The position numbers were made by a program, and so were the translations under genes. Of a stretch of DNA of 64,000 nt, positions 1-64,000 are shown one piece after another (position 1 is the stretch's first letter; each line of letters opens with the position of its first letter). Source of the stretch: Mucilaginibacter gossypii (GTDB lineage: Bacteria; Bacteroidota; Bacteroidia; Sphingobacteriales; Sphingobacteriaceae). The notes beneath the pieces are model-generated. The model ran no database searches. It saw only the letters and a list, made by a program, of their open reading frames with translations, and had not been told where the DNA came from. The stretch lies in contig NZ_FNCG01000001.1 in NCBI RefSeq assembly GCF_900100945.1, positions 248,001 through 312,000 on the forward strand. The letters run 5' to 3'.

Positions 1-431
1 TTTATATTTGAAGCTATTTTTAACCGGCGCCCGCTGTTGTGCTCCCGGAAATATTCCGGATAAAAATAAGAGTCGGGGTAATTATAAAAAACAAGCCCGC
101 GTTGTGTGCCTATCAATATTTTGTTACCAACACCATTTAAGGCACTTATATGATTGTATGGGAGGGATTTGTTGTTGTTCCACTCGTTTCTGTAGACTTT
201 AAATTCATCGCTGTCATACCGGTTTAAGCCATCATAAGTACCCATCCACATAAAACCATATTGATCCTGGTAGAGAGATGTAACCGCATTATTAGATAGT
301 CCGTTTTCGATACCAAGATACCGCACGGGCTGCCCGGCTGTGAAACCAAAAACATTTAGGTAAACGAAAAGGAACAGGAAACTAAAGTATATTTTCGGAT
401 TTAAGATGTTATTTATCCTACTATGCAACAT
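1..431 (-). CDS. Hybrid two-component (HTCS) regulator, N-terminal part, cut by window edge
   Basis: Reading the minus strand from an ATG at 431 gives an open frame of 143 codons that runs off the left edge without a stop. It begins with a hydrophobic signal or anchor segment (IYFSFLFLFVYLNVFGF) and then a two-component propeller repeat, with GLSNNAVTSLYQDQ followed by GFMWMGTYDGLNRYD at about residues 47-76. This is the classic Reg_prop start of a Bacteroidota HTCS protein, whose periplasmic propellers sense oligosaccharides and whose missing C-terminal part normally carries histidine kinase, receiver and AraC-type HTH domains. It is divergent from the DUF1080 gene, so it probably controls that operon. 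The family call is firm from the N-terminus; the downstream domains are inferred. Confidence 0.82.
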   Translation of the reverse strand, partial: MLHSRINNILNPKIYFSFLFLFVYLNVFGFTAGQPVRYLGIENGLSNNAVTSLYQDQYGFMWMGTYDGLNRYDSDEFKVYRNEWNNNKSLPYNHISALNGVGNKILIGTQRGLVFYNYPDSYFYPEYFREHNSGRRLKIASNI

Positions 432-775
432 AAATTATTAGTTAATAACTGGTAAGTAAAAATATCAAAATGATTTACAAAAGTGTCTTGTTTTTTAATC
501 CAAGTGATAATGTTACAAAGCAAGGGCAGAGTAGTGTTCAGGGAGATGTTTTGAGTATATGTTTATAAGCTAATTGCTTCTATACTACCAGATAGGTTTC
601 TGTATCTTGATTTTTACAGGCAATTTATTTTACCCCCTTAAATTTAGGGTTTTACCCCCTTTTTTTCTAATTCTATTATTGCATTTTTGATCAGCAGCCG
701 ATTAAACCGATATAGCAATCTGCTTTTTTATCTTTCGGGCAATAAACTAATAGTTAGATAATCAAAAAATATGTC
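432..775. other. Divergent intergenic region between HTCS gene and DUF1080 operon
   Basis: This 344-bp gap holds the promoters for two divergent transcripts. I see no open frame. The only clear structure is the twin direct repeat at 628-661, listed separately. The rest is AT-rich without a confident -7 box. Confidence 0.6.
628..661 (+). promoter_or_regulatory. Twin direct repeat, candidate HTCS operator
   Basis: The 12-mer TTTTACCCCCTT occurs at 628-639 and again at 650-661, a 22-bp period that puts both copies on the same face of the helix. Direct repeats two turns apart are what a dimeric AraC-type DNA-binding domain, as found at the end of HTCS proteins, would recognise. The repeats lie about 115 bp before the DUF1080 start and face a divergent HTCS gene. 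The function is inferred; the repeat is seen directly. Confidence 0.5.
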
Positions 776-1633
776 ATGATAAAGCGTGGACTCACTTTTT
801 CAATACTGAATGTTTTATTTTTAATAAGCCTGCCCATATTGCTGGCGTTGAAAAGCCCGGACCCAAAATTGAAAGTTAAGTGGGAACAGCTTTTTAACGG
901 AAAGGATTTAACGGATTGGACTGTTAAAATCAGGAAACATCAATTAAATGAAAATTTTGGTAACACCTTCAGGGTTGTTGATCATAAGATCCAGGTAAAT
1001 TATGATCAATATGAAAAATTTGATGACCAGTTTGGGCATTTGTTTTACAAAAAGCCTTTTTCATATTATCTTATAGGTGTGGAGTATCGTTTCACAGGTA
1101 ACCAGGTAAAAGGTGGCCCCGGATGGGCGTTTCGCAACAGCGGAATTATGATACATGGTCAGGATCCTAAAACTATGAAGGTAGACCAGGATTTTCCAAT
1201 ATCCATTGAGGTTCAGTTGTTGGGCGGCAATGGTAAAGATAAAAGGCCGACCGCGAACGTGTGCACCCCCGGTACACAGTACGTTTTAAATAACTCGGTT
1301 GTTAAAAGTCATTGCCTGGATTCAAAATCCGAAACCTTTCATGGCGATCAGTGGGTTAGGGTGGAGGCTCTTGTTTTGGGCGATTCGCTGGTGGTGCATT
1401 ATGTAAACGGAGAAGAAGTGTTACGTTATCAGCGCCCGCAACTGGACCCGGTTGGCAGTACAGAGGAGGGTGCGTTGTTAAAAAGTGGTACAATTTCCCT
1501 GCAAAGCGAAAGTCATCCTGTTGAGTTTAGGAAAGTTGAAATTGTTGATCTTGAAAAATACGCGCATGATCGTCAGAAATTGGCCGACGTAGTTAAGCAG
1601 TTAACCGCTGAGAAACGGATTCCTAAACAATAA
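776..1633 (+). CDS. DUF1080 (3-keto-disaccharide hydrolase-like) exported protein
   Basis: The 285-aa protein has an N-terminal hydrophobic signal (about residues 6-25) and then a DUF1080 jelly-roll domain, with the hallmark LFNGKDLTDW at 39-48, a GGPGWAFRNSGIMIHGQ block and VQLLGG. Family members act in the periplasm on glycosidic substrates, several as 3-keto-glycoside hydrolases. The next gene, 54 bp downstream on the same strand, is a large dehydrogenase-like cytochrome, so the two are likely one transcript. It sits opposite an HTCS sensor, which fits sugar-induced expression. The exact substrate cannot be read from the sequence. Confidence 0.85.
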   Translation: MIKRGLTFSILNVLFLISLPILLALKSPDPKLKVKWEQLFNGKDLTDWTVKIRKHQLNENFGNTFRVVDHKIQVNYDQYEKFDDQFGHLFYKKPFSYYLIGVEYRFTGNQVKGGPGWAFRNSGIMIHGQDPKTMKVDQDFPISIEVQLLGGNGKDKRPTANVCTPGTQYVLNNSVVKSHCLDSKSETFHGDQWVRVEALVLGDSLVVHYVNGEEVLRYQRPQLDPVGSTEEGALLKSGTISLQSESHPVEFRKVEIVDLEKYAHDRQKLADVVKQLTAEKRIPKQ

Positions 1634-1687
1634 ATAAAATAAAAAGACTAATTTGACTGCCTTTTACCTGTATAATTAAAAATAAAA

Positions 1688-4360
1688 ATGTTAAAGTTTT
1701 CCTTAACCCTATTCCTCTGTTTATCTTTCTTTTTGACGTTCAAATATTTTGCAAATACCCGCAGTAACGAAGCGGGACCCACTAAACCAAATACTTTGGC
1801 TTCAATACGAGGACAAAGTCATTCTAAGAGCGATTCGCTCCATTGGCCAGCCGGCTTTACAATCACCAGGTTTGCCGGACCTGAGCTTACACCAAGTCCG
1901 GCTTGTTTAGCTGTGGCTGCCACAGGCGAGGTGTTTGTTGGCGTTGATATGATTGGTTCGCTGGGTAAAGACCCCGGAAAAGGGCGGATAATTAAACTTA
2001 TCGATAGCGATAATGATGGTAAGTTAGATAAACATACAGATTTTGCTGATGTTGATGATCCGCGCGGTATACTCATCATGGGCGACCAGGTTTTTGTGCT
2101 TCATACAGTTTTTTCAAAAGAAACTCTTAAGGCAACTGGTATGATCCTTGAAGTTTTTGAAGATAAAGATCATGATGGCATAGCCGACGGGCCGCCAAAA
2201 CCACTCGTCGAGCACCTGAGTAATGCTCACATGCTGGTTGAACGCGGAACAGACCATGCCACTAATGGCATCCGTATGGGGATTGATGGATGGATCTACA
2301 TAGCTGTTGGCGATTTCGGCTTTCATGATGCTACCGACCGCGATGGTAAAAAACTGACCATGCTTGGCGGCGGCATTATAAGGGTAAGGCCTAATGGCGA
2401 AGAAATGGAGGTTTATACTCATGGTACCCGCAATATTTATGATGTTGCTATAGATCCGTACATGAATGTATTTACCCGAGACAATACCAATGATGGCGGC
2501 GGATGGAACATCCGTTTTTCGCATCATATTCAATCGGGCGAATATGGTTACCCCTTATTATTTCAGCATTTTACAGATGAGATTCTGCCCGCCCTGGTTG
2601 ATTTGGGCGGAGGTTCAGGCACAGGTTCGCTATTTATGGATGAACCTACCTGGCCCGAAAAATATAACCATGTACCTATGACGGCCGACTGGGGACGGAG
2701 CGAACTTTATATTAATAGGGTAAAACCAGATGGTGCCAGTTTTAAACAAACTGAGGAACCGTTTATTGAACTACCTCAGATCACTGACCTTGATGTTGAT
2801 GGTTCGGGGCGGCTTTATCTTTCAGCTTGGGATGGCGCGGGATATTCGGGCAGTGCATCAAAGGGCTATGTTATCAGGGCCATACCTAATGGATGGAACT
2901 ATAAAGCATTTCCTGATGTTAAAGCGCTGGCCGTAGCTGATTTGGCCAATATGTTAAAATCAGAAAGCGCAGTGGCGAGATTAAATGCTTCACAGGAACT
3001 TATTACCAGGCCGGCTGACGAAAGCAGCAAGGCAGCTTTTGCCATAGCATCAGATGCGAGTGTTGCTTTATATGCACGGGTGGCTGCTCTTTTTACTTAC
3101 GGACAAATTGCCCGGGAGAGCGGAATAGCTAACCTTGTACAACTTACGGAGGATAATGCTCTGAGGGAATTTGCATTACGAGCCTTAACAGACAGGAAAG
3201 AAGGAATAGCACAAGTGCCAATAGCTCCCTTTTTGAACGGGCTGAAAGATCCGTCTCCGCGCGTGAAAGCTGCGGCAATTATAGGTTTGGGTCGTCTTGG
3301 CCGTTTAGAAGCCGCTCCTCAATTGCTTAAAACGCAAGTTCCTGCAAGTTTTGCAGCACCTGCTAAAAATACCGAAGGGCCGCACGCCACGCCCAATTCG
3401 GCCATAATACTGCCCCATCTGGCTGTGAGGGCACTTGTAAGCATGAATGCGGTTGATGAATGCGTTAGTGCAATTGGAACTACCAATTCGACATTAGCAT
3501 TATGGGCATTGCGGTATATGTACGATACTAAAGCGGTAAACGGTTTGATTGTCGCTTATCCCAAAATCAAAGATGTAAAAACAAAGAAACAAATATTGGT
3601 AACCCTGGCACGCCTTTATAAGCAGGAAGCTCCCTATGATGCATCCTGGTGGTGGGGAACCCGGCCCGATTCACATGGCCCAATTTATAAGGGTATAACC
3701 TGGGGTGGCTCGGCTCGTATCGAGAAGTTCCTGACGCTTGAACGAAGCAAAGCAGGCGCTGCCGGCAAGCAATTTTATGCTGACCTGAATGAGCGCCACC
3801 AAATGGGGATCACGGCTTTTGGCGGCGAGGAAAAAAGTGTTCCAACAAAAGAGATTAAAGTAGATTTGTCAAAGATCCTGAACAAAAAAGGGCAGATCGG
3901 TAATTCATCTATTGAAGATGTGATGTTAATGTTAGCCAAAGTTAAAGGAGATCCAAAGAAAGGAAAGGCACTCTTTACGCAGCAAGGTTGTGTAGCCTGC
4001 CATAGCCTTACCCGTGGCGAAAAATTAAAAGGCCCGTTTATGGGACAGATAGGATCTATCATGAACCGCCAGCAAATTGCCGAATCCATCTTAAAACCCA
4101 GCGCTTCTATTTCGCAGGGATTTGCCACTGTGATGATCACAGCTAAAGGGAATAAAAATTATATGGGATTTATTACAGATGAGTCTGCCCAAAAAATAGT
4201 GATGAGAAACATTACCGGAGATGTATTTACCATTAAATCCAGCGATGTGATTACCAGGAAGGAACTGAAAACATCTATGATGCCTGTTGGGCTTGCCAAT
4301 GCATTATCATATGATGAATTTGCATCACTGGTTACTTTTCTATCTCAGCAAAAAAATTAA
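1688..4360 (+). CDS. Exported propeller-HEAT-cytochrome c protein (PVC-type heme-binding dehydrogenase)
   Basis: This 890-aa protein has a signal segment (about 1-23), a beta-propeller of the PVC-type membrane-bound dehydrogenase family from about residue 50 to 400 (PAGFTITRFAGPEL, repeated DSDNDGKLD- and DVDGSGRLY-type turns), alpha-helical HEAT-like repeats around 415-690, and a C-terminal c-type cytochrome domain with the heme site C768-VA-C771-H772. The C-terminal methionine-rich loop (TSMMPVG) probably supplies the axial ligand. Such proteins are thought to oxidise sugars or alcohols in the periplasm and pass electrons to the respiratory chain. With the DUF1080 partner it forms a two-gene carbohydrate oxidation unit. 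Substrate unknown. Confidence 0.83.
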   Translation: MLKFSLTLFLCLSFFLTFKYFANTRSNEAGPTKPNTLASIRGQSHSKSDSLHWPAGFTITRFAGPELTPSPACLAVAATGEVFVGVDMIGSLGKDPGKGRIIKLIDSDNDGKLDKHTDFADVDDPRGILIMGDQVFVLHTVFSKETLKATGMILEVFEDKDHDGIADGPPKPLVEHLSNAHMLVERGTDHATNGIRMGIDGWIYIAVGDFGFHDATDRDGKKLTMLGGGIIRVRPNGEEMEVYTHGTRNIYDVAIDPYMNVFTRDNTNDGGGWNIRFSHHIQSGEYGYPLLFQHFTDEILPALVDLGGGSGTGSLFMDEPTWPEKYNHVPMTADWGRSELYINRVKPDGASFKQTEEPFIELPQITDLDVDGSGRLYLSAWDGAGYSGSASKGYVIRAIPNGWNYKAFPDVKALAVADLANMLKSESAVARLNASQELITRPADESSKAAFAIASDASVALYARVAALFTYGQIARESGIANLVQLTEDNALREFALRALTDRKEGIAQVPIAPFLNGLKDPSPRVKAAAIIGLGRLGRLEAAPQLLKTQVPASFAAPAKNTEGPHATPNSAIILPHLAVRALVSMNAVDECVSAIGTTNSTLALWALRYMYDTKAVNGLIVAYPKIKDVKTKKQILVTLARLYKQEAPYDASWWWGTRPDSHGPIYKGITWGGSARIEKFLTLERSKAGAAGKQFYADLNERHQMGITAFGGEEKSVPTKEIKVDLSKILNKKGQIGNSSIEDVMLMLAKVKGDPKKGKALFTQQGCVACHSLTRGEKLKGPFMGQIGSIMNRQQIAESILKPSASISQGFATVMITAKGNKNYMGFITDESAQKIVMRNITGDVFTIKSSDVITRKELKTSMMPVGLANALSYDEFASLVTFLSQQKN

Positions 4361-4479
4361 AGATGAGGAAGAAGTCTGAAGCTGCTTGAAAACCAGCGGT
4401 TATAAAGTATCTTCGTGTTTAATTAGTTGGCAACTTGCTTCTTATTTAGCAGGTTGCCTGCTCAAATTTAAACTACACT

Positions 4480-4851
4480 ATGCAACACAAAGCTATATCG
4501 CTTAGGCCATTCATCGGCGCTAAAGATTTTGAAATATCGCGAAGTTTTTATCGCGACCTGGGATTTGAAGAGGTTGTACTGGATGCCAATATGTCGGTGT
4601 TCAAGACAGGTCAGCTGGCATTTTATCTTCAGAACGCTTACGTTAAAGATTGGGTTGATAACACCATGTTGTTTCTGGAAGTTGATGATGTTGCCCGCTA
4701 CTGGAACGAGTTGCTGGCTCTTGATCTGCCTGCAAAATATGCCGGCGTAAGATTAACCCCAATCCGTGTAGAGCAATGGGGTAGGGAATGTTTTTTACAT
4801 GACCCTTCCGGAATCCTCTGGCATTTTGGTGAATTCTTTAACAAGCCTTAA
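4480..4851 (+). CDS. VOC (glyoxalase/bleomycin-resistance fold) protein
   Basis: A 123-aa single-domain protein. It shows the VOC pattern: an opening strand with FIGAKDFEISRSFYRDLGFEE, then NTMLFLEVDDV starting the second beta-alpha-beta module and a closing WGRECFLHDPSGILWHF strand. The C-terminal FLHDPSG..WHFGEF carries the usual metal-binding glutamate position. Family members bind metal and act as isomerases, dioxygenases or drug-binding proteins; the substrate here is unknown. It starts 119 bp after the cytochrome gene and may have its own promoter. Confidence 0.8.
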   Translation: MQHKAISLRPFIGAKDFEISRSFYRDLGFEEVVLDANMSVFKTGQLAFYLQNAYVKDWVDNTMLFLEVDDVARYWNELLALDLPAKYAGVRLTPIRVEQWGRECFLHDPSGILWHFGEFFNKP

Positions 4852-5439
4852 TTTTTTTCTGTGCCCTAAAGCCGGAAAATAATGGGCCCACCACATCCCA
4901 ATTTCGGGCAAGCTTCAGTGATTTTTGATACTCTGGATTGATCGATGTATTCGTAGGAGAACAACGTGCTCTGCTTGTAGCAAATGATGTAAAAAATCAA
5001 TGAAATCTCCGGTGAGTACTTACTGTATCATAAATCATGATCAGCCTCTTCTTTTTTTGCCTTACTCAGATTCTTAAGCGATATATAGTTTTGGATTGAC
5101 TGTACTAACAGAAGGGTTAACAGGGTTAACACAATTTAGGGTTGTTTTGCATATCTGATTAATAATCATTTAATTGTGTGTTTTTTTCCGGAAACATGTT
5201 AACCCCCTTTTGAATAAATATTATCGGTTAGATTTCAATTCTTAGGTAAGGATTGTCTGTTTAATTTTTATACAGCCTTAATCTATTTATCCAAAAGAAT
5301 CCAACTACTCCTGCCTTTCTATCTAATATTAATTATCATGTCACTGCATAGTAATAATTTGTACAAATATTTAAAACAAATGTTTTAATCAAACGATTGA
5401 TTAATTTGTGCCATTATTTAAGACAAAAAAATTTATCAA
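4852..5439. other. Long intergenic region before the exporter gene
   Basis: These 588 bp contain no convincing frame on either strand. Two GGTTAAC heptamers sit close together around 5115-5131 but do not form a larger structure. The 3-prime end carries the exporter promoter and the palindrome at 5385-5404. Confidence 0.5.
5385..5404. promoter_or_regulatory. 20-bp palindrome, candidate TetR operator of the exporter
   Basis: A perfect inverted repeat with 8-bp arms (TTAATCAA / TTGATTAA) around a 4-bp centre ends 35 bp before the exporter start codon. Its size and symmetry fit a TetR-family operator, and a TetR gene lies directly downstream of the exporter. A weaker repeat, AAACA-AA-TGTTT, overlaps its left side. 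Function is inferred from symmetry and context. Confidence 0.55.
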
Positions 5440-6987
5440 ATGGCCGAGTCAGGATTTAAAAAGTGGATCATTACCATCACGGTAATCATTGCTTCATTGT
5501 TAGAATTAATAGATACCACCATCGTTAACGTTTCCATTCCTCAAATTCAGGGTAACCTTGGGGCCACCATAACTGATGCTGCCTGGGTAGTTACGGGTTA
5601 CAGCGTAGCAAACGTTATCATTTTGCCCATGTCGGGCTGGTTGAGTAGTTTTTTCGGTCGTAAAAACTATTTTTTAACGTCCATCATTGTATTTACCATT
5701 GCCTCGTTTTTATGCGGTAATTCCAGCAGTCTTACGGAGCTTGTTGCTTTCCGGATTTTACAGGGCTTAGCAGGTGGCGGTTTGCTTTCAACATCACAGG
5801 CTATCCTGATTGAAACATGGCCGGCAGAACAGTTAGGCACTGCAACAGCTTTATTTGGATTGGGCGCAGTAGTAGGGCCAACCATAGGCCCTACAATTGG
5901 TGGTTACATAACAGACCATGCGGCATGGCGTTGGATCTTTTACGTGAATATCCCTGTAGGCATCCTTGCATCGATATTTACAGTGATGTACGTAAAAGTG
6001 ACATCCCGAGATGGCAAGGACAAACCTATTGACTGGTGGGGGATTGCTTTGTTAGCAATTACGGTAGGAAGTTTACAAACAATATTAGAGAAGGGAGAGG
6101 ATGAAGACTGGTTTGCCACTACTTATATTATTGTACTCAGCTGTACAGCGGTTATCGGCCTGCTGCTTTTCTTGTGGCGTGAGTTAAGCACCGATCATCC
6201 TATTGTTAATTTCAAGATCATGCGGCACCGCAGCTTTTCGGCCGGGATGGTTACTTCCTTTATACTTGGTGTTGGCTTGTATGGGTCGCAGTTCGTTTTT
6301 CCGGTTTTTTGTCAAAACCTGCTGGGGTTTTCGGCACAGCAAACCGGCGAGATCCTGCTGCCGGGTGGTTTGTTCACCATTATGATGATGCCTTTTGTGG
6401 GTATTATGCTTAATAAAGGTTTACCTGCACAGTTTATGGCTGTGGGGGGCATGATATTGTTCTTCATTTTCTCCTGGTTTATGAGCGGCTCGACGCTGGT
6501 ATCAGGTACCGGCGATTTCTTTTGGCCTTTGGCTATCAGGGGGATCGGTTTGTCACTCCTTTTTGTTCCGCTTACTACTATTGCCATCGGTGGCTTAAAG
6601 GGGGCTGAGATAGGGCAGGGAACCGGCTTAAATAATATGATGCGTCAGCTTGGCGGTTCGTTTGGTATTGCCGGGTTAAATACGCTGATCCATATCCGCG
6701 TGGCAACGCACCGCAATAACTTGTTAAGTAATATCAATCCGTATAATAACTATTTTACCGATAGATATAACGCACTTTTGCACGGGTTTATGGCTAAAGG
6801 GAAATCTTTTTTTGATGCTTCAAAAATGGCCTATGCCGCTATTGACGGTACTGTAAACAAGCAAAGCACACTGCTAAGTTATAACGACGCTTACATTGTG
6901 GTTGGTTGGGTGATGCTGGCAGCCATTCCGCTGATATTTTTAGCGCCGATTGTAAAAGGGCAAAAGGCTGTGGCTGATACACATTAA
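5440..6987 (+). CDS. DHA2-family (EmrB/QacA-type) 14-TM drug exporter
   Basis: The 515-aa product is a hydrophobic major facilitator with about 14 membrane segments. It has the DHA2 signature in TM1 (LIDTTIVNVSIPQIQ, residues 22-36) and a motif-A-like loop (GWLSSFFGRKNYF) after TM2, with the antiporter motif C region GLGAVVGPTIGPTIGG in TM5. Family members export hydrophobic drugs or metabolites by proton antiport across the inner membrane. No membrane-fusion or outer-membrane partner is adjacent. The TetR gene 55 bp downstream and the palindrome upstream suggest that the pair is drug-inducible. Confidence 0.9.
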   Translation: MAESGFKKWIITITVIIASLLELIDTTIVNVSIPQIQGNLGATITDAAWVVTGYSVANVIILPMSGWLSSFFGRKNYFLTSIIVFTIASFLCGNSSSLTELVAFRILQGLAGGGLLSTSQAILIETWPAEQLGTATALFGLGAVVGPTIGPTIGGYITDHAAWRWIFYVNIPVGILASIFTVMYVKVTSRDGKDKPIDWWGIALLAITVGSLQTILEKGEDEDWFATTYIIVLSCTAVIGLLLFLWRELSTDHPIVNFKIMRHRSFSAGMVTSFILGVGLYGSQFVFPVFCQNLLGFSAQQTGEILLPGGLFTIMMMPFVGIMLNKGLPAQFMAVGGMILFFIFSWFMSGSTLVSGTGDFFWPLAIRGIGLSLLFVPLTTIAIGGLKGAEIGQGTGLNNMMRQLGGSFGIAGLNTLIHIRVATHRNNLLSNINPYNNYFTDRYNALLHGFMAKGKSFFDASKMAYAAIDGTVNKQSTLLSYNDAYIVVGWVMLAAIPLIFLAPIVKGQKAVADTH

Positions 6988-6995
6988 TCAGCCCC

Positions 6996-7042
6996 GGATG
7001 ATATATGTTTTTGAATGACTAAATTTGAAACATATATCATCC
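6996..7042. promoter_or_regulatory. Perfect 15-bp inverted repeat abutting the tetR start codon
   Basis: The arms are 6996-7010 (GGATGATATATGTTT) and 7028-7042 (AAACATATATCATCC), fully complementary, with a 17-nt loop. The right arm ends on the base before the ATG at 7043 and the left arm begins 8 bp after the exporter stop. It could be a second operator, a terminator for the exporter, or an RNA hairpin that hides the tetR start. There is no T-tract, so a simple terminator is less likely. Confidence 0.7.
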
Positions 7043-7654
7043 ATGACTACAATAGCCGAAACAACAACCGAAGAAAAAATACTGAATGCTGCAAGGAGCA
7101 TCTTCACTAAAAAGGGCTTCCTGGCAACTACTGTACGGGACATAGCTACCGAGGCCAATACCAACGTGGCATCGGTTAACTATTATTTCCGCAGTAAGGA
7201 AAATCTTTTTGAGTTTATCATGGACGAAACCATAAAAAAGCTTTTTGATAAAATTGAACCGGTTTTAAACGACGAGGCTTCTACCGCTATTGAAAAGATA
7301 GAGATTTGCGTAGGGTATTATATCGACCAGCTTTTAGAAAATCCTGATTTTCCATTTTTTATGGTAAACGAAGTGCTTGCAGGGCACACCACCTTGCCCA
7401 TGGTCGAAAAAATTAAGACATTAACCGATTCTGTTTTTGCCAGGCAGCTTTATGCATTGCAGGCCGATGGCGTCATGAAATTTCATCCCATTAACCTGAT
7501 GTGGAATATTGCCGGTATGATTGTTTTCCCTTTTCTTGTGCGACCGAGGCAATTGGAGGCAGGCTATTTTGATGCCGCCGAATTTACAACGATGATAAAG
7601 GAAAGAAAGAAGCTGATTCCAATTTGGATAGCACAGGCTTTAAAGGGTGTGTAG
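7043..7654 (+). CDS. TetR/AcrR-family transcriptional regulator
   Basis: A 203-aa protein counted from the ATG at 7043; an upstream TTG at 7025 would lie inside the inverted repeat and is less likely. The N-terminal HTH is standard (EEKILNAARSIFTKKGF, TTVRDIATEANTNVASVNYYF, then SKENLF), and the C-terminal two-thirds is a helical ligand/dimer domain. It follows the exporter on the same strand with a 55-bp gap, so it is probably the local repressor, acting at the palindrome upstream of the exporter and perhaps at the repeat beside its own start. Confidence 0.9.
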   Translation: MTTIAETTTEEKILNAARSIFTKKGFLATTVRDIATEANTNVASVNYYFRSKENLFEFIMDETIKKLFDKIEPVLNDEASTAIEKIEICVGYYIDQLLENPDFPFFMVNEVLAGHTTLPMVEKIKTLTDSVFARQLYALQADGVMKFHPINLMWNIAGMIVFPFLVRPRQLEAGYFDAAEFTTMIKERKKLIPIWIAQALKGV

Positions 7655-7678
7655 GAATATTGATATTATCAAAATAAT

Positions 7679-8072
7679 TTATTCCCCAACGGCCTTCATG
7701 GTAAACATGCTGCTGTAATACTTACGGTAGCGTAACCCAGCAGCAGGTTAGGTACTGCAAGTGTAACACCCATGAGCCAGCCCGATGTCGCACTAAAAAC
7801 GTATGAAACAATAAAGCATTTAAACTGACCGGGAATAATACAACGGTCGAAAACGGCGCGTAACGATTAAATATCAATGATAGTCCGCTAACTATTTGTA
7901 TGACATTTTGCATAGGATAAAAAATATCCCTTGCCTTTGGGCGTGCTATGAAAGCCACTGCTTTGCCTGCGTGAAGCGATTGATAGGTTATGAAATGTAA
8001 AAAGTAATTGAGCCCGAATATCAGATAAAGCGAGTCGGGCAGTACACGGTAAATCAACGTTGTGTTTTTCAT
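7679..8072 (-). pseudogene. DoxX-like membrane protein gene with two single-base frameshifts
   Basis: The first frame from ATG at 8072 encodes a DoxX-like four-helix membrane protein (LIFGLNYFLHF, MQNVIQIVSGLSLIF, VSLNALLFHTF). It then leaves frame at the five-T run (plus strand 7795-7799). Adding one T restores FFSATSGWLMG and VPNLLLGY; adding one more base near 7729-7731 restores AYRKYYSSMFTMKAVGE and a TAA at 7679-7681. With the two bases the gene would be 131 aa, a normal length. The lesions may be real decay or homopolymer sequencing errors. As sequenced, the product is 116 aa with a wrong C-terminus. Confidence 0.75.
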
Positions 8073-8202
8073 GAAGTGTTAATAGCCAGGCTTAATTTAT
8101 TGAAGATTCCGCGGTCAAAGTCATATTCCGAAAATATATGATTGATCTTCCTGGAAAATAGAAATAAGCAACTTGGAGAGCCCAATAGCTCCAGGGAAAG
8201 TT

Positions 8203-8433
8203 TTACCTCGCGATAATATGCAAATGCTCTTCTTTTAAAAAGTCATGCAAATCAACTTCCAAAACCTTTGCTATATCAATGAGTCTGGCAAGGGTCAGTT
8301 TAACATTTCCTAATTCAATTTTACTGAACGTGTTTTGTGATACGTTGAGCTTGTAGGCAACGTAAAACTGAGTGTAATTTTTTTCTTGCCTTACTGTACG
8401 GATCCTGTTGGCTATAAGTTTTTCGGTGAGCAT
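8203..8433 (-). CDS. XRE-family HTH regulator
   Basis: A 76-aa protein that is almost entirely a Cro/C1-type HTH: RIRTVRQEKNYTQFYVAYKLNVSQNTFSKIE, then KLTLARLIDIAKVLEVDLHDFL. Small stand-alone proteins of this type are common in Bacteroidota and often govern one neighbouring gene. It is divergent from the fasciclin gene 226 bp away. No toxin-like partner lies next to it. Target unknown. Confidence 0.85.
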   Translation of the reverse strand: MLTEKLIANRIRTVRQEKNYTQFYVAYKLNVSQNTFSKIELGNVKLTLARLIDIAKVLEVDLHDFLKEEHLHIIAR

Positions 8434-8560
8434 TTGTTGTTGCTGGTTTCAATTATAAACGTAATTGTGAACGCCCCGGATTGGAAATGCATGTAATAAA
8501 CAGGTGAGTTGTTTATTATGCCGAAAACATAGCTTTACTCTAAAATAGGGTATTATTAAC

Positions 8561-8593
8561 TTGTTGATAATTAGATTTTTGTGTGTATTTTTG
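8561..8593 (+). promoter_or_regulatory. Bacteroidota-type promoter of the fasciclin gene
   Basis: A -33 TTG (8564-8566) and a -7 TATTTTTG (8586-8593, matching TAnnTTTG) are separated by 19 bp, the expected spacing for the primary sigma factor of this phylum. The start codon is at 8660, leaving a leader of about 60 nt. Confidence 0.6.
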
Positions 8594-8659
8594 ATTGATT
8601 GTAAATCTGTTAGCTGCCGTGAATCGTAGTTTCTTCCAAACTAATTGAAATAATAATTT

Positions 8660-9208
8660 ATGAAAAAAATGATCATCGCGGCCTTTGCATTAGTAGCTTT
8701 TGCAGTAGTCCCTAAAGTCAACGCTCAAACCAAAATGGTAGGCGGCGCGGCTATGTACCCCACCAAAGATATTATTGATAATGCTGTAAATTCAAAAGAT
8801 CACACTACACTTGTTGCCGCTGTTAAGGCAGCGGGCCTGGTTGAAACCCTAAAGGGCGAGGGCCCGTTCACCGTTTTTGCGCCAACTAATGAAGCATTTA
8901 GTAAACTGCCGAAAGAGACCGTTCCAACTTTATTAAAACCAGAGAATAAAGCAACGCTGACCAAGATCCTAACTTATCACGTAGTAGCAGGCCGTTTAAG
9001 CTCGGCAGATTTATGGACTAAAGTTAAGGCAGGTATGGGGAAAGCTGAACTAAAAACTGTAGCGGGCGGTACACTTACTGTTATGGCAAAAGGCAAAAAA
9101 CTATACCTTGTCGACGAAAAAGGTGATAAATCATGGGTCACCATTGCCGATGTGTTTCAAAAAAATGGTGTTATCCATGTAGTTAATACTGTGCTGATGC
9201 CTAACTAA
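8660..9208 (+). CDS. Fasciclin (FAS1) domain exported protein
   Basis: The 182-aa protein has a cleavable signal (MKKMIIAAFALVAFAVVPKVNAQ) and one FAS1 domain with both hallmark boxes: GPFTVFAPTNEAFSKLP and, near the C-terminus, VIHVVNTVLMP; the central LTYHVVAGRLSS is also typical. FAS1 proteins sit in the periplasm or on the cell surface and mediate adhesion or protein contacts. It is monocistronic, with its own promoter and a strong terminator just after it. Confidence 0.92.
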   Translation: MKKMIIAAFALVAFAVVPKVNAQTKMVGGAAMYPTKDIIDNAVNSKDHTTLVAAVKAAGLVETLKGEGPFTVFAPTNEAFSKLPKETVPTLLKPENKATLTKILTYHVVAGRLSSADLWTKVKAGMGKAELKTVAGGTLTVMAKGKKLYLVDEKGDKSWVTIADVFQKNGVIHVVNTVLMPN

Positions 9209-9231
9209 TAGAAGCCCAAATATAAAAGAAC

Positions 9232-9269
9232 GAAGCCCTGTTGCTTAAAAAAGCGCCGGGCTTTTTTAT
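9232..9269 (+). terminator. Rho-independent terminator after the fasciclin gene
   Basis: The arms GAAGCCC and GGGCTTT enclose a loop of about 19 nt and are followed by a run of T residues. It starts about 23 bp after the fasciclin stop codon. Confidence 0.7.
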
Positions 9270-9365
9270 TGGGGTACGCCAGTACACGAGGCGAATTAAA
9301 TTGTATTTAGTTGATTTTGTATGGATTACGCCGGATTTAGTTTAAATTAGGTTAAAAGTATCCAT

Positions 9366-9920
9366 ATGGAAAACTACTGGCAGGAAAAAAAGGAATGGCT
9401 CAATAAATTGACCCTGGAAGATGCAAAGTTCATATTTGAACAGGCCGAAAAATCATATAACTACACCATAGAAACTGCAAAGGGTATTTATGAACGATCA
9501 AACGGATTATTAACCCTGGTTTCAGGTGTTTTAATTGGTCTTGTGGCTTATGCTATCGGAAAATGGAAGGATACACCTCACCTGGATAGTTTGTTGTTTA
9601 CAGCAATTGTAGGGATCTTTTATTTTTTGATAGTAGGTTTAATGTTTGTACTGCAAGGCTTAACCCCAAGTGAATATCTTTTGCCAGGTACAAATCCCAA
9701 AGTATACTTTGATAAGGCATTTTTCCATAAGGATATTGCTGATGATGAAAGGATCCTGAGGTTTTACAAAGTTGAGATCATCAATTACCAGGAACGGATT
9801 GAGCAAAACACAAAGAAAAACGATTATAGATGGAATATTTACGTACTTTGTTTACGGGCAATATTTTTTTCGCCCATAGTTATGGGGATAGCTTTTGCTA
9901 TTGCAACTATAGCTTCCTGA
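9366..9920 (+). CDS. Small three-TM membrane protein of unknown function
   Basis: I do not recognise this 184-aa protein. It has an amphipathic, charged N-terminus (about 1-45), two adjacent membrane helices (about 50-67, LLTLVSGVLIGLVAYAIG, and 76-98), a soluble loop with acidic and lysine-rich residues (about 100-155) and a last helix at the C-terminus (about 160-182). The layout of two close helices plus a coiled, charged segment recalls small membrane effectors of some defence systems, but no diagnostic motif is present and no nucleotide-cyclase partner is near. Its stop codon directly abuts the stop of the convergent acidic gene. Confidence 0.7.
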   Translation: MENYWQEKKEWLNKLTLEDAKFIFEQAEKSYNYTIETAKGIYERSNGLLTLVSGVLIGLVAYAIGKWKDTPHLDSLLFTAIVGIFYFLIVGLMFVLQGLTPSEYLLPGTNPKVYFDKAFFHKDIADDERILRFYKVEIINYQERIEQNTKKNDYRWNIYVLCLRAIFFSPIVMGIAFAIATIAS

Positions 9921-10175
9921 CTACTCCGCTCCCAGATAATCCGCCTGATCAGACGATGACAGGTCGTTATCATCCCATAAACCGGGGGTATCTATATCCC
10001 CTTCCAAATAGGGCTCGCTGTCTTCGGCACAAGGCATGGCCTCATCAAGGTTAATGTCTGACCTGCCCACACGACCCTTGCCTGATGTTTTGATATCCCA
10101 TATATCAGGGATATTTCCACTGTCTTCTTCAGGGGTTGGGGTTTCGTCAGGATCTGGAAATTGGCTCATAATCAA
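9921..10175 (-). CDS. Small acidic hypothetical protein
   Basis: An 84-aa protein very rich in Asp and Glu (DPDETPTPEEDSG, EDSEPYLEGDIDTPG), with two related aromatic patches, DIWDIK and GLWDDND. No signal or membrane segment. A start two codons later (MSQFPDP) is equally possible. The stop abuts the stop of the convergent three-TM gene. I do not recognise a family; the composition suggests a disordered protein that binds a basic partner. The coding call rests on a biased, non-random composition and start context, so it is moderate. Confidence 0.5.
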   Translation of the reverse strand: MIMSQFPDPDETPTPEEDSGNIPDIWDIKTSGKGRVGRSDINLDEAMPCAEDSEPYLEGDIDTPGLWDDNDLSSSDQADYLGAE

Positions 10176-10293
10176 ATAATTATTGCTAAATAAAGTTAAA
10201 TGATAATTTGCATAATACCAAATTGAAATATATTTCCAGGTTCTTAGAACAGCTTCCTCAGGGTCTGTCGAAAGAGTCCTCTCAATGTTTATC

Positions 10294-11229
10294 TCATGCG
10301 TTCTTTAATGCCGACAAATCACATTGCAGATCTTTATCCCAATTACCCGTTTTAGCCGCGGCGTCATACGTGGATTGCAAAAATTGAAGCAGAGTCCGTT
10401 CCGGGTCGGCCGATCGGGAAACAACTTCGTAGGTCAATAAAAACTCACCCATTTCCCCGCTGTAAAATGCTTCGGGAGGCGATACTTGCTGTTTGGCAAA
10501 ATCTTCGGGAGTAGGGTAGCAATATGCGTAAAAAACGGGATGAGGGAAGGCATCTGAGCCTGGCCAAAAGCCGCATGAGCTTACTTCCTGCGAATAGGCT
10601 TCCTGCATTACTATCGCGGGCATATTGGGAACGCTGCCCTGGTGTTTTGGTGCAGGCCTGCCCGAAAAGCGGGTGACCGCCAGGTCAAATCCTCCCCAAA
10701 AGAAATGTACCGGGCTATTTTTTCCTTGAAACCCGGCCCTGAACTCTGTGAAAACATTATGGATCCTTACCAGCGCCTGCCAGTAATCATGCATAATGGA
10801 AGCATTATAGTTACATGGCGTATGATTTTTGGCAAAAGGAATAGCCGGCTCCACTTCATTCGGCACTGCATATATTTCTACGCCTGCATTAACTGAAGCA
10901 ATGCTATTCATCAGGGAACTGTAAAAGGCGGACACGCTTCCGGTACCGAGCCCAAACGATCGTTTTTCTCCGGTACTGGTGGATATATTCAGGGTATGAC
11001 TGATAAAATCAAGATCTATCTGGAAAACGCCGCCCTCAAATGGCATACTTCCGGTAGTTAGACCGGTTGAACTTACATAAAGGGTTACCTGCCATGAATG
11101 ATTGATCCAGGGCATTTGTTTTAGTCTTACCTTACCAATGATTTGAGTCCACATATGAACACTTGCAAGGGTATCTTTAAGATCATGGTAATCGAGCCTA
11201 GGCCAGCGTGTTGTTGTCGGGTTGCTCAT
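10294..11229 (-). CDS. DUF5996 family protein
   Basis: The 311-aa protein matches the DUF5996 pattern: WPRLDYHDLKDTLASVHMWTQIIGKVRL at the start, then WINHSWQVTLYVSSTGLTT, FEIDLDF-type strands (FQIDLDFISHTL), HFFWGGFDLAVTRFSGR at the centre and SCGFWPG near the C-terminus. The family is widespread and soluble but without an assigned reaction. It is monocistronic, 118 bp from the acidic gene downstream, and divergent from the PHP gene. Confidence 0.82.
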   Translation of the reverse strand: MSNPTTTRWPRLDYHDLKDTLASVHMWTQIIGKVRLKQMPWINHSWQVTLYVSSTGLTTGSMPFEGGVFQIDLDFISHTLNISTSTGEKRSFGLGTGSVSAFYSSLMNSIASVNAGVEIYAVPNEVEPAIPFAKNHTPCNYNASIMHDYWQALVRIHNVFTEFRAGFQGKNSPVHFFWGGFDLAVTRFSGRPAPKHQGSVPNMPAIVMQEAYSQEVSSCGFWPGSDAFPHPVFYAYCYPTPEDFAKQQVSPPEAFYSGEMGEFLLTYEVVSRSADPERTLLQFLQSTYDAAAKTGNWDKDLQCDLSALKNA

Positions 11230-11450
11230 AGGTGTAATTTGTTGAGTTAAATCGCTTAATCCTAAATTACAAATGTTTTGCGGGATGTTAGCTTTAATTT
11301 TCAGTCAAATAAAAATTAAAGCGGACACCTCAATTTTTGCTTCACTGTCACATTTTTATATCATTTGTTCCTGTTAACGGTGAGCTAACATGAGTGGGCT
11401 AAGTTGGCTGCCGAAAGTATTACAAAATAAAAAGATCGACAAAATTACTT

Positions 11451-12674
11451 ATGGTACTAACCACTAACAGGAACATTGGACTGTTAATTAAAACCGGTTT
11501 AATAATTATGGTTGCGGGCTGCATCAGCGGTTCGGCATTGGGGCAATCGGCCCATGTAAACCCCTGGGCTCAAAAACCGCTGGGTACACTGCCGCCGCCG
11601 GCCAGTCTCAGTCAGGGTATCTGGCTTAAAGGCGAGCTGCATATGCACTCCAGGCATAGCAAGGAGTCGTCAAATAATTCAATCAGCAAGATCATTACTT
11701 TTTGCAAGTTGGTAGGGATCGATTTCCTGGCTATTACCGATCACGATAATCATGTAGAAGGCGACGTAGCCCACAATACCTGGGCTGATCCGGAGTTTAA
11801 ATCAGATTCGGTATTGCTGCTTTACGCTGCCGAATGGACAACTACCCGCGGCCACGGCAACGCCTTTTCGGCCAGGCCTTATAATCATCAGCAGTTATAC
11901 GATGTGCGCGATCAGCGTGATACTGTTGTTGGGCGCATAAAGAATAAACTTGGTATTCACCTGTCGGCAAACCATCCCAGCGGTAAAGATCATTTTGGGT
12001 ATTCGTATGATATGGTTAATTCTATCGAAGTATGGAATTCGGCCATCTGGTCAAAAAATGCCAATGCGATCATGATCTGGGATGATATGCTTTCATCGGG
12101 CCGAAAGCTAACCGGCAGGGGAGGGAGCGATGCTCATCACGGCGTGCCTGTAGGGGATGAAAAACCAGGCCCTAATACTTACCAGGCTAAAGCCAATTAT
12201 GCAGGAACGCCTACTACCTGGGTATTTGCAACTGCACGTACTAAGCAAGCCGTTATTGACGCCTTAACCAACGGACGGGTATCCATAAGTTCAAACCCAT
12301 ATGCTCCCCGTGTTGAGTTTTATGCTGATTTAAATGGCGACGATAAAATGGATATGATGATGGGGGATAATGTAAAGGCAACAGGTAAGCCGGTTAAATT
12401 TAAAGTTCAGTTAACCGGGAACAGTATAAAGGATACTACCTACACTATCAATGTGGTAAAAAACGGCAACCCGTTTGGTGCTTTTAAAATGGAAGGAAAA
12501 ATGCCCATGATTGAATTTACCGATACACCGGCAATAGCCGGCCGTACTTATTACCGGGTGACGGTAGAAGGGCCGTCTACACCTTACCCTCAGGTGCCGC
12601 AATCAGCAGCACTGAGCGGTAATATGGTAGGATTGTCAAACCCGATCTGTTTTAATTTTGATCCGAATTTCTGA
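11451..12674 (+). CDS. Exported CehA/McbA-type PHP-domain metallohydrolase
   Basis: A 407-aa protein with a signal peptide (about 1-31) and a PHP domain. The metal-binding motifs are visible: LHMH (H64, H66), TDHDNH (96-101), SANHPSG and GGSDAHHG. The C-terminal region from about 290 is a beta-sandwich (PRVEFYADLNGDDKMD, then SIKDTTYTINVVKNG). Relatives hydrolyse phosphoesters or amide/carbamate-type bonds in the periplasm. It is convergent with the SusCD/DUF1735 operon, so a shared substrate is possible but not shown. Confidence 0.83.
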   Translation: MVLTTNRNIGLLIKTGLIIMVAGCISGSALGQSAHVNPWAQKPLGTLPPPASLSQGIWLKGELHMHSRHSKESSNNSISKIITFCKLVGIDFLAITDHDNHVEGDVAHNTWADPEFKSDSVLLLYAAEWTTTRGHGNAFSARPYNHQQLYDVRDQRDTVVGRIKNKLGIHLSANHPSGKDHFGYSYDMVNSIEVWNSAIWSKNANAIMIWDDMLSSGRKLTGRGGSDAHHGVPVGDEKPGPNTYQAKANYAGTPTTWVFATARTKQAVIDALTNGRVSISSNPYAPRVEFYADLNGDDKMDMMMGDNVKATGKPVKFKVQLTGNSIKDTTYTINVVKNGNPFGAFKMEGKMPMIEFTDTPAIAGRTYYRVTVEGPSTPYPQVPQSAALSGNMVGLSNPICFNFDPNF

Positions 12675-12693
12675 CAACCGAATATAATAGGGA

Positions 12694-12724
12694 AAACCGT
12701 ACACGAGCTTACTGTGTACGGTTT
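12694..12724 (+). terminator. Terminator after the PHP gene
   Basis: A perfect 11-bp stem (AAACCGTACAC / GTGTACGGTTT) with a 9-nt loop lies about 20 bp after the PHP stop codon and is followed by a TCTTGTT stretch. The short T-tract makes it modest as an intrinsic terminator, but the stem is very stable. Confidence 0.6.
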
Positions 12725-12867
12725 CTTGTTGTAACTATTAACTAAAAGAACGAAGCTGCAGTTAAAAGTGTTGGTGTTTTATAATAATTGTTAAAACCCC
12801 AATTCAATACGGATTTGTTTAGTTTAATAAGGTCAGTATGTCATCAATTATGTGATGTAACAGGATA

Positions 12868-12908
12868 TAAAAAGAGCCGCATTATGCAATGCAAAACGGC
12901 TCTTTTTT
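12868..12908. terminator. Bidirectional terminator between PHP gene and SusCD operon
   Basis: The arms AAAAAGAGCCG (12869-12879) and CGGCTCTTTTT (12897-12907) form an 11-bp stem with A-runs on one side and T-runs on the other, so it can terminate transcripts from both directions. It lies 10 bp past the stop of the DUF1735 gene. Confidence 0.75.
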
Positions 12909-12917
12909 GATTTTTTA

Positions 12918-13811
12918 TTATTTGTGTTTGATAGTTTCTTCAATAACACGATCACCTGTACCGGCTGGGTACCTGTAATTTAGTATGAAGCTTTTAGTCG
13001 CAGGGTCATAAATGCTTTTCTTCCCGGCAACAGGTAATAACGGTTGGGTTGCACTAACATTACCAGAAACGGTTACCTCGTTTGTAGCTTCATTTACAGT
13101 CAGGGTCATTGATCCGCCAATATCACCAATTTCTGTGCTTACGGCTGTAGCACCAGCTGTAGTAAGGATTTTATCCCGATCAATTGCTCGGTCGCCATTC
13201 ACAGGATGGTGAAAAATACCAGTTGAGTGGTATTCACCATCATACTTGTTTTTGATAGCGAAGAAGGTGTATAGCGTGTCCTTGCTTTCAGCATGGACGG
13301 TTAAACCGGCAGCGTCACTGATTATATAAGCAAGCGCGTATTTTTTTGTCAGATCAAATTTACTTCCATTTAATTTGATGGTAAAATAGTTCTGGAAGTC
13401 GCCAGGAGCAAATTTAGCATTTAGGTTTCCCGAAGTTCCGGCAGTAACTTTGGTGCTGCTTATTGTATACAGACTTGTTGGCAGTAATTCATACTCCGTA
13501 TCGTTATTTTCGTTGTATTTATCAATTGCGTCTGGAATTGCTTTTAAGACCACAGTTTGATCTTTTTGCAAATCAGCAGCGCTTTTTGCGTCGCGTTTGA
13601 TAGAAAATACATCAACAGTTTTAATGTTTGTGAATGGATCAAAGAAATGCTGTTGTTCAAGACCGTCTGGAAAGCCGACAAACGACTTGCCATTGTCCAT
13701 AGCCTGCCCGCCAACCTTATCAGCAATGGTTTCTTTCCGGCAGCCTGAAAAAGCAATCGCAGATCCGATACAGGCAACAAGCAAATATTTATTGAATATG
13801 TTCTTTTTCAT
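12918..13811 (-). CDS. DUF1735 (BT_3987-like) surface lipoprotein
   Basis: The 297-aa protein has a lipoprotein signal ending in the lipobox SGC-RKE (Cys about 24). The N-terminal half is a DUF1735 domain (AIPDAIDKYNENNDTEYELLP, then KVTAGTSGNLNAKF, LTKKYALAYII) and the C-terminal half resembles the DUF4361 region usually paired with it. Such proteins are encoded beside SusC/SusD pairs and bind glycans at the cell surface. It is the last gene of the SusC-SusD-DUF1735 operon, 22 bp after the SusD stop. Confidence 0.85.
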   Translation of the reverse strand: MKKNIFNKYLLVACIGSAIAFSGCRKETIADKVGGQAMDNGKSFVGFPDGLEQQHFFDPFTNIKTVDVFSIKRDAKSAADLQKDQTVVLKAIPDAIDKYNENNDTEYELLPTSLYTISSTKVTAGTSGNLNAKFAPGDFQNYFTIKLNGSKFDLTKKYALAYIISDAAGLTVHAESKDTLYTFFAIKNKYDGEYHSTGIFHHPVNGDRAIDRDKILTTAGATAVSTEIGDIGGSMTLTVNEATNEVTVSGNVSATQPLLPVAGKKSIYDPATKSFILNYRYPAGTGDRVIEETIKHK

Positions 13812-13833
13812 GTTGTGTCAATTTTTAAAATGA

Positions 13834-15273
13834 TTATTTACCACCATCCCACCAAACTCTTGTATCCTGAGTATCGCCGCCCATGCGTGTAACTGCCGCG
13901 CTAACGTTTGCGCCGTTGGTATTGTACTCTGAAGTAGCATACACAAACCTCCTTACAATTTGCTTTGATGCGTTTGTAGCATCAGGAGCAGGCGTAAGTA
14001 CTGGGTATCCACTTTTCCTCCAGATATCCCAGGCCATATGGCCGTCAGGGTAACTTGCCACCCAACGCTGAGTTGAAATTAGCTGAATGTTAGGTGTGCC
14101 TAAGCCTTGTGCGAAAGTTTTACCCGCAGCAGATGTTAGCCCCCACTGTACGAACGATTCACCTATACCATTTTGGAAATCGATGGCTACTGTTTCAGAT
14201 GTTGTTGGAGTGATCCAGCCCAGGTTTACAGCTTCGGCCCTTGCCAGCCACACCTCTGCAGCTGTGATCAGGGTTACTGATCCGTTTTCAAGCCTGAAGT
14301 CGCCGCGTAAAACACGTGCCCATTTTGGGTTAGCGTCGGTAAAAGAGGTCACCGCTAAACGCGCTAAGCCGTATGGAACGCCAATATTTGATGTCGTAAC
14401 GTTACCCGCCTGCTCACTCTCGCCGCCAAAAGCTGCCTGGCGCGGATCGCTGGTGCTCGCGGTATAATCGGTAAGGGTTTTTGATTCGGCAAAGTCCTTA
14501 CGTCCGTTATACAGGTTCCACCATGCGCTTTTGTAATTACCTCCAGGATATTGAAGTTTGAAGTTTTGATCGGTAGTAGTTATTACTCCTCCATTAGCTG
14601 GGGTAATAGCTTCGTTGGTTGCCGCAGATGCGATGGAAGAAGAAGCGGTTACCTTTGACATTTGAATTGCAACAAGCAATTTAAGGGAGTTTGCCATTCT
14701 TTTCCATGATGCCACATCACCACCATAAATGATGTCACCGCTTATTGGCGATGAATCAAACGAATTTATAGCCGTAGTCAGCGTGGTAAGTATGCCCTTA
14801 TAAATGGTTTCCTGGGAATCATATTTAGGCAATATGTTAGCCGCCCCTTTGAGTGCGTCGCTGTAAGGAACATCGCCCCACGAATCCGTTACTATCCAGA
14901 AAATATATTGCTGCAGTATTTTAGCCACATTAACCATGTTTTTACTTGGGTTTTGGTTAATGATAAGCTGCAGGTTATTAAGATTACCTGCATAATTGCC
15001 TGTAAACCCGTTTTGAGGCAGGTTGTACAATGAAGTACCTGAATACTGCGTTTCAGTAAAATATTGAGCATACTGGCCACCGCTTATTGCCTCGGTACCG
15101 GTTGATGCATAACCACCCAAATTTGCCTCAACGTTTGATAGCAAGGCCGAAGGGATAGGCGTTACTGTTGCTGCAGGATTGTTGTTTACGTCGCCAAAAT
15201 CCTTTAGCTTATTGCAGCCCGCGCCCAAAAAGGTGAACGCGCCTGCTAATGTATATAGATATATCTTTTTCAT
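13834..15273 (-). CDS. SusD/RagB-family nutrient-binding lipoprotein
   Basis: A 479-aa lipoprotein with lipobox GAGC-NKL (Cys about 20). It has the helical SusD-like fold, with DFGDVNNNPAATVTPIPSALL near the start, TPR-like helices in the first half, and AEVWLARAEAVNLGW and IQLISTQRWVASYPDGHMAWDIWRKSGYP near the end, typical of the SusD-like_2 branch. SusD caps the SusC barrel and binds substrate outside the outer membrane. It lies 29 bp after SusC in the operon. Confidence 0.93.
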   Translation of the reverse strand: MKKIYLYTLAGAFTFLGAGCNKLKDFGDVNNNPAATVTPIPSALLSNVEANLGGYASTGTEAISGGQYAQYFTETQYSGTSLYNLPQNGFTGNYAGNLNNLQLIINQNPSKNMVNVAKILQQYIFWIVTDSWGDVPYSDALKGAANILPKYDSQETIYKGILTTLTTAINSFDSSPISGDIIYGGDVASWKRMANSLKLLVAIQMSKVTASSSIASAATNEAITPANGGVITTTDQNFKLQYPGGNYKSAWWNLYNGRKDFAESKTLTDYTASTSDPRQAAFGGESEQAGNVTTSNIGVPYGLARLAVTSFTDANPKWARVLRGDFRLENGSVTLITAAEVWLARAEAVNLGWITPTTSETVAIDFQNGIGESFVQWGLTSAAGKTFAQGLGTPNIQLISTQRWVASYPDGHMAWDIWRKSGYPVLTPAPDATNASKQIVRRFVYATSEYNTNGANVSAAVTRMGGDTQDTRVWWDGGK

Positions 15274-15302
15274 TTTTTCTTAGTCTAATAATCCTTGTTC
15301 GC

Positions 15303-18300
15303 TTAGAATGTTACTTTTAGGTTGAAACCAAAACCCCTCGTACCTGGGTATTGGGCAGTTTCACCTTCTGTCGCGGTGATCTCTGACGGATCGAAATCCT
15401 TAGATTTAGCGTATATCAACAATAAGTTACGGCCGGTTAAATCAATCCTTGCCGATTGGAATACATTTCCTAAACCCCATCTTTTAATCGGCAGGTTGTA
15501 ACCTACAGCAACCTCGCGAAGTTTGATGAAAGTCAAGTCGTAGATGTAGGGATCGTAAGTTTTATTGTTTGTTAAACCCTGATAGTATGATTTTGCGTCG
15601 ACGTAATAGGTCACGGCTTTATTGTCGGCATCAACACCGGTAACTTTAACACCGCCACCATCAGCAACAGGGTCGCGTACCGACATGCCTTTATCGTTAA
15701 GTGCCGCCGTATTAGCCGTTAAACCGCTATATTGACCCCAACGGTTTGATAATGAAGCGAATTTGCCACCAAACTGATAGTCGATATTTGCGCTCAACAC
15801 AAACTCTTTAAATAAAGTGAATGTATTTTGTATACCACCGGTATATTTAGGCAACGCACTGCCGAAATATACGTTAGGGTCATTGATGTAAGCGCCGGAT
15901 GAAGTAAGAATTGGGACCCCGGCAGCATTGCGTTTGATACCGTTACCGTAAATTTGGCCCCACCATTTGCCTTTTTGATTGATCAGGTAAGGCATGTCTG
16001 TACCCCATACACCTGCAACCTGCACACGGTCAACACCGTATTTATTGCTGATCTCTACTACTGTATTATCCAATAACTGTGCAAAGTTGGCATTAATTGT
16101 CCAGCTAAAGTTTGGTAACCGGATAGGGGTACCGCTTGCAGTTATCTCCAAACCTCTCCGTTTGATCAAACCTACGTTGGTCAGGATAGATGATACACCA
16201 CTGGCAGCGTTAACCGCTAAGCCCAATGGAAGGTCTTTGTCATCTGCAGCCCAGTAAGTAGCGCCAAAAGTTAAACGGTCGTTAAAGAAACCTAAGTCTA
16301 AACCAATCTCTTTTGAAGTAGTGGTTGTGCCATGTAAGGCAGGGTCAACAAATTGGGTTGGGCCACCTTGCAATAAGGCGCCATTCCATTTATTTGGAGC
16401 GATACCGTATAGTGTATTGTTCCTGTATGCGCCAAATGTTTCAGTTGAGTTACCTAAGGCTAATGGTACCTGGCCCCATGATCCCCTTACTTTACCATAG
16501 TTTAACCAGTCTTTAAATTCAGGCAATACCTCGCTGAATACGAATGACCCACCAAATGATTTTGACAACACTGAGTTAGCGTTGTTTATAGTAGAGATGG
16601 TTGAAAACCAGTCGTTACGTAAAGTCGCATCAGCATATACAATCCTTTTGTAATTGGCAGAAGCTTTTGCAAATACCGCTCGGTATTGCTCCTGGATCCT
16701 GGTATTGCTGGCACTGATCGGATCGACAGAGTTTGCTAATGTATACAAATCCGGAACGCTTAAACCATTGTTGGTGTTTGCACCGTTGTCTTTGTAACTC
16801 CAGTTGTAAAAATCGCTACCGGCATTAACATTCAGGTGGAAATCTTTGATCTGCTTATCATAGTTAAGCAAGGTTTCGTAGTTTTCGCGGTTTGAGTATG
16901 ATGTTGAAGTGCCATAACCTGCTTTTTGACCTGTTTGAGTGCCGCTTGCCTGTATTTCAGACGAAATTTTGCCTTCGTTCCAGGTGTTGGTTTGATTGCG
17001 GCGGTAGGTAACCTTGAAGCTTAAATCATTATTGATCTTGTACTGTAAGTATATGTTTCCGTACAAACGGTCGCGGGTGTTAAGGTTTTGCCATTGTTTT
17101 TGCCATAAATAAGGGTTGTACCAATAGTTACCCGCATAAAACGAGCCCGGGTTTGATGGATCGTATGAGTTAGGGTTTTGGTGGTTCCAGCTTACATAGG
17201 TGCCGTCAGGTGATTTTAGATCCTGTAATTCTTTCATGATACCCATGTCCAAATCACGGTGGAACCATGAGTTGAACGAGCCACTTGAAGCGCTTGCGTA
17301 AGCATCACTGATCTGGCCATGAAGTTGTGTACCCGAAAAGTTAATACTTGCACCTGCTGTGAGGTGTTTGTTAAGATCGTAGTTGGCGTTTAAGGTGAAG
17401 TTGTTTTTGTTTAGCCAGGTTTCAGGCACTATACCTGTAGTGTGCTGGTTATTGTATGACATCCTGATGTTGTAATCATCAGCTGCTTTAGTAAATGCCA
17501 CACTGTTATTTAAAGAAACACCGGTGCGGAAGAAATCCTTTGCGTTATCGGGCTGTGGGGTCCATTTGGCAGTTTTGAAAGAGTATTTGGTACCAGCAGC
17601 CCATGCATACCATGGAATATATTCCTGGCCAACCATTTTAGGGCCCCAACTACTGTCGTCGGTATAATCCGGGTAATATTTGCCATCTAAAGCTTTCCAT
17701 CCTTCAGGATCGCCGTCTTTCCAATGGTATTGAATGAAATCTGCAGAAGCACCGCCACCATAACTGTTTTGGTAGTTAGGCAGAATATAAGCCTTGTCGA
17801 AATTGGCACCAAGGTTTAATTCAACACCAACGCCCTTTGTTTTTTTACCCTTTTTAGTTGAGATAACGATAGCGCCATAAGCTCCCTGTGAACCGAACTG
17901 AGCAGATGCTGCAGGACCATTCAAAATACTAATGTTGTCGATGTCGTCATTGCTCAAATCGTCGGCGTTTGGCATTATTGTACCGTCAACAACATATAAA
18001 GGGTTGTTACCGCTACCAAAGCCTGTAGCACCACGAAGCCTGATGTTGGTATTGCGGCCCAAAGCTGCAGCCGACTGGCTACGTACCTGAACACCTGCAA
18101 CCTTACCTGCCAATGCGTTGTTAACGTTAGGCTGGCGGATAGTGTTCAATGCATCTGACTTTACTACCTGTGCTGCATATGAAGCCGATCGTGATGACTG
18201 TTTGGTGCCATAAGCACCAGTAATTACCACTTCTGATAGTTTATTAGCGCTGCTTGTTAGTTTAACATCTAATGGTGTCGAAGTGATTTCAACTGTTTGA

Positions 18301-18542
18301 GATGTAAAGCCAATAAAGCTAAAGCCTAAAGATTTTGCAGAGGCAGGAACAGATAAAGAAAATTTACCATCTGCATTTGTTTGCGTACCGAGCGTGGTAC
18401 CTACAACTCTTACGGACACGCCTGGCAGCGGTAGTCCATCGTCTTTTGAAGTTACCCGGCCGGTAACCGTTTTGTTTTGTGCATGTACCACACTAAAAAA
18501 TAGCATGAACAAACACCAGCTTGCGAGTAGGAGTTTTTTCAT
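15303..18542 (-). CDS. SusC/RagA-family TonB-linked outer membrane protein
   Basis: The 1079-aa protein has a signal peptide (about 1-21), a carboxypeptidase-regulatory-like domain (about 23-105, VTGRVTSKDDGLPLPGVSV), a TonB plug (about 115-235, with NNPLYVVDG and GAYGAIVISTKKGKK) and a large beta-barrel ending in an aromatic residue (FNLKVTF). It imports oligomers bound by SusD, driven by TonB. First gene of the operon. A -7-like box, TAGTTTTG on the minus strand, sits at 18571-18578, but no well-spaced -33 is seen. No sigma/anti-sigma pair is adjacent, so control may be remote. Confidence 0.95.
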   Translation of the reverse strand: MKKLLLASWCLFMLFFSVVHAQNKTVTGRVTSKDDGLPLPGVSVRVVGTTLGTQTNADGKFSLSVPASAKSLGFSFIGFTSQTVEITSTPLDVKLTSSANKLSEVVITGAYGTKQSSRSASYAAQVVKSDALNTIRQPNVNNALAGKVAGVQVRSQSAAALGRNTNIRLRGATGFGSGNNPLYVVDGTIMPNADDLSNDDIDNISILNGPAASAQFGSQGAYGAIVISTKKGKKTKGVGVELNLGANFDKAYILPNYQNSYGGGASADFIQYHWKDGDPEGWKALDGKYYPDYTDDSSWGPKMVGQEYIPWYAWAAGTKYSFKTAKWTPQPDNAKDFFRTGVSLNNSVAFTKAADDYNIRMSYNNQHTTGIVPETWLNKNNFTLNANYDLNKHLTAGASINFSGTQLHGQISDAYASASSGSFNSWFHRDLDMGIMKELQDLKSPDGTYVSWNHQNPNSYDPSNPGSFYAGNYWYNPYLWQKQWQNLNTRDRLYGNIYLQYKINNDLSFKVTYRRNQTNTWNEGKISSEIQASGTQTGQKAGYGTSTSYSNRENYETLLNYDKQIKDFHLNVNAGSDFYNWSYKDNGANTNNGLSVPDLYTLANSVDPISASNTRIQEQYRAVFAKASANYKRIVYADATLRNDWFSTISTINNANSVLSKSFGGSFVFSEVLPEFKDWLNYGKVRGSWGQVPLALGNSTETFGAYRNNTLYGIAPNKWNGALLQGGPTQFVDPALHGTTTTSKEIGLDLGFFNDRLTFGATYWAADDKDLPLGLAVNAASGVSSILTNVGLIKRRGLEITASGTPIRLPNFSWTINANFAQLLDNTVVEISNKYGVDRVQVAGVWGTDMPYLINQKGKWWGQIYGNGIKRNAAGVPILTSSGAYINDPNVYFGSALPKYTGGIQNTFTLFKEFVLSANIDYQFGGKFASLSNRWGQYSGLTANTAALNDKGMSVRDPVADGGGVKVTGVDADNKAVTYYVDAKSYYQGLTNNKTYDPYIYDLTFIKLREVAVGYNLPIKRWGLGNVFQSARIDLTGRNLLLIYAKSKDFDPSEITATEGETAQYPGTRGFGFNLKVTF

Positions 18543-19268
18543 TGTTAAAAAATCAGTTTTAGTTAATATCCAAAACTACAATTTTTGTAATAAAATGAAA
18601 AAAAAGTTAAAATTTTTTTAAAGTTTTTTATATATATTAAAATATTTATAAAAAAATTGATAAAACGTTAATGCAAAATAAGTGAAATGTGGTTTTTTTT
18701 GAATTCTTCATATGAAATTCATATAAAATTTATATGAATTTTAATTTTCAGGGCGGTTGGTACGATGTTTATGGAAAATGACATGAAATATTACTTTATA
18801 AAGCCAGTATTAATGAGATATGTAAGTAATAATTGAAAAAGCGTGTTCTTTTTTAAATTAAAAAACTAAATATACGTTTGAGAAAAACGTTTTAGTTTAC
18901 TTTTTTAAAAATAATAATATTTTTTGTAAAAAGAAAGTGACAAATGACTGAATATTAAAAAATTAATGGGTGAAAGCTTTTGCTTGTAATACCCGAATTG
19001 CTTTTATAAATATTTAATTAATTGATTGTTAGGTTTTTAATTATTTGTATTCTGTATATATTATTATTTTTTGTCAGATTCTGTTTTTAAATAAAATGTT
19101 TTAAAAGGAATTTAATTGTCAAACTGTAATAGCAAGGTATTTTGATTGCAGCCATTTTTTGTGGTTTAATAAAAATGGGGGGCGGCACTTAGCACTTCAA
19201 TGCAGCTTAATTACTTCATTAATTGCCAGATAGCAAATATCCGCCGCCATGAAGTTGTCATCTGCCGA
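18543..19268. other. Very AT-rich intergenic region upstream of the SusC gene
   Basis: This 726-bp gap is dominated by A/T runs and has no frame that looks coding. It carries the SusC promoter near 18571 and short ATATGAA/TTCATAT-type repeats around 18705-18740. I see no stable hairpin or RNA gene. Confidence 0.55.
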
Positions 19269-19691
19269 TTATGCAACCTTAAAGGATTGTTTGTAATAGT
19301 TGCAGGCAGGAGCAAAGAAGCTTAAATTGCATTGTGAGCAAAAGGCGTTTGCGACATCTGTATCTTTTTCAGTATTTGATTGAATAGTTGGGTTAGACTT
19401 TGGTTGTAATACTTTTGTCCTGTTAAAATTTGAGGGATAGACGCGCCTGGCTGTTGATGATGTCGCTAATGAACCTGTTTGAGCTCCATATTCACTAACA
19501 AGTAATTGAGGGGATATCCGCGAAATAGAGTGGGAGGCTTGGTTGTATTTAAGTAACCGGTAATCTCTTCGGTCTGGAAGTTTGCTCTGAGGTCTTGGTA
19601 AAACTATCCCGTTGTCATAAGATTTATCCTGTAATAATGCGATTATACAAATCAGCATTATTATAAATGTGCTAATAAAGTATTCCATCAC
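19269..19691 (-). CDS. Hypothetical protein with one N-terminal membrane helix and C-terminal cysteines
   Basis: I do not recognise this 140-aa protein. It has one hydrophobic helix at residues 4-20 (YFISTFIIMLICIIALL), a polar, Ser/Arg/Asn-rich middle with low structure, and a C-terminal CSQCNLSFFAPACNYY cluster that could bind metal or form disulphides. Its start is about 110 bp from a repeated upstream element shared with the region near 22.7 kb, and it is divergent from the response regulator. The coding call is moderate because of the low-complexity middle. Confidence 0.5.
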   Translation of the reverse strand: MMEYFISTFIIMLICIIALLQDKSYDNGIVLPRPQSKLPDRRDYRLLKYNQASHSISRISPQLLVSEYGAQTGSLATSSTARRVYPSNFNRTKVLQPKSNPTIQSNTEKDTDVANAFCSQCNLSFFAPACNYYKQSFKVA

Positions 19692-19799
19692 TTTTTTCTG
19701 TTAATAGATTTCGGTATATATTGGGTGCAGTAACCGGGTAAGCATAATTCATATAAATAAGATGTGCGATGGCTTTTCATTTTTTTAAGTTTGTTTCGG

Positions 19800-19855
19800 T
19801 AGAACAATTTTATGAACAGAGGCTGGGATGCACAATACAAATCAGTTGGTATTTT
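19800..19855 (+). promoter_or_regulatory. Upstream repeat element, copy A (before response regulator)
   Basis: This stretch shares ACAATTTTAT, then AGAGGC, then CACAATACAAA-n-CAGTTGGTATTTT with a second copy at 22683-22738. The two copies align over about 55 bp with only small indels and a few mismatches. It ends 42 bp before the response regulator start and also faces the divergent gene at 19691. It may be a promoter-proximal binding site for the LuxR-type regulator. Confidence 0.55.
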
Positions 19856-19897
19856 ATGAAATAAAGATAAAATATAGATTTACAGTGAATTTATTAT

Positions 19898-20539
19898 ATG
19901 GAAAGCACCGTGGAAAAACTATCAGTAATAATAGCAGATGACCATACTTTATTTATAAACGGCTTACACATGTTGTTGCAGGGAGAGCCAGATATAGAGG
20001 TAATGAGCGTTGCAGCAAACGGTAAGGAATTATTACATTTGTTACACACCCAAACACCCAACCTCATATTACTTGATATCAATATGCCGGGTATGAACGG
20101 GTTCGACGTACTTAAGCGCATAAAGGATTACTATCCTAAAGTTAAGGTAATCATGCTTTCTACATATAATGAGGAGCACCTCATTGAAAAAGCAAAGGCT
20201 GAAGGAGCCAGCGGCTACTTGTTCAAAAATGTCGGGAAGGCTGAACTATTACAGGTAATGCGCTCCGTAGCGCAAGGGCATCTGTGTTTTCCCTGCAAAC
20301 AGCCGGTTGTTAATTCCATGCCTAATGAACCGGATCCTTTTTTAAAGCAGTTCCAGCTTACTAAGCGGGAAACTGAACTTTTACAATTTATAAAACAGAA
20401 TTTTACCAACCAGCAAATGGCCGATCATCTTCACTTAAGTATTTATACTGTTGAAACACACCGTAAAAATATTATGCAAAAGCTTAATCTGAAAAATCCG
20501 GTTGAGCTTAACCGGTTTATAATGCAATATAACTTATAA
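19898..20539 (+). CDS. NarL/FixJ-type response regulator with LuxR HTH
   Basis: The 213-aa protein has a receiver domain (acidic pair at 14-15, phosphoacceptor D60 in LILLDINMPGMNG, lysine K110 in GYLFKN) and a C-terminal LuxR HTH (LTKRETELLQFI, then NQQMADHLHLSIYTVETHRKNIMQKL). It is the natural partner of the HisKA_3 kinase next to it. The two genes converge and overlap by 6 bp at their stop codons, rather than forming an operon. Upstream repeat copy A suggests autoregulation. Confidence 0.93.
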   Translation: MESTVEKLSVIIADDHTLFINGLHMLLQGEPDIEVMSVAANGKELLHLLHTQTPNLILLDINMPGMNGFDVLKRIKDYYPKVKVIMLSTYNEEHLIEKAKAEGASGYLFKNVGKAELLQVMRSVAQGHLCFPCKQPVVNSMPNEPDPFLKQFQLTKRETELLQFIKQNFTNQQMADHLHLSIYTVETHRKNIMQKLNLKNPVELNRFIMQYNL

Positions 20540-22306
20540 AGGTTTATTGGTGAGTGGGATATAAATAGAAACAAGTGTCCCCCTGTTAGGATGCGAATCA
20601 AATTCAACCCTGCCTTTTAAAAAATTTATCCGCGACATTAGATTGTTTAAGCCCATGCCTTTAAAAATATCAGGATTGGTTGCGTCAAAGCCTATGCCAT
20701 TATCTTCAATAGTGAGGCTGATGTTTTCATCGCTTCTTATAAGTGAAATGTCAACCCTGTCGGCATGAGCGTGCTTCATTACATTGTTTACACTTTCCTG
20801 TAATACCCGGTATAAAATGATCTCGATGGTATCGTCAAACGGCGAATCAAACCCCTGGCAAAAAAAGTTTATTGCAATATTATTGTTCTTGATATTCTCA
20901 ATAAATTGTTTAATTACTTGTGCTAACCCTGTTTTATGAAGTGCCCAAGGCATCATATTATGTGATATCGTTCTTACCTCTTTAAATCCATAGTCAACAA
21001 GGTTAATTGCTTTTTCAAAACGGGTTCTTTGCTCTTCATTTATGAAAGGTAATTCACTGCCTATAACTGACAGGTTTATTTTTGCCGCCGATATTATTTG
21101 GCTCACACTATCATGTAAATCCCTGGCAATTCTTTGTCTTTCACTTTCCTCAGCCGCAATTATAGCCTGCATTGCCATATTGCGCTGTTTTAGCTTGTTT
21201 TGTTTATAATAAAAAAAGCCTGTAAAGAACATTAAAAGTATAAAAACACAGATACCCGCCATCCAGTAATTACGCTTTGTTATTTCAAATTGCTGTTGCA
21301 GTACCTGATCTTCACGTTGTTTTATTTCGTATTTTGCCTGTAGTTCATCAATGGTGCTGTTGCCTGAGGTTTTAATTGCTGCATGCTTTTTTAAGTAAAT
21401 CAGCGATTGCTTATAGTCGCCCAATTGCTCATACAAATCAGCTATTTCATTTGTGGCGCTTCTTTGCATATCTGCATAATTTATTTGTGTGGCAAACTGA
21501 AGGCTGTTTTTTAATGCATCGAGAGATTGTAGATATAACCGTTTGTTTTTATACAATACGCCAAGGTTAAAATAGTTAATTGAAAGCGCAAGGGTATCAT
21601 TTAATGATTTTTTGACATCGATGGTTTTTAAAATTTCCTGTTCTGAGTCGTTTGGTTTAATACTTCCCATAACATCCCCCATAAATTTATGGCTGTATGC
21701 TTCAGAGGTGTTTTCATTTGTTTGCCGGGCAAGGTTTAAAGAGTCTTTTATGTCGAAAGCCTGCCTGGAGTAATTTAAGGCCTCCCGGTAATTGTTTTTT
21801 GCCTCATATAACGTCGCAGCCAGGTTTAAGGCTTCTGTCAATTCTGTACGGTCACCGGTTTTTGGGGCATATGAAATTGCCAGCATGCAAAATTCAAGCG
21901 CTTTTTTATGATTTTTTAATTTTACATACGCTTTCGCTAACCTGTTGTAACCATCGGTTAAAATGTACTGTTGATTTATTTTGTTGAGTGCAACGGCGGC
22001 AATGTTGTAATAATATGATGCGGAATCATATTGATTAGTTTGGAAATAAGCTTCTCCTAAAGTTTGCGATAGTAAAGTAATTGCTTTTTTATTGTTTAGC
22101 TTATGTGCAAGGTTCAGTCCTTCTTTTGCAACAATGATGGTTTTGGTCGGATTTGTTTCAGCCGCATAGTTGGCAATCTGAGTAGCGGCGGTTAAGCGTT
22201 TTTGTGTGGGTGATTTGCTGAAAACAACCTTTTTTAAACTATCAATATTTTGACCGCAACACGGAATTACAGCCAAAATAAGCAGAAAAAACAAAGGGTA
22301 TTTCAT
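20534..22306 (-). CDS. TPR-containing HisKA_3 sensor histidine kinase
   Basis: I choose the ATG at 22306, which gives a 590-aa protein opening with a signal peptide (MKYPLFFLLILAVIPCCGQ); the longer frame adds 17 unlikely residues. Periplasmic TPR repeats cover about 30-330 (for example DSASYYYNIAAVAL and YKQSLIYLKKHAAI), one membrane helix follows at about 350-370, then a HisKA_3 dimerisation helix with H398 in RIARDLHDSVSQ, and an HATPase with DNGIGFD. It phosphorylates the convergent LuxR-type regulator. The sensed signal is unknown. Confidence 0.92.
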   Translation of the reverse strand: MKYPLFFLLILAVIPCCGQNIDSLKKVVFSKSPTQKRLTAATQIANYAAETNPTKTIIVAKEGLNLAHKLNNKKAITLLSQTLGEAYFQTNQYDSASYYYNIAAVALNKINQQYILTDGYNRLAKAYVKLKNHKKALEFCMLAISYAPKTGDRTELTEALNLAATLYEAKNNYREALNYSRQAFDIKDSLNLARQTNENTSEAYSHKFMGDVMGSIKPNDSEQEILKTIDVKKSLNDTLALSINYFNLGVLYKNKRLYLQSLDALKNSLQFATQINYADMQRSATNEIADLYEQLGDYKQSLIYLKKHAAIKTSGNSTIDELQAKYEIKQREDQVLQQQFEITKRNYWMAGICVFILLMFFTGFFYYKQNKLKQRNMAMQAIIAAEESERQRIARDLHDSVSQIISAAKINLSVIGSELPFINEEQRTRFEKAINLVDYGFKEVRTISHNMMPWALHKTGLAQVIKQFIENIKNNNIAINFFCQGFDSPFDDTIEIILYRVLQESVNNVMKHAHADRVDISLIRSDENISLTIEDNGIGFDATNPDIFKGMGLNNLMSRINFLKGRVEFDSHPNRGTLVSIYIPLTNKPL

Positions 22307-22396
22307 ATCCGGGTTTTTGGTCCCGGTTAAAGATAGTAATTTGATATTTATCAGCAAAAGTCGTTGGGCCTGGGGTTGTTACCGGTTAATGTGTTT

Positions 22397-22594
22397 TTAA
22401 AATCTGGATATGAATATTATTAAAGCAGATAATACGGCTAACACGAAAAACACAATTTGCCGTTGCCTGGCACTGATAATGTTGGGTATTTTGCCTGTTC
22501 CCTGCAATTTTTCGAGCTTAAATTTATACATAGCTGATAATCCCATAAAAGTTAGGGAAACAAAGCCCGCGAGGTAATTTAAAGTACTTTCCAT
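22397..22594 (-). CDS. Small two-TM membrane protein
   Basis: A 65-aa protein with two membrane helices (about 6-22 and 45-63) joined by a basic loop (KFKLEKLQGTGKIPNIISARQRQ). No family is recognised. It lies 90 bp upstream of the kinase on the same strand and its start faces repeat copy B. It could be an accessory or sensor-associated peptide of the two-component system, but that is only context. Confidence 0.55.
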   Translation of the reverse strand: MESTLNYLAGFVSLTFMGLSAMYKFKLEKLQGTGKIPNIISARQRQIVFFVLAVLSALIIFISRF

Positions 22595-23025
22595 GGTTTT
22601 TTAATTTAGATGAAACGCGATGAATTAATTTGTTCAAAACCATTTATGGCTTTGTTTTATATTATTTCACCATCGTGCTTGACAGTACAATTTTATAGAG
22701 AGGCCGAAATTCACACAATACAAAGCAGTTGGTATTTTGGAGTAACACCATAAAGCTTATTTTTACAGATGAAATATTGGAGGTAAGTATATCATGTAGA
22801 AACACTATTTAGTATTATACAGATAGCATATATTGGAAAGCCGTGTGCCGTAATCGATAAAAAGGACTAACTTTAATAATGATTTTGCAATATAATTCTA
22901 ACCTATACCTAAAATCATTATTGCTCATTAACAATCAATAAAAATTAAATTAATAAGCTATTATTCACCAAATAAAACTGACTGATTGTATTGAAAGCAA
23001 TCGCTTTCTGCATAAAGATAATTAA
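22595..23025. other. Intergenic region with repeat element copy B
   Basis: These 431 bp hold repeat copy B near the left side and the presumed leader of the proline-rich gene on the right. No further frame, hairpin or tRNA is visible. A long AT-rich leader precedes the ATG at 23026. Confidence 0.5.
22683..22738 (+). promoter_or_regulatory. Upstream repeat element, copy B (before proline-rich gene)
   Basis: This is the second copy of the element at 19800-19855. The core CACAATACAAAGCAGTTGGTA (22714-22734) differs by one base from copy A, and both continue with TTTT. Both copies sit between a minus-strand small membrane protein gene and a plus-strand gene, in the same orientation. Copy B lies 288 bp before the proline-rich gene and 89 bp from the start of the two-TM gene. 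A TTTTTACAG-like match also follows both copies. Confidence 0.55.
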
Positions 23026-23736
23026 ATGGAAATGTCATACATCGTCCAAAAAAAGGAGAGAAACCGGCGACTCAACAGCCTAATACCATGCTTTATTTGG
23101 TTATTAGTTGCCTGGGGGGGCTTAAGTAATACTATGGCCCAGAGCCGCAATAATCAGTCGGACTGGAACGTGCCGCCGCCATTAACCCCAGGTACAATTA
23201 CCAAAGGAAACACCCATGGCAGTGGTTCGGCGGGTAAGCCGATTATACTTACGCTTACGGATATCCCGGTAATTGCTCAGCCCTTTGTTTCAGCAACTCA
23301 AATGCCTGTGCTGGCTGCAGTTGGCTCAACGCCGCCTGTGGTTGATGCACCCGACCAACCCGATGTTAATGGTGCAACTGCGGGGTTACCTGAAATTCCA
23401 TCACCTGAAGCGCCAGAAGCTCCGCATTTGCCAAAGCAAACAATGCAGGACCTGCAGTTTTCAGCTGTTATAGACCTCCCTTTGCCAGAATCGCCGGAAT
23501 TGCCGCCAGCGCCTGTTGAGCCAACCGTATCAGGCCAGGTGAATATTATAAAAGGCCCCATTCCGATAATGCCCGATATAACAAGTACGGTACCGCTTTT
23601 ACAGCCTTCCGAAAATTTTACACCCTGGTCTATCCCGGAAATTCCCGAAAGCGAGAGCTTTAAAATGATATCGCCTGGGGGAACGAAGGATGATAAGTTA
23701 AAAGGCAAACCCCAATCAAACAGGAAAAAACACTAA
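23026..23736 (+). CDS. Proline-rich exported low-complexity protein
   Basis: The 236-aa protein starts with a basic N-terminus and a signal-like helix (SLIPCFIWLLVAWGGLSNTMAQ). The mature part is dominated by Pro, Glu, Ala and Ile in irregular repeats such as LPEIPSPEAPEAPHLP and LPLPESPELPPAPVEP, and ends in a lysine-rich tail (DDKLKGKPQSNRKKH). It has no recognised domain; it is likely an extended periplasmic or surface spacer. The next gene, 49 bp downstream, is also exported and probably its operon partner. Repeat copy B upstream hints at control by the nearby two-component system. Confidence 0.65.
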   Translation: MEMSYIVQKKERNRRLNSLIPCFIWLLVAWGGLSNTMAQSRNNQSDWNVPPPLTPGTITKGNTHGSGSAGKPIILTLTDIPVIAQPFVSATQMPVLAAVGSTPPVVDAPDQPDVNGATAGLPEIPSPEAPEAPHLPKQTMQDLQFSAVIDLPLPESPELPPAPVEPTVSGQVNIIKGPIPIMPDITSTVPLLQPSENFTPWSIPEIPESESFKMISPGGTKDDKLKGKPQSNRKKH

Positions 23737-23785
23737 CTGTGACATAATGTCAAATTATTAAAGGCATTATAACAAGAATACTAAA

Positions 23786-24586
23786 ATGAAAAGTACCCCA
23801 ATTGAGTTAAAATATATATTTGTTATAATATTAGCTTTTGCGAGCGGTGTTACCTATGCCCAGGGCAGATTTAAACAGGGAGATGAGTTTCAAAGGCAGG
23901 TAAATACAAAGTCAAATTGTGTTTTACAGCGCGGCAGCCAAACTTTGCGTGTTGGTTCGGTTTCAATAGTTGTTAAAACCTACAAGGTAACCGATGCTTC
24001 TGAAAGGGGGGCCTCTTTTACTATTACTACTGATAAGCTTATCGATACCATAAATGCAATGAACCAGGACCTGGTATATAACTCAGGTAAACCTGCCGAC
24101 CCAAATTCTGTTATCCAGGTTGGTTTGCAGAAGATGTTCCATAATCAATCGATAGTTTCAGTAAACAACAAAGGCGAGATCCTGAATTTAAAACGCCCGG
24201 CTGTTGCCAATGATACACTGTTATCTTTTGCCGGCATCCAGCCCGAACGGCTGTCGCCAGGGACTACAATACAGTTAATGGTTGATTTTCCGGTTGGCAT
24301 CACACTTAAAAAGGGCTATTCATGGAAGGTTACTACTTCATCGGCCGAAACCAACTATACAGTTTATGCTATAAGCAGCACAACTACTGTTGTTACTTAT
24401 AAAACTTCGGTTTTAGGCGGTAGCTTAAATAGCCGGATAAACGGATCAATACTCATAGATAACAACACCGGGGTTATTTTAAAACGCTATTCGCAAAGCG
24501 TTTCTACTGGCTATGAAATGGTAAATGGAATAGTTTACACCGCCACCCGCCGTACTGCAGTTACGGAGATCTGTAATAAAAAATAG
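23786..24586 (+). CDS. Exported hypothetical protein, operon partner of the proline-rich protein
   Basis: A 266-aa protein with a signal peptide ending at about residue 25 (YAQG). The mature part is beta-rich (LRVGSVSIVVKTYKVTDA, INGSILIDNNTGVILKRYSQSVS) and resembles DUF6263-like periplasmic proteins in layout, though I cannot assign it firmly. It lacks catalytic motifs and has two cysteines, one near each end (C47-region and C263-region). It follows the proline-rich gene by 49 bp in the same direction. Confidence 0.65.
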   Translation: MKSTPIELKYIFVIILAFASGVTYAQGRFKQGDEFQRQVNTKSNCVLQRGSQTLRVGSVSIVVKTYKVTDASERGASFTITTDKLIDTINAMNQDLVYNSGKPADPNSVIQVGLQKMFHNQSIVSVNNKGEILNLKRPAVANDTLLSFAGIQPERLSPGTTIQLMVDFPVGITLKKGYSWKVTTSSAETNYTVYAISSTTTVVTYKTSVLGGSLNSRINGSILIDNNTGVILKRYSQSVSTGYEMVNGIVYTATRRTAVTEICNKK

Positions 24587-24735
24587 ACTTTTTATCTCCT
24601 TTGATTTATTTAAAAAGCGCCGCTGTAAATTTGTAGCGCATTGAAAAAGTCATCTCGTGGCAGGGGATAAAAAAGGAGCAGAAATTATGAGCCGGGTTTT
24701 TGAAAATAATGTTATCGCCTTTAAAGTATTAATAT

Positions 24736-25830
24736 TTAGTTGTTTTTTAACCCGATCTGGTGGTTGCCATAATCGGTTAGGTATTCATTACTGATGAAAA
24801 AATCGAGACTGAAAATGGTACGGTAATCACCCGTATTATTGGGGTTTTGCACTTCTGTTAGGTTTCCCGTGCTTGATGTTGTATAAGTATAAACAAAGCC
24901 CTTGTTGGTAGTTATGGTTACGGTCGAATTTGCGGGAAGGCTGCCTACTGAATTGGTTGCCAGCCTGTCTTCAATTACAGTAGTTGATGGGGTTCCGGTA
25001 TCAAACAAAATCTGTCCGGAGATGGTCTTTCCACTGTAAGTAATAGTTGCGGGGATATTAGGCGAGTATCCGCCGCTGTTTGAATAAGAAAGCGGGTGCA
25101 TAATGAATCCAGTTGATGAAAGATCGCTGTTGCTTAAGCCGATAGTTAACAGATTGCTTACATAAGTTCCACTGGTAGAAAATAAGCTTTTATTTAACGT
25201 GGCCAGCTTAAATCCGCTTGTAAGACCTGTGCCGGTGCTAAAGGATCTTAACGGGCTTTGAATCAGGCTGGTTACATAACTTGTGCCGGGGCCAACACCA
25301 AAAACATCGCTGGCATGGGCCGATAATTGCGCACCAGTTTCATCAACTATTTTGTAGTATAAAAAAAATGGCACCCTTTTTAACGTAAGGTTGCCCTGAG
25401 CGTCGCCGATGGTGATATTAGCGTAGGCTAAATTGCCGTATTCTTTCGTAGAGCTTAACTGGTCGCCAAAGCTTATCGTGCCCTTGGTATTAGTAACCGT
25501 AATGCCGTTCACAACCACCGAATCCCCGGTAAACTGGATGCCTGACGAGGTGATCATTGATGCAGGCAGGATACCTGCGGCATCAAGTGTCATCCCTGAT
25601 GAACCTGTATCAAACACGGTATAATAAGTCACTGCTTTTGTGCCTACCAGCGTAATGGGTAAAAAGATCCGTTTGTTTACCCCGCTGGCGTATTCATATA
25701 AACCAAGCGTAACAGGACTAACTTGTGTTTGAGGCGCTACGGTTTTATCTTTTTTACAGGAAAAAAAGGCAACCGTTATTAATAAACAACCAATAATTTT
25801 GGAAGTAAAAAGTAAATGTTTTGCAGTCAT
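24736..25830 (-). CDS. Pepsin-like aspartic protease lipoprotein
   Basis: A 364-aa lipoprotein (lipobox AFFSC, Cys25) with two aspartic-protease motifs: VFDTGSSG with D74 and ILFDTGTPS with D277. Two Asp-Thr-Gly motifs about 200 residues apart in one chain match the bilobal layout of pepsin-type enzymes, and the sequences around them are hydrophobic-hydrophobic-DTG-S/T as in that clan. The beta-rich content fits too. Bacterial pepsin homologues are rare; retropepsin-like proteins have only one motif. It would act on the periplasmic or surface face. Activity is inferred, and a non-catalytic binding role is possible. Confidence 0.7.
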   Translation of the reverse strand: MTAKHLLFTSKIIGCLLITVAFFSCKKDKTVAPQTQVSPVTLGLYEYASGVNKRIFLPITLVGTKAVTYYTVFDTGSSGMTLDAAGILPASMITSSGIQFTGDSVVVNGITVTNTKGTISFGDQLSSTKEYGNLAYANITIGDAQGNLTLKRVPFFLYYKIVDETGAQLSAHASDVFGVGPGTSYVTSLIQSPLRSFSTGTGLTSGFKLATLNKSLFSTSGTYVSNLLTIGLSNSDLSSTGFIMHPLSYSNSGGYSPNIPATITYSGKTISGQILFDTGTPSTTVIEDRLATNSVGSLPANSTVTITTNKGFVYTYTTSSTGNLTEVQNPNNTGDYRTIFSLDFFISNEYLTDYGNHQIGLKNN

Positions 25831-26005
25831 ATATGTCTGTATATAAACCCGGTTGGTAATAATTACGATAAAAGTGCCGTTTTAGTTGAGCTTAAAATTA
25901 AGATAACAATTTGATATACCGGGTTAATGAATCGATAAAACGGGGTGTTGAACCGATTAATTATCCGGACATATAAACGGACGGAGAACACTGCTATTGT
26001 GTAAG

Positions 26006-26494
26006 TTAAAGCAAATGATTGGTTTCTTTGATAATATCCATTACAAAAGTGCTTTTTGAGTGGCCAATACCCTTTACTTCGCTTAGCTTATTTACAAAAA
26101 ACGAATGGTAACTATCCATACTTTCAGAGACAATTTTGAGCATAAAATCAAAATCGCCCGATATGTTATAGCATTCTATCACTTCGTCAAATTCCAGTAC
26201 AGCGTTAATAAAATCGGCACCTGCTTTGCGGCTATGTTCGCGCAGGGTTACCATGCAAATCACCATGATACGTTTGTTCAGCATCCGCTTATCTAAAATG
26301 GCGGTATAGCTTTTAATAACCCCCGCTTTTTCGAGGCGTTTAATGCGTTCATGTGCGGGCGTAGGGCTTAGGTTGATTTTAACGGCAATTTCCCGCACGG
26401 TAAGCTTGGCATTCCGTTCAACCAGCCGTAATATTTCGTAATCTTTTTCATCAAGATGGATGCCGGCTTTTTCTTGTTCTGTTTGTGGGGCCAT
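26006..26494 (-). CDS. Lrp/AsnC-family transcriptional regulator
   Basis: The 162-aa protein has the N-terminal winged HTH (LDEKDYEILRLVERNAKLTVREIAVKINLSPTPAHERIKRLEKAGVI) and the C-terminal RAM ligand domain (MVTLREHSRKAGADF, GDFDFMLKIV). Such regulators respond to amino acids. It is divergent from an MFS exporter 125 bp away, a standard arrangement for a regulator and the amino-acid or drug exporter that it controls. Confidence 0.92.
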   Translation of the reverse strand: MAPQTEQEKAGIHLDEKDYEILRLVERNAKLTVREIAVKINLSPTPAHERIKRLEKAGVIKSYTAILDKRMLNKRIMVICMVTLREHSRKAGADFINAVLEFDEVIECYNISGDFDFMLKIVSESMDSYHSFFVNKLSEVKGIGHSKSTFVMDIIKETNHLL

Positions 26495-26619
26495 AACGGT
26501 GTGTTAATTGGGCGTTTGTTCTTTTTTAGTGCTTGAATTTTTAATTATGTTCCAAAATTATAATAAATAATATTGTTAATTTCTATTAGCATAGTTTTGA
26601 AAGGACAAAAATCAAAATT

Positions 26620-28032
26620 ATGGCACTAAAAAAGAACAAGGTCCTGATCATATCCTCTATGGCCATATTTGTCGAAGCGCTTGACATCGCCATCATTAAC
26701 CTCACCATTCCGGCAATACAAAAGCAGTTTGTGGTCACTAACGACCAGGTTCAATGGCTTCAAACGCTCTATGTGCTATTGTACGGCGGTTTCCTGATTA
26801 TAGGAGGAAAGCTGTCTGATGTTGCCGGACCAAAGAAGGTCTTTATTACCGGTGCGGTATTATTCCTGGCAACTTCATTAGGTGCCGGCTTATCAGGTAC
26901 TTTTGTGTTTCTTAGTTTATCGAGAGCCGTACAAGGCTTGGCTGCAGCGTTGATCATGCCATCGGCACTTTCCATCGTAACGCATACTTTTACCGAAGAA
27001 CGTGAGCGGAGCAAGGCTATCGGAATCTTTAGCTCATTCGCGGCGGTTGGTTCAGGAAGCGGCCTTTCCATCGGCGGAATCATCAGCACTTACTTAGGCT
27101 GGCATTGGGTGTTTTTGATTAATGTGCCAATACTGGTTTTTATTATTGTTATAGGCTGGCTGTGCCTGGCTAATGACGCTCCTGAACAAAGGCAGTCGTC
27201 TCCCGATCTGTTTTCGGGCATTTTATTGGTGATGGGTTTGCTGATGCTTAGTTACGGTGTACACCAGCTTGCGGATATCAAACAACAATATACTTTTATT
27301 ATAATTTGTGCCATAGGCGTGGTTGTTTGCATGAGGCTGTTATATGTTCGTTTAACCCGATGTGCAAATCCGCTGATAGATCTTTCGGTTTTTAAAGCAT
27401 CATCAGTTATTACCGCAAATGGCGTATTCATTTTATTAGGCGCGTTTTTTACCGGTTACCTTTTCATTATATCTCAATTATTGCAAAAAGATATGCATTA
27501 CACCGCAGCACGGTCGGGCTTGTTACTGGTACCTTTTAGTTTTTTATCAGCTATTGTGGCTAAGTTTATGCTACCCGGCATCATGAAACGGTTAACAACC
27601 GAACAAACAGGATTGTTGGGTATGTGTTGTATGTTAACCGGGGGACTGGTTTTAATTTGCGCGGTATTTACAGGTTACTCTCTCCCTTTACTGCTGTTAT
27701 CTGCTGCTTTTATATCCGGTTTAGGTATGACCATCTGTTTTACAAGTTTGTCTGTTCTTGCTGTAAAAAACATCCCCAAACAACACTACGGGTTGGCATC
27801 AAGCCTGGGTACTACCGCTTACTTTTTAGGTGCCGGAGTAAGTTTATCTATACTCACACTTTTTATGCAAAAAAGCGATGAAGGCGCTTCCGTGAGCACT
27901 TTATCGCTTGTTATACTTAGTATGTATGCTTTAATCGGTTTGCTGTGGCTCATTATTTACGTTGTAAATTCGGTAGCCAGGAACATGCAGGTATCATTAA
28001 ACGAATCACAAAGGCTGCCCGACGTTTTTTAA
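26620..28032 (+). CDS. DHA2-type MFS exporter
   Basis: A 470-aa membrane protein with about 14 hydrophobic segments. TM1 carries ALDIAIINLTIPAIQ, loop 2-3 carries GGKLSDVAGPKKVF (motif A) and TM5 SSFAAVGSGSGLSIGG (motif C). It is a proton-coupled exporter of the inner membrane. It is divergent from an Lrp-type gene, which suggests amino-acid-responsive control. A possible -7 box, TAGTTTTG at 26592-26599, precedes it. Its 3-prime end overlaps the convergent DinB gene by 27 bp. Confidence 0.9.
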   Translation: MALKKNKVLIISSMAIFVEALDIAIINLTIPAIQKQFVVTNDQVQWLQTLYVLLYGGFLIIGGKLSDVAGPKKVFITGAVLFLATSLGAGLSGTFVFLSLSRAVQGLAAALIMPSALSIVTHTFTEERERSKAIGIFSSFAAVGSGSGLSIGGIISTYLGWHWVFLINVPILVFIIVIGWLCLANDAPEQRQSSPDLFSGILLVMGLLMLSYGVHQLADIKQQYTFIIICAIGVVVCMRLLYVRLTRCANPLIDLSVFKASSVITANGVFILLGAFFTGYLFIISQLLQKDMHYTAARSGLLLVPFSFLSAIVAKFMLPGIMKRLTTEQTGLLGMCCMLTGGLVLICAVFTGYSLPLLLLSAAFISGLGMTICFTSLSVLAVKNIPKQHYGLASSLGTTAYFLGAGVSLSILTLFMQKSDEGASVSTLSLVILSMYALIGLLWLIIYVVNSVARNMQVSLNESQRLPDVF

Positions 28033-28542
28033 CTGGTGAATGTGCTTCTGAGTATGATAGCAAATAAGATAGAGCCATTCTAACCGGGTAAGTTCACCAA
28101 AAAAAGGAACTACCAGGTCAGTACTAATGGCATAAAGATCTTTGGAGTTAATTACTTCTTTAACCTGGATGATAACTGTTTGTAATAATTCGATAAGCTC
28201 AGATTTATTGTGCGGCCCATCTGATGGCAATATGTTTGATGCTGATTTGAATTTAGCCTCAAAATCAAGAAACAGGTCTTTTATCATTTTGACTTTTTCG
28301 GCCGGATCTCTTTTTGCTGCTTTGTCTGCACTGTTAAGTACCGGAACAAGTTGTAAAGCTGATTTAAAAACATGCTCCGCTATCTGTCCGGCTGTCCATC
28401 CGCCGTGGGGTGGTACAATATTAATTTGTTGCTCATTGAATAAAGCAATGGTTGATAAAAGGTTGCTGGCAGTATCCTCAAATACTGCCAGTAAGTTAAT
28501 GCGTGCATCGGTTTGGAGGGTGGTGGTTATTTGATTTTCCAT
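28006..28542 (-). CDS. DinB-family protein
   Basis: From the ATG at 28542 the product is 178 aa; the longer frame adds 11 residues of weak character. It has the four-helix DinB/YfiT bundle: GGWTAGQIAEHVFKSA with the first metal-site histidine and, at the C-terminus, TRLEWLYLICYHTQKHIHQLKNV with the histidine pair. Members include metal-dependent thiol transferases acting with bacillithiol, mycothiol or glutathione. The 3-prime end overlaps the MFS gene by 27 bp. Confidence 0.83.
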   Translation of the reverse strand: MENQITTTLQTDARINLLAVFEDTASNLLSTIALFNEQQINIVPPHGGWTAGQIAEHVFKSALQLVPVLNSADKAAKRDPAEKVKMIKDLFLDFEAKFKSASNILPSDGPHNKSELIELLQTVIIQVKEVINSKDLYAISTDLVVPFFGELTRLEWLYLICYHTQKHIHQLKNVGQPL

Positions 28543-28648
28543 GATGTTTTGAAAATGATTTATACAAATCTCCATGCAAAATCAAAATTTACACCTTGTC
28601 GTTTGTGCCATAATTGGGGTGGTTTTGCGCCATTGCGTGTGCAGGCAT

Positions 28649-29062
28649 TTATCTTTTCTTTTCACCCAATGAAAACCAATTACCCGAGTCGTCTTTGAAT
28701 AAAGCTTCAAAGCCGTAAAACTCTTTGGTGGGGGCTTTAGTAAACTCAACACCTTTCGCTTTTAACTCTTAGTAAGTAGCTATAAGGTCGTTGCATTCAA
28801 AAACTCCGAACCCAAAGGTACCGCGCTGTACCAATTCGCGCATTTGATGTGCCGACTGTGCGTCGAACATCATTCCCTCCGTTACAGCCATGAGTGATAT
28901 TTCCAATTCGGGCTGTCCGGGAGCACACACAGTGAGCCAGCGCATTCCCGGCCCCATGGCAGCATCTGTATTTACGGTAAAGCCTAATTTGTTTACATAA
29001 AAATCATAAGCGCTGTCCTGGTCAAGTACAAATACGCTTACATGGTTTAATTTGGTTATCAT
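28649..29062 (-). pseudogene. VOC-family gene interrupted by an in-frame stop
   Basis: From ATG at 29062 the frame encodes a VOC protein (MITKLNHVSVFVLDQDSAYDFYVNKLGFTV, then GPGMRWLTVCAPGQPELEISL). Codon 98 is TAA at 28769-28771. The same frame then continues without gaps with ELKAKGVEFTKAPTKEF and DDSGNWFSLGEKKR to a TAA at 28649-28651, which is exactly the expected VOC C-terminus. A single substitution restores a 137-aa protein. The truncated product would lack the last beta-strands and a metal ligand. It lies 49 bp after the broken AraC gene, probably its regulator. Confidence 0.75.
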
Positions 29063-29111
29063 GTTAATGTTGTTTGATAAACCAAAAGTCGTTATCAAAA
29101 AAGAACCGGGC

Positions 29112-29548
29112 TTATTGAAAATTGCGATTTCGCAGCCATTCTTTTTTCCGGGCAAAGCAACCGGGTATAAATTTGAGAGGCGATTGCTGCATCTCCGCTT
29201 GCCGTTTAAGTTCTGTTTGCTGGTAGTTGGCAGGAGAACAGGAGGTGATCTTTTTAAATAAAGCAAAAAATGAAGTAACACTGCCAAAACCTACAGCATA
29301 ACAAACATCAGCAACGGGAAGGCCTTTTTTTAATTGCAGCCGGGCGTTTTCAACCCGCACCTGGATGAGGTACTGATGCGGTGTTTTACCATAGATGTTC
29401 TTAAACAACCTGATGAAATGATATTTGGAAAAATACGCTTCGTCGGCAATATCGTTCAGGTCGATCGGTTCATGATAGTTTTATCAATGAACAACTTAGC
29501 CTGTACAAGCCTGCGGTAAAGGTATATTTTGGGTAATTGATCGGTCAT
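29112..29548 (-). pseudogene. AraC-type HTH gene broken by a one-base deletion
   Basis: The N-terminal part from ATG 29548 (MTDQLPKIYLYRRLVQAKLFID) leaves frame at the four-A run (plus strand T-run 29479-29482). Adding one A gives KNYHEPIDLNDIADEAYFSKYHFIRLFKN, which joins the downstream frame (KTPHQYLIQVRVENARLQL, VADVCYAVGFGSVTSFFALFKK). The restored protein is a 145-aa AraC HTH protein without a sensor domain. It is probably the regulator of the adjacent VOC gene, which is also broken. The lesion may be real decay, a slippage switch or a sequencing error. Confidence 0.75.
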
Positions 29549-29587
29549 TTCAGGTATAAATATCGGCTTTTATTATTTGAAAACGCG

Positions 29588-30790
29588 CTACCTGTTAAAA
29601 CCGAACAATTGAACATGTTCGTTCTTTCTCTCCATGATAAGATCATGGAGAATTTCGGCAGCAATTACGCTAAAAGTGATACCATTACCTCCAAAGCCAA
29701 GCGCAAAATAAGTGTCCGGTCTTTCGGGGATGCAGCCAATATAAGGCAAGCCATCTTTAGTGATTGCAAAAGCTCCGGCCCAGCTAAAATCAGCTTTTAA
29801 TGGGATGTGCGGCATTTTTTTGAGAAAAGCCTGCTGTAGCATATCCGCCTTTCGTTTAATAACAGAAGGAGGTATATGCGGATGATGAAACTGGTCATCG
29901 CGGCCTCCAATCAGGATTCGGTTTTCGCCCACGGCCCTAAAATACATGTAGGGTACGGCAGTTTCCCAAATCAAACTGTTCTTATACCAGAAACGTACAT
30001 CGGGTAAAGGCTCAGAAACCAGTGCGTAAGTTGAGTTTATTTCGGCTATTTTTTTAGGAATGTATTTTAAACTTTCGTAACCGCATGCAATAATCAGCTT
30101 TTTAGCTTTGATAACTGAGCCGTTGGCGGTTTGCAGCGTTATGCCTTGTTTATGATGCTCAATGGTTTTAATATCGGTATTGCTGTATATTTTATGACCG
30201 GCTTTGCCAAAATTTGTAAGTAAAGCATGGGTAAGCAAGTATGCGTCAACCTCACCGCCATCTGTGGAGAAAATAGCCCCGGAAGCTTTAAACCCAAATT
30301 TCTGTTCAATTTCATCAGCTTCGAGCCATTGTACCTCAAAGCCATGTTTTTTACGGAAGTTATATTCCTGATTTAGTGAATTTGTATGTGTTTTGAAGCT
30401 GGCATACTGCAAACTTGGCCTCAAGCTAAAATCAAAGCCAGGTTTAAGCGATTTACATAAATCAGCAATGTCATAAATAGCTTTGCGGCAAAGTTGATAG
30501 CTTGTTACGGCATTTGCTTCGCCAACCAGATCTTTTAAAGATGTAAGGGGCGTATCAATTTCATATTGCAGGAACGCAGTGCTGGCCGCGGTACTGCCCA
30601 TACCAACGTGGCGCTTATCAAAAACAGCTATACTTAAACCCGAGTTGCGGAGCTGCCAGGCTGTTAAAGCGGCGCTGATGCCGGCTCCAATAATGGCCAC
30701 ATCCAGCTTCAAATCTTTTTGAAGAGAAGGGTAGGAGGCAACTATGCCATCTTTTATTAGCCAGTAAGGCTGTTGTTCATATAAATTCAT
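29588..30790 (-). CDS. FAD-dependent oxidoreductase (DAO fold)
   Basis: The 400-aa enzyme has an FAD-binding Rossmann motif (VAIIGAGISAALTAWQLRNSG, about residues 31-51, with the E/D replaced by VFDKRHVGMGSTAAS downstream) and the DAO C-terminal signature (FSWAGAFAITKDGLPYIGCIP, then ALGFGGNGITFSVIAAEIL). Relatives oxidise amino acids or amines such as gamma-glutamylputrescine. It is cytoplasmic and monocistronic, 39 bp downstream of where the AraC gene starts on the same strand. Substrate unknown. Confidence 0.87.
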   Translation of the reverse strand: MNLYEQQPYWLIKDGIVASYPSLQKDLKLDVAIIGAGISAALTAWQLRNSGLSIAVFDKRHVGMGSTAASTAFLQYEIDTPLTSLKDLVGEANAVTSYQLCRKAIYDIADLCKSLKPGFDFSLRPSLQYASFKTHTNSLNQEYNFRKKHGFEVQWLEADEIEQKFGFKASGAIFSTDGGEVDAYLLTHALLTNFGKAGHKIYSNTDIKTIEHHKQGITLQTANGSVIKAKKLIIACGYESLKYIPKKIAEINSTYALVSEPLPDVRFWYKNSLIWETAVPYMYFRAVGENRILIGGRDDQFHHPHIPPSVIKRKADMLQQAFLKKMPHIPLKADFSWAGAFAITKDGLPYIGCIPERPDTYFALGFGGNGITFSVIAAEILHDLIMERKNEHVQLFGFNR

Positions 30791-30967
30791 GGATTTGAAC
30801 TGCTATAGCATAACAACATGCAATCCTTTTTTAAGTTTTTTGGAGAGAAATCAAGTGTAATAGCAAGATTGTTCGATATTGTGAGAAACCATAAAGAATT
30901 TAATTTAAGGCAATATTTTGTTAATGAGCAGATTATAGGCAGGCTTGCAAAATCTTTCAAAAAAAAT

Positions 30968-30997
30968 TTTGCAACTTAATTTAAAATCATACTTTTG
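30968..30997 (+). promoter_or_regulatory. Consensus promoter of the tRNA-Pro genes
   Basis: A -33 TTTG (30968-30971) and a -7 TACTTTTG (30990-30997) are 18 bp apart, a near-ideal Bacteroidota housekeeping promoter. Transcription would start around 31004, about a dozen bases before the first tRNA. Confidence 0.7.
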
Positions 30998-31015
30998 CAC
31001 ACCCAATCAGGGAGA

Positions 31016-31089
31016 CGGGATGTAGCGTAGCCCGGTATCGCGCCACATTTGGGATGTGGAGGCCGCAGGTTCGAATCCTGCCATCCCGA
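31016..31089 (+). tRNA. tRNA-Pro (UGG), first copy
   Basis: The 74-nt cloverleaf is complete: acceptor CGGGATG/CATCCCG (31016-31022 with 31082-31088), discriminator A at 31089, anticodon stem CCACA/TGTGG with loop TTTGGGA and anticodon TGG at 31050-31052, and T-loop GGTTCGAATCC. CCA is not encoded. An identical copy lies 169 bp downstream. Confidence 0.95.
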
Positions 31090-31107
31090 CTAAAGCGATA
31101 CTAAGTA

Positions 31108-31146
31108 TCAAAACCCTCTAAATTGAATTTTAGAGGGTTTTCTTTT
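31108..31146 (+). terminator. Terminator after the first tRNA-Pro
   Basis: The arms AAAACCCTCTAAA and TTTAGAGGGTTTT form a long A/T-flanked stem with a short loop, ending in TCTTTT. The same hairpin follows the second tRNA copy. Confidence 0.8.
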
Positions 31147-31184
31147 CTGATTGGTGGAATCATAATACCCGGCGAAAGCCAAAG

Positions 31185-31258
31185 CGGGATGTAGCGTAGC
31201 CCGGTATCGCGCCACATTTGGGATGTGGAGGCCGCAGGTTCGAATCCTGCCATCCCGA
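31185..31258 (+). tRNA. tRNA-Pro (UGG), second copy
   Basis: This copy is identical over 74 nt to the first, with anticodon TGG at 31219-31221. The duplicated unit includes the tRNA and the terminator that follows it. No separate promoter is visible between the copies, and a terminator separates them, so this copy may depend on read-through or an unseen start site. Confidence 0.95.
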
Positions 31259-31277
31259 CAAAAGCGATACCAAGTAT

Positions 31278-31317
31278 CAAAACCCTCTAAATTGAAATTT
31301 TAGAGGGTTTTCTTTTT
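31278..31317 (+). terminator. Terminator after the second tRNA-Pro
   Basis: The same hairpin as after the first copy, with one extra A in the loop (AAAACCCTCTAAA / TTTTAGAGGGTTTT followed by CTTTTT). Confidence 0.8.
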
Positions 31318-31497
31318 ACAGATTCATGTTTATTTGCTTCCATGCTTGATCTTCTTTAATGGTGAGCAACCAGAGTCATTTCTTCGCTTACAAGCATATT
31401 TTGTCGCAATTCTCCCCTAAGTAGTCGTTTTTGCACGCTATCAAACCCTGAAATGAGTTCCATTTTTGTATTGATAATAAAATCAAACTTAAACGCC

Positions 31498-32370
31498 ATG
31501 AAAAATTTACTCCATGTACTTGATGCTCTTAAATCAATACTGTTCATTGTAATTATGTTTGCAACATCACGATCAAACGGACAACAAATAAAGCCTTCCA
31601 ACAGTGGCTATGCGCCTGTGAACGGTATCAAAGTTTATTATGAGGTATATGGCGAGGGTAAACCGCTCATTTTACTGCATGGCGCTTTTATGACAATTGA
31701 CGGAAACTGGGCCGAATTGATCCCTGAACTATCAAAAAACAGGAAAGTAATTGCTATTGAATTACAGGGACACGGACATACACCGTTTTCGGATAGAAAG
31801 TTATCATATGCTACCTTAGCGCATGATGTAGAAGGAGTGATGGATTACCTGAAAATTGACAGTGCCGACGTAGCAGGATATAGTATGGGTGGCTCTGTGG
31901 CTTACAAGTTTGCTATACAAGCCCCTAAACGGTTAAAAAAATTAGTGATCATTTCTTCTACTTATAAAAGTAGCGGCTGGCTGCCTGAAATAACCAATGC
32001 ATTTAAATCCTGGAAGCCCGAACTTTTTATGAATACTCTTATGAAAGCCGCATACGATGCAATAGCCCCAGATAAAACAAAATGGTCAAAGTTTATAGGG
32101 CAGATGATCGCTTTCGCGCGGGAGCCGTTCGACTTTGGTGATGTAAATATTTCGAAAATTTCTGCGCCGGCATTGATCATAGCAGGTGACAACGACGGGT
32201 TGGACAAATTTGAATTGGCAAAAACATATAAATTATTGGGAGGCGGCGTTTCTGCTGATTTAGCGCCAATGCCAAAATCGCAATTGGCCATTGTCCCTTC
32301 GCAAGGACATGTAAGCCTGATGATGCAGACAACAACACTGTTGACCTACTTAAGCAATTTTTTAAAGTAA
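31498..32370 (+). CDS. Exported alpha/beta hydrolase
   Basis: Counted from the ATG at 31498 the protein is 290 aa and opens with a signal-like helix (LHVLDALKSILFIVIMFATSRSNGQQ). It is an alpha/beta-hydrolase: oxyanion loop LILLHGAFM, nucleophile S129 in AGYSMGGSV, an acid in IIAGDNDGLD and the histidine in PSQGHVSLM. The substrate is unknown; esterase or haloalkane/epoxide-type chemistry is typical. The upstream frame to 31453 is an extension without signal character. It is preceded by the tRNA terminator. Confidence 0.85.
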   Translation: MKNLLHVLDALKSILFIVIMFATSRSNGQQIKPSNSGYAPVNGIKVYYEVYGEGKPLILLHGAFMTIDGNWAELIPELSKNRKVIAIELQGHGHTPFSDRKLSYATLAHDVEGVMDYLKIDSADVAGYSMGGSVAYKFAIQAPKRLKKLVIISSTYKSSGWLPEITNAFKSWKPELFMNTLMKAAYDAIAPDKTKWSKFIGQMIAFAREPFDFGDVNISKISAPALIIAGDNDGLDKFELAKTYKLLGGGVSADLAPMPKSQLAIVPSQGHVSLMMQTTTLLTYLSNFLK

Positions 32371-32570
32371 GCTGATGCAAATGCATGCTAACAGAAAAAC
32401 GTTATCAGAATTTAGCTTTTTGATCAGGCAGCTTCTCTAATAAGGATATTGGCTTCGCAAGTATTTGAAAGAGTAGGTCAAATGATCTTTTGAAGAAATG
32501 CTTTGAACTTCTTGTCGCTCAATCAACACTCTTTTCAATCAAATCTTCATTATAATTGTTGTTGCCTAAA

Positions 32571-32578
32571 AAGGAGGA
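32571..32578 (+). promoter_or_regulatory. Strong Shine-Dalgarno before the small acidic protein gene
   Basis: AAGGAGGA ends 3 bp before the ATG at 32582. Such a full-length SD is unusual next to the A-rich or absent ribosome sites seen for most genes in this window, though the spacing is short. Confidence 0.5.
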
Positions 32579-32581
32579 AGC

Positions 32582-32776
32582 ATGCCCTGGTATAACGGAG
32601 ACTACCCGCCATCTTACAAAAATCAACCTCCCAAATTGCGGGAAAAGGCCGTAGAAATTGCTAATGAAATTTTGAAGGAAAGCGGGGATGAAGGCCTGGC
32701 CATAGCCACAGGTTTAAAAAAGGCACGGGAATATTTTAAAGATCATCCCGAAGAAGCTGATGCTGACAACGATTAA
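32582..32776 (+). CDS. Small conserved protein with MPWYNGDYPPSYKN start
   Basis: A 64-aa protein. The start MPWYNGDYPPSYKN followed by KLREKAVEIANEILKESGDEGLAIATGLKKAREYF matches a widespread small-protein family, similar in layout to ChaB-like and DUF2188-associated domains, that is often induced under stress. There is no signal or membrane segment, and the helix-turn-helix-like body is charged. It stands alone, with a strong SD. The precise role is not known. Confidence 0.72.
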   Translation: MPWYNGDYPPSYKNQPPKLREKAVEIANEILKESGDEGLAIATGLKKAREYFKDHPEEADADND

Positions 32777-32792
32777 ATTGTTCAGGAGGCTA

Positions 32793-33160
32793 TTAAAACA
32801 TCGCTGCGCTTTTGGGGGTTACTTTACCGATCCTTTTATCCCTGCGCGAAACAAGTTCGCAAAGCTGGATTGCCGAATTCTCAAAATCATCGTGGCTGTC
32901 ACTAAGCAGGAGCCAGGCTGTATCAAAGCCCTCGTCTAATACAAAATCAGTGACGGCCGGTATTTCCCTTTTGAGGCTGGCATGATTTTCCCGCGTGGTA
33001 GAGATCCAAATACCGTTATGCTGCGGATTTTTACTAACCTTTCGGAAGATCAGCACAATCTTTTTTCGAAATAGATATAGAACATGCCTACCGCCGGCTT
33101 GATGATTATACCTGTCGGCAGGTAATCGAGCAGGAAGTCAAATGGCACGGGTTTTTTCAT
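32793..33160 (-). pseudogene. Hypothetical protein gene broken by a one-base deletion in a poly-A run
   Basis: The frame from ATG 33160 (MKKPVPFDFLLDYLPTGIIIKPAVGMFYIYFEKR) stops early, right at a six-A run (plus strand T-run 33061-33066). Adding one A restores KIVLIFRKVSKNPQHNGIWISTTRENH and the downstream frame to the stop at 32793, giving 122 aa. Without it only an 87-aa C-terminal frame remains. The protein is soluble-looking, with acidic C-terminal helices; I do not recognise its family. The break has the same form as those in the DoxX and AraC genes. Confidence 0.65.
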
Positions 33161-33469
33161 GGTTTTTCAACGAATGTGCAATATAGTATACCTGATGAAA
33201 ATAGAGGGCTTTTCATTTGGTTTGGCAGACCGACGGTGAACGAACTCATGTCATAATATGCCGCTTAAATGTCACTAATGCACCTTGTCTGTCCATGAAA
33301 AACCAATTAGTTTTGAGGTAGTTAATAAGAAAAATCAGAACAGATTAGGGTCTTGAGTTCTTAGTCCGGATAAAGGCTGCAAGGTGAAGCCTTAACCGGC
33401 GGTGCTGCCTGTAAAAACAATTAACGCTTACAATTTTTTATTATATATCACCACTAAAATCATTTACCC
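33161..33469. other. Intergenic region before the two-domain VOC gene
   Basis: About 309 bp without a supportable frame, hairpin or RNA gene. The stretch before 33470 is AT-rich and presumably holds the VOC promoter. Confidence 0.45.
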
Positions 33470-34375
33470 ATGTTACCCATCAAACCACACATCTGGTTCG
33501 ACCAGGATAAAGCCCGGGAAGCTGCCGAGTTTTATGCAACCTTAATGCCCGATTCGGCTTTAAACTATGTTAATCATTTTCCAATGCCCGGCGGAGAGTG
33601 CGAAATAGTTGAATTTACCTTTGCCGGCCAGCCATTCCTGGGCATCAGCGCCGGGGATGGATTAAAGATCAGTCCCTCTATTTCTTTTATGATCAATTTT
33701 GATCCGTCGCGTGACTCGGATGCCGGAGGGCGTATTGACGAAGTTTGGAGCAAACTGTCAGAAAACGGAAAGATAATGATGCCGCTCGACCGCTATCCTT
33801 TCAGCGAGCGTTACGGTTGGGTAAGCGATAAATATGGCGTGTCATGGCAACTGATACTGACCAATCCGGCAGGTGAGGAAAGACCAGTGATTGTTCCGTC
33901 GCTGATGTATACGGACTTGGTGGCCGGTAAAGCTAATGAAGCCATCGACTTTTATTGTTCTGTATTTAAAGAAGGCAAACGGGGTATTACAGCCCCACGT
34001 CCAGAGGATATGGGGCCTGATAAAGCCGGCACGCTTATGTTTGCCGATTTTCATATCGACCAAACCTGGCTGGCAGCGATGGACAGCGCGCATCCGCACG
34101 GTTTTAGTTTTAACGATGCAGTGTCACTATTGATTCCTTGTGAAACGCAGGAAGAGATTGATTATTACTGGTCGGCGCTTTCAGCTGATGGCAAACCCGG
34201 CCAATGCGGTTGGCTGAAGGACAAATATGGCGTGTCCTGGCAGGTTGCATCAACAGTTATGTTAAAAACACTGAAAAACGGCAGCCCCGAACAAATTGCA
34301 CGCATTACGCAGGCTTTTATGACGATGAAGAAAGTTGACGTCGCAGCCCTGCAGCGGGCTTCTGATGGCCTGTGA
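33470..34375 (+). CDS. Two-domain PhnB-like VOC protein (3-dmu-9_3-mt fold)
   Basis: A 301-aa protein made of two tandem PhnB-like VOC domains. The first (about 1-140) contains KPHIWFDQDKAREAAEFYATLMPDS and the end box YGWVSDKYGVSWQLIL; the second (about 150-270) contains MYTDLVAGKANEAIDFYCSVF and CGWLKDKYGVSWQVAS. The two halves are clearly duplicated. Related proteins were named after 3-demethylubiquinone methyltransferase but usually lack that activity and bind small ligands. It is cytoplasmic and monocistronic. Confidence 0.9.
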   Translation: MLPIKPHIWFDQDKAREAAEFYATLMPDSALNYVNHFPMPGGECEIVEFTFAGQPFLGISAGDGLKISPSISFMINFDPSRDSDAGGRIDEVWSKLSENGKIMMPLDRYPFSERYGWVSDKYGVSWQLILTNPAGEERPVIVPSLMYTDLVAGKANEAIDFYCSVFKEGKRGITAPRPEDMGPDKAGTLMFADFHIDQTWLAAMDSAHPHGFSFNDAVSLLIPCETQEEIDYYWSALSADGKPGQCGWLKDKYGVSWQVASTVMLKTLKNGSPEQIARITQAFMTMKKVDVAALQRASDGL

Positions 34376-34445
34376 CCGGTATCGGCGTGATGCTGCTATT
34401 AGCTGTTAACTTCCCGGACTTGGCATATTCCGCAGCATTAGGTTC

Positions 34446-34613
34446 CTATAGTTCAATTTTATTGCCTTCAGGATCCATCCAATGTACAAAGTTGCCATAA
34501 CCGGCTTTCTCTACTGAATCGGTCGGCAGGATGCCGGCTGACTTAAGATTGGAATCATAAATCGGCGCATCTGCAGCTTCAGTACCGTATGCTTTTACTG
34601 TTGTTGTTTTCAT
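34446..34613 (-). pseudogene. Chimeric relic: dehydrogenase start joined to a VOC end
   Basis: A 55-codon frame from ATG 34613 begins MKTTTVKAYGTEAADAPI, the typical opening of an NAD(P)-dependent zinc alcohol dehydrogenase (YahK-type), and then switches to AGYGNFVHWMDPEGNKIEL, the typical end of a VOC protein. The stop at 34446-34448 is TAG where the VOC consensus has Trp, and the same frame continues with EPNAAEYAKSGKL. This looks like a deletion that fused two neighbouring genes, followed by a nonsense change. Product is unlikely to be functional. Confidence 0.6.
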
Positions 34614-34619
34614 AATCGT

Positions 34620-35015
34620 TTATTTTGAATATTGATCATCACTTACTTTCTCCAGCCAGGTAACCACCTCGCCGTTAACGGCTTCCTGAATGGCTATATG
34701 ACTCAAAGCTTTACCCGGCGATGCACCATGCCAGTGTTTCTCGTTTGGTTCAAACCAAACTACATCACCCGGCCCTATATCTTCGATTGGCCCACCTTCG
34801 CGTTGTACCCGGCCGAGACCGGAAATAACAATAAGTGTTTGACCTGCCGGGTGGGTGTGCCAGGCTGTTCTGGCGCCGGGCTCAAAGGTGACCAACGCAC
34901 CCGCGCCTTTGGTAGCTTCTTTTTTTGCAAACAGGGGATCTATACGCACGGCGCCGGTAAACCAGGCTTCCGGACCTTTTACTGATGCTTGCGCACCGTT
35001 TTTAATTATTTCCAT
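34620..35015 (-). CDS. Single-domain cupin
   Basis: A 131-aa cupin with both conserved motifs: [22 protein letters not shown] (metal ligands in HTHP and downstream) and [17 protein letters not shown] with the last histidine. The family resembles the carboxymuconolactone-associated cupins, and some are metal-dependent lyases. It follows the acetyltransferase on the minus strand and lies 6 bp upstream of the chimeric relic. Function not defined. Confidence 0.87.
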
Positions 35016-35206
35016 AATAAATAGATTGAGAGAGTTTATATGGTTTTGACATCAGTGACATAACGATAGCGTGCTTTTTCAGCCATTGTATTTTCCTGGC
35101 TTCATTAACTTATTCTGCCTTAATAACCTGTATTTGTGAGTAAATGTTATTGTCTGTATAGGAATTAACTTTTTAAGTTTCCGATATGCCGCTGCACCGT
35201 TATTCT

Positions 35207-35767
35207 TTATGGTTCAATGGTTTTTAAAATTTTTGCAGGAATACCCCCGACAACAGTATTTGCCGGTACGTCCTTGATAACAACCGCACCAGCGGCAACA
35301 ACTGCATTCTCTCCAATGGTTACACCCGGCAATATAGTGGCACCCGCGCCAACCCATGCGTTGCGCTTGATAACGATAGGTTTGCAAATCATACCCCGCC
35401 GGTTAACCGGGTCGAGTGGATGATTTTCAGTGATCAGGTTTACCTTAGGGCCGAGGAGCACGTGATCTTCCAGCGTAATACCGCCCATGTCAAGAAACGA
35501 GCAGGCATGATTAATAAACACATGCTTGCCAATACTAATGAAACGGCCAAAGTTGGTATGGAAGGGTGCGAACAAAGTGGTGCTTTTGTCTATTGTTGCG
35601 CCAATAATGTTGCTAAGCTGTTCGCGGAGCTGCTCAACGGTGGTAGCTGCATTGAGTGCAGGCGACAACGCCAGAGTGCGGGCCACCACATCATTTACCT
35701 TGTGAAATTCCGGGTCAGTAAGCGGAACAAATTCCCCTGCTTTCAACCGTTCGAAAATATCTTTCAT
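35207..35767 (-). CDS. Maltose/galactoside-type O-acetyltransferase (hexapeptide fold)
   Basis: I choose ATG 35767 (MKDIFERLKAGEFVPLTD), giving 186 aa; the longer frame overlaps the cupin relic. The N-terminal helical part is followed by a left-handed beta-helix: INHACSFLDMGGITLEDHVLLGPKVNLITENHP, IVIKRNAWVGAGATILPGVTIGENAVVAAGAVVIKDVPANTVVGGIPAKIL. The catalytic histidine is the one in ENHPLD. It transfers acetyl groups from acetyl-CoA to sugars. It lies downstream of an AraC regulator and a truncated cupin, a common Bacteroidota arrangement. Confidence 0.88.
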   Translation of the reverse strand: MKDIFERLKAGEFVPLTDPEFHKVNDVVARTLALSPALNAATTVEQLREQLSNIIGATIDKSTTLFAPFHTNFGRFISIGKHVFINHACSFLDMGGITLEDHVLLGPKVNLITENHPLDPVNRRGMICKPIVIKRNAWVGAGATILPGVTIGENAVVAAGAVVIKDVPANTVVGGIPAKILKTIEP

Positions 35768-35777
35768 AATAATGTTT

Positions 35778-36038
35778 TTATTTAACGCTATTGTATTCAT
35801 TATCAGAAATATGTAGCCATATCGCAATGCCTTTTTCTATATTGAAATTGATTGCTATTTGCGTAAAGCTGTTTTGGAACGTAGTACCATGCCAGTGTAA
35901 GATGCCCGACGAAATGGTGACCACATCACCTTTGTGTAGAAATTTTTGCGTCGTGGCACTTAGTGAAAACAGACTACCTGCACCTAAAATCATCAGCTGC
36001 AGTATGATGGAAGTTTTGTATCTGCCGATGTTTTTCAT
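35778..36038 (-). pseudogene. Truncated cupin with an internal deletion
   Basis: The 86-aa frame starts with a signal-like segment (MKNIGRYKTSIILQLMILGAG) and then, without the first cupin motif, jumps to the cupin C-terminal half: KGDVVTISSGILHWHGTTFQNSFTQIAINFN. About half of the barrel, including the HxH motif, is missing, so the metal site cannot form. It looks like a gene with an in-frame deletion. It is 10 bp upstream of the acetyltransferase and 64 bp from the AraC gene, and probably belongs to the same transcript. Confidence 0.6.
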
Positions 36039-36102
36039 TTTGCAAAGTTAGTGCTGTTGCCAACTTTGTTGTTTAAGAAAATCAAACCAATGCTTATGAA
36101 AA

Positions 36103-36981
36103 TCAAACTTCCATGGTGCGAAGCGAGCTTGGATTGGTGCCCGTCATACGTTTAAAATAATTGTTGAAGTAGCTGGGATATTCAAAGCCAAGTGCATAAG
36201 CAATGTCGGCTATGTTCCAGTCAGTATGTTGTAACAGTGCTTTTGCTTCGCTAATAATCCGCTCTGCAATGTGCGCAGATGTTGGCCTGCCGGTAACTTC
36301 CTTTACCATACGGTTGAGGTAATTTACGTGAAGGGCGAGGTTTTGGGCGTAGTCCTGGGCCGTCTTCAACTGCAACGGCTTATTTGGGCTTTCTACAGGA
36401 AATTGTCTTTCAAGCAATTCCATAAATACAGCAGCTACCCGGTAGGCAGCGTTTTTATGCTGATCAAAATTTTCAGAGGGCTGCATTTTCATCGCTTCAT
36501 GCATGATCAGGTTGATGTAACTACGTATCAGGTCGTCTTTATATACGTAACTACTGTTTTGCTCATCTATCATCTTCTGAAAGAGGATGTTCAGAGACGC
36601 TCTTTGCTGTTCGGTGATCTTTAATACCGGTGTGCCGCCGATCTTGAAAAAGGGTGATTGCTGCAGCATATCGGTACGTTCTGAAACGCACAGAAATTCT
36701 TCGGAAAAGAGACAGGTATAACCCACATAAGTGGTTGATATAGTTTCCCAGGAATATGGAATATGCGGATTGCCAAAAAACAAAACAGTGCCCTCCACTT
36801 CAAAGCTGCGGTCGGCATAGTGAATCTTGCTTTTGCCTGTTGTTAAGCAAATTTTGTAAAAGTCTTTTCTACTGTAAAACCGGACAGCCTGATCGTCTTC
36901 TTCTATCTGGAAAACATTGAAGCCTTTTAACCTGAGTTCATTGTTAAAGGGAGAAACCGATCGCGCTATTTTATTGTCCAT
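36103..36981 (-). CDS. AraC-family transcriptional regulator
   Basis: The 292-aa protein has an N-terminal cupin-like ligand domain (FNVFQIEEDDQAVRFYSRKDFYKICLTTGKSKIHYA) and the two-part AraC HTH at the C-terminus (LALHVNYLNRMVKEVTGRPTSAHIAERIISEAKALLQHTDWNIADIAYALGFEYPSYFNNYFKRMTGTNPSSLR). It probably controls the downstream cupin relic, acetyltransferase and second cupin on the same strand. Inducer unknown. Confidence 0.92.
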   Translation of the reverse strand: MDNKIARSVSPFNNELRLKGFNVFQIEEDDQAVRFYSRKDFYKICLTTGKSKIHYADRSFEVEGTVLFFGNPHIPYSWETISTTYVGYTCLFSEEFLCVSERTDMLQQSPFFKIGGTPVLKITEQQRASLNILFQKMIDEQNSSYVYKDDLIRSYINLIMHEAMKMQPSENFDQHKNAAYRVAAVFMELLERQFPVESPNKPLQLKTAQDYAQNLALHVNYLNRMVKEVTGRPTSAHIAERIISEAKALLQHTDWNIADIAYALGFEYPSYFNNYFKRMTGTNPSSLRTMEV

Positions 36982-37148
36982 GATGTAAAGTTATGAAACT
37001 CAAACTTTCAATTTCCAATTAAAAGGACAAGCGCTGACCTTTGATGTAATAGTATATCCTGTTCCCGAATTGCAAACAGGCGGTTCCGCTATATTAAGCA
37101 GCGCTGATCGATTTAAGCAAAAATTACTCTCCCATATAACTTTTCACA

Positions 37149-38366
37149 TTAAAGCTTACTTATTTTGTAAAGATTGCCATTGTCCGTAACACCGTATAAT
37201 GCGCCGTCTTTGCCGGTAACAAGAGAACGCCAGCGTTCGCCCTTGTCTTTCAGCAGGCGTTCTTCCGCTACAATCTTATTGTCTTTGATAATAAGCCTGA
37301 TGATATGTGATCCACCTAAGGCGCCTACAAATAGATTTCCTTTCCATTCGGGAATCAGGTTGCCTGTATAAAAGGTTATGCCGCAGGGTGAAATACTTGG
37401 GTTCCAGTAATAGATGGGTTGGGCCATGCCTTCTTTTTGCTGTATGCCATCGCCAACTTTTACACCCCTGTATTCGATACCATAAGTAATAACCGGCCAT
37501 CCATAGTTCTTTCCCGGCCGGATAATGTTAATTTCGTCACCTCCGCGCGGACCGAATTCCGATTCCCATAATTCGCCGGTATTTGGGTTCATCGTCATGC
37601 CTTCAGGGTTTCTTAAGCCATAAGCGTAAATTTCGGGCAAAGCGCCGGCTTTTTGCGCAAATGGTCCATCGGGTACCGGTTTCCCGTCACGGGTTATGTG
37701 CAATACTTTTCCGATTGCGGTATTCAGGTCCTGGGCCTTGACGCGCATTTCATCATCCCCATGTTCGCCTGTGCTTACAAACAGGTTACCCTGTTTATCG
37801 AAAACGATTCGTGAGCCGAATTGCAGGTGACCGTTATAGGCGGGTTTAGCATGATAGATCACCTTTACGTTTTCGAGCCTGCTGTAATCGGACGAAAGTA
37901 CACCAGTGGCGACAGCCAACTGGAATCCCTCAGGAACTTTTTCGGAGTATGACCAAAATAACATCCGGTCTTTTACAAAAGAAGCATCAAAATTAACATC
38001 TAACAAACCGCCCTGGCCACCCACCGCTACTGCCGGTAAACCTTGAATGTTCTTGTCTAAACCGCCATCAGCCTTTAATATCCGCATGGTACCGCCTTTT
38101 TCTGTAATTAAAAAGCGCCCGTCGGGCATACAGCGTAAAGCAAAGGGTTGCTTCAGCTCATGATTGATGACGTTTACACTGAGTTTGGTTTTAGTTTGTG
38201 CGCCAGGGGCCCTTGTCTGACCCGGAAAAGCAGGCTTGTAGTCGGCCGTTGGTGATTGCGTTTCAACGGGCGGCAGTGACTGGGCAACAGCCTGCGTAAT
38301 ATCAAAAAAAGAGCAAAGTGAAGCAATTGCACAGGTAACTAACAAGGGTTTGATTGTTTTTGACAT
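37149..38366 (-). CDS. PQQ-dependent soluble aldose sugar dehydrogenase (YliI-type)
   Basis: A 405-aa exported protein with a signal peptide (about 1-28) and the six-bladed GSDH propeller: FALRCMPDGRFLITEKGGTMRIL, GLLDVNFDASF, STGEHGDDEMRVKAQDLNTAIGKVLHI, AYGLRNPEGMTMNPNTGELWESEFGPRGGDEIN and GKNYGWPVITYG. These match soluble aldose/glucose dehydrogenases that use PQQ and act in the periplasm. No PQQ biosynthesis gene is nearby. It is monocistronic, 167 bp from the AraC start, and divergent from the molybdenum hydroxylase operon. Confidence 0.9.
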   Translation of the reverse strand: MSKTIKPLLVTCAIASLCSFFDITQAVAQSLPPVETQSPTADYKPAFPGQTRAPGAQTKTKLSVNVINHELKQPFALRCMPDGRFLITEKGGTMRILKADGGLDKNIQGLPAVAVGGQGGLLDVNFDASFVKDRMLFWSYSEKVPEGFQLAVATGVLSSDYSRLENVKVIYHAKPAYNGHLQFGSRIVFDKQGNLFVSTGEHGDDEMRVKAQDLNTAIGKVLHITRDGKPVPDGPFAQKAGALPEIYAYGLRNPEGMTMNPNTGELWESEFGPRGGDEINIIRPGKNYGWPVITYGIEYRGVKVGDGIQQKEGMAQPIYYWNPSISPCGITFYTGNLIPEWKGNLFVGALGGSHIIRLIIKDNKIVAEERLLKDKGERWRSLVTGKDGALYGVTDNGNLYKISKL

Positions 38367-38820
38367 GGGTAATATGTATTTGTTGTGAAGATAAATAATA
38401 TGCCGGCAAATGTTAAAATGTGTTGAACAAATAAATCTGCCTGCTCCGATGATATTAAACGGCCATCAGGTTGTAACAGAGCCCAAGGACAATGATTTAT
38501 TATCAGTACATATAAAGAGCGCTGCGATGTTTGAGATATCTCCCCCTGGCCGATATGAAATTGGCTGGTTAGTGTCTACAGCTTAGAATTTAAGTGCCCG
38601 CGGTATTTTACACCGGCATTTAAAAAGGTAAGCGGCCAAGCACGTCAGGAATATAGAACATTGAATTGAGAAACGGCCGGATCGGTTCACCCTGGCGCCA
38701 GATTTAACCTGCAATAGATTTAAAGAAAAATAACTATTTTATTTACACTGGTATTCCTGGTAGAAATATTTAAATTTAATTATTAATTCCCGATCTCAAG
38801 CCTAACTTAAACTCTTCAAT
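38367..38820. other. Divergent intergenic region between sugar dehydrogenase and Mo-hydroxylase operon
   Basis: These 454 bp contain no supportable frame on either strand. The last 60 bp before 38821 are AT-rich and presumably hold the operon promoter, but I see no clean TAnnTTTG box. Confidence 0.45.
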
Positions 38821-39291
38821 ATGATAGCGATAACAATCAATGGGAAACAGCTGGAGGTTGCCGCTGACCCGGACATGCCTTTACTGTGGGTTATTCGTGA
38901 CCTTTTAGGTCTTACCGGCACCAAATTCGGTTGTGGCGTGGCGCAGTGCGGAGCATGTACTGTACACCTGAACGGCGAAGCTGTACGGTCATGCGTAACA
39001 AAAGTGAGCCGTGCGGCAGGGCAGCAGGTCACTACAATTGAAGGACTGTCTAAATTAAATGACCACGCTTTGCAAATTGCCTGGGCCGAACTCGATGTTC
39101 CGCAATGTGGTTATTGCCAGTCGGGTCAACTCATGTCTGCAGCTGTTTTGCTGCGGGAAAATCCCAACCCAACAGATCAGGATATTGACGATGCGATGTC
39201 AGGTAATATTTGCCGTTGCGGTACTTATCCCCGCATCCGGTTGGCTATACACAAAGCTGCAGAACTGCAGCGGGAAGGAGCAAAATCATGA
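38821..39291 (+). CDS. iorA: [2Fe-2S] small subunit of an isoquinoline-1-oxidoreductase-type enzyme
   Basis: The 156-aa subunit binds two [2Fe-2S] clusters. The plant-type cluster uses C38, C43, C46 and C58 ([17 protein letters not shown]) and the C-terminal cluster C96, C99, C131 and C133 ([21 protein letters not shown]). It is the electron-transfer subunit of the xanthine dehydrogenase family, and its two-domain layout and partners match the IorA branch. Its stop codon overlaps the start of the large subunit (ATGA), so the two are translationally coupled. Confidence 0.93.
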
Positions 39292-41438
39292 ACAGGCGTA
39301 ACTTTATACAATCAGGTGCATTATTGAGCGGTGGCTTGCTCATCTCATTTACTATTCTAAAGGCAAATAAGCTTGCTGCCCTTGCAGATACGGCTGATTT
39401 AAATGTGTTTGCCCCTAATGCATTTTTAAATATAGGTACAGACAACAGCATTTCGGTATACCTGAGCCATGTGGAAATGGGGCAGGGGATCTGGACTACA
39501 CTGCCCATGCTTATCGCGGATGAGCTTGATGTGGATCTGAAAAAAATCAATATTAAACATGGCGGTGCCGATAAGGCGTTTAACCATGTTATTTACGGTG
39601 CCCAAATTACCGGCGGGTCAAGTACCACCTGGTCTGAGTTTGACAGGTATCGTAATGCCGGCGCAACCGCGCGGACGCTCTTGCTTCAAACAGCCGCTAC
39701 CCGTTCGGGGATTGCTGTTGAAAGCTGCAAAACGGAAGATGGGTTTGTTATTGCCGGGAGCAAAAGATACACTTATGGAGAGTTAGCTAACGATGCCGCA
39801 AAGTTACCTGTACCTGCAAAGGTTCCGCTGCGTTCACCCGCCGACTGGAAATACATCGGCAAAGGAAGCAAACGGATGGATGCCCGAGTAAAGACTGATG
39901 GTACTGCAAAATTTGGCTTAGATATCCAGTTTCCCGGATTGCTTACCGCAGTTGTTGCCCACGCACCTGTTTTTGGTGGTAAAGTTAAATCGTTTGATGC
40001 CGGTAAGGCGAAAGCAGTTCCCGGCGTAAGGGAGGTTGTACAAATTCCGACGGGTGTGGCTGTCATTGCCGACCACTTCTGGGCCGCCCAACAGGGACGG
40101 AAGGCCTTACAGATAACCTGGGCTCACGGCGCCGGCGTGCAGTTAAATACCGGTATCCAAACTGCGGCTTACCGAAAACTGGCTGCATCGGATGGCCTCC
40201 TGGTTCAGGAAAAAGGTGATGTTAAAGCAGCGTTTACAAAAGCGGTAAAAACCATTTCGGCAGAATATGTTTTTCCTTACCTGGCCCACGCACCTATGGA
40301 GCCACTGAATTGCACAGTAAAAATTGAAAATGATAGCTGCGAGATATGGACAGGCACACAGTTGCCAGGAGGAGAACAAGCTGCCGCAGCAAAAATTCTT
40401 GGATTTAAGCCGGAGCAGGTAAAAGTAAATATACCATTCCTTGGGGGAGGCTTTGGCAGGCGTGCTACACCTGCCTGCGATTTTGTTTCGGAGGCGGTTC
40501 ATATTGCGAAAGCAAGCGGTAGGCCGGTAAAAATGGTATGGACACGGGAAGATGATATGAAGAGCGGCTTTTACCGGCCTTTTTATGTCCATAATGTAAA
40601 GATTGGTGTTGATAAGGACGGTCTTCCCATTGTGTGGAACCATAATATTGCAGGTCAGTCAATTATGGCGGATGCGGCAGTGCTTTTTGGTCCGCCTCCG
40701 GCAATAGATGATACAACGGTGGAAGGAGTAAAAGGATCACCATACCTGGACGAAATACCAAATCATTTTGTCGGCCTTCACACCACTAAAGAAGTAGTGC
40801 CTGTTTTGTGGTACCGGTCTGTAGGTGGGACGCACACTGCATTTGTAATGGAAACGCTTATAGACCAGCTTGCCCACGATGCAGGTATCGACCCTGTGGA
40901 GTACCGCCGCGGGTTATTTAAAAATCACTCGAGGCACCTGGCTGCACTTAATCTTGTGGCTGAAAAAGGCAATTGGAACCGAACACTGGCTCCAGGGCGG
41001 TTTAAAGGCATTGCGGTACACGAGGCTTTTGGCAGCGTTGTGGCGATTATAGCCGAAGTAAGCGTTGAAAAAGGAGTTACGAAGGTACATCAGGTAGATT
41101 GTGCAATTGAGTGCGGCCTGGCCGTGAACCCCGACGGTGTAAAAGCCCAAATGGAAAGCGGGATCATTTTCAGTATCTCGATGGCAATGTACGGCGAGCT
41201 GACGTTCGTTAATGGAGAATTACAACAAAATAATTTTTATGATTACCGGATCACCCGGATGTATGAAGCACCGCGGATCAATGTTTACATTGTGGATAGC
41301 AAGGAAAAAATGGGGGGTGCCGGAGAATGTGCAGTTCCGCCAACAGCACCGGCTGTAACTAATGCAATTTTTGCAGCAACCGGAAAACGGATTTACAATT
41401 TACCTATCGTTAACAACCGACTCGAAAAACAGGCATGA
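39288..41438 (+). CDS. iorB: Molybdopterin-binding large subunit (isoquinoline 1-oxidoreductase beta-type)
   Basis: Counted from ATG 39288, which overlaps the previous stop, the protein is 716 aa and starts with a twin-arginine signal ([21 protein letters not shown]). The xanthine dehydrogenase fold shows [65 protein letters not shown] and [27 protein letters not shown]. IorB-type enzymes hydroxylate N-heterocycles or oxidise aldehydes; the substrate here is unknown. It should be exported folded with its cofactor and works with the Fe-S subunit and the following cytochrome. Confidence 0.93.
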
Positions 41439-42028
41439 AAAAACTAATAATCACCATGATCGTTTTGTTTATGTCAAGCGCGGTCATATTATCGTTCAAA
41501 GAGGAAAATTCAACATTTAATTATGCGGCACTACCTAAAGATAGTGTGGCTTCTGTTGCAGCTTTTAAACAAGTTTACACTGTATTGATGAGTGCCCGCT
41601 GTATGAATTGTCATCCATCAGGTAATATACCACTGCAGGGCGACGATAATCACTTGCACACCATGTTTCCCAAAAGAGGGGTGGATGGTAAGGGTGTTTA
41701 TGCCATGAAATGCGCCAATTGCCATCAGCCAACAAATACTCCGGGCTTGCACACGCCCCCGGGTAATCCCAATTGGCATCTCCCACCGGCCGATATGAAA
41801 ATGGTTTTCCAGGGGAGGACACCCCGCCAATTGGCAAAACAAATCATAGATCCGAAGCAAAACGGGCATAAGGACATGCAGAAGCTCATTGCACATGCAG
41901 ATGATGGACTGGTGCTTTGGGCCTGGAAACCGGGGGAGGGCCGTAAACTTCCACCAATGAGCCACGCAGCATTTAAGAAAGCCTGGCTTACCTGGTTAAA
42001 AACCGGCGCGTATGCCCCGGCTAAATAA
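41435..42028 (+). CDS. Di-haem-type c cytochrome subunit of the Mo-hydroxylase operon
   Basis: A 197-aa protein with a signal/anchor (about 4-20). It has two CxxCH sites, C56-MN-C59-H60 and C93-AN-C96-H97. Its start overlaps the stop of the large subunit (ATGA), so the three genes are translationally coupled. It is likely the periplasmic electron acceptor that passes electrons from the Mo enzyme to the respiratory chain. The C-terminal part (AWKPGEGRKLPPMSHAAFKKAWLTWLKTGAYAP) is characteristic of cytochromes found beside IorAB in Bacteroidota. Confidence 0.87.
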   Translation: MKKLIITMIVLFMSSAVILSFKEENSTFNYAALPKDSVASVAAFKQVYTVLMSARCMNCHPSGNIPLQGDDNHLHTMFPKRGVDGKGVYAMKCANCHQPTNTPGLHTPPGNPNWHLPPADMKMVFQGRTPRQLAKQIIDPKQNGHKDMQKLIAHADDGLVLWAWKPGEGRKLPPMSHAAFKKAWLTWLKTGAYAPAK

Positions 42029-42235
42029 AGTGCGGCAAAGCCGGGATTACTAAGGATGGACGAAGCGGGGTTTTTAATATCATGGCTATCTAAGTTATTG
42101 ATTTATAATGTTGCATTATTTAAATGCAGTTTAGTTAATAATAAAGCGCGTCCCTGATCGGCGTTTTATTATTAACCTGCTATTAAAATTGCCGGCAACC
42201 TCCTGCAATAGTTCGTCGGATAGCTATTTATAAGA

Positions 42236-42271
42236 CAAAAAAAAGCCCGATACATTTTGTACCAGGCGCTG
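42236..42271 (-). terminator. Terminator after the SGNH/MBOAT pair
   Basis: Read on the minus strand, an imperfect stem (AGCGCCTGGTAC / GTATCGGGCT) ends in a run of eight T residues. It lies about 20 bp after the stop of the SGNH gene. The imperfect pairing lowers certainty. Confidence 0.5.
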
Positions 42272-42292
42272 TTAGTTAGTTGTTTGTTATTA

Positions 42293-43240
42293 TTAATTGC
42301 CACTGACCGTTTTATTATCAAGCTGACTTAGGGATGCGGTATTAACGGTATTAAGCATCCCGTTTATAATGCGCTGATTGATGTAAGCTGAAAACTTTAA
42401 AGCTCCTTTGAAATTCAAATGCCCAAAATCGGCAAAGTCATCATTTTTTAGCGGAAAGTTATTGAAGTCCAGGAATTTTATATCGTTAAAGTAACGCTCA
42501 CGGATCAGCGAAAATTCGGCCTCATTATTTCTGTACTCATACAAAGGATGTTGCGGGCTCCTGATAAGGAAGACACTTTTATGCATTCCATTGCAATAAT
42601 CTATTATTTTTCTTAGATATTGAATATTGGTTGTTGAGATTACACTTTTATTTGATGCTGTTTTAATATTTTTGCCCGCCGGATTATTTGAAGGTAAAAG
42701 CCTGGAACCTTCTATTTTAAAATATCCTCCTGTTTTTCCTGTATAATCGTAATTAAATGAAAGCGCTTTAATAAAATTGGTACGTGCAGCTATGCCTACA
42801 CAATTCATAAAATATTTTGAATTGTGCTTAGCCAGCAATTCAAAATCGGCCGGGCTCATAAAAGAGGCATATTGCGGAAACATGTTTGACATGTAGGTAT
42901 ATCCCCATGTCCAGTCATCCATCTTTGTGTCAATCTGGTTATTTGAAAATTCTATAAGTACGGTGGTTATCTGAGGGTTTTGCGACAGGTATTTTTTAAC
43001 TTTTTGAAAGGTGTAAAAGTAAGATTCGGCAGAGTGCGACAGATTGGTTAGTTTGGGTATCAGGGTATCATTGTAGGCACATTCTGAATGTGAATGACCA
43101 AAAAGTGCAATAGTATTGTCTTTCTTTACCCTAAACTTTGAAAATTTATTTACCATATAACCCGGAATCAGGGCAATAGCCAATATGAGCAGGCAGCTCA
43201 CTAAAACAAATGATATGGTTTTAATTAAAAAGCGGTGCAT
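42293..43240 (-). CDS. SGNH-like acyltransferase accessory protein (AlgJ/AlgX-type)
   Basis: The 315-aa protein has one N-terminal membrane anchor (about 8-30) and a periplasmic domain with an SGNH-like nucleophile box (LFGHSHSECAY, GHS at 48-50) and a C-terminal DFGHLNFKGA box that can supply Asp and His. Such proteins take acetyl groups from an MBOAT partner and put them on a polysaccharide. It directly follows the MBOAT gene with 3 bp between them, the standard AlgI-plus-partner layout. Confidence 0.75.
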   Translation of the reverse strand: MHRFLIKTISFVLVSCLLILAIALIPGYMVNKFSKFRVKKDNTIALFGHSHSECAYNDTLIPKLTNLSHSAESYFYTFQKVKKYLSQNPQITTVLIEFSNNQIDTKMDDWTWGYTYMSNMFPQYASFMSPADFELLAKHNSKYFMNCVGIAARTNFIKALSFNYDYTGKTGGYFKIEGSRLLPSNNPAGKNIKTASNKSVISTTNIQYLRKIIDYCNGMHKSVFLIRSPQHPLYEYRNNEAEFSLIRERYFNDIKFLDFNNFPLKNDDFADFGHLNFKGALKFSAYINQRIINGMLNTVNTASLSQLDNKTVSGN

Positions 43241-43243
43241 TGC

Positions 43244-44695
43244 TTAAAATTGAAAGTAAATAAACTGCTGCTCTTTTCCTGTAAATAAAAAAATCACTAT
43301 CACCAATGTATAGTAAAAGGTCAATCTGTACCCTCTTTTTCTTAACCAGCTTAACTTCTCAATGGCATATTGGTTTTCCCGCCCCTGCCACTCAACAATT
43401 ATAAAACATAGGATAAGAGTGATCACCTCAAGCAATTGTGCCTTGTTAACATCTAATTGAGGTATTGAAAAAAGAGATCGTGAAAAAATCCGGCCGATGT
43501 ATTTAAATGCTTGTGTAACGCTATCAGCCCTAAAAAAGATCCATGCAAAAATTACCTGCAGAAATGTAGCTATCATTTGCATGAATTCGGTGAACGTTGG
43601 CATAGCTTTGCCTTTGGCTGCAATTTCGAGGTGGTTTCTGTTTGTTTTTAAAAGGATAGAAGGGAGAATGAATAAAGCATTTAGAAGGCCCCAGATGATG
43701 AAGGTCCAGTTGGCGCCGTGCCAAAAGCCGCTAACCAAGAAGATGATTAATGTGTTTCTTACTTTGAGCCAGGTGCCTGTTTTGCTGCCCCCAAGAGGTA
43801 TGTATAAGTAATCTCTAAACCATGACGATAGTGAGATATGCCATCTGCGCCAAAACTCGGCCATATCTCTTGAAAAGTACGGGAATGCAAAATTTCTAAG
43901 TAGTTCAAATCCAAAAAGTTTTGCTATGCCTAATGCCATATCAGAATATCCTGAGAAATCGCAATAGATTTGGAATGCAAAAAATATAGCGCCTAAAACC
44001 AGGGTACTGCCTGAATAATGCGAACTATTTGCAAATATCATGTTGGCATAGTCGGCACATTGATCGGCAATTACAGCTTTTTTAAACAGGCCCCATAGAA
44101 TTTGCCTCAAGCCATTAATTGCGTCCTGGTAGTTAAACTCTCTCTTTGTTTTTACCTGGGGCAAAAGGTGTGTTGCCCGTTCGATAGGGCCCGCCACCAA
44201 AAGCGGAAAAAAACTTACGAACAATGAATAGTCGATGAAGTTCCGTTCGGCTTTAATACGGTTTTTGTAAACATCAATTACATATGATAAACCGTGAAAT
44301 GTATAAAAAGAGATACCGACAGGCAGGATTACATTTAGGGTAAACGGGCTTAAATGGATCCCTATACTGGCGCATATGCTGGCAAGCGATGCTGCAAAGA
44401 AATTGTAGTATTTAAAAACACCCAAAAAGCCCAGGTTTACAGATATGCTTAACCAAAGCCAAAAGGTTTTTAGGCGATGTGTTTTTGCCTGGTACATTTT
44501 TAGCCCGGTAAAATAATCTAAAAGGGTCGAAAAAATTAACAGTAAAAGAAACCGCCAGTCCCAGCAAGCGTAAAAAAAATAGCTTGCAGCTAGCAGTAAC
44601 AAATTTTGCTGTTGCAGTTTTCGGTTAAGTACAAACCAATAAAGCACAAAAACCACAATCAGAAATATTCCGAACCCAAAGGAATTAAAAAGCAT
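43244..44695 (-). CDS. MBOAT O-acyltransferase (AlgI-like)
   Basis: A 483-aa multi-pass membrane protein. It has the AlgI/MBOAT signature: FWRRWHISLSSWFRDYLYIPLGGSKTG and the catalytic histidine region VSGFWHGANWTFIIWGLLNA (His about 327). It moves acetyl groups from acetyl-CoA across the inner membrane to an exported glycan. Its partner is the SGNH gene downstream. Together with the polysaccharide locus to the right it suggests O-acetylation of that polymer. Confidence 0.92.
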   Translation of the reverse strand: MLFNSFGFGIFLIVVFVLYWFVLNRKLQQQNLLLLAASYFFYACWDWRFLLLLIFSTLLDYFTGLKMYQAKTHRLKTFWLWLSISVNLGFLGVFKYYNFFAASLASICASIGIHLSPFTLNVILPVGISFYTFHGLSYVIDVYKNRIKAERNFIDYSLFVSFFPLLVAGPIERATHLLPQVKTKREFNYQDAINGLRQILWGLFKKAVIADQCADYANMIFANSSHYSGSTLVLGAIFFAFQIYCDFSGYSDMALGIAKLFGFELLRNFAFPYFSRDMAEFWRRWHISLSSWFRDYLYIPLGGSKTGTWLKVRNTLIIFLVSGFWHGANWTFIIWGLLNALFILPSILLKTNRNHLEIAAKGKAMPTFTEFMQMIATFLQVIFAWIFFRADSVTQAFKYIGRIFSRSLFSIPQLDVNKAQLLEVITLILCFIIVEWQGRENQYAIEKLSWLRKRGYRLTFYYTLVIVIFLFTGKEQQFIYFQF

Positions 44696-44899
44696 GATGG
44701 TGAATTTTAAAAAATAGCCAAAGTGGCCGACTTAGGGATATTCAGTATGTATAGAGGCTGGGAAATAGGTAGATGTAGATGTATAACAAAAGGCAACAAA
44801 AATTGATCGCTGTTTTGCAGCAACCAACTTACAACTGTATAAAAAAAAGTGAGTAAAAGCTTTTTGTCAATATAATAATTTTGTGAAATCTGGAAGCCA

Positions 44900-45337
44900 T
44901 CAATCTGGCTTTAGTGTGTTTTCGTTACGTAACGCTTCATTGAATTTTTCAAGCAATTTTATATACTTGTCCATCCAATAATATATGGCATCAAGCGGAG
45001 CCTCTTTTGCTTCATGGGTTTCGATATCCTTTTCGGCATTAGGTGAGTTAAATCTCAAAGCAAATTCATTGGGAAATTCCTTTGAAAAATCATGCTCAAT
45101 AACGATACCGATCTGACAAATTATATCAAAGCTAAGCCTTTTGGTATTGAACCAATTGTATAAGGTTCTGCGGCTTACGTTGAGTTTCCGGGCGATTTCA
45201 CTTATCCCCATATGGTCACGTCTAACAATTCGCTCTACAATTTTGCCAAAATGTAAATCTTGAGTGTCATTAATACCAATAGATCTTTGATCATTATTGA
45301 TATATGAGCTAACAGGGTAATAAACTTTGCTGTGCAT
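44900..45337 (-). CDS. HTH transcriptional regulator
   Basis: A 145-aa protein with a central HTH (residues about 28-75): FGKIVERIVRRDHMGISEIARKLNVSRRTLYNWFNTKRLSFDIICQIGIVI. The N- and C-terminal parts are polar, and the end (LDAIYYWMDKYIKLLEKFNEAL) is a helix. It resembles small HTH regulators found beside Bacteroidota polysaccharide loci. It lies between the acetylation pair and the PAS-AraC regulator, so a role in controlling the surface polymer is plausible. Confidence 0.75.
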   Translation of the reverse strand: MHSKVYYPVSSYINNDQRSIGINDTQDLHFGKIVERIVRRDHMGISEIARKLNVSRRTLYNWFNTKRLSFDIICQIGIVIEHDFSKEFPNEFALRFNSPNAEKDIETHEAKEAPLDAIYYWMDKYIKLLEKFNEALRNENTLKPD

Positions 45338-45913
45338 AAGATTAGATTCGATTAGGTGTCAATTTTTAGTTGGTTAGCATAATTAATTTAGGTTATAATA
45401 AACTGCAAATTACTCATAGATACTTATGATCATAAATATCGGGTCTCGGATTTTTTTGAATCATGATTTAAGTTTAGGTTACTCATTTGTTTGGTATTTA
45501 ATGCTTCACATTCGTTTATCAATAAACAAGCAATGACCTTGTTGATAATTCATATCATCGTTTGTGAACTAAATTTATGTATACTTCCTATCTTAATTCA
45601 ACCTATAAAAGGTCAAATTATACCTGTAGAAGGCGTTAATGCACGTTAATTAGGAATGGTAAAAATGGCTCTGCACGTTTTTGGGGTCAATATTTGCCAG
45701 TTTTTGTGAGTGGTAGTTAAGTTATTAAACTGCTATCCATCCAATAAAGTGTTATTTTAGTTAATTTTACTAAAGGTGTAATTTTTTTCAAAATAAGATA
45801 AATTTAATACATGGCGCTAATGTAAACACATAAACTCATAAAATATTGGCGAATTATCATTTTTTTTATCTACCGATTGGAGATCATTACGATAAAATAT
45901 TTTTCTAAACAGC
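45338..45913. other. Long intergenic region between two regulators
   Basis: These 576 bp are AT-rich and hold no supportable frame, hairpin or RNA. It must contain the promoter of the HTH gene and the end of the PAS-AraC transcript. Confidence 0.5.
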
Positions 45914-47437
45914 TCAATCCGTCAAAAAGTTGGCTGTTTTAAATGGTGAAAGAGGAGTGATATCCAGAAGTATTCCTGATAGCTTTTTACACTTATTATT
46001 TTGAAATTCAGGATAACCAATAATTCTTATTTTTCTTGAATTACCTTTGGCGGTTATCATATCAACTTCAATATCAAAAGAGCTTCCGTATTTTAATGCG
46101 TCTTTTAAAGCTTTTTTACTGAGTCTCTCGCTTTTACCTTGTTTAAAAAGCTTCCATATCGTTTTTATATCAGGTACAAAGTACTCAGGTACTTCAAGGA
46201 TGCTTTTTATAACATTATCCCATTGCATGGTATGGGTAAGCAGATCCCGTGTCCAGGTACCTATTTTTGACAAGGTTGCAGCTCTTTTTAAAAGCTTCTC
46301 GGCCTGTTTGTTTTCTTTCTCTATGGCTTTAATTTTGGAGATATCTTCGGTATGGATAAATAGTCCGCCTGTTTCTCCCGAAGTTGTAAACCAGGGGTGA
46401 ATATTCCACTTTAGCCAAACGCGGGTACCATCATTTTTTTTTAAGAGCAGGCCATCACATTGATATATATTACCTTTTAAGCAATGATTATGGAGCTTTT
46501 CGCATTTCTTTTTTGTGGCTGGTAAAACTTCATAAATACTTTTTCCAATAAAACCTGTGTTTTCAAGTTTATATTCGGCAACCCATCTTTTTGAAGCAGC
46601 AATAAATTGCATCTGGTTATCGAACATGGCAATAGCAATAGGGGCCTGTTCTATAAGCGTTTTATTATGCGTATTATCTTCTTTTTGTGTTTCGATGAGC
46701 TCACCATCGGATGATTTTTCTTCTAAATATCTATGATAGCATGCCGAAAAGTTTGACGGGTTGGAAAAATTAAGCATTACTGCCATTTGGTTTTTATTGC
46801 AGCGCTTTTCCCTTATATATCTGTCTGCAATTTCCATTTGCAGATACCGGTAATAGGAGAAAATAGTTTTGCCGAAGTTTTGCTTAAAATCCCTTTTTAA
46901 TTTCGACTCAGATACAAAATGTTGTTTTGAAAGTGCAGAGATACTCGGAAACCCGATAAACAGGTTCTCATTTAGTGTTTTTGCAACATTTTCAAGGAGC
47001 TGGTCGTTTTGAGTTACAAACTCAGGTAGTTTTTCTACTCCTGTTTTATTATCGTGGGATTTATTATTTAAGGGGCTAATGTCTGCCATATGCGCATAAA
47101 AACCCTTTATTTCACCTTCAACATAGTTAGGATGATAAGTTATCCGCACGTTTTTTGCTTTGCCCGAATACAAATGAATTACCTGGTCAAAAACCTGTAT
47201 TTTACCGCCTAACACACCATTAATATAAGGAAGCTGCACGTCAAATAATGTTCCCAAAATCTCCGAAAGATGTGATTTATTGATCATATGCTCGGGGGTT
47301 ATCCCGAACCAATCGGCCGTAGCTTTATTGGCATACCGGCAAATCAGGTTTTTATCCCAATAAGCCAGCATGGCCTCAGTATGCTCCGTCACGTTGAACG
47401 CTATCTCAAAAAAGTCAGAATTCGGATCAAAGGACAT
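45914..47437 (-). CDS. PAS-AraC-PAS-PAS regulator
   Basis: The 507-aa protein has an unusual order. A PAS domain lies at about 10-120 (TEAMLAYWDKNLICRYANKATADWFG), an AraC-type HTH at about 155-245 (PSISALSKQHFVSESKLKRDFKQNFG, then NQMAVMLNFSNPSNFSACYHRYL), a second PAS at about 260-370 (APIAIAMFDNQMQFIAASKRWVAEY) and a third PAS-like region at about 385-495. It has no kinase, receiver or membrane helix. The HTH sits in the middle instead of at the C-terminus. It may sense a small ligand or redox state and control the neighbouring polysaccharide genes. Confidence 0.8.
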   Translation of the reverse strand: MSFDPNSDFFEIAFNVTEHTEAMLAYWDKNLICRYANKATADWFGITPEHMINKSHLSEILGTLFDVQLPYINGVLGGKIQVFDQVIHLYSGKAKNVRITYHPNYVEGEIKGFYAHMADISPLNNKSHDNKTGVEKLPEFVTQNDQLLENVAKTLNENLFIGFPSISALSKQHFVSESKLKRDFKQNFGKTIFSYYRYLQMEIADRYIREKRCNKNQMAVMLNFSNPSNFSACYHRYLEEKSSDGELIETQKEDNTHNKTLIEQAPIAIAMFDNQMQFIAASKRWVAEYKLENTGFIGKSIYEVLPATKKKCEKLHNHCLKGNIYQCDGLLLKKNDGTRVWLKWNIHPWFTTSGETGGLFIHTEDISKIKAIEKENKQAEKLLKRAATLSKIGTWTRDLLTHTMQWDNVIKSILEVPEYFVPDIKTIWKLFKQGKSERLSKKALKDALKYGSSFDIEVDMITAKGNSRKIRIIGYPEFQNNKCKKLSGILLDITPLSPFKTANFLTD

Positions 47438-47575
47438 TGGATTTCCTCTTTAAAAAATAACAATCATCAGCTTTGCCCATTGTAATACGAATGGGATCTT
47501 AGGTTATAATCTGCTTAAATCTGCAAATTATTATTGAAAACCTATAAGATTAATCATATAAATTACAAAAAAAGC

Positions 47576-49528
47576 TCAGTTTACCATTTGTTTGTCAATC
47601 AATTTTACATCGAGCTTTTCATATTGGGAATTATTGCTGATGTAATCAGGCAATATGGTTTTCATTTTCGATACCATCAAGTCAACTTCATTATGCAGGT
47701 TAAGTTCCAAAAGGTCCTTTATTAAATTATTGATCTTAGCGTAACTAACCGGGATGTTTTTGGAGATTTTGATGTCTTTGTTATAAGTAGGTATTACCTC
47801 TTCTTCCGCATTTAACAACTCTTCATATAGTTTTTCGCCGGGCCGCAAGCCGGTATAAACAATCTGGATATCTTTTCCCGGAACAAGACCAGCCATTTTT
47901 ATCATATTCGCCGCCAGATCGGCGATTTTTACTGGCTCGCCCATGTCAAACAAAAATATTTCACCCCCATTACCCATTACGGCTGCTTCAAGTACCAGTT
48001 GTACAGCTTCGGGTATAGTCATAAAGTATCTTGTGATATCCGGGTGGGTAACAGTAACAGGCCCGCCTTTTTCAATTTGTGCTTTAAAGCGAGGGATCAC
48101 GGAGCCGTTTGATCCAAGGACATTACCAAAGCGGGTTGTTATAAACCTGGTTTGGTTGCCTTTTGACGGATCAGAGTTGAAAAAATGCTCTTCAAACAAC
48201 AGGTTATTTAACGATTGAATATACATTTCGGCTATCCGTTTTGAGGCCCCCATGATGTTTGTTGGACGCACCGCTTTATCTGTTGATATCATTATAAATT
48301 TTTCGACATTAAATTCTATTGAAATATCTGCCAGGATTTTTGTGCCCCATACGTTGGTTAAAATAGCTTCGGTTGGATTATTTTCCATCATCGGTACGTG
48401 CTTGTAAGCTGCCGCATGAAATACTATTTGAGGCCTGTATAAATTAAACAGTGTTTTTATACGACCAGAATTTTGGATATCAGCAATAAAGATCCTGGTG
48501 CGGTTTCCGTACAAACCGTCTTCAATTTCCATTTGAATATCGTGCAACGGGGTTTCGGCCCTGTCACATAATACAACAAATTCCGGACTATACATTAACA
48601 CTTGCCTTACGAGCTCAGAACCTATTGAACCGGCAGCACCCGTGATCAAAATCCTTTTACCTTTAATGTCATCTAAAATATGTTCATTGCAGATTTTTAT
48701 GGGTTTTCGCTCCAACAGGTCTTCTATTTTTAAGTCTTTAAACTGATTTAGGTTTGGCTTGCCATTGATCCACTGGTCTGATGACGGCACAACAATTACT
48801 TTTATGCCAAGTTCAATGCATTTTTCAACCGCCTTTCTTTTCCCATCGATTTTTATATCCTCGGATGTTATCAGCATTGACTTTATATCATAGCGTTTTT
48901 TTAGCATATCAATTGATTTGATAGGATAAACCTGCTTTTGCTCAATGCATTTTGATATTCTGTCAACCCCGGTGTCGATAAAGCCCTGAACATTGAGTAT
49001 AAATCCTTTTTGTGCTTCAAGGGCATTTTTAATTAGTATGGAAGGTTCGGTGGAGCCGTAGATGAGTACATTTTCTTTTTCAACTTTATAGCTTGTTGTC
49101 TCAATGTATTTAAAAACATCCTTTATAATAATACGCATACACATAAGCATAGACGAAGTGATAAAGAAATTGATCAGCAGCACATCCATCAATCCGCTGA
49201 CATCTATTTTAAGATAGAACGCGAAGAACAAATGATAAAACAGCAGAAAAGTAACGTTACTTGCCAGTACGGTTATTAAAATCCGCATCATATCCCGTGT
49301 GTTGGAATACCTGATAATACATGTATGTATTTTCATTATCATAAAAACCAGCACCGCATTGCTGCAATAAAAGAGCATATAATAAAGACTGATGGGATCA
49401 AACTGAAGCCGGTTTTTAAAATATAGAGATGTCCATAATGATAACAAAACTACCATCAGGTCAATTACCAGGATTAACCATCTTGAATGGAACTTATCCT
49501 GGAATAACAAATTTTTGAGGTATATCAT
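47576..49528 (-). CDS. CapD/WbpM-type membrane-bound nucleotide-sugar dehydratase/epimerase
   Basis: The 650-aa protein has about four membrane helices (about 12-110), a first Rossmann-like domain (about 130-255) and a second SDR domain with GKRILITGAAGSIGSEL near residue 290 and the STDKAVRPTNIMGASKR region near 415-430. Members act as UDP-GlcNAc 4,6-dehydratases (start of bacillosamine/QuiNAc/FucNAc routes) or epimerases. It is the last gene of the large minus-strand run that enters from the right edge of the window and fits modified amino-sugar synthesis. Confidence 0.9.
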   Translation of the reverse strand: MIYLKNLLFQDKFHSRWLILVIDLMVVLLSLWTSLYFKNRLQFDPISLYYMLFYCSNAVLVFMIMKIHTCIIRYSNTRDMMRILITVLASNVTFLLFYHLFFAFYLKIDVSGLMDVLLINFFITSSMLMCMRIIIKDVFKYIETTSYKVEKENVLIYGSTEPSILIKNALEAQKGFILNVQGFIDTGVDRISKCIEQKQVYPIKSIDMLKKRYDIKSMLITSEDIKIDGKRKAVEKCIELGIKVIVVPSSDQWINGKPNLNQFKDLKIEDLLERKPIKICNEHILDDIKGKRILITGAAGSIGSELVRQVLMYSPEFVVLCDRAETPLHDIQMEIEDGLYGNRTRIFIADIQNSGRIKTLFNLYRPQIVFHAAAYKHVPMMENNPTEAILTNVWGTKILADISIEFNVEKFIMISTDKAVRPTNIMGASKRIAEMYIQSLNNLLFEEHFFNSDPSKGNQTRFITTRFGNVLGSNGSVIPRFKAQIEKGGPVTVTHPDITRYFMTIPEAVQLVLEAAVMGNGGEIFLFDMGEPVKIADLAANMIKMAGLVPGKDIQIVYTGLRPGEKLYEELLNAEEEVIPTYNKDIKISKNIPVSYAKINNLIKDLLELNLHNEVDLMVSKMKTILPDYISNNSQYEKLDVKLIDKQMVN

Positions 49529-49551
49529 AACTGGTTTATTTAGGTATTATC

Positions 49552-50577
49552 TTAAGCGTATCTGTATAGCGGAAAAAAGTCTACTTCGGCATTTTCTTCA
49601 ATGCCCTTATCCTGCAAAAGCTTTTGGTACATTTCGGGATTGGCAATATATCTCCATGTTTTAAAGTCAAGATGGAGGTTGGAGAAGGCGCATTTCCAGT
49701 CAAAGAGCTTGTCGTTTTTAAATCCAAGGCCACCGCCCAGGTTGTAATATTTCATTCCTTTTTCTCTGCCAATCTGCGTTATGCAATCGGCCAGAAATTT
49801 GGTTGGGCTATGATGTAAATATTCTGCGCGGGCACCAACTAAATGGGCTTGAATAATGCCATTTGTAAAGGCTATTATGGTGCTTGCAATTGCAATGTCG
49901 TTGTAGTAAACAGTAAGCAAACGGGCCTCATATTCAGAGGTGTTTAATATTTCTGAAAAGTATTTTTCATTAAACAGGTAGTAGCTACTGGCGCCAACGC
50001 GTTTCATGTTTTCGGTATAAATTTCGACAAAGGTGTTTAAGCCGTCAGCATTTGTTTCGTCCTTTACTTTAAACCCCATTTTCCATGCGTGCTTAATAGC
50101 ATCCATGGTTGATTGCCTGTATTTTTTGCGCTGTTCATCAATAGGCACTGAAAGGTCAAGTACTACCGTTTTTCCGTTTTCGTGAACACCTCCAAATTTC
50201 TCCAGTAATTTTTGCTGCTTATAAAAAGGATGAAGTCTTACAAAAACAGATACGTACCTTTCCTTTATAAGGAAATTGTTGAAAGCGCTTTTAAAATTTT
50301 CCATCAAGTCCTCATCTATCTCATCAATCCTTTTGTTTGAAAACGGACCCGAAAAACCATATACACAGGTTAGGTCGCTATAATCAGAACCCGGAATTTT
50401 TCGCTGCAGTAGGGGGAAGCCGATGTAGGTATCTGACTCCTCATAAATAAATAAAACAGGATCTCCAGCTGTTTCAAGGGAGTGATAATGCCATGTATGA
50501 TAAAAATCATATTCGGCCGAATTACCGACGTAAAAAATCCATTTATCTTTATTGAGCAGGGTAAAGATCTTAATCAT
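49552..50577 (-). CDS. FemAB-like (GNAT-fold) aminoacyl/acyltransferase
   Basis: From ATG 50577 the protein is 341 aa; the longer frame overlaps the upstream gene and is less likely. It has a FemAB/GNAT-like pattern: YRQSTMDAIKHAWKMGFKVKDET, then AHLVGARAEYLHHSPTKFLADCITQIGREKGMKYYNLGGGLGFKNDKLFDWKCAFSN. Enzymes of this kind transfer amino acids or acyl groups onto amino sugars, with peptidoglycan-type members in Gram-positives and polysaccharide-linked members in Bacteroidota. It lies between the CapD and GNAT genes in the polysaccharide operon, next to another domain of the same type. Confidence 0.8.
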   Translation of the reverse strand: MIKIFTLLNKDKWIFYVGNSAEYDFYHTWHYHSLETAGDPVLFIYEESDTYIGFPLLQRKIPGSDYSDLTCVYGFSGPFSNKRIDEIDEDLMENFKSAFNNFLIKERYVSVFVRLHPFYKQQKLLEKFGGVHENGKTVVLDLSVPIDEQRKKYRQSTMDAIKHAWKMGFKVKDETNADGLNTFVEIYTENMKRVGASSYYLFNEKYFSEILNTSEYEARLLTVYYNDIAIASTIIAFTNGIIQAHLVGARAEYLHHSPTKFLADCITQIGREKGMKYYNLGGGLGFKNDKLFDWKCAFSNLHLDFKTWRYIANPEMYQKLLQDKGIEENAEVDFFPLYRYA

Positions 50578-50600
50578 TGAATTAAAGTTTATGATAGTAA

Positions 50601-51107
50601 TTATGACTGTTGATTTTGAAGGCAAACAAATTTACTTTTGGTAATACTCATTGTAATCAAATCATTTACCTTACCTGTAATTTCAAATCCGGCCTTTTCA
50701 TAAACAGTGATTGCCGCGATATTTGCAGGGTGGACCTTTAAATAAATCTCATCCAGTTCCTTTATTAAAAAGCCATACCGTATCATCTGTACTGTTGCCT
50801 GGTAACCAATTCCTTTACCCCAGTAAAGTTTGTTACCAATAAACAGGTGCAGTTCTGCGTCATGATCAGTAATATCAAGCAGTTGGATATTACCTATATA
50901 TGTATTAAGTTCTTTAACACAAATTGCAAATCTAAGCTGATCGGGCTTGGCCAGCTTTTCACGTAACCAGGCTGTTTCTATTTCCGAACTAATATAATGA
51001 GTGGGTTTGTAGCCTGTATAAACCCATATCAATGGGTCGTTACGCCATGCGTAAGATACGGACGCATCTTCTATTACAAGGGGGCGTATGTAAACTGAAA
51101 TGGTCAT
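50601..51107 (-). CDS. GNAT acetyltransferase (RimJ/RimL-like)
   Basis: A 168-aa GNAT protein: YIRPLVIEDASVSYAWRNDPLI at the start, then LHLFIGNKLYWGKGIGYQATVQMIRYGF with the acetyl-CoA binding loop and YEKAGFEITGKV near the end. It probably N-acetylates an amino sugar made by the neighbouring aminotransferase-like protein, whose stop codon region overlaps its start by 4 bp. The pair looks like the acetylation step of a 4-amino-4,6-dideoxy sugar route. Confidence 0.85.
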   Translation of the reverse strand: MTISVYIRPLVIEDASVSYAWRNDPLIWVYTGYKPTHYISSEIETAWLREKLAKPDQLRFAICVKELNTYIGNIQLLDITDHDAELHLFIGNKLYWGKGIGYQATVQMIRYGFLIKELDEIYLKVHPANIAAITVYEKAGFEITGKVNDLITMSITKSKFVCLQNQQS

Positions 51108-52078
51108 AAAAAAAGTCTTAGCGTATTTAACATATAAAACATATCCTGAAGGTCATACCGTTGATCGATTGGTAATGGTACTAAGCACCGGGCCAGGTAA
51201 TTTTCGTTGGTGTTTTTCTTAGTCCACTTAAATACATTAGGCCAGTAGGTAGCAACATATATTTTTTTCTGTATCAGATGTACTTTTAAGTGCCGGTCAT
51301 TAGTTAAAAAAGGATAAACCAGCGGTACTGTATGCTCATCAGCGGCATCAAACTTGAGCAGGTTAAATTCAGCAAGGTGCTTATGCAAAAAATTAAAGTT
51401 TCGTTGCCTTGCAAATACACATTCGTTGTAATTAATGCTTGTAAGTATCTTTCGGGTTAATAACGACATGGACCTGATCTCGTTGTTTTCCAGGTCCTTG
51501 CTGTTGTTAATGTAGTCAGAATACCCGGCTTCTATACCTGCGTCTATACTTTTTATGAGGTGCGAAAACCGGTTTACTGAGCTATCTACGGGTAACTTTT
51601 TAGTGAGTTTTCTTTTAATGCTTAAGTATGCTCCGTCCGGAACGCCAAAAAACTTACGGCACGAGTAAAATGTATCAATGCCGGCAAGGGGCTCTGAAAA
51701 AAAGGCTTGCGAATTATCAATTATAAGATTTTTGATTTTGACGCTAAGCTCTGATGCTTTTTTTTGTTTTATACCAAAGTAATTGGTATATAAAAAACAG
51801 GCGTCAGGCTCAATCTCAAAATCAATTATGGGATCTAACTGCCGATCAATATGATAAAACTGGTATTGAATGCCTATTCGTACAATTGGTTCAAGCAATA
51901 CATCGCAGGTGAAATAAGGAATATAAATTTTATGATATTTTTTTTGTATCAGTATGTATTCTAATGCATTACGTCCTGTGTTTAACCTAACCAAATCGGG
52001 ATAGTATTCATTCCCTTTGGGCAGTTCCAGCTCCAAATACCCGCCTATGGGTTTTAACGCGGCTTTATTTTTTTGCAT
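51104..52078 (-). CDS. PLP-fold aminotransferase-like protein (DegT/AHBA-type)
   Basis: A 324-aa protein resembling the DegT/DnrJ/EryC1 sugar aminotransferases. It has an early RLNTGRNALEYILIQKKYHKIYIPYFTC block, an ACFLYTNYFGI strand, LIIDNSQAFFSEPL, and the lysine region YSCRKFFGVPDGAYLSI near residue 143. The lysine of RKFF is the candidate Schiff base. It is shorter than typical members (about 370 aa). It overlaps the GNAT gene, so the pair may perform amination then acetylation of a nucleotide sugar. Confidence 0.7.
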   Translation of the reverse strand: MQKNKAALKPIGGYLELELPKGNEYYPDLVRLNTGRNALEYILIQKKYHKIYIPYFTCDVLLEPIVRIGIQYQFYHIDRQLDPIIDFEIEPDACFLYTNYFGIKQKKASELSVKIKNLIIDNSQAFFSEPLAGIDTFYSCRKFFGVPDGAYLSIKRKLTKKLPVDSSVNRFSHLIKSIDAGIEAGYSDYINNSKDLENNEIRSMSLLTRKILTSINYNECVFARQRNFNFLHKHLAEFNLLKFDAADEHTVPLVYPFLTNDRHLKVHLIQKKIYVATYWPNVFKWTKKNTNENYLARCLVPLPIDQRYDLQDMFYMLNTLRLFL

Positions 52079-52109
52079 GACTGTAAATTGAGTGTGAAAA
52101 ATAAAGTTG

Positions 52110-52913
52110 TTATCCCTGGTCGCTTTTATACATTCTTAAATGAATGGGCTGATAATATTCTTCCAGGCTTTCTGGGATACGTGAATTATAACCCAATACC
52201 TGCCGCTGATCTGCACTAAGCTTATCAATAAAGTCGTAGCCTAATACCCTTGGATAGTCCATTTGTGGTTTAATAAAAGGGCGGGTGAATCCCAGCGTTA
52301 ACGCCCGGCGTTGCTTAATTGTCTTATTTTCGCCGGCAGCATGCCATATATTGGAGTCGAAAAGGATGATACTTCCTTTTGGTGTTACCGCCCTGTCGGC
52401 GGTTTCGTAGAAATAAGTTTCGTTAGGTCTGATATCTGTTTTATGTGAGCCCGACAGGAAATAGGTAGCACCGTTTTCTTCGGTAAAATCATCAAGGGTA
52501 ACTATCATTTGCACTAATAATTTCGTGTCGCCTAAAAATGTGCGCACATCACGGTGCATGTTACTTACATAAGGATGTTGCTGCTGGGTGTGTATTACAG
52601 CATTAAAGCCATTAAGTATATAATTACCACTCAAAAAATAAGCAATCTCATCGGCACAATACATTTTTTCAATAAACGGTAAGCTGAAATTGTCCTTTTC
52701 AACAAGGTGGTGAAGTGTGCCGACCATATTAGAGCCTATCCCGTTTTTTTCCTGAATGGCTCGTCGTTTTACGTACCCTTCCTTTAAGTCCTCATTAATA
52801 ACTGCAACAAAATCGCTGTCTAAAGCATTCTCAAAAATAACCCATCCGTAATCACGCATCGCAACGCGGAAATCTTCAAAGTGCCTGTCTCCGTAGTTAA
52901 GTCTATTTCTCAT
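52110..52913 (-). CDS. Phytanoyl-CoA dioxygenase (PhyH) family protein
   Basis: The 267-aa protein is a Fe(II)/2-oxoglutarate dioxygenase of the PhyH type. The HxD pair is in NMHRDVRTF (about residue 119) and the distal histidine in IWHAAGENKT (about 189), followed by QRRALTLGF carrying the 2-oxoglutarate arginine. Members hydroxylate lipids, amino acids or sugars. In this polysaccharide operon it may hydroxylate a sugar or an acyl group, which is unusual enough to note. Substrate unknown. Confidence 0.85.
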   Translation of the reverse strand: MRNRLNYGDRHFEDFRVAMRDYGWVIFENALDSDFVAVINEDLKEGYVKRRAIQEKNGIGSNMVGTLHHLVEKDNFSLPFIEKMYCADEIAYFLSGNYILNGFNAVIHTQQQHPYVSNMHRDVRTFLGDTKLLVQMIVTLDDFTEENGATYFLSGSHKTDIRPNETYFYETADRAVTPKGSIILFDSNIWHAAGENKTIKQRRALTLGFTRPFIKPQMDYPRVLGYDFIDKLSADQRQVLGYNSRIPESLEEYYQPIHLRMYKSDQG

Positions 52914-52940
52914 GAATTTGTATTGTTGATTTTCGGCTAA

Positions 52941-54071
52941 TTAGTTCAGGTCCATAATCTGCATCATCATAGCATTTACTTTATGCACATCAAATTTTTC
53001 CTTTGCCAAGGCCAGTCCGTTAAGCCCAAAACTGCTGATAGCTTCCTTGTTGGTTATGAAATACTCCATTTTTTGCACAAGTTCGGCTGTGTTTTTTACA
53101 GGTATTAAAAATCCATTGCTGTTGGGTGACGTTTCGACAGTTTCCCTGCAACCAACAGAATCGCAGGTTATAATGGCACGCGCCATAGCCATGGCTTCAA
53201 GCAAACACCGTGGAATTCCCTCCCGATAGTATGAAGGCAGTACCACAACAGATGAACTGCTTATATATGGTCTTACATCATCAACGGCGCCCAGGTAATT
53301 AATTACACTCCGGTGCTTTATTTCCGAAAATAAGTCGGGGTGAATGGCATCGACATTATCATCATAGGATCCGATTAGTTTGAAAGTTACCTGCGGGTGT
53401 TTTAGGAATACAATTTGCGCCGCTTCAAAATATTCGCGGATCCCTTTGGCATTGATTAGCCTGGATACCATGATAAAGCTTATATTATTAATATCCGGCC
53501 GGGTAGGGGTATAGTAGCTCAAATCAACTCCCGATCCGTTAACTACTGCAGTTTGATGCTTTGCCGATATTATTTTAGAATCAAGCAGCGTTTGTACATC
53601 ATCTTTATTTTGAAAGATGACAGACAACCCCTGTCTGTTTTTAAGGCTGAACTTAAGTAGTAAGCGTGTAATTTTGCTTGTTAAAGATGTGTTACCGTTA
53701 ACAAAGTTATACCCAAGACCCGAAAGCATCGGGGTTATTTTTCGCACATCGCCCAGTTTGGCTGCAAGTGTTCCATATATAACCGGTTTAAGAGTGTATG
53801 GAAAAAAAACATCCGGCTTTAGCTGTTTAATGAGTCGGTAAAGTTTCAACGCGTATTTCAGATCAGATAAGATCGATACATTACTGCCGTTTAGATTGTT
53901 TTCAAATAAAACGATGTTTAGCAATGCCAGTTTTGCGCGTTGCTCGGGCGGTATTGCAGGGATAAAAGCATAAACAGTATGTTCTCTCCGCATCAGCTCA
54001 ACTAATTTACCTCTAAAATCAATCAACGATTTGGCCGAATCGCAGGCGATCAGCACTTTTTTGCTTGCCAT
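52941..54071 (-). CDS. GT4-family glycosyltransferase
   Basis: The 376-aa protein has the GT-B fold of family 4. The N-terminal domain binds the acceptor (KLIDFRGKLVELMRREHTVYAFIP-type start), and the C-terminal domain has ISFIMVSRLINAKGIREYFEAAQIV, VVLPSYYREGIPRCLLEAMAMARAIITCDSVGCRETV with the E-x7-E type signature. It adds one sugar to the growing repeat unit at the inner face of the membrane. It is 27 bp from the PhyH gene in the operon. Confidence 0.92.
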   Translation of the reverse strand: MASKKVLIACDSAKSLIDFRGKLVELMRREHTVYAFIPAIPPEQRAKLALLNIVLFENNLNGSNVSILSDLKYALKLYRLIKQLKPDVFFPYTLKPVIYGTLAAKLGDVRKITPMLSGLGYNFVNGNTSLTSKITRLLLKFSLKNRQGLSVIFQNKDDVQTLLDSKIISAKHQTAVVNGSGVDLSYYTPTRPDINNISFIMVSRLINAKGIREYFEAAQIVFLKHPQVTFKLIGSYDDNVDAIHPDLFSEIKHRSVINYLGAVDDVRPYISSSSVVVLPSYYREGIPRCLLEAMAMARAIITCDSVGCRETVETSPNSNGFLIPVKNTAELVQKMEYFITNKEAISSFGLNGLALAKEKFDVHKVNAMMMQIMDLN

Positions 54072-54162
54072 GATGGTATAATAAGCAATAGGTTATGAGC
54101 GAGGATTTAATTGGGGATGTAATGCCGTTCAAAGACAATGCACCGTTATCGGCGGTGGTATT

Positions 54163-55248
54163 TTAGTGAACAAGGACCGGCTCGGGCCTGGTGCTTTTAA
54201 TATGGTAATATTTTTTATACCATGCAATAAATCGCTCAACCCCTGTATGAACAGAAACCTGAGGCTTGTAGTTCAGCATTTCATCTAAATTTGAAACATC
54301 GGCACAGGTTTCAGCAACGTCGCCATCCTGCATTGGCATTAGTGTTTTAATTGCTTTTTTGTTCACTTGTGCCTCAATTTCGCTTACAAAATCAAGCAGG
54401 TTAACCGGTGCTCCTCTGCCAATGTTAAACACCCTGAAAGGTGCAGATGATGTAGCCGGATCAGGATCTTTGGCATCCCACAGAAAATTGGGCTCTGCCG
54501 GCTGATCAATAACATGCATAATGCCTTCAACAATGTCATCTACGTAGGTAAAATCGCGAAGCATATTACCGTTGTTAAAAACTTCAATAGGCCTGCCTTC
54601 CAGAATTGCTTTGGTAAAAATAAATAAAGCCATATCCGGCCTACCCCACGGCCCATAAACTGTAAAAAAACGTAACCCTGTAGTTCGCAGGTTAAATAAA
54701 TGGCTGTAGGTATGGGCCATCATTTCATTGGCTTTTTTTGATGCTGCATATAATGAAACCGGATGATCGGCGATATTATGCTCGCTGAAGGGCATTTTTT
54801 TGTTTAAACCGTAAACGCTTGATGAACTGGCGTAAACAAGGTGATTAATCTTGAAATGTCTGCAGCATTCCAGGATGTTTAAAAATCCTTTTACGTTTGT
54901 GTCAATATAAACATCGGGATTAGTAAGGCTGTAGCGCACACCGGCCTGTGCGGCCAGGTTACAAACGGCATCAAACTGATAGTTTTGGAATTGCTGCTGC
55001 AGATTTTCCTTATCCGTTATATCCAGTTTAATAAACGTATAATTTGGATGTTTTGTGCTGCAAACAGGTTTGTTATAAACCATTCCTGATACTTTTATGC
55101 CGGCATCCTGCAATCGGGCGTGCTTTAACTTTACATCGTAATAATCGTTAATATTATCAATGCCTACAACGGTGTCACCGCGTTTAAGTAATTTTTGGGT
55201 TAAATGATAGCCGATAAATCCCGCAGTGCCGGTAATTAAAATTTTCAT
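54163..55248 (-). CDS. UDP-glucuronate 4-epimerase-like SDR
   Basis: The 361-aa protein is an extended SDR: NAD motif TGTAGFIG (6-13), the loop VVGIDNINDYYDVKLKHARL typical of uronate epimerases, SSSVYG and the catalytic YAASKK near residue 168. The sequence PFSEHNIADHPVSLYAASKKANEMMAHTY and the C-terminal GRGAPVNLLDFVSEIE match UDP-GlcA 4-epimerases, so it may supply UDP-galacturonate. It lies between two glycosyltransferase regions of the operon. Confidence 0.87.
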   Translation of the reverse strand: MKILITGTAGFIGYHLTQKLLKRGDTVVGIDNINDYYDVKLKHARLQDAGIKVSGMVYNKPVCSTKHPNYTFIKLDITDKENLQQQFQNYQFDAVCNLAAQAGVRYSLTNPDVYIDTNVKGFLNILECCRHFKINHLVYASSSSVYGLNKKMPFSEHNIADHPVSLYAASKKANEMMAHTYSHLFNLRTTGLRFFTVYGPWGRPDMALFIFTKAILEGRPIEVFNNGNMLRDFTYVDDIVEGIMHVIDQPAEPNFLWDAKDPDPATSSAPFRVFNIGRGAPVNLLDFVSEIEAQVNKKAIKTLMPMQDGDVAETCADVSNLDEMLNYKPQVSVHTGVERFIAWYKKYYHIKSTRPEPVLVH

Positions 55249-55310
55249 AAATAAGTGAAATTAGGTTTGAATGAAAGCCTGAGTGGAAGGCGTTGATTAT
55301 TGGTTGATTA

Positions 55311-55326
55311 TAAGCGCGAACGCTTA
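55311..55326 (-). other. Hairpin with TTCG loop between lipoprotein and epimerase genes
   Basis: On the minus strand TAAGCG-TTCG-CGCTTA forms a 6-bp stem with a TTCG tetraloop inside the 209-bp gap. There is no T-tract, so it is more likely an mRNA stability or processing structure than a terminator. The function is inferred. Confidence 0.4.
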
Positions 55327-55457
55327 AATAATGGTAAATGCCTGTATCAAAGAATCAGGAACGGTAACGAAAAAGGCAGGTAGATGTACTTGTTGCAGAA
55401 TACTTTTGAGTAAGGAGTTTATCAAATTGCGCGCGTTTGAGTGTGATTTGATAAATC

Positions 55458-55910
55458 TTACTTCATGGTGTAAGTGTATTTTCTCCCGTTTGTAAGTGGA
55501 TTACTATTGTCTGACGTTGAGAAATACAATGTGTTGCCCCAATGGCTAAATTGTCCCAGTCCAAAATTGCGGATATCACGGTGGGTAGAGTGGGCCGGCC
55601 CCAGTTCAACACCATTTTCAAACAGCCTGAGCTTTGAAACAGTTGGAGAGGTGTTTGAATCCCCAATTTCAGGTAAATCATAGCCAATTTTGTAACAAAA
55701 GCCGCTATCGACTCTCAACCCTATCAAGCTTATCGATTTGATAGATTCGTCCTGTGGTGTTGTAACAGGAGGAGTAGTTGTAGGCGGTGTTGTAGTTGGT
55801 GTTGGTGTCGGCTGGTCGGCTTTTTTACAGCCGTTAATAGCAGATAGCATGGCTACAATTGTTATTATAGGCAACACAACATTTCGGGTGGATTTAATAA
55901 TTGTTTTCAT
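55458..55910 (-). CDS. Small lipoprotein of unknown function in the polysaccharide locus
   Basis: A 150-aa protein with a lipoprotein signal ending in NGC-KKAD (Cys about 28), a Pro/Thr-rich linker (TPTPTTTPPTTTPPVTT) and a small beta-rich domain (SKLRLFENGVELGPAHSTHRDIRNFGLGQFSHWGNTLYFSTSDN). The family is not recognised. The linker suggests a surface-tethered domain. It is set apart by 209 bp from the downstream epimerase gene and may be a local insertion in the operon. Confidence 0.65.
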   Translation of the reverse strand: MKTIIKSTRNVVLPIITIVAMLSAINGCKKADQPTPTPTTTPPTTTPPVTTPQDESIKSISLIGLRVDSGFCYKIGYDLPEIGDSNTSPTVSKLRLFENGVELGPAHSTHRDIRNFGLGQFSHWGNTLYFSTSDNSNPLTNGRKYTYTMK

Positions 55911-55969
55911 AAAATTTTTATTTTAGTTAGTTAAAGTTGTTGCGCTACTATGTATAAGTCAGGGGCCGT

Positions 55970-57040
55970 TTATACCAGTGCATTCAGTATCGACTTGATG
56001 AATATTTCGGGGGTACGGTCCTCTACGTATTGCATTATAAGGTCTTTATGATTGCTATTAGTGCTGAGGGCGGTGTTCACCGCTGTTGTTAACGAGTTTA
56101 CATTATCGGCTTCAGCCAGGTAAATGCCCGGAATCTCATCGATACCTCCCGCGCAATTTGTGCTGATTATAACTGGGTTCAGGATCATCATTTGCAGCAA
56201 TACGTTCGGAAAACCCTCTTTGATTGATGATATAACGCAGGCTTTTGCATGCTTAAAATAAGGCATTGGGTTTGCGATCCACCCTTTTAATACTACCCGG
56301 CCTTCCAATTTTAATTCACTGATCAGTTTTTGAAGCGAGGTTTGCTCCGGGCCTTCGCCAAATATCAGGAGCTGCAAATTGGGGTGGGAAGCTTTAATTT
56401 CATCAAAAGCCATAATTAGTATATCAAAACCCTTTTCAGGGATCAGCCGCCCAGCTGCGCAAATAAATTCAACAGCGACATCGGCGGCGGGCAGTGCTTC
56501 TTCGGCCTTTATTAGGTTTTGTTCAATGTCGATCGGGTTTTTCTGAATGATAACCCTTCGCTTGTCGATGTATGGGAGATGCTGTATAAAGCTATCCCGC
56601 ATGCTGCTGGTTTGGCATACAACCAAATTTGCCCCTGGGTAGCCAAGCCGATACGCTATCTGGTAACTCAATTTTTTTAAACCGCTGTACCTGGTTAAAA
56701 CAGATGAGCATTCCCTTACTATGAGTTTTGATTTTAAATATCCAATGCGTTTTAAAAAACCAAGGAAAGCATTTAAGTAAGGATGTGTACTAAAAATAAT
56801 ATGATCTGTGCGGTAGGGGCTTAAGCTTTTTATTAACCTGGAAAAGCCACTTAATATGCTTCCGTTGCTCACATATTCAACTTGTTGATCGCTGGGGATA
56901 TTTAACCCGCCGCTTTCAACTTTCTTTAAAAATAGCAGAGAAGCGTTACTTGCACGGGCGGCTTGTAACAGTACGTTCTCGGCTCCGTTTGCCTTGTTGG
57001 TAATTGAAACAAAAAGTAATTTAGGCTTCATCTTGGGCAC
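55970..57040 (-). CDS. GT4-family glycosyltransferase
   Basis: A 356-aa GT-B fold enzyme. The C-terminal domain shows FICAAGRLIPEKGFDILIMAFDEIKASHPNLQLLIFGEGPEQTSL, VVLKGWIANPMPYFKHAKACVISSIKEGFPNVLLQMMILNPVIISTNCAGGIDEIP, a normal donor-binding site. It has no signal. Its start overlaps by 1 bp the stop of the FemAB-propeller fusion gene upstream, so the two are coupled. Confidence 0.92.
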   Translation of the reverse strand: MPKMKPKLLFVSITNKANGAENVLLQAARASNASLLFLKKVESGGLNIPSDQQVEYVSNGSILSGFSRLIKSLSPYRTDHIIFSTHPYLNAFLGFLKRIGYLKSKLIVRECSSVLTRYSGLKKLSYQIAYRLGYPGANLVVCQTSSMRDSFIQHLPYIDKRRVIIQKNPIDIEQNLIKAEEALPAADVAVEFICAAGRLIPEKGFDILIMAFDEIKASHPNLQLLIFGEGPEQTSLQKLISELKLEGRVVLKGWIANPMPYFKHAKACVISSIKEGFPNVLLQMMILNPVIISTNCAGGIDEIPGIYLAEADNVNSLTTAVNTALSTNSNHKDLIMQYVEDRTPEIFIKSILNALV

Positions 57041-58686
57041 TAGTTGGGATTATTAAGGCTCTTCAGCTTCCTGATCACTTTTTTAAATGGCCCCATTGCA
57101 CTCAATACTTTGCGTTTTCCGTCAACAATTAATAATCCATCTTCAAAATTTATAGTATGCAATCCTTCATCATAAGGTGCCTGGGGAAGTAGTTCAAAAG
57201 CAGTATGGTATTGAAAATCTGTTTCGGTTATAGTGGTTATTTCATTGATCATTACAGAGCCGCCATAACACCTTTTTGGATTTTGGCTGGGCATATAAAG
57301 CTTTTGACCAACAACGAATAACCTGCCTGCCGACCGGCTCACGTTTGACGCCACATTTATCGGGTTTTGTTTATGTGCCTTAAATGGAGCGTCGAGGGTA
57401 TCGGCATAAAATAAATACAGTACACCGTGTTCTCCCGAAACACTTGTAAAGAGCCAGTATTTGTTGTTGTAATGGATAATGGAACTGTCAACAAATGCCT
57501 GGCCTTCCAGCAACACCCTAATCTTTTCAAACTTATAAGGGTTATTCATATCAATTTGATAAAGAGCCACCTGTTTAGCTCTGCCTGTTTCCGGAATACA
57601 GTATAGCCGGTTACTGTCAGTGAACATGTGAGGATAAGAGAGGTGTATTTCGTCTTCCATGATGCCATTTACTTTTTTCTTGTTTTTGAAATGCATGTCA
57701 TCGGTCATCATGATCTCGCCTTTTCCCTTCCAGAAATTAAGCTCTTCATAATAGAGATGTAAACGGCCATTGATATTTGCAGTAAAAGGATCGGCTGTAT
57801 AATCCACTTTATCTTCTGATAACCAATTGATTTTTCCGTTTAGCTGCTGAGTGTGGATAAGGTTTTCGGGAGATTGTGATATATAACCTATATTCCATTT
57901 GTCATAACTAAACACTTTGTGAATAAATGAAATGAATGAGGAGATAAGGTCTTTCATAAATCGAAATTTTTTTTTAAAAAATGACAGGAGTGTTAGTGAC
58001 ATAGGCAGATAGTCGGTTTCCTGCAGCAGGCTTCCGCCAAAACTATCTTTGAATTTGTTGATCTTTAAAAGTTCGGTATCCGATGTATTGTAAGCATAGC
58101 CACCCAAATCATATATTTTAAACCCAAGCTGTTTAAAAAAGCGGATATCTTCAAAATGCAGCAGGCGGTTTGCCCGGCCTGTAACAGCCCTTAACTGGCT
58201 GTCATTTTCATTTCTGAACAGGGAAGCCGAATGCAATAGCCTTACTCTTTGTGATGAATGATCGCGGATGTAAGCGTGCATAACAATATCCTGATCCTGG
58301 TAAACCGCTTTGGTGATAAACAGGTGCGGCTTGTATTTATAAAATTCTTTATTAATTTTTTTCAGGCCTTTGGTAACTGCAAATGCATTGTAAAAGTCAA
58401 TAAAGGCTTTAATGCCGGTACCCATCACGGTTGATACGCCATCTTTAATGGCCCTGCGTATTTCGTAAGATGTGTTTTTATCAAAATTGGCTTCAATATC
58501 AGGTACAGGTACGGTTATATCAATTATTTTGGTAAAAAAATCCTCTTTGCGATATCCCGGAACAGCTTCACTGCTTTTACTTTGTTTATAGTATTTTAAC
58601 AGGCAGCCCCATAAATTTGGCTTAGCGGCAAACCACACAACTGTGTATGGTACTATACGCATAGCCCTGTTGTTAATCTGGATCAT
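57040..58686 (-). CDS. FemAB-like domain fused to a GINT1-type propeller domain
   Basis: The 548-aa protein joins two parts. Residues about 1-240 are FemAB/GNAT-like (NTSYEIRRAIKDGVSTVMGTG, then GRANRLLHFEDIRFFKQLGFKIYDLGGYAYNTSDTELLKINKFKDSFGG). Residues about 270-525 resemble the five-bladed N-terminal domain of glucosamine inositolphosphorylceramide transferase (DYTADPFTANINGRLHLYYEELNFWKGKGEI, EIHLSYPHMFTDSNRLYCIPETG, VDSSIIHYNNKYWLFTS, RSAGRLFVVGQKLYMPSQNP). In bacteria that domain is usually linked to formyl- or glycosyltransferases. The fusion suggests a two-step amino-sugar modification. Confidence 0.75.
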   Translation of the reverse strand: MIQINNRAMRIVPYTVVWFAAKPNLWGCLLKYYKQSKSSEAVPGYRKEDFFTKIIDITVPVPDIEANFDKNTSYEIRRAIKDGVSTVMGTGIKAFIDFYNAFAVTKGLKKINKEFYKYKPHLFITKAVYQDQDIVMHAYIRDHSSQRVRLLHSASLFRNENDSQLRAVTGRANRLLHFEDIRFFKQLGFKIYDLGGYAYNTSDTELLKINKFKDSFGGSLLQETDYLPMSLTLLSFFKKKFRFMKDLISSFISFIHKVFSYDKWNIGYISQSPENLIHTQQLNGKINWLSEDKVDYTADPFTANINGRLHLYYEELNFWKGKGEIMMTDDMHFKNKKKVNGIMEDEIHLSYPHMFTDSNRLYCIPETGRAKQVALYQIDMNNPYKFEKIRVLLEGQAFVDSSIIHYNNKYWLFTSVSGEHGVLYLFYADTLDAPFKAHKQNPINVASNVSRSAGRLFVVGQKLYMPSQNPKRCYGGSVMINEITTITETDFQYHTAFELLPQAPYDEGLHTINFEDGLLIVDGKRKVLSAMGPFKKVIRKLKSLNNPN

Positions 58687-58701
58687 AAGGTTTAGAGTAT
58701 T

Positions 58702-60543
58702 TTAAGCTACCTGGTATGTTGAAATTGCTTTTGAACGCTGATCTTTAAGCCATTGTGTATACACAAGCAGTTTCCAGATCTGCGTTGCCCTGTTCCATTT
58801 GCCGCTCATGTGGTCGTTTATCATGGCAAACGATTTTTGTACGTTAATACCAGGGATGTTCTTTAACTCGCTGATTGAAAGATGGTCCATTACGTGATCT
58901 CTCAATTCGTTTTTAAACCAATGGCTTAGCGGCATTGTAAAGCCGGATTTTGGCCTGTCAAACAGCTGTGCCGGCGCATATTGGTATAGGATATCTTTCA
59001 AAATCCTTTTTTGAATGCCGTATTTAAACTTATAGCTGTCGGGCAGGGTTTGAGCAAATGCAATTACCCGGTAATCCATAAGCGGCGCCCTTGCTTCTAA
59101 CGAAAAGGCCATTGTGCCCCTGTCGACCTTAGTATTTATGTCACCGTTTAAATAGGTCTTGGTATCAAACGCCGACAGCTTTTGAAGCATGCTTGTTGAT
59201 TTTGACGACCAGATATCCATGAACGGAACCTGCAGGCCAATGTTAGGATTTTCGAGCCATGAGTATTCCAGGCCGCCCAGCATAAGCCCGTAAAGTGATT
59301 TAACCTCCGGATTGCAGATCCCCATTGCAATTAACTTATGGCGATAGTTAGGGGAGATGCTAATTATATCGGCTATTCTTTTACGCAGCGCCAACGGGCA
59401 TTTAAACAGCTGATTAACCATGTTAAACCATTTGTAACGGCTGTATCCTAAAAAGCTTTCATCGCCACCATCACCGCTTAAAACCACAGTAACGTGTTTT
59501 TTGGTGTGTTTACTTAACAGCAGGGATGGGATGGCGCTTGAATCGGCAAAAGGCTCATCATAATAGCGGCCGAAACTCTCAATCAGTTCGAGGCCTTCTT
59601 CTTTATTACATTCAATTGTATGATGGTCTGTTTTTAAATGATCGGCAATTTTTTGGGCAAAAACGCTTTCATCAAAACCTTTTTCTCTGAATTTTATGCA
59701 AAAGGTTTTTACATTGTTATAGTTTTTTGAAGCTATGGCCGCAACAAGTGATGAGTCGATGCCGCCTGAAAGATATACACCAAGCGGCACGTCGGCATGC
59801 ATGCGTATATCAACAGCGTTAGTAATCAGTCGGGTTAAATCGGCCTGTGCTTGCTGGTATACTCCTTCATAGCGTTCGGCATGGTTTAAGTCCAGTTCCC
59901 AGTATTTTCTTGTTCTGAAACTGCCCGTGTTGCAATCAAAACAAAATGAATGCCCGGCCTCAAGCTTTTGGATTTCGTTCCAGGCCGATTTGGGTTCGGG
60001 AACGTATCCCCATACAAAATATTCGTTAATAGCTTGTTCATTAATAGTAACATTCCGGCCTATACATATTTGCGATGGCTGGCTGGCAAATTCAAAATCT
60101 AAACCATTTTGGGTATAGTAAAATGGTTTTTTGCCAAGCCTGTCGCGGGCGCCAAAAAGCTGGAGCGTGCGGGTGTCAAAAATTACAAAGGCAAACATGC
60201 CGTTGAAATGGTTAACACAGTTTTCGCCATATTCAAGATAGGCGGCTGTAATAACTTCTGTATCCGAATCGGTCTGGAATCTGTAACCCAGGGCGGTGAG
60301 CTTTATCTTTAAGGTTTTATAGTTGTAGATTTCGCCATTAAATACAACTTTAAGGTGTTTGTAAGTTAAGGGTTGATCTGACCGGTGATCCAGATCAACA
60401 ATAGCCAACCGGTTATGGCCTAAGGTAACCGGACCATTGTGTTCAAAGCCAGAATAATCGGGGCCCCTGAAATCGGCCCTTGCCAGTTTTTGAAATATGA
60501 TGTTATCGTCATACCTCACTGTTGATCCGTAAATGCCGCACAT
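58702..60543 (-). CDS. asnB: Asparagine synthase (glutamine-hydrolysing)
   Basis: The 613-aa enzyme has an N-terminal class II glutaminase (nucleophile Cys2 in MCGIYGS, NHR in LGHNRLAIVD, FNGEIYNY, GMFAFVIFD) and a C-terminal synthetase with the PP-loop SGGIDSS (259-265) and LSGDGGDESFLGYSRY. It makes amides from carboxylates with glutamine and ATP. Copies in polysaccharide operons are thought to amidate uronic acids or act on amino-acid decorations rather than serve general asparagine supply. Its neighbours support that reading. Confidence 0.92.
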   Translation of the reverse strand: MCGIYGSTVRYDDNIIFQKLARADFRGPDYSGFEHNGPVTLGHNRLAIVDLDHRSDQPLTYKHLKVVFNGEIYNYKTLKIKLTALGYRFQTDSDTEVITAAYLEYGENCVNHFNGMFAFVIFDTRTLQLFGARDRLGKKPFYYTQNGLDFEFASQPSQICIGRNVTINEQAINEYFVWGYVPEPKSAWNEIQKLEAGHSFCFDCNTGSFRTRKYWELDLNHAERYEGVYQQAQADLTRLITNAVDIRMHADVPLGVYLSGGIDSSLVAAIASKNYNNVKTFCIKFREKGFDESVFAQKIADHLKTDHHTIECNKEEGLELIESFGRYYDEPFADSSAIPSLLLSKHTKKHVTVVLSGDGGDESFLGYSRYKWFNMVNQLFKCPLALRKRIADIISISPNYRHKLIAMGICNPEVKSLYGLMLGGLEYSWLENPNIGLQVPFMDIWSSKSTSMLQKLSAFDTKTYLNGDINTKVDRGTMAFSLEARAPLMDYRVIAFAQTLPDSYKFKYGIQKRILKDILYQYAPAQLFDRPKSGFTMPLSHWFKNELRDHVMDHLSISELKNIPGINVQKSFAMINDHMSGKWNRATQIWKLLVYTQWLKDQRSKAISTYQVA

Positions 60544-60572
60544 AAAAAAACGTTAGGGGTTAATAGTTTTGT

Positions 60573-61634
60573 TTAATTAGCAAGCAGGGTTTCATATTCC
60601 ATGCCTATTTTCTCGAGACTAAAGCGATCAACGATATCGGCTTTGATATTAGGATGCTGCCAGGTTTGATTGCATGCCCTGATAATTTGATGGCGTAGTG
60701 TGCAAAGATCATTTTGTTCGGCTATAAAACCGTTAAAGCCTTCCCTTATCAGTTCGTTAACCCCGCCAACTCTGAATGTAACTACCGGAACGCCTACCGA
60801 CAGTGCTTCGAGCACTACATTAGGGAAGCCTTCGGTAAATGAGCTTAAAACCAGTAAGTCATGCTTAGAAATAACATCGGCAACATTTTTAATTTCGCCG
60901 ATGAACTTCACGCGTTCGTTGAGGCCAATATTTTGTACCTCTGCTTTTAAGGTATCCATCAGCGGGCCCTTGCCGGCTATAGTTAGAACATAGTTTTGAG
61001 GTAGTGCTTTCATAACCTCAAGCAAGCGAAATAATCCCTTCTCTTTGATGAGCCGGTTAACTGCAATAAGCCTCTTTAATCCTGAAATTTGATTTTGAGG
61101 TTTTATTGCGTTCGTTATAATAACCGGGTTATGAATAACAATAAGCTTGTTTAGGTTAATATTATAAAACCGGGCTATGGATTGCTTCATTTCTTCAGAC
61201 TGGCAAACTATTGAGTTAAAGCGCACAAACAAAAACCTTGAAAAGTAATTGTAAAAGCGGGATTTAAATTCGTAAAACTGCGCCATTTGTTGCGGATTGT
61301 TAGATGCCCTGGCTATTAAATTAGGCACTTTAACAAACATTGAAACAAAGGCTACCAGGATATTAATATGATCAGTAGTTGAAAAAACAGCGTATGGTTT
61401 TTCATCTTTCAGCAGCTTGCGAAGTTTAAAAAATGAGCATGAAGCTTTTATTGTTTTCAGGTTTAAAAATCTGATACCTGCTATTTCTGTTGAGAAACTG
61501 CACTCGTCTCCATTAAGTAACACTACAACTACCTCATAATCGGGCTTGTTGAAATATTGCGATAGCAGCCAGTAAACACGCTCAGAACCACCTGTACCAA
61601 GGGAACCAAGAACAAGGAAAATCTTCTTTCTCAT
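60573..61634 (-). CDS. GT4-family glycosyltransferase
   Basis: A 353-aa GT-B enzyme with an N-terminal GTGGSERVYWLLSQYF motif and a C-terminal donor domain: LIAVNRLIKEKGLFRLLEVMKAL, VLTIAGKGPLMDTLKAEV, LLVLSSFTEGFPNVVLEALSVGVPVVTFRVGGVNELI. It lies between the polymerase-like and asparagine synthase genes and adds one sugar of the repeat unit. Confidence 0.92.
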   Translation of the reverse strand: MRKKIFLVLGSLGTGGSERVYWLLSQYFNKPDYEVVVVLLNGDECSFSTEIAGIRFLNLKTIKASCSFFKLRKLLKDEKPYAVFSTTDHINILVAFVSMFVKVPNLIARASNNPQQMAQFYEFKSRFYNYFSRFLFVRFNSIVCQSEEMKQSIARFYNINLNKLIVIHNPVIITNAIKPQNQISGLKRLIAVNRLIKEKGLFRLLEVMKALPQNYVLTIAGKGPLMDTLKAEVQNIGLNERVKFIGEIKNVADVISKHDLLVLSSFTEGFPNVVLEALSVGVPVVTFRVGGVNELIREGFNGFIAEQNDLCTLRHQIIRACNQTWQHPNIKADIVDRFSLEKIGMEYETLLAN

Positions 61635-61659
61635 TATAAATAAAAATCTGGATCAAGTT

Positions 61660-62889
61660 TTAAGCGACAGCTAATTCTTCCTGCACTGGTTCGGTTTGTT
61701 TTACGGGGTCTTTTAACCTGTTGTAGTGTAATACGGCGAAATAAATAAATATAGTAGGGCCGTCCACGCTCATCAGCCACCCGTTATGCGACAGCGCATT
61801 TAATGAAATTGCTATGAATGTGAAAAATATAGCTACATAAATTGCACTCCCTTTATGTTTTACGTTTTTTATAGTTTGCCAAAACAGTCGGACAGTTTTG
61901 TAATATATGGCCCATAGCAACCCCAGCCCCAAAAACGGGCCGAGCAGGGTAATAAACATCAGGTAGGCATTGTGCGATGACAGGCCGAATGTAAACAAGG
62001 GGTTTCGGTAAGTTACGTCGTTCCAGGTTTTGCCATAAAATATAAGCCCGAAAGGATAATCTGCAAATATTTTAAGGTTTTCGGCAGCCATGTCGGCCCT
62101 GTTAAAATCATTGGCCTCTTTAGCCTGATTTTTTGACAGGATGTTGTTTTTATCGTCAGTGTTATCTTTTAATACATAAGTGTACAAACCAAAACATATG
62201 ATCACTGTAGCTGCAACCAGGAAAACGGCTCTATAGCGATAGTAAATAAACAGAAAGAGCGTTACACCGGCTCCAAAGCTTATAAATGCCGACCTGTTCA
62301 TGCCGAGGTAAATGCAGGCAACGCAGGCTGCTAAAACCAAAACCCTTACTATAAGATATTGCCCTGTGGTACATGAGGCAATGAAGGCAAACGTTGTAAT
62401 GGCCACAACCTGGTATCCGAAGTTAAATTGTGTTACTGCCAGCCCTGCAGGGCTTTGTTTAACCGGTTCGCCCAAAAGCATGCTCCTGATCGGGTCAATG
62501 GTGCCTGCCATGCTGTGATCAAGTACCATAATGATCATAGAGCACATGAGCAAAAAGAAGAACATTAATATTGAAGCGTAATAGCGCGATTTATTTGCAC
62601 CTACAAAATAATTAAAGTATAACGAACATGGTATTATAGTAAGGAGAATGGCAAAAAAGGTAATATAATTGCTCATCCCTACTACCTGGTATAAAAAAAC
62701 GCCGATTAAAAAAATTATTAACTCCTTGGTATAGCCGAAATCCAGCAAAGGTTTTTGCACAAAGAATAGCAGCATGCAAAAAATTACAGGCGCAGGAATC
62801 CTCAAAGTATCTGTCATGAAAATGTTAAAAGCAAGTGTGTACAGATAGAAGAGCATTAAACCGTAAAAGAGGCACTTTTTAAGCAGCAT
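61660..62889 (-). CDS. O-antigen polymerase/ligase-like membrane protein
   Basis: The 409-aa protein has about 10-12 membrane helices spread across its length and a long periplasmic loop with NDTDDKNN-like polar residues (about 245-300), the usual design of Wzy polymerases and WaaL ligases. FTFIAISLNALSHNGWLMSVDGPTIFIYFAVLHYNRL near the end contains the SHN motif common to this superfamily. It probably joins repeat units in the periplasm. No flippase (Wzx) gene is in the window; it would be beyond the right edge. Confidence 0.8.
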   Translation of the reverse strand: MLLKKCLFYGLMLFYLYTLAFNIFMTDTLRIPAPVIFCMLLFFVQKPLLDFGYTKELIIFLIGVFLYQVVGMSNYITFFAILLTIIPCSLYFNYFVGANKSRYYASILMFFFLLMCSMIIMVLDHSMAGTIDPIRSMLLGEPVKQSPAGLAVTQFNFGYQVVAITTFAFIASCTTGQYLIVRVLVLAACVACIYLGMNRSAFISFGAGVTLFLFIYYRYRAVFLVAATVIICFGLYTYVLKDNTDDKNNILSKNQAKEANDFNRADMAAENLKIFADYPFGLIFYGKTWNDVTYRNPLFTFGLSSHNAYLMFITLLGPFLGLGLLWAIYYKTVRLFWQTIKNVKHKGSAIYVAIFFTFIAISLNALSHNGWLMSVDGPTIFIYFAVLHYNRLKDPVKQTEPVQEELAVA

Positions 62890-62901
62890 AATAAAGTGGT
62901 G

Positions 62902-63492
62902 CTATTGAAAAATTCGTTTTATTGTAGAAAATATAATCTTCAGATCCATGAGAAGATCCTGGTTGTCAATGTATTCGAGGTTCTTGCTGATCTTTGATGG
63001 AACTATTACCTTGATATACATATCTTCAGGATCATCGCTGCCGGCCAGGATATCATTTTCATCAAAATATTTGATAGATGCCCAGTCTGTTACTCCTGGT
63101 TTAACACTTAATACCCTTAGTTGAGCTGGTGTATACAGGTTTACATATTTCCGTACTTCGGGGCGCGGGCCAACAAAGCTCATGTCACCTTTTAACACGT
63201 TTAGTAATTGCGGCAGTTCATCAAGTTTATATTTCCTGAGCCAGTAACCAACACTGGTGATCCGGTAATCTTTACTACCTATGGTTAGTAATCCGGCCTT
63301 GTCCGAGTTTATGTACATGGTGCGGAATTTGAACAGTTCAAACTCATTTCCATCTTTCCCAACCCTTGTTTGTTTATAAAATGCGCTTCCCCTCGAATTT
63401 ATTTTAATAGCTATGGCAATTAAAATAAACAATGGCAGCAACATTATCAGTGCTATAAGTGATATGCCAATATCAAAAAGCCGTTTAATCAT
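62902..63492 (-). CDS. Initiating sugar-phosphate transferase (PglC/WcaJ C-terminal type)
   Basis: A 196-aa protein of the short PglC class: one re-entrant N-terminal membrane helix (RLFDIGISLIALIMLLPLFILIAIAIK) and the catalytic core (SAFYKQTRVGKDGNEFELFKFRTMY, YKLDELPQLLNVLKGDMSFVGPRPEV). It moves the first sugar phosphate from a UDP-sugar to undecaprenyl phosphate. With the aminotransferase next to it, the first sugar is probably a diacetamido or amino-deoxy sugar. Confidence 0.92.
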   Translation of the reverse strand: MIKRLFDIGISLIALIMLLPLFILIAIAIKINSRGSAFYKQTRVGKDGNEFELFKFRTMYINSDKAGLLTIGSKDYRITSVGYWLRKYKLDELPQLLNVLKGDMSFVGPRPEVRKYVNLYTPAQLRVLSVKPGVTDWASIKYFDENDILAGSDDPEDMYIKVIVPSKISKNLEYIDNQDLLMDLKIIFSTIKRIFQ

Positions 63493-63501
63493 AACTCTAT
63501 T

Positions 63502-64000
63502 TTATAATTCAACTTTTGCAAGTTCTTTACATTCTTCCAGCACAGAGTTTACTGAGTTTATTACCGTAGTAACTATGAAATCAATCTGCTCGCCGGTAAG
63601 TTGAGGATAAATGGGCAATGAGATTTCATTTGCGTAAAGGGCATAAGCTGATGGATACTGAGCTATCTTATAACCCAGATCTTTAAAAAGAGTAAGCATT
63701 GGCAGCGGGGTAAAATGTACATTGGCCATGATCCCTTCAGCCATAATGCTTTCAATTATATGGTCACGCTGTGCCTCTGATATGCCTTTGATGCGCAGGG
63801 CAAACAAGTGGTAGGATGATTCCCTTTGCTCGTTTTTTAGTGGTGGTTCAATAAACCAGTCCATCGATTTGAACCTGTTACAATATATGGATGCAACATG
63901 CTTGCGCATAGGGAGCAAGCTGGCTTCATAATTTCTGAGTTGGCCGAGGCCTATTGCTGCACAAATGTCGGGCATGTTGATTTTGAGGCCCATAAACAGG
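63502..64000 (-). CDS. DegT/DnrJ/EryC1/StrS sugar aminotransferase, C-terminal part (cut by edge)
   Basis: The frame is open to the right edge and shows the C-terminal domain of the DegT family: LFMGLKINMPDICAAIGLGQLRNYEASLLPMRKHVASIYCNRF, then SSYHLFALRIKG, IMAEGIMANVHFTPLPMLTLFKDLGY and YALYANEISLPIYPQLTGEQIDFIV. The N-terminal lysine region lies outside the window. It transfers an amino group to a 4-keto sugar nucleotide, probably feeding the PglC-type transferase. The internal ATG at 63993 is not the true start. Confidence 0.9.
   Translation of the reverse strand, partial: LFMGLKINMPDICAAIGLGQLRNYEASLLPMRKHVASIYCNRFKSMDWFIEPPLKNEQRESSYHLFALRIKGISEAQRDHIIESIMAEGIMANVHFTPLPMLTLFKDLGYKIAQYPSAYALYANEISLPIYPQLTGEQIDFIVTTVINSVNSVLEECKELAKVEL

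Follow-up and report, generated by a model that had tools for sequence, protein, structure and literature searches.

We identified a repeated DNA element beside a two-component system of Mucilaginibacter gossypii that, judged from its sequence and distribution, is very likely the operator of the neighbouring response regulator (RR), placed within divergent promoters. This reading is supported by the co-occurrence of the element with the system, the autoregulatory position of one copy, the 7-2-7 geometry of the repeat and its recurrence near RR relatives outside the genus. The element very probably marks a small gene set consisting of RR, a sensor histidine kinase (HK) and operons whose products are undescribed and apparently exported, a proline-rich protein among them.

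The element and its neighbouring genes

The features of the locus are given below in coordinates of the window, which is the whole stretch of 64,000 nucleotides that was analysed.

19269..19691, minus strand: M140, small protein whose N-terminus looks membrane-like (by eye), without a Pfam or NCBIfam match; homologues stand beside RR in 12 of 25 genomes
19805..19812, minus strand: -7-like box TAAAATTG of the promoter toward M140, beginning 22 bp from the repeat, with transcription predicted to start at ~19800
19834..19853, no strand: candidate operator copy 1, inverted repeat AATACAAATCAGTTGGTATT (TAC-N10-GTA), from the genome pattern match and its conservation upstream of RR
19875..19882, plus strand: -7-like box TAGATTTA of the RR promoter, beginning 22 bp from the repeat, with transcription predicted to start at ~19887
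19898..20539, plus strand: RR, NarL/LuxR-type response regulator (Response_reg and GerE domain matches)
20534..22327, minus strand: HK, sensor histidine kinase with TPR, HisKA_3 and HATPase_c domain matches, transcribed toward RR
22397..22594, minus strand: M65, small membrane-like protein, first minus-strand gene before HK
22688..22695, minus strand: -7-like box TAAAATTG of the M65-HK promoter; predicted start ~22683
22717..22736, no strand: candidate operator copy 2, inverted repeat AATACAAAGCAGTTGGTATT, from the genome pattern match and conservation
22758..22765, plus strand: -7-like box TATTTTTA of the P-D operon promoter; predicted start ~22770, giving a 256-nt leader
23026..23736, plus strand: P, proline-rich protein that carries the motif SDWNVPPP and whose start resembles a signal peptide (by eye)
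23786..24586, plus strand: D, protein whose start resembles a signal peptide (by eye), with a distant relation to DUF6263

As the initial annotation had described, two non-coding segments of the window share sequence in the same orientation, each between a minus-strand and a plus-strand gene (M140 and RR at copy 1, M65-HK and P at copy 2). The shared 25-bp core, CACAATACAAA-n-CAGTTGGTATTTT, is found at 19831-19855 and 22714-22738 and contains an inverted repeat, AATACAAA-N4-TTGGTATT (positions 19834-19853 and 22717-22736), whose TAC-N10-GTA (7-2-7) spacing matches that of NarL-type operators. Of the other pieces proposed to belong to the element, ACAATTTTAT (19804-19813 and 22687-22696) matches the -7 box of the minus-strand (left) promoter and is conserved in relatives, whereas AGAGGC (19818-19823 and 22699-22704) is not conserved. 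When 64 sites were compared, the repeat and the boxes were conserved while the spacers diverged; AGAGGC lies in the variable spacer, occurs in only 4/64 spacers (2/25 regulator sites, 2/21 copy-2-type sites and 0/18 others) and was rejected as part of the element. The operator consensus reads AATACMAA-N4-TTKGTATT. TAC-N10-GTA is present in 64/64 tabulated sites, a count to be read in the light of a selecting pattern that nearly fixes those bases; the table leaves out four extra exact sites, a two-mismatch site in one genome (G064) and repeats of the C44 type described below.

RR contains a receiver and a GerE (LuxR) domain (PF00072, 7.7e-29; PF00196, 7.1e-16), and its best PDB sequence match is NarL. 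Its recognition helix, TVETHRKNI, is of a common type. D matches DUF6263 (PF19777), a Pfam entry itself of unknown function, as does each of the 23 aligned members, at E ≤0.1 (best 1e-9), although the D protein of the window, at 15.1 bits, stays below the gathering cut-off of 26.7. PDB profile searches gave nothing credible for D (best E 0.028) and no match for B, a protein encoded with P and D in a paralogous operon elsewhere in the genome, and structure prediction for D (two sequences) reached a mean pLDDT of 34.5, too low for a fold to be read from it. No match was obtained for B in Pfam or for M65, M140, P, D and B in NCBIfam. Within the collection of papers searched, the listings returned no description of RR, the operator or the gene set, and no mention of DUF6263.

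Promoter-like boxes at a fixed distance from the repeat

A shared promoter had also been suggested for the two segments, and both copies indeed carry two divergent -7-like boxes at equal spacing, 22 bp from the repeat on both sides. Across the sites, the box begins exactly 22 bp past the repeat on 102/110 promoter-side flanks, as against 5/4840 background positions, and 8/110 flanks deviate from +22. These boxes resemble the Bacteroidota -7 consensus, TAnnTTTG (PMC9723704), except that many end in A or have the form TAAAATTG. With the box placed at -12 to -5, the repeat spans -53 to -34; given the equal 22-bp spacing on both sides, the operator would be centred at about -43.5 relative to each of the two divergent promoters, halfway between them. 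Most P leaders contain a second stretch, likewise conserved, that resembles a promoter.

Copies in the M. gossypii genome

A search of the whole 7.1-Mb genome with the 25-mer core at up to 3 mismatches gave 3 matches, near RR, M65-HK/P-D and B-P-D, and a reversed-pattern control gave 0, which places the window copies far beyond chance. The many scattered copies that the initial annotation had named as evidence against its reading are absent. Each of the three copies stands upstream of genes; the third strong copy, outside the window at C32:191288, precedes the paralogous operon encoding B, a proline-rich P and D. The composite pattern (repeat plus box at +22) has exactly five zero-mismatch matches in this genome, corresponding to five promoters at three sites.

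In a separate search, weak matches at ≤3 mismatches numbered 169 genome-wide compared with 185 in the control. A perfect repeat, AATACCAAGTAGTTGGTATT, at C44:47893 was excluded; it lies just past the stop codon of a nucleoside-hydrolase-like gene and has no full box at +22. The weaker matches examined (three places on C21, and C31, C43 and C32:208666) fall within coding sequence or beside unrelated genes and were dismissed.

Distribution within and outside the genus

Among 149 genomes of the genus Mucilaginibacter, 25 have an RR orthologue and 26 an HK orthologue, the 26th HK genome (G005) having a C-terminal stretch of RR at a contig end. The exact site occurs in 23/149 genomes, all of them among the 26 with HK and none among the 123 without the two-component system, counts that are not independent because the genomes are related. 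A site stands upstream of RR in 25/25 genomes, while HK lacks one in 4/26 (G092, G127, G015 and G108), and the element is placed alike in five relative loci. The proposal that the element is the operator of this regulator is supported by these counts. In system-bearing genomes, 39 of the 42 P-D operons have a site at ≤1 mismatch, and the G064 operon has a two-mismatch site with a box at +22, so that sites accompany 40/42 operons; the two without are diverged second copies. In genomes lacking the system, by comparison, a site accompanies 0/6 testable P-D operons, among which the G113 operon, whose start is off its contig, is not counted. Overall, 51 of 55 distinct exact sites adjoin RR, HK or P-D genes. 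With one mismatch allowed, the 20-mer has 35 matches in 53 genomes without the system compared with 28 for the control, that is, about the control rate.

Outside the genus, sites at ≤1 mismatch were found near RR relatives at 6/19 loci with at least 44% identity, 2/7 with 38–43% and 0/51 below, compared with ∼0.04, 0.01 and 0.09 matches expected by chance in these three classes. A box lies at 21–23 bp on at least one side in seven of the eight sites, and at exactly 22 bp in five of these. The other 13/19 loci at ≥44% identity have no such site in the searched stretch, some stretches being cut. The repeat recurs near these relatives at loci that yielded no M65, M140, B or D.

Proposed mechanism and alternative explanations

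We propose that an RR dimer binds the inverted repeat AATACMAA-N4-TTKGTATT and that each copy acts as a bidirectional promoter module, with a Bacteroidota-type -7 box (TAnnTTTA or TAAAATTG) 22 bp away on either side and the dimer centre at about -43.5 relative to each of two divergent promoters. When phosphorylated by HK, RR would probably activate both promoters, as NarL does at ogt; the HK-RR pairing, the signal and the transcription starts are predictions of this model. Copy 1 would drive RR (autoregulation) and M140, copy 2 M65-HK and P-D, and the third genomic copy B-P-D. The regulon initially put forward, which comprised the proline-rich operon together with the two small membrane proteins, would therefore hold and extend to RR, HK and the third operon.

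The same operator and the same RR might instead mediate repression, with bound RR blocking RNA polymerase until the kinase alters its state. Since the repeat is located just upstream of the core promoter, steric repression is possible. However, repressors tolerate varied positions while an activator touching polymerase needs a fixed distance, and the near-invariant 22-bp distance to the box fits an activator that contacts polymerase. NarL dimers, moreover, activate at -44.5 (PMC7419079), and an activating role is reported for FimR. We regard repression as unlikely; activation is nevertheless less certain than the operator reading, and our confidence in the latter takes in repression by RR as well. 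Another possibility, that the repeat serves a different transcription factor travelling with the gene set, appears quite improbable. Similar inverted repeats are used by several regulator families, a second regulator co-inherited with the system would produce an equal pattern, and an AsnC/Lrp-type regulator gene does lie at 26006-26494, 3.3 kb from copy 2. Yet this gene is beside the system in only 2/8 relative loci (10-kb stretches; the two closest relatives), some of which may end short of it, and the site upstream of RR in every RR-bearing genome, its absence in exact form from genomes without the system and the repeat near outside-genus RR relatives, at loci where most of the gene set was not found, all argue for RR.

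The fixed spacing between repeat and box could also reflect a promoter of an alternative sigma factor that has a palindromic element upstream and no operator. We consider this very improbable, as the boxes are near the ordinary TAnnTTTG type, the 20-bp inverted repeat, the same in both directions, is operator-like, and the distribution of the element tracks the two-component system. Two near-identical copies 2.9 kb apart might suggest chance or a repeat that is mobile or has been duplicated, but the likelihood of this is practically negligible: the 7.1-Mb genome has only three copies, all of which precede genes, the repeat and boxes are kept while the spacers diverge, and the position relative to RR and in the five relative loci is constant.

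The two-component system may control an undescribed envelope module (B, P, D, M65 and M140) as its dedicated regulator and amplify itself; in this reading the TPR domain of HK would sense exported P, the SDWNVPPP protein, in an autocrine loop and the B-P-D cassette would have been re-wired to unrelated regulators in other species; this extension is speculative and, in our view, unlikely. The analysis provides a base-resolved predicted operator, promoter architecture and predicted regulon for one of many uncharacterised Bacteroidota LuxR-type regulators. It ties RR and a TPR kinase to conserved, apparently exported proteins of no known function, whose roles a single RR knock-out could reveal, and the exactly symmetric two-way promoter offers a clean natural test of one dimer activating toward two polymerases.

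Comparison with known systems

RR resembles Escherichia coli NarL in being a receiver plus GerE regulator. The base consensus of NarL is TACYYMT, which the Mucilaginibacter half-sites, TACAAA or TACCAA, do not fit, so that the geometry is NarL-like but the site is not a NarL site. The NarL 7-2-7 operators at ogt and yeaR likewise consist of a pair of inverted 7-base elements with 2 bp between them, and the NarL dimer at ogt is at -44.5 (PMC7419079) compared with ∼-43.5 predicted here, both just upstream of the core promoter. Unlike NarL operators, one Mucilaginibacter site would serve two divergent promoters symmetrically, with Bacteroidota -7 boxes. FimS/FimR of Porphyromonas gingivalis is a second parallel, pairing a Bacteroidota TPR sensor kinase with a regulator, FimR, that is reported to bind promoters directly and so activate genes for surface structures. 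Over residues 12-548, HK matches the FimS model NF053520 with 37.4 bits against a cut-off of 600 and is therefore not FimS; in contrast to FimS/FimR, no fimbrial genes were recognised at the Mucilaginibacter system. The kind of system is already known, and the regulon is new.

Identification of a repeated operator-like element

The initial annotation had placed two copies of a shared segment in this stretch, and both were found where it put them. Each contains an inverted repeat, the candidate operator:

19834-19853, copy 1, inverted repeat AATACAAATCAGTTGGTATT
22717-22736, copy 2, inverted repeat AATACAAAGCAGTTGGTATT

The repeat arms (TAC...GTA, sixteen bases end to end) match the 7-2-7 layout of NarL-type sites, as described in an excerpt of PMC7419079. 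A genome-wide search (7.1 Mb in 45 contigs) for the core motif, proposed in the same annotation as a check, returned three matches to the 25-mer at up to three mismatches and none in the control. When the repeat was combined with a −7-like promoter element (the box), exactly five zero-mismatch matches were obtained in this genome: copies 1 and 2 each gave two, one per direction, and the third site gave one; at up to three mismatches there were 48 matches, compared with 28 in the control.

Copy 1 is flanked by the genes for a small membrane-like protein, M140 (minus), and a response regulator, RR (plus; receiver and GerE domains in Pfam). Copy 2 is flanked on the minus strand by a second small membrane-like protein, M65, with the sensor kinase HK (TPR, HisKA_3 and HATPase_c domains in Pfam), and on the plus strand by the proline-rich protein P and then D. 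The RR and HK genes are convergent. The third copy lies upstream of a paralogous operon encoding B (289 aa), P and a D homologue, and a SRNNQSDWNVPPP stretch is common to its P and that of the window. Further along from the P-D operon lies one more regulator gene:

26006-26494, AsnC/Lrp-type regulator

Among eight 10-kb loci of relatives, some of which may stop short of it, this gene was seen only in the two closest by D identity (G147 and G152).

Promoter geometry

When 64 sites were aligned on the repeat, boxes were conserved at one distance and the spacers were variable. TAnnnTT begins precisely 22 bp past the end of the repeat (+22) on the RR side in 22/25 cases and on the opposite side in 23/25; at copy-2-type sites it does so on the P/B side in 18/21 and on the HK side in 21/21; and at separate B-P-D operons on the B side in 18/18, the far side of these 18 sites having none at 22. 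Where the distance differs (eight cases), it is 21 or 23 in six; the background is 5 of 4840 positions. The Bacteroidota −7 box, TAnnTTTG, sits at −12 to −5 (excerpt of PMC9723704), which would put the repeat at −53 to −34, with its centre at −43.5 relative to each predicted start. At ogt, NarL acts from −44.5 (from the excerpt of PMC7419079). The repeat would lie outside the transcripts of both predicted promoters, an argument for an element that acts at the level of DNA rather than RNA.

A second conserved promoter-like stretch, ATAAAAA-N3-TTAACTTTA, was seen at 22856-22875, in the part of the leader that separates P from the operator's promoter. It recurs with at most two mismatches in 15 of 16 leaders, and some other loci have a similar stretch ahead of B; within this genome the pattern is not enriched over the control (14 versus 18 matches).

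Distribution in the genus and neighbouring genes

The genus is taken to be Mucilaginibacter, as two orthologous contigs belong to M. kameinonensis SCK and Mucilaginibacter sp. OK283. Among 149 genomes of the genus, RR was detected in 25 (E <= 1e-70), HK in 26 (E <= 1e-100) and a D homologue in 33 (E <= 1e-6). The sole HK genome without a listed RR (G005) encodes the C-terminal stretch of RR at the extreme start of a contig. Exact AATACAAANNANTTNGTATT occurs in 23/149 genomes, all of them within the 26 with HK, and the reversed-pattern control in 5/149. Fisher's test for RR against the exact site gave 5e-22, for genomes that are related and hence not independent draws. With one mismatch allowed, in a set of 60 relatives, the seven genomes with RR and HK (the system) gave 37 matches versus 11 in the control, and the 53 without it 35 versus 28; since the latter are near control, one-mismatch matches by themselves carry little meaning.

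Scored with the pattern AATACNAANNNNTTNGTATT, the repeat is found upstream of RR in 25/25 genomes; in 21 it separates M65-HK from P or B-P-D, and in 18 it precedes B-P-D operons that stand apart (two of these sites have one mismatch). Thirty-nine of the 42 D loci in these genomes have such a site; one in G064 has a two-mismatch site with a box at +22, and diverged extra D copies in G077 and G067 have none. In four genomes (G092, G127, G015, G108) HK has no site, and M65 was likewise not detected there. Seven genomes carry a D homologue and lack the system; none of their six inspectable operons has a site at up to one mismatch. Over the eight loci inspected (the six operons plus the extra D copies of G077 and G067), the best matches anywhere have 2–4 mismatches, and both two-mismatch matches fall within long open frames.

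The 62 exact-site rows represent 55 distinct places, 51 of which adjoin RR, HK or P-D/B-P-D genes. The other four, with box-like sequence at +22, precede a lipoprotein-like gene (G067) and genes for CxxC proteins (two sites in G092, one in G127). In G067 (L162:3553) the gene encodes 412 aa and TAACTTTA stands at +22; in G092 and G127 (L174:3534-3918, L180:3519) the repeat lies upstream of tandem genes for 61–64-aa zinc-ribbon-like proteins, with two copies 365 bp apart in G092. Separately, a perfect 20-bp repeat of this kind (L100:3994-4013) was found in 4/60 relatives and adjoins a nucleoside-hydrolase-like gene in the three with a fully readable neighbourhood; in L100 it has no full promoter box at +22.

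The P-D cassette and its regulators

By eye, all P proteins begin like a signal peptide, and nearly all then have a stretch of SDW and prolines (e.g. SDWNVPPP); their tails are divergent and proline-rich or repeat-rich, with short proline-rich repeats such as PPIPPV and HMPPPT (window 23026-23736, L039:1908-2291, homologues). D is a distant DUF6263 relative, B has no match in Pfam, and among the papers listed by literature searches none describes P, D or B. In species without the system the B-P-D cassette can adjoin other regulators, and at six of eight inspected loci an operator-less operon lies beside a regulator-like gene:

Neighbours of operator-less B-P-D operons
L203: AraC-type HTH (Pfam)
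L204: resembles that of L203
L205: receiver plus LuxR HTH, with a weak kinase-like neighbour (Pfam)
L206: sigma-54 NtrC-type regulator (Pfam)
L208, L209: large divergent proteins, sensor-like by eye (L208 with no Pfam match)
L202, L210: no regulator-like neighbour by eye

The cassette seems to be re-wired from species to species.

Sites outside the genus

We searched 77 other loci around RR relatives (including L278, whose RR relative is a distant paralogue from a further Mucilaginibacter) from −2300 to +800 of the RR start at up to one mismatch. Sites were present at 6/19 loci with at least 44% RR identity (0.04 matches expected), 2/7 at 38–43% (0.01 expected) and 0/51 below 38% (0.09 expected). 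Seven of the eight site-bearing loci have a −7-like box at 21–23 bp on at least one side, at exactly 22 in five, Dyadobacter luteus L216 (TACCTTTG) among them. Four sites lie ~1.9–2.0 kb upstream of RR, which would fit the beginning of a kinase-regulator pair, and that of L212 lies downstream. The 13 of 19 loci at >=44% identity that have no site weigh against a uniform arrangement. Further repeats (0–1 mismatch) occur 2–4 kb beyond RR in L212, L223, L225, L229, L215, L217, L219 and L226, some at matching places across genomes (e.g. ~position 10018 in Chitinophaga loci).

Proposed mechanism and relation to known systems

On the sequence evidence, the repeat is most likely one central operator for two divergent promoters: upon a signal, a phosphorylated RR dimer would occupy it and activate both, placing RR and HK expression under positive feedback. 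The sequences themselves show the geometry, conservation and distribution of the repeat; binding by RR, its phosphorylation, the signal and the sign of regulation are inferred. HK does not qualify as a FimS under the NCBIfam cut-off. Among described systems, the nearest analogue we found is FimS/FimR: FimS has a periplasmic TPR domain, a suggested polypeptide binder (excerpt of PMC11053733), and FimR binds and activates mfa1 (excerpt of PMC1974823).
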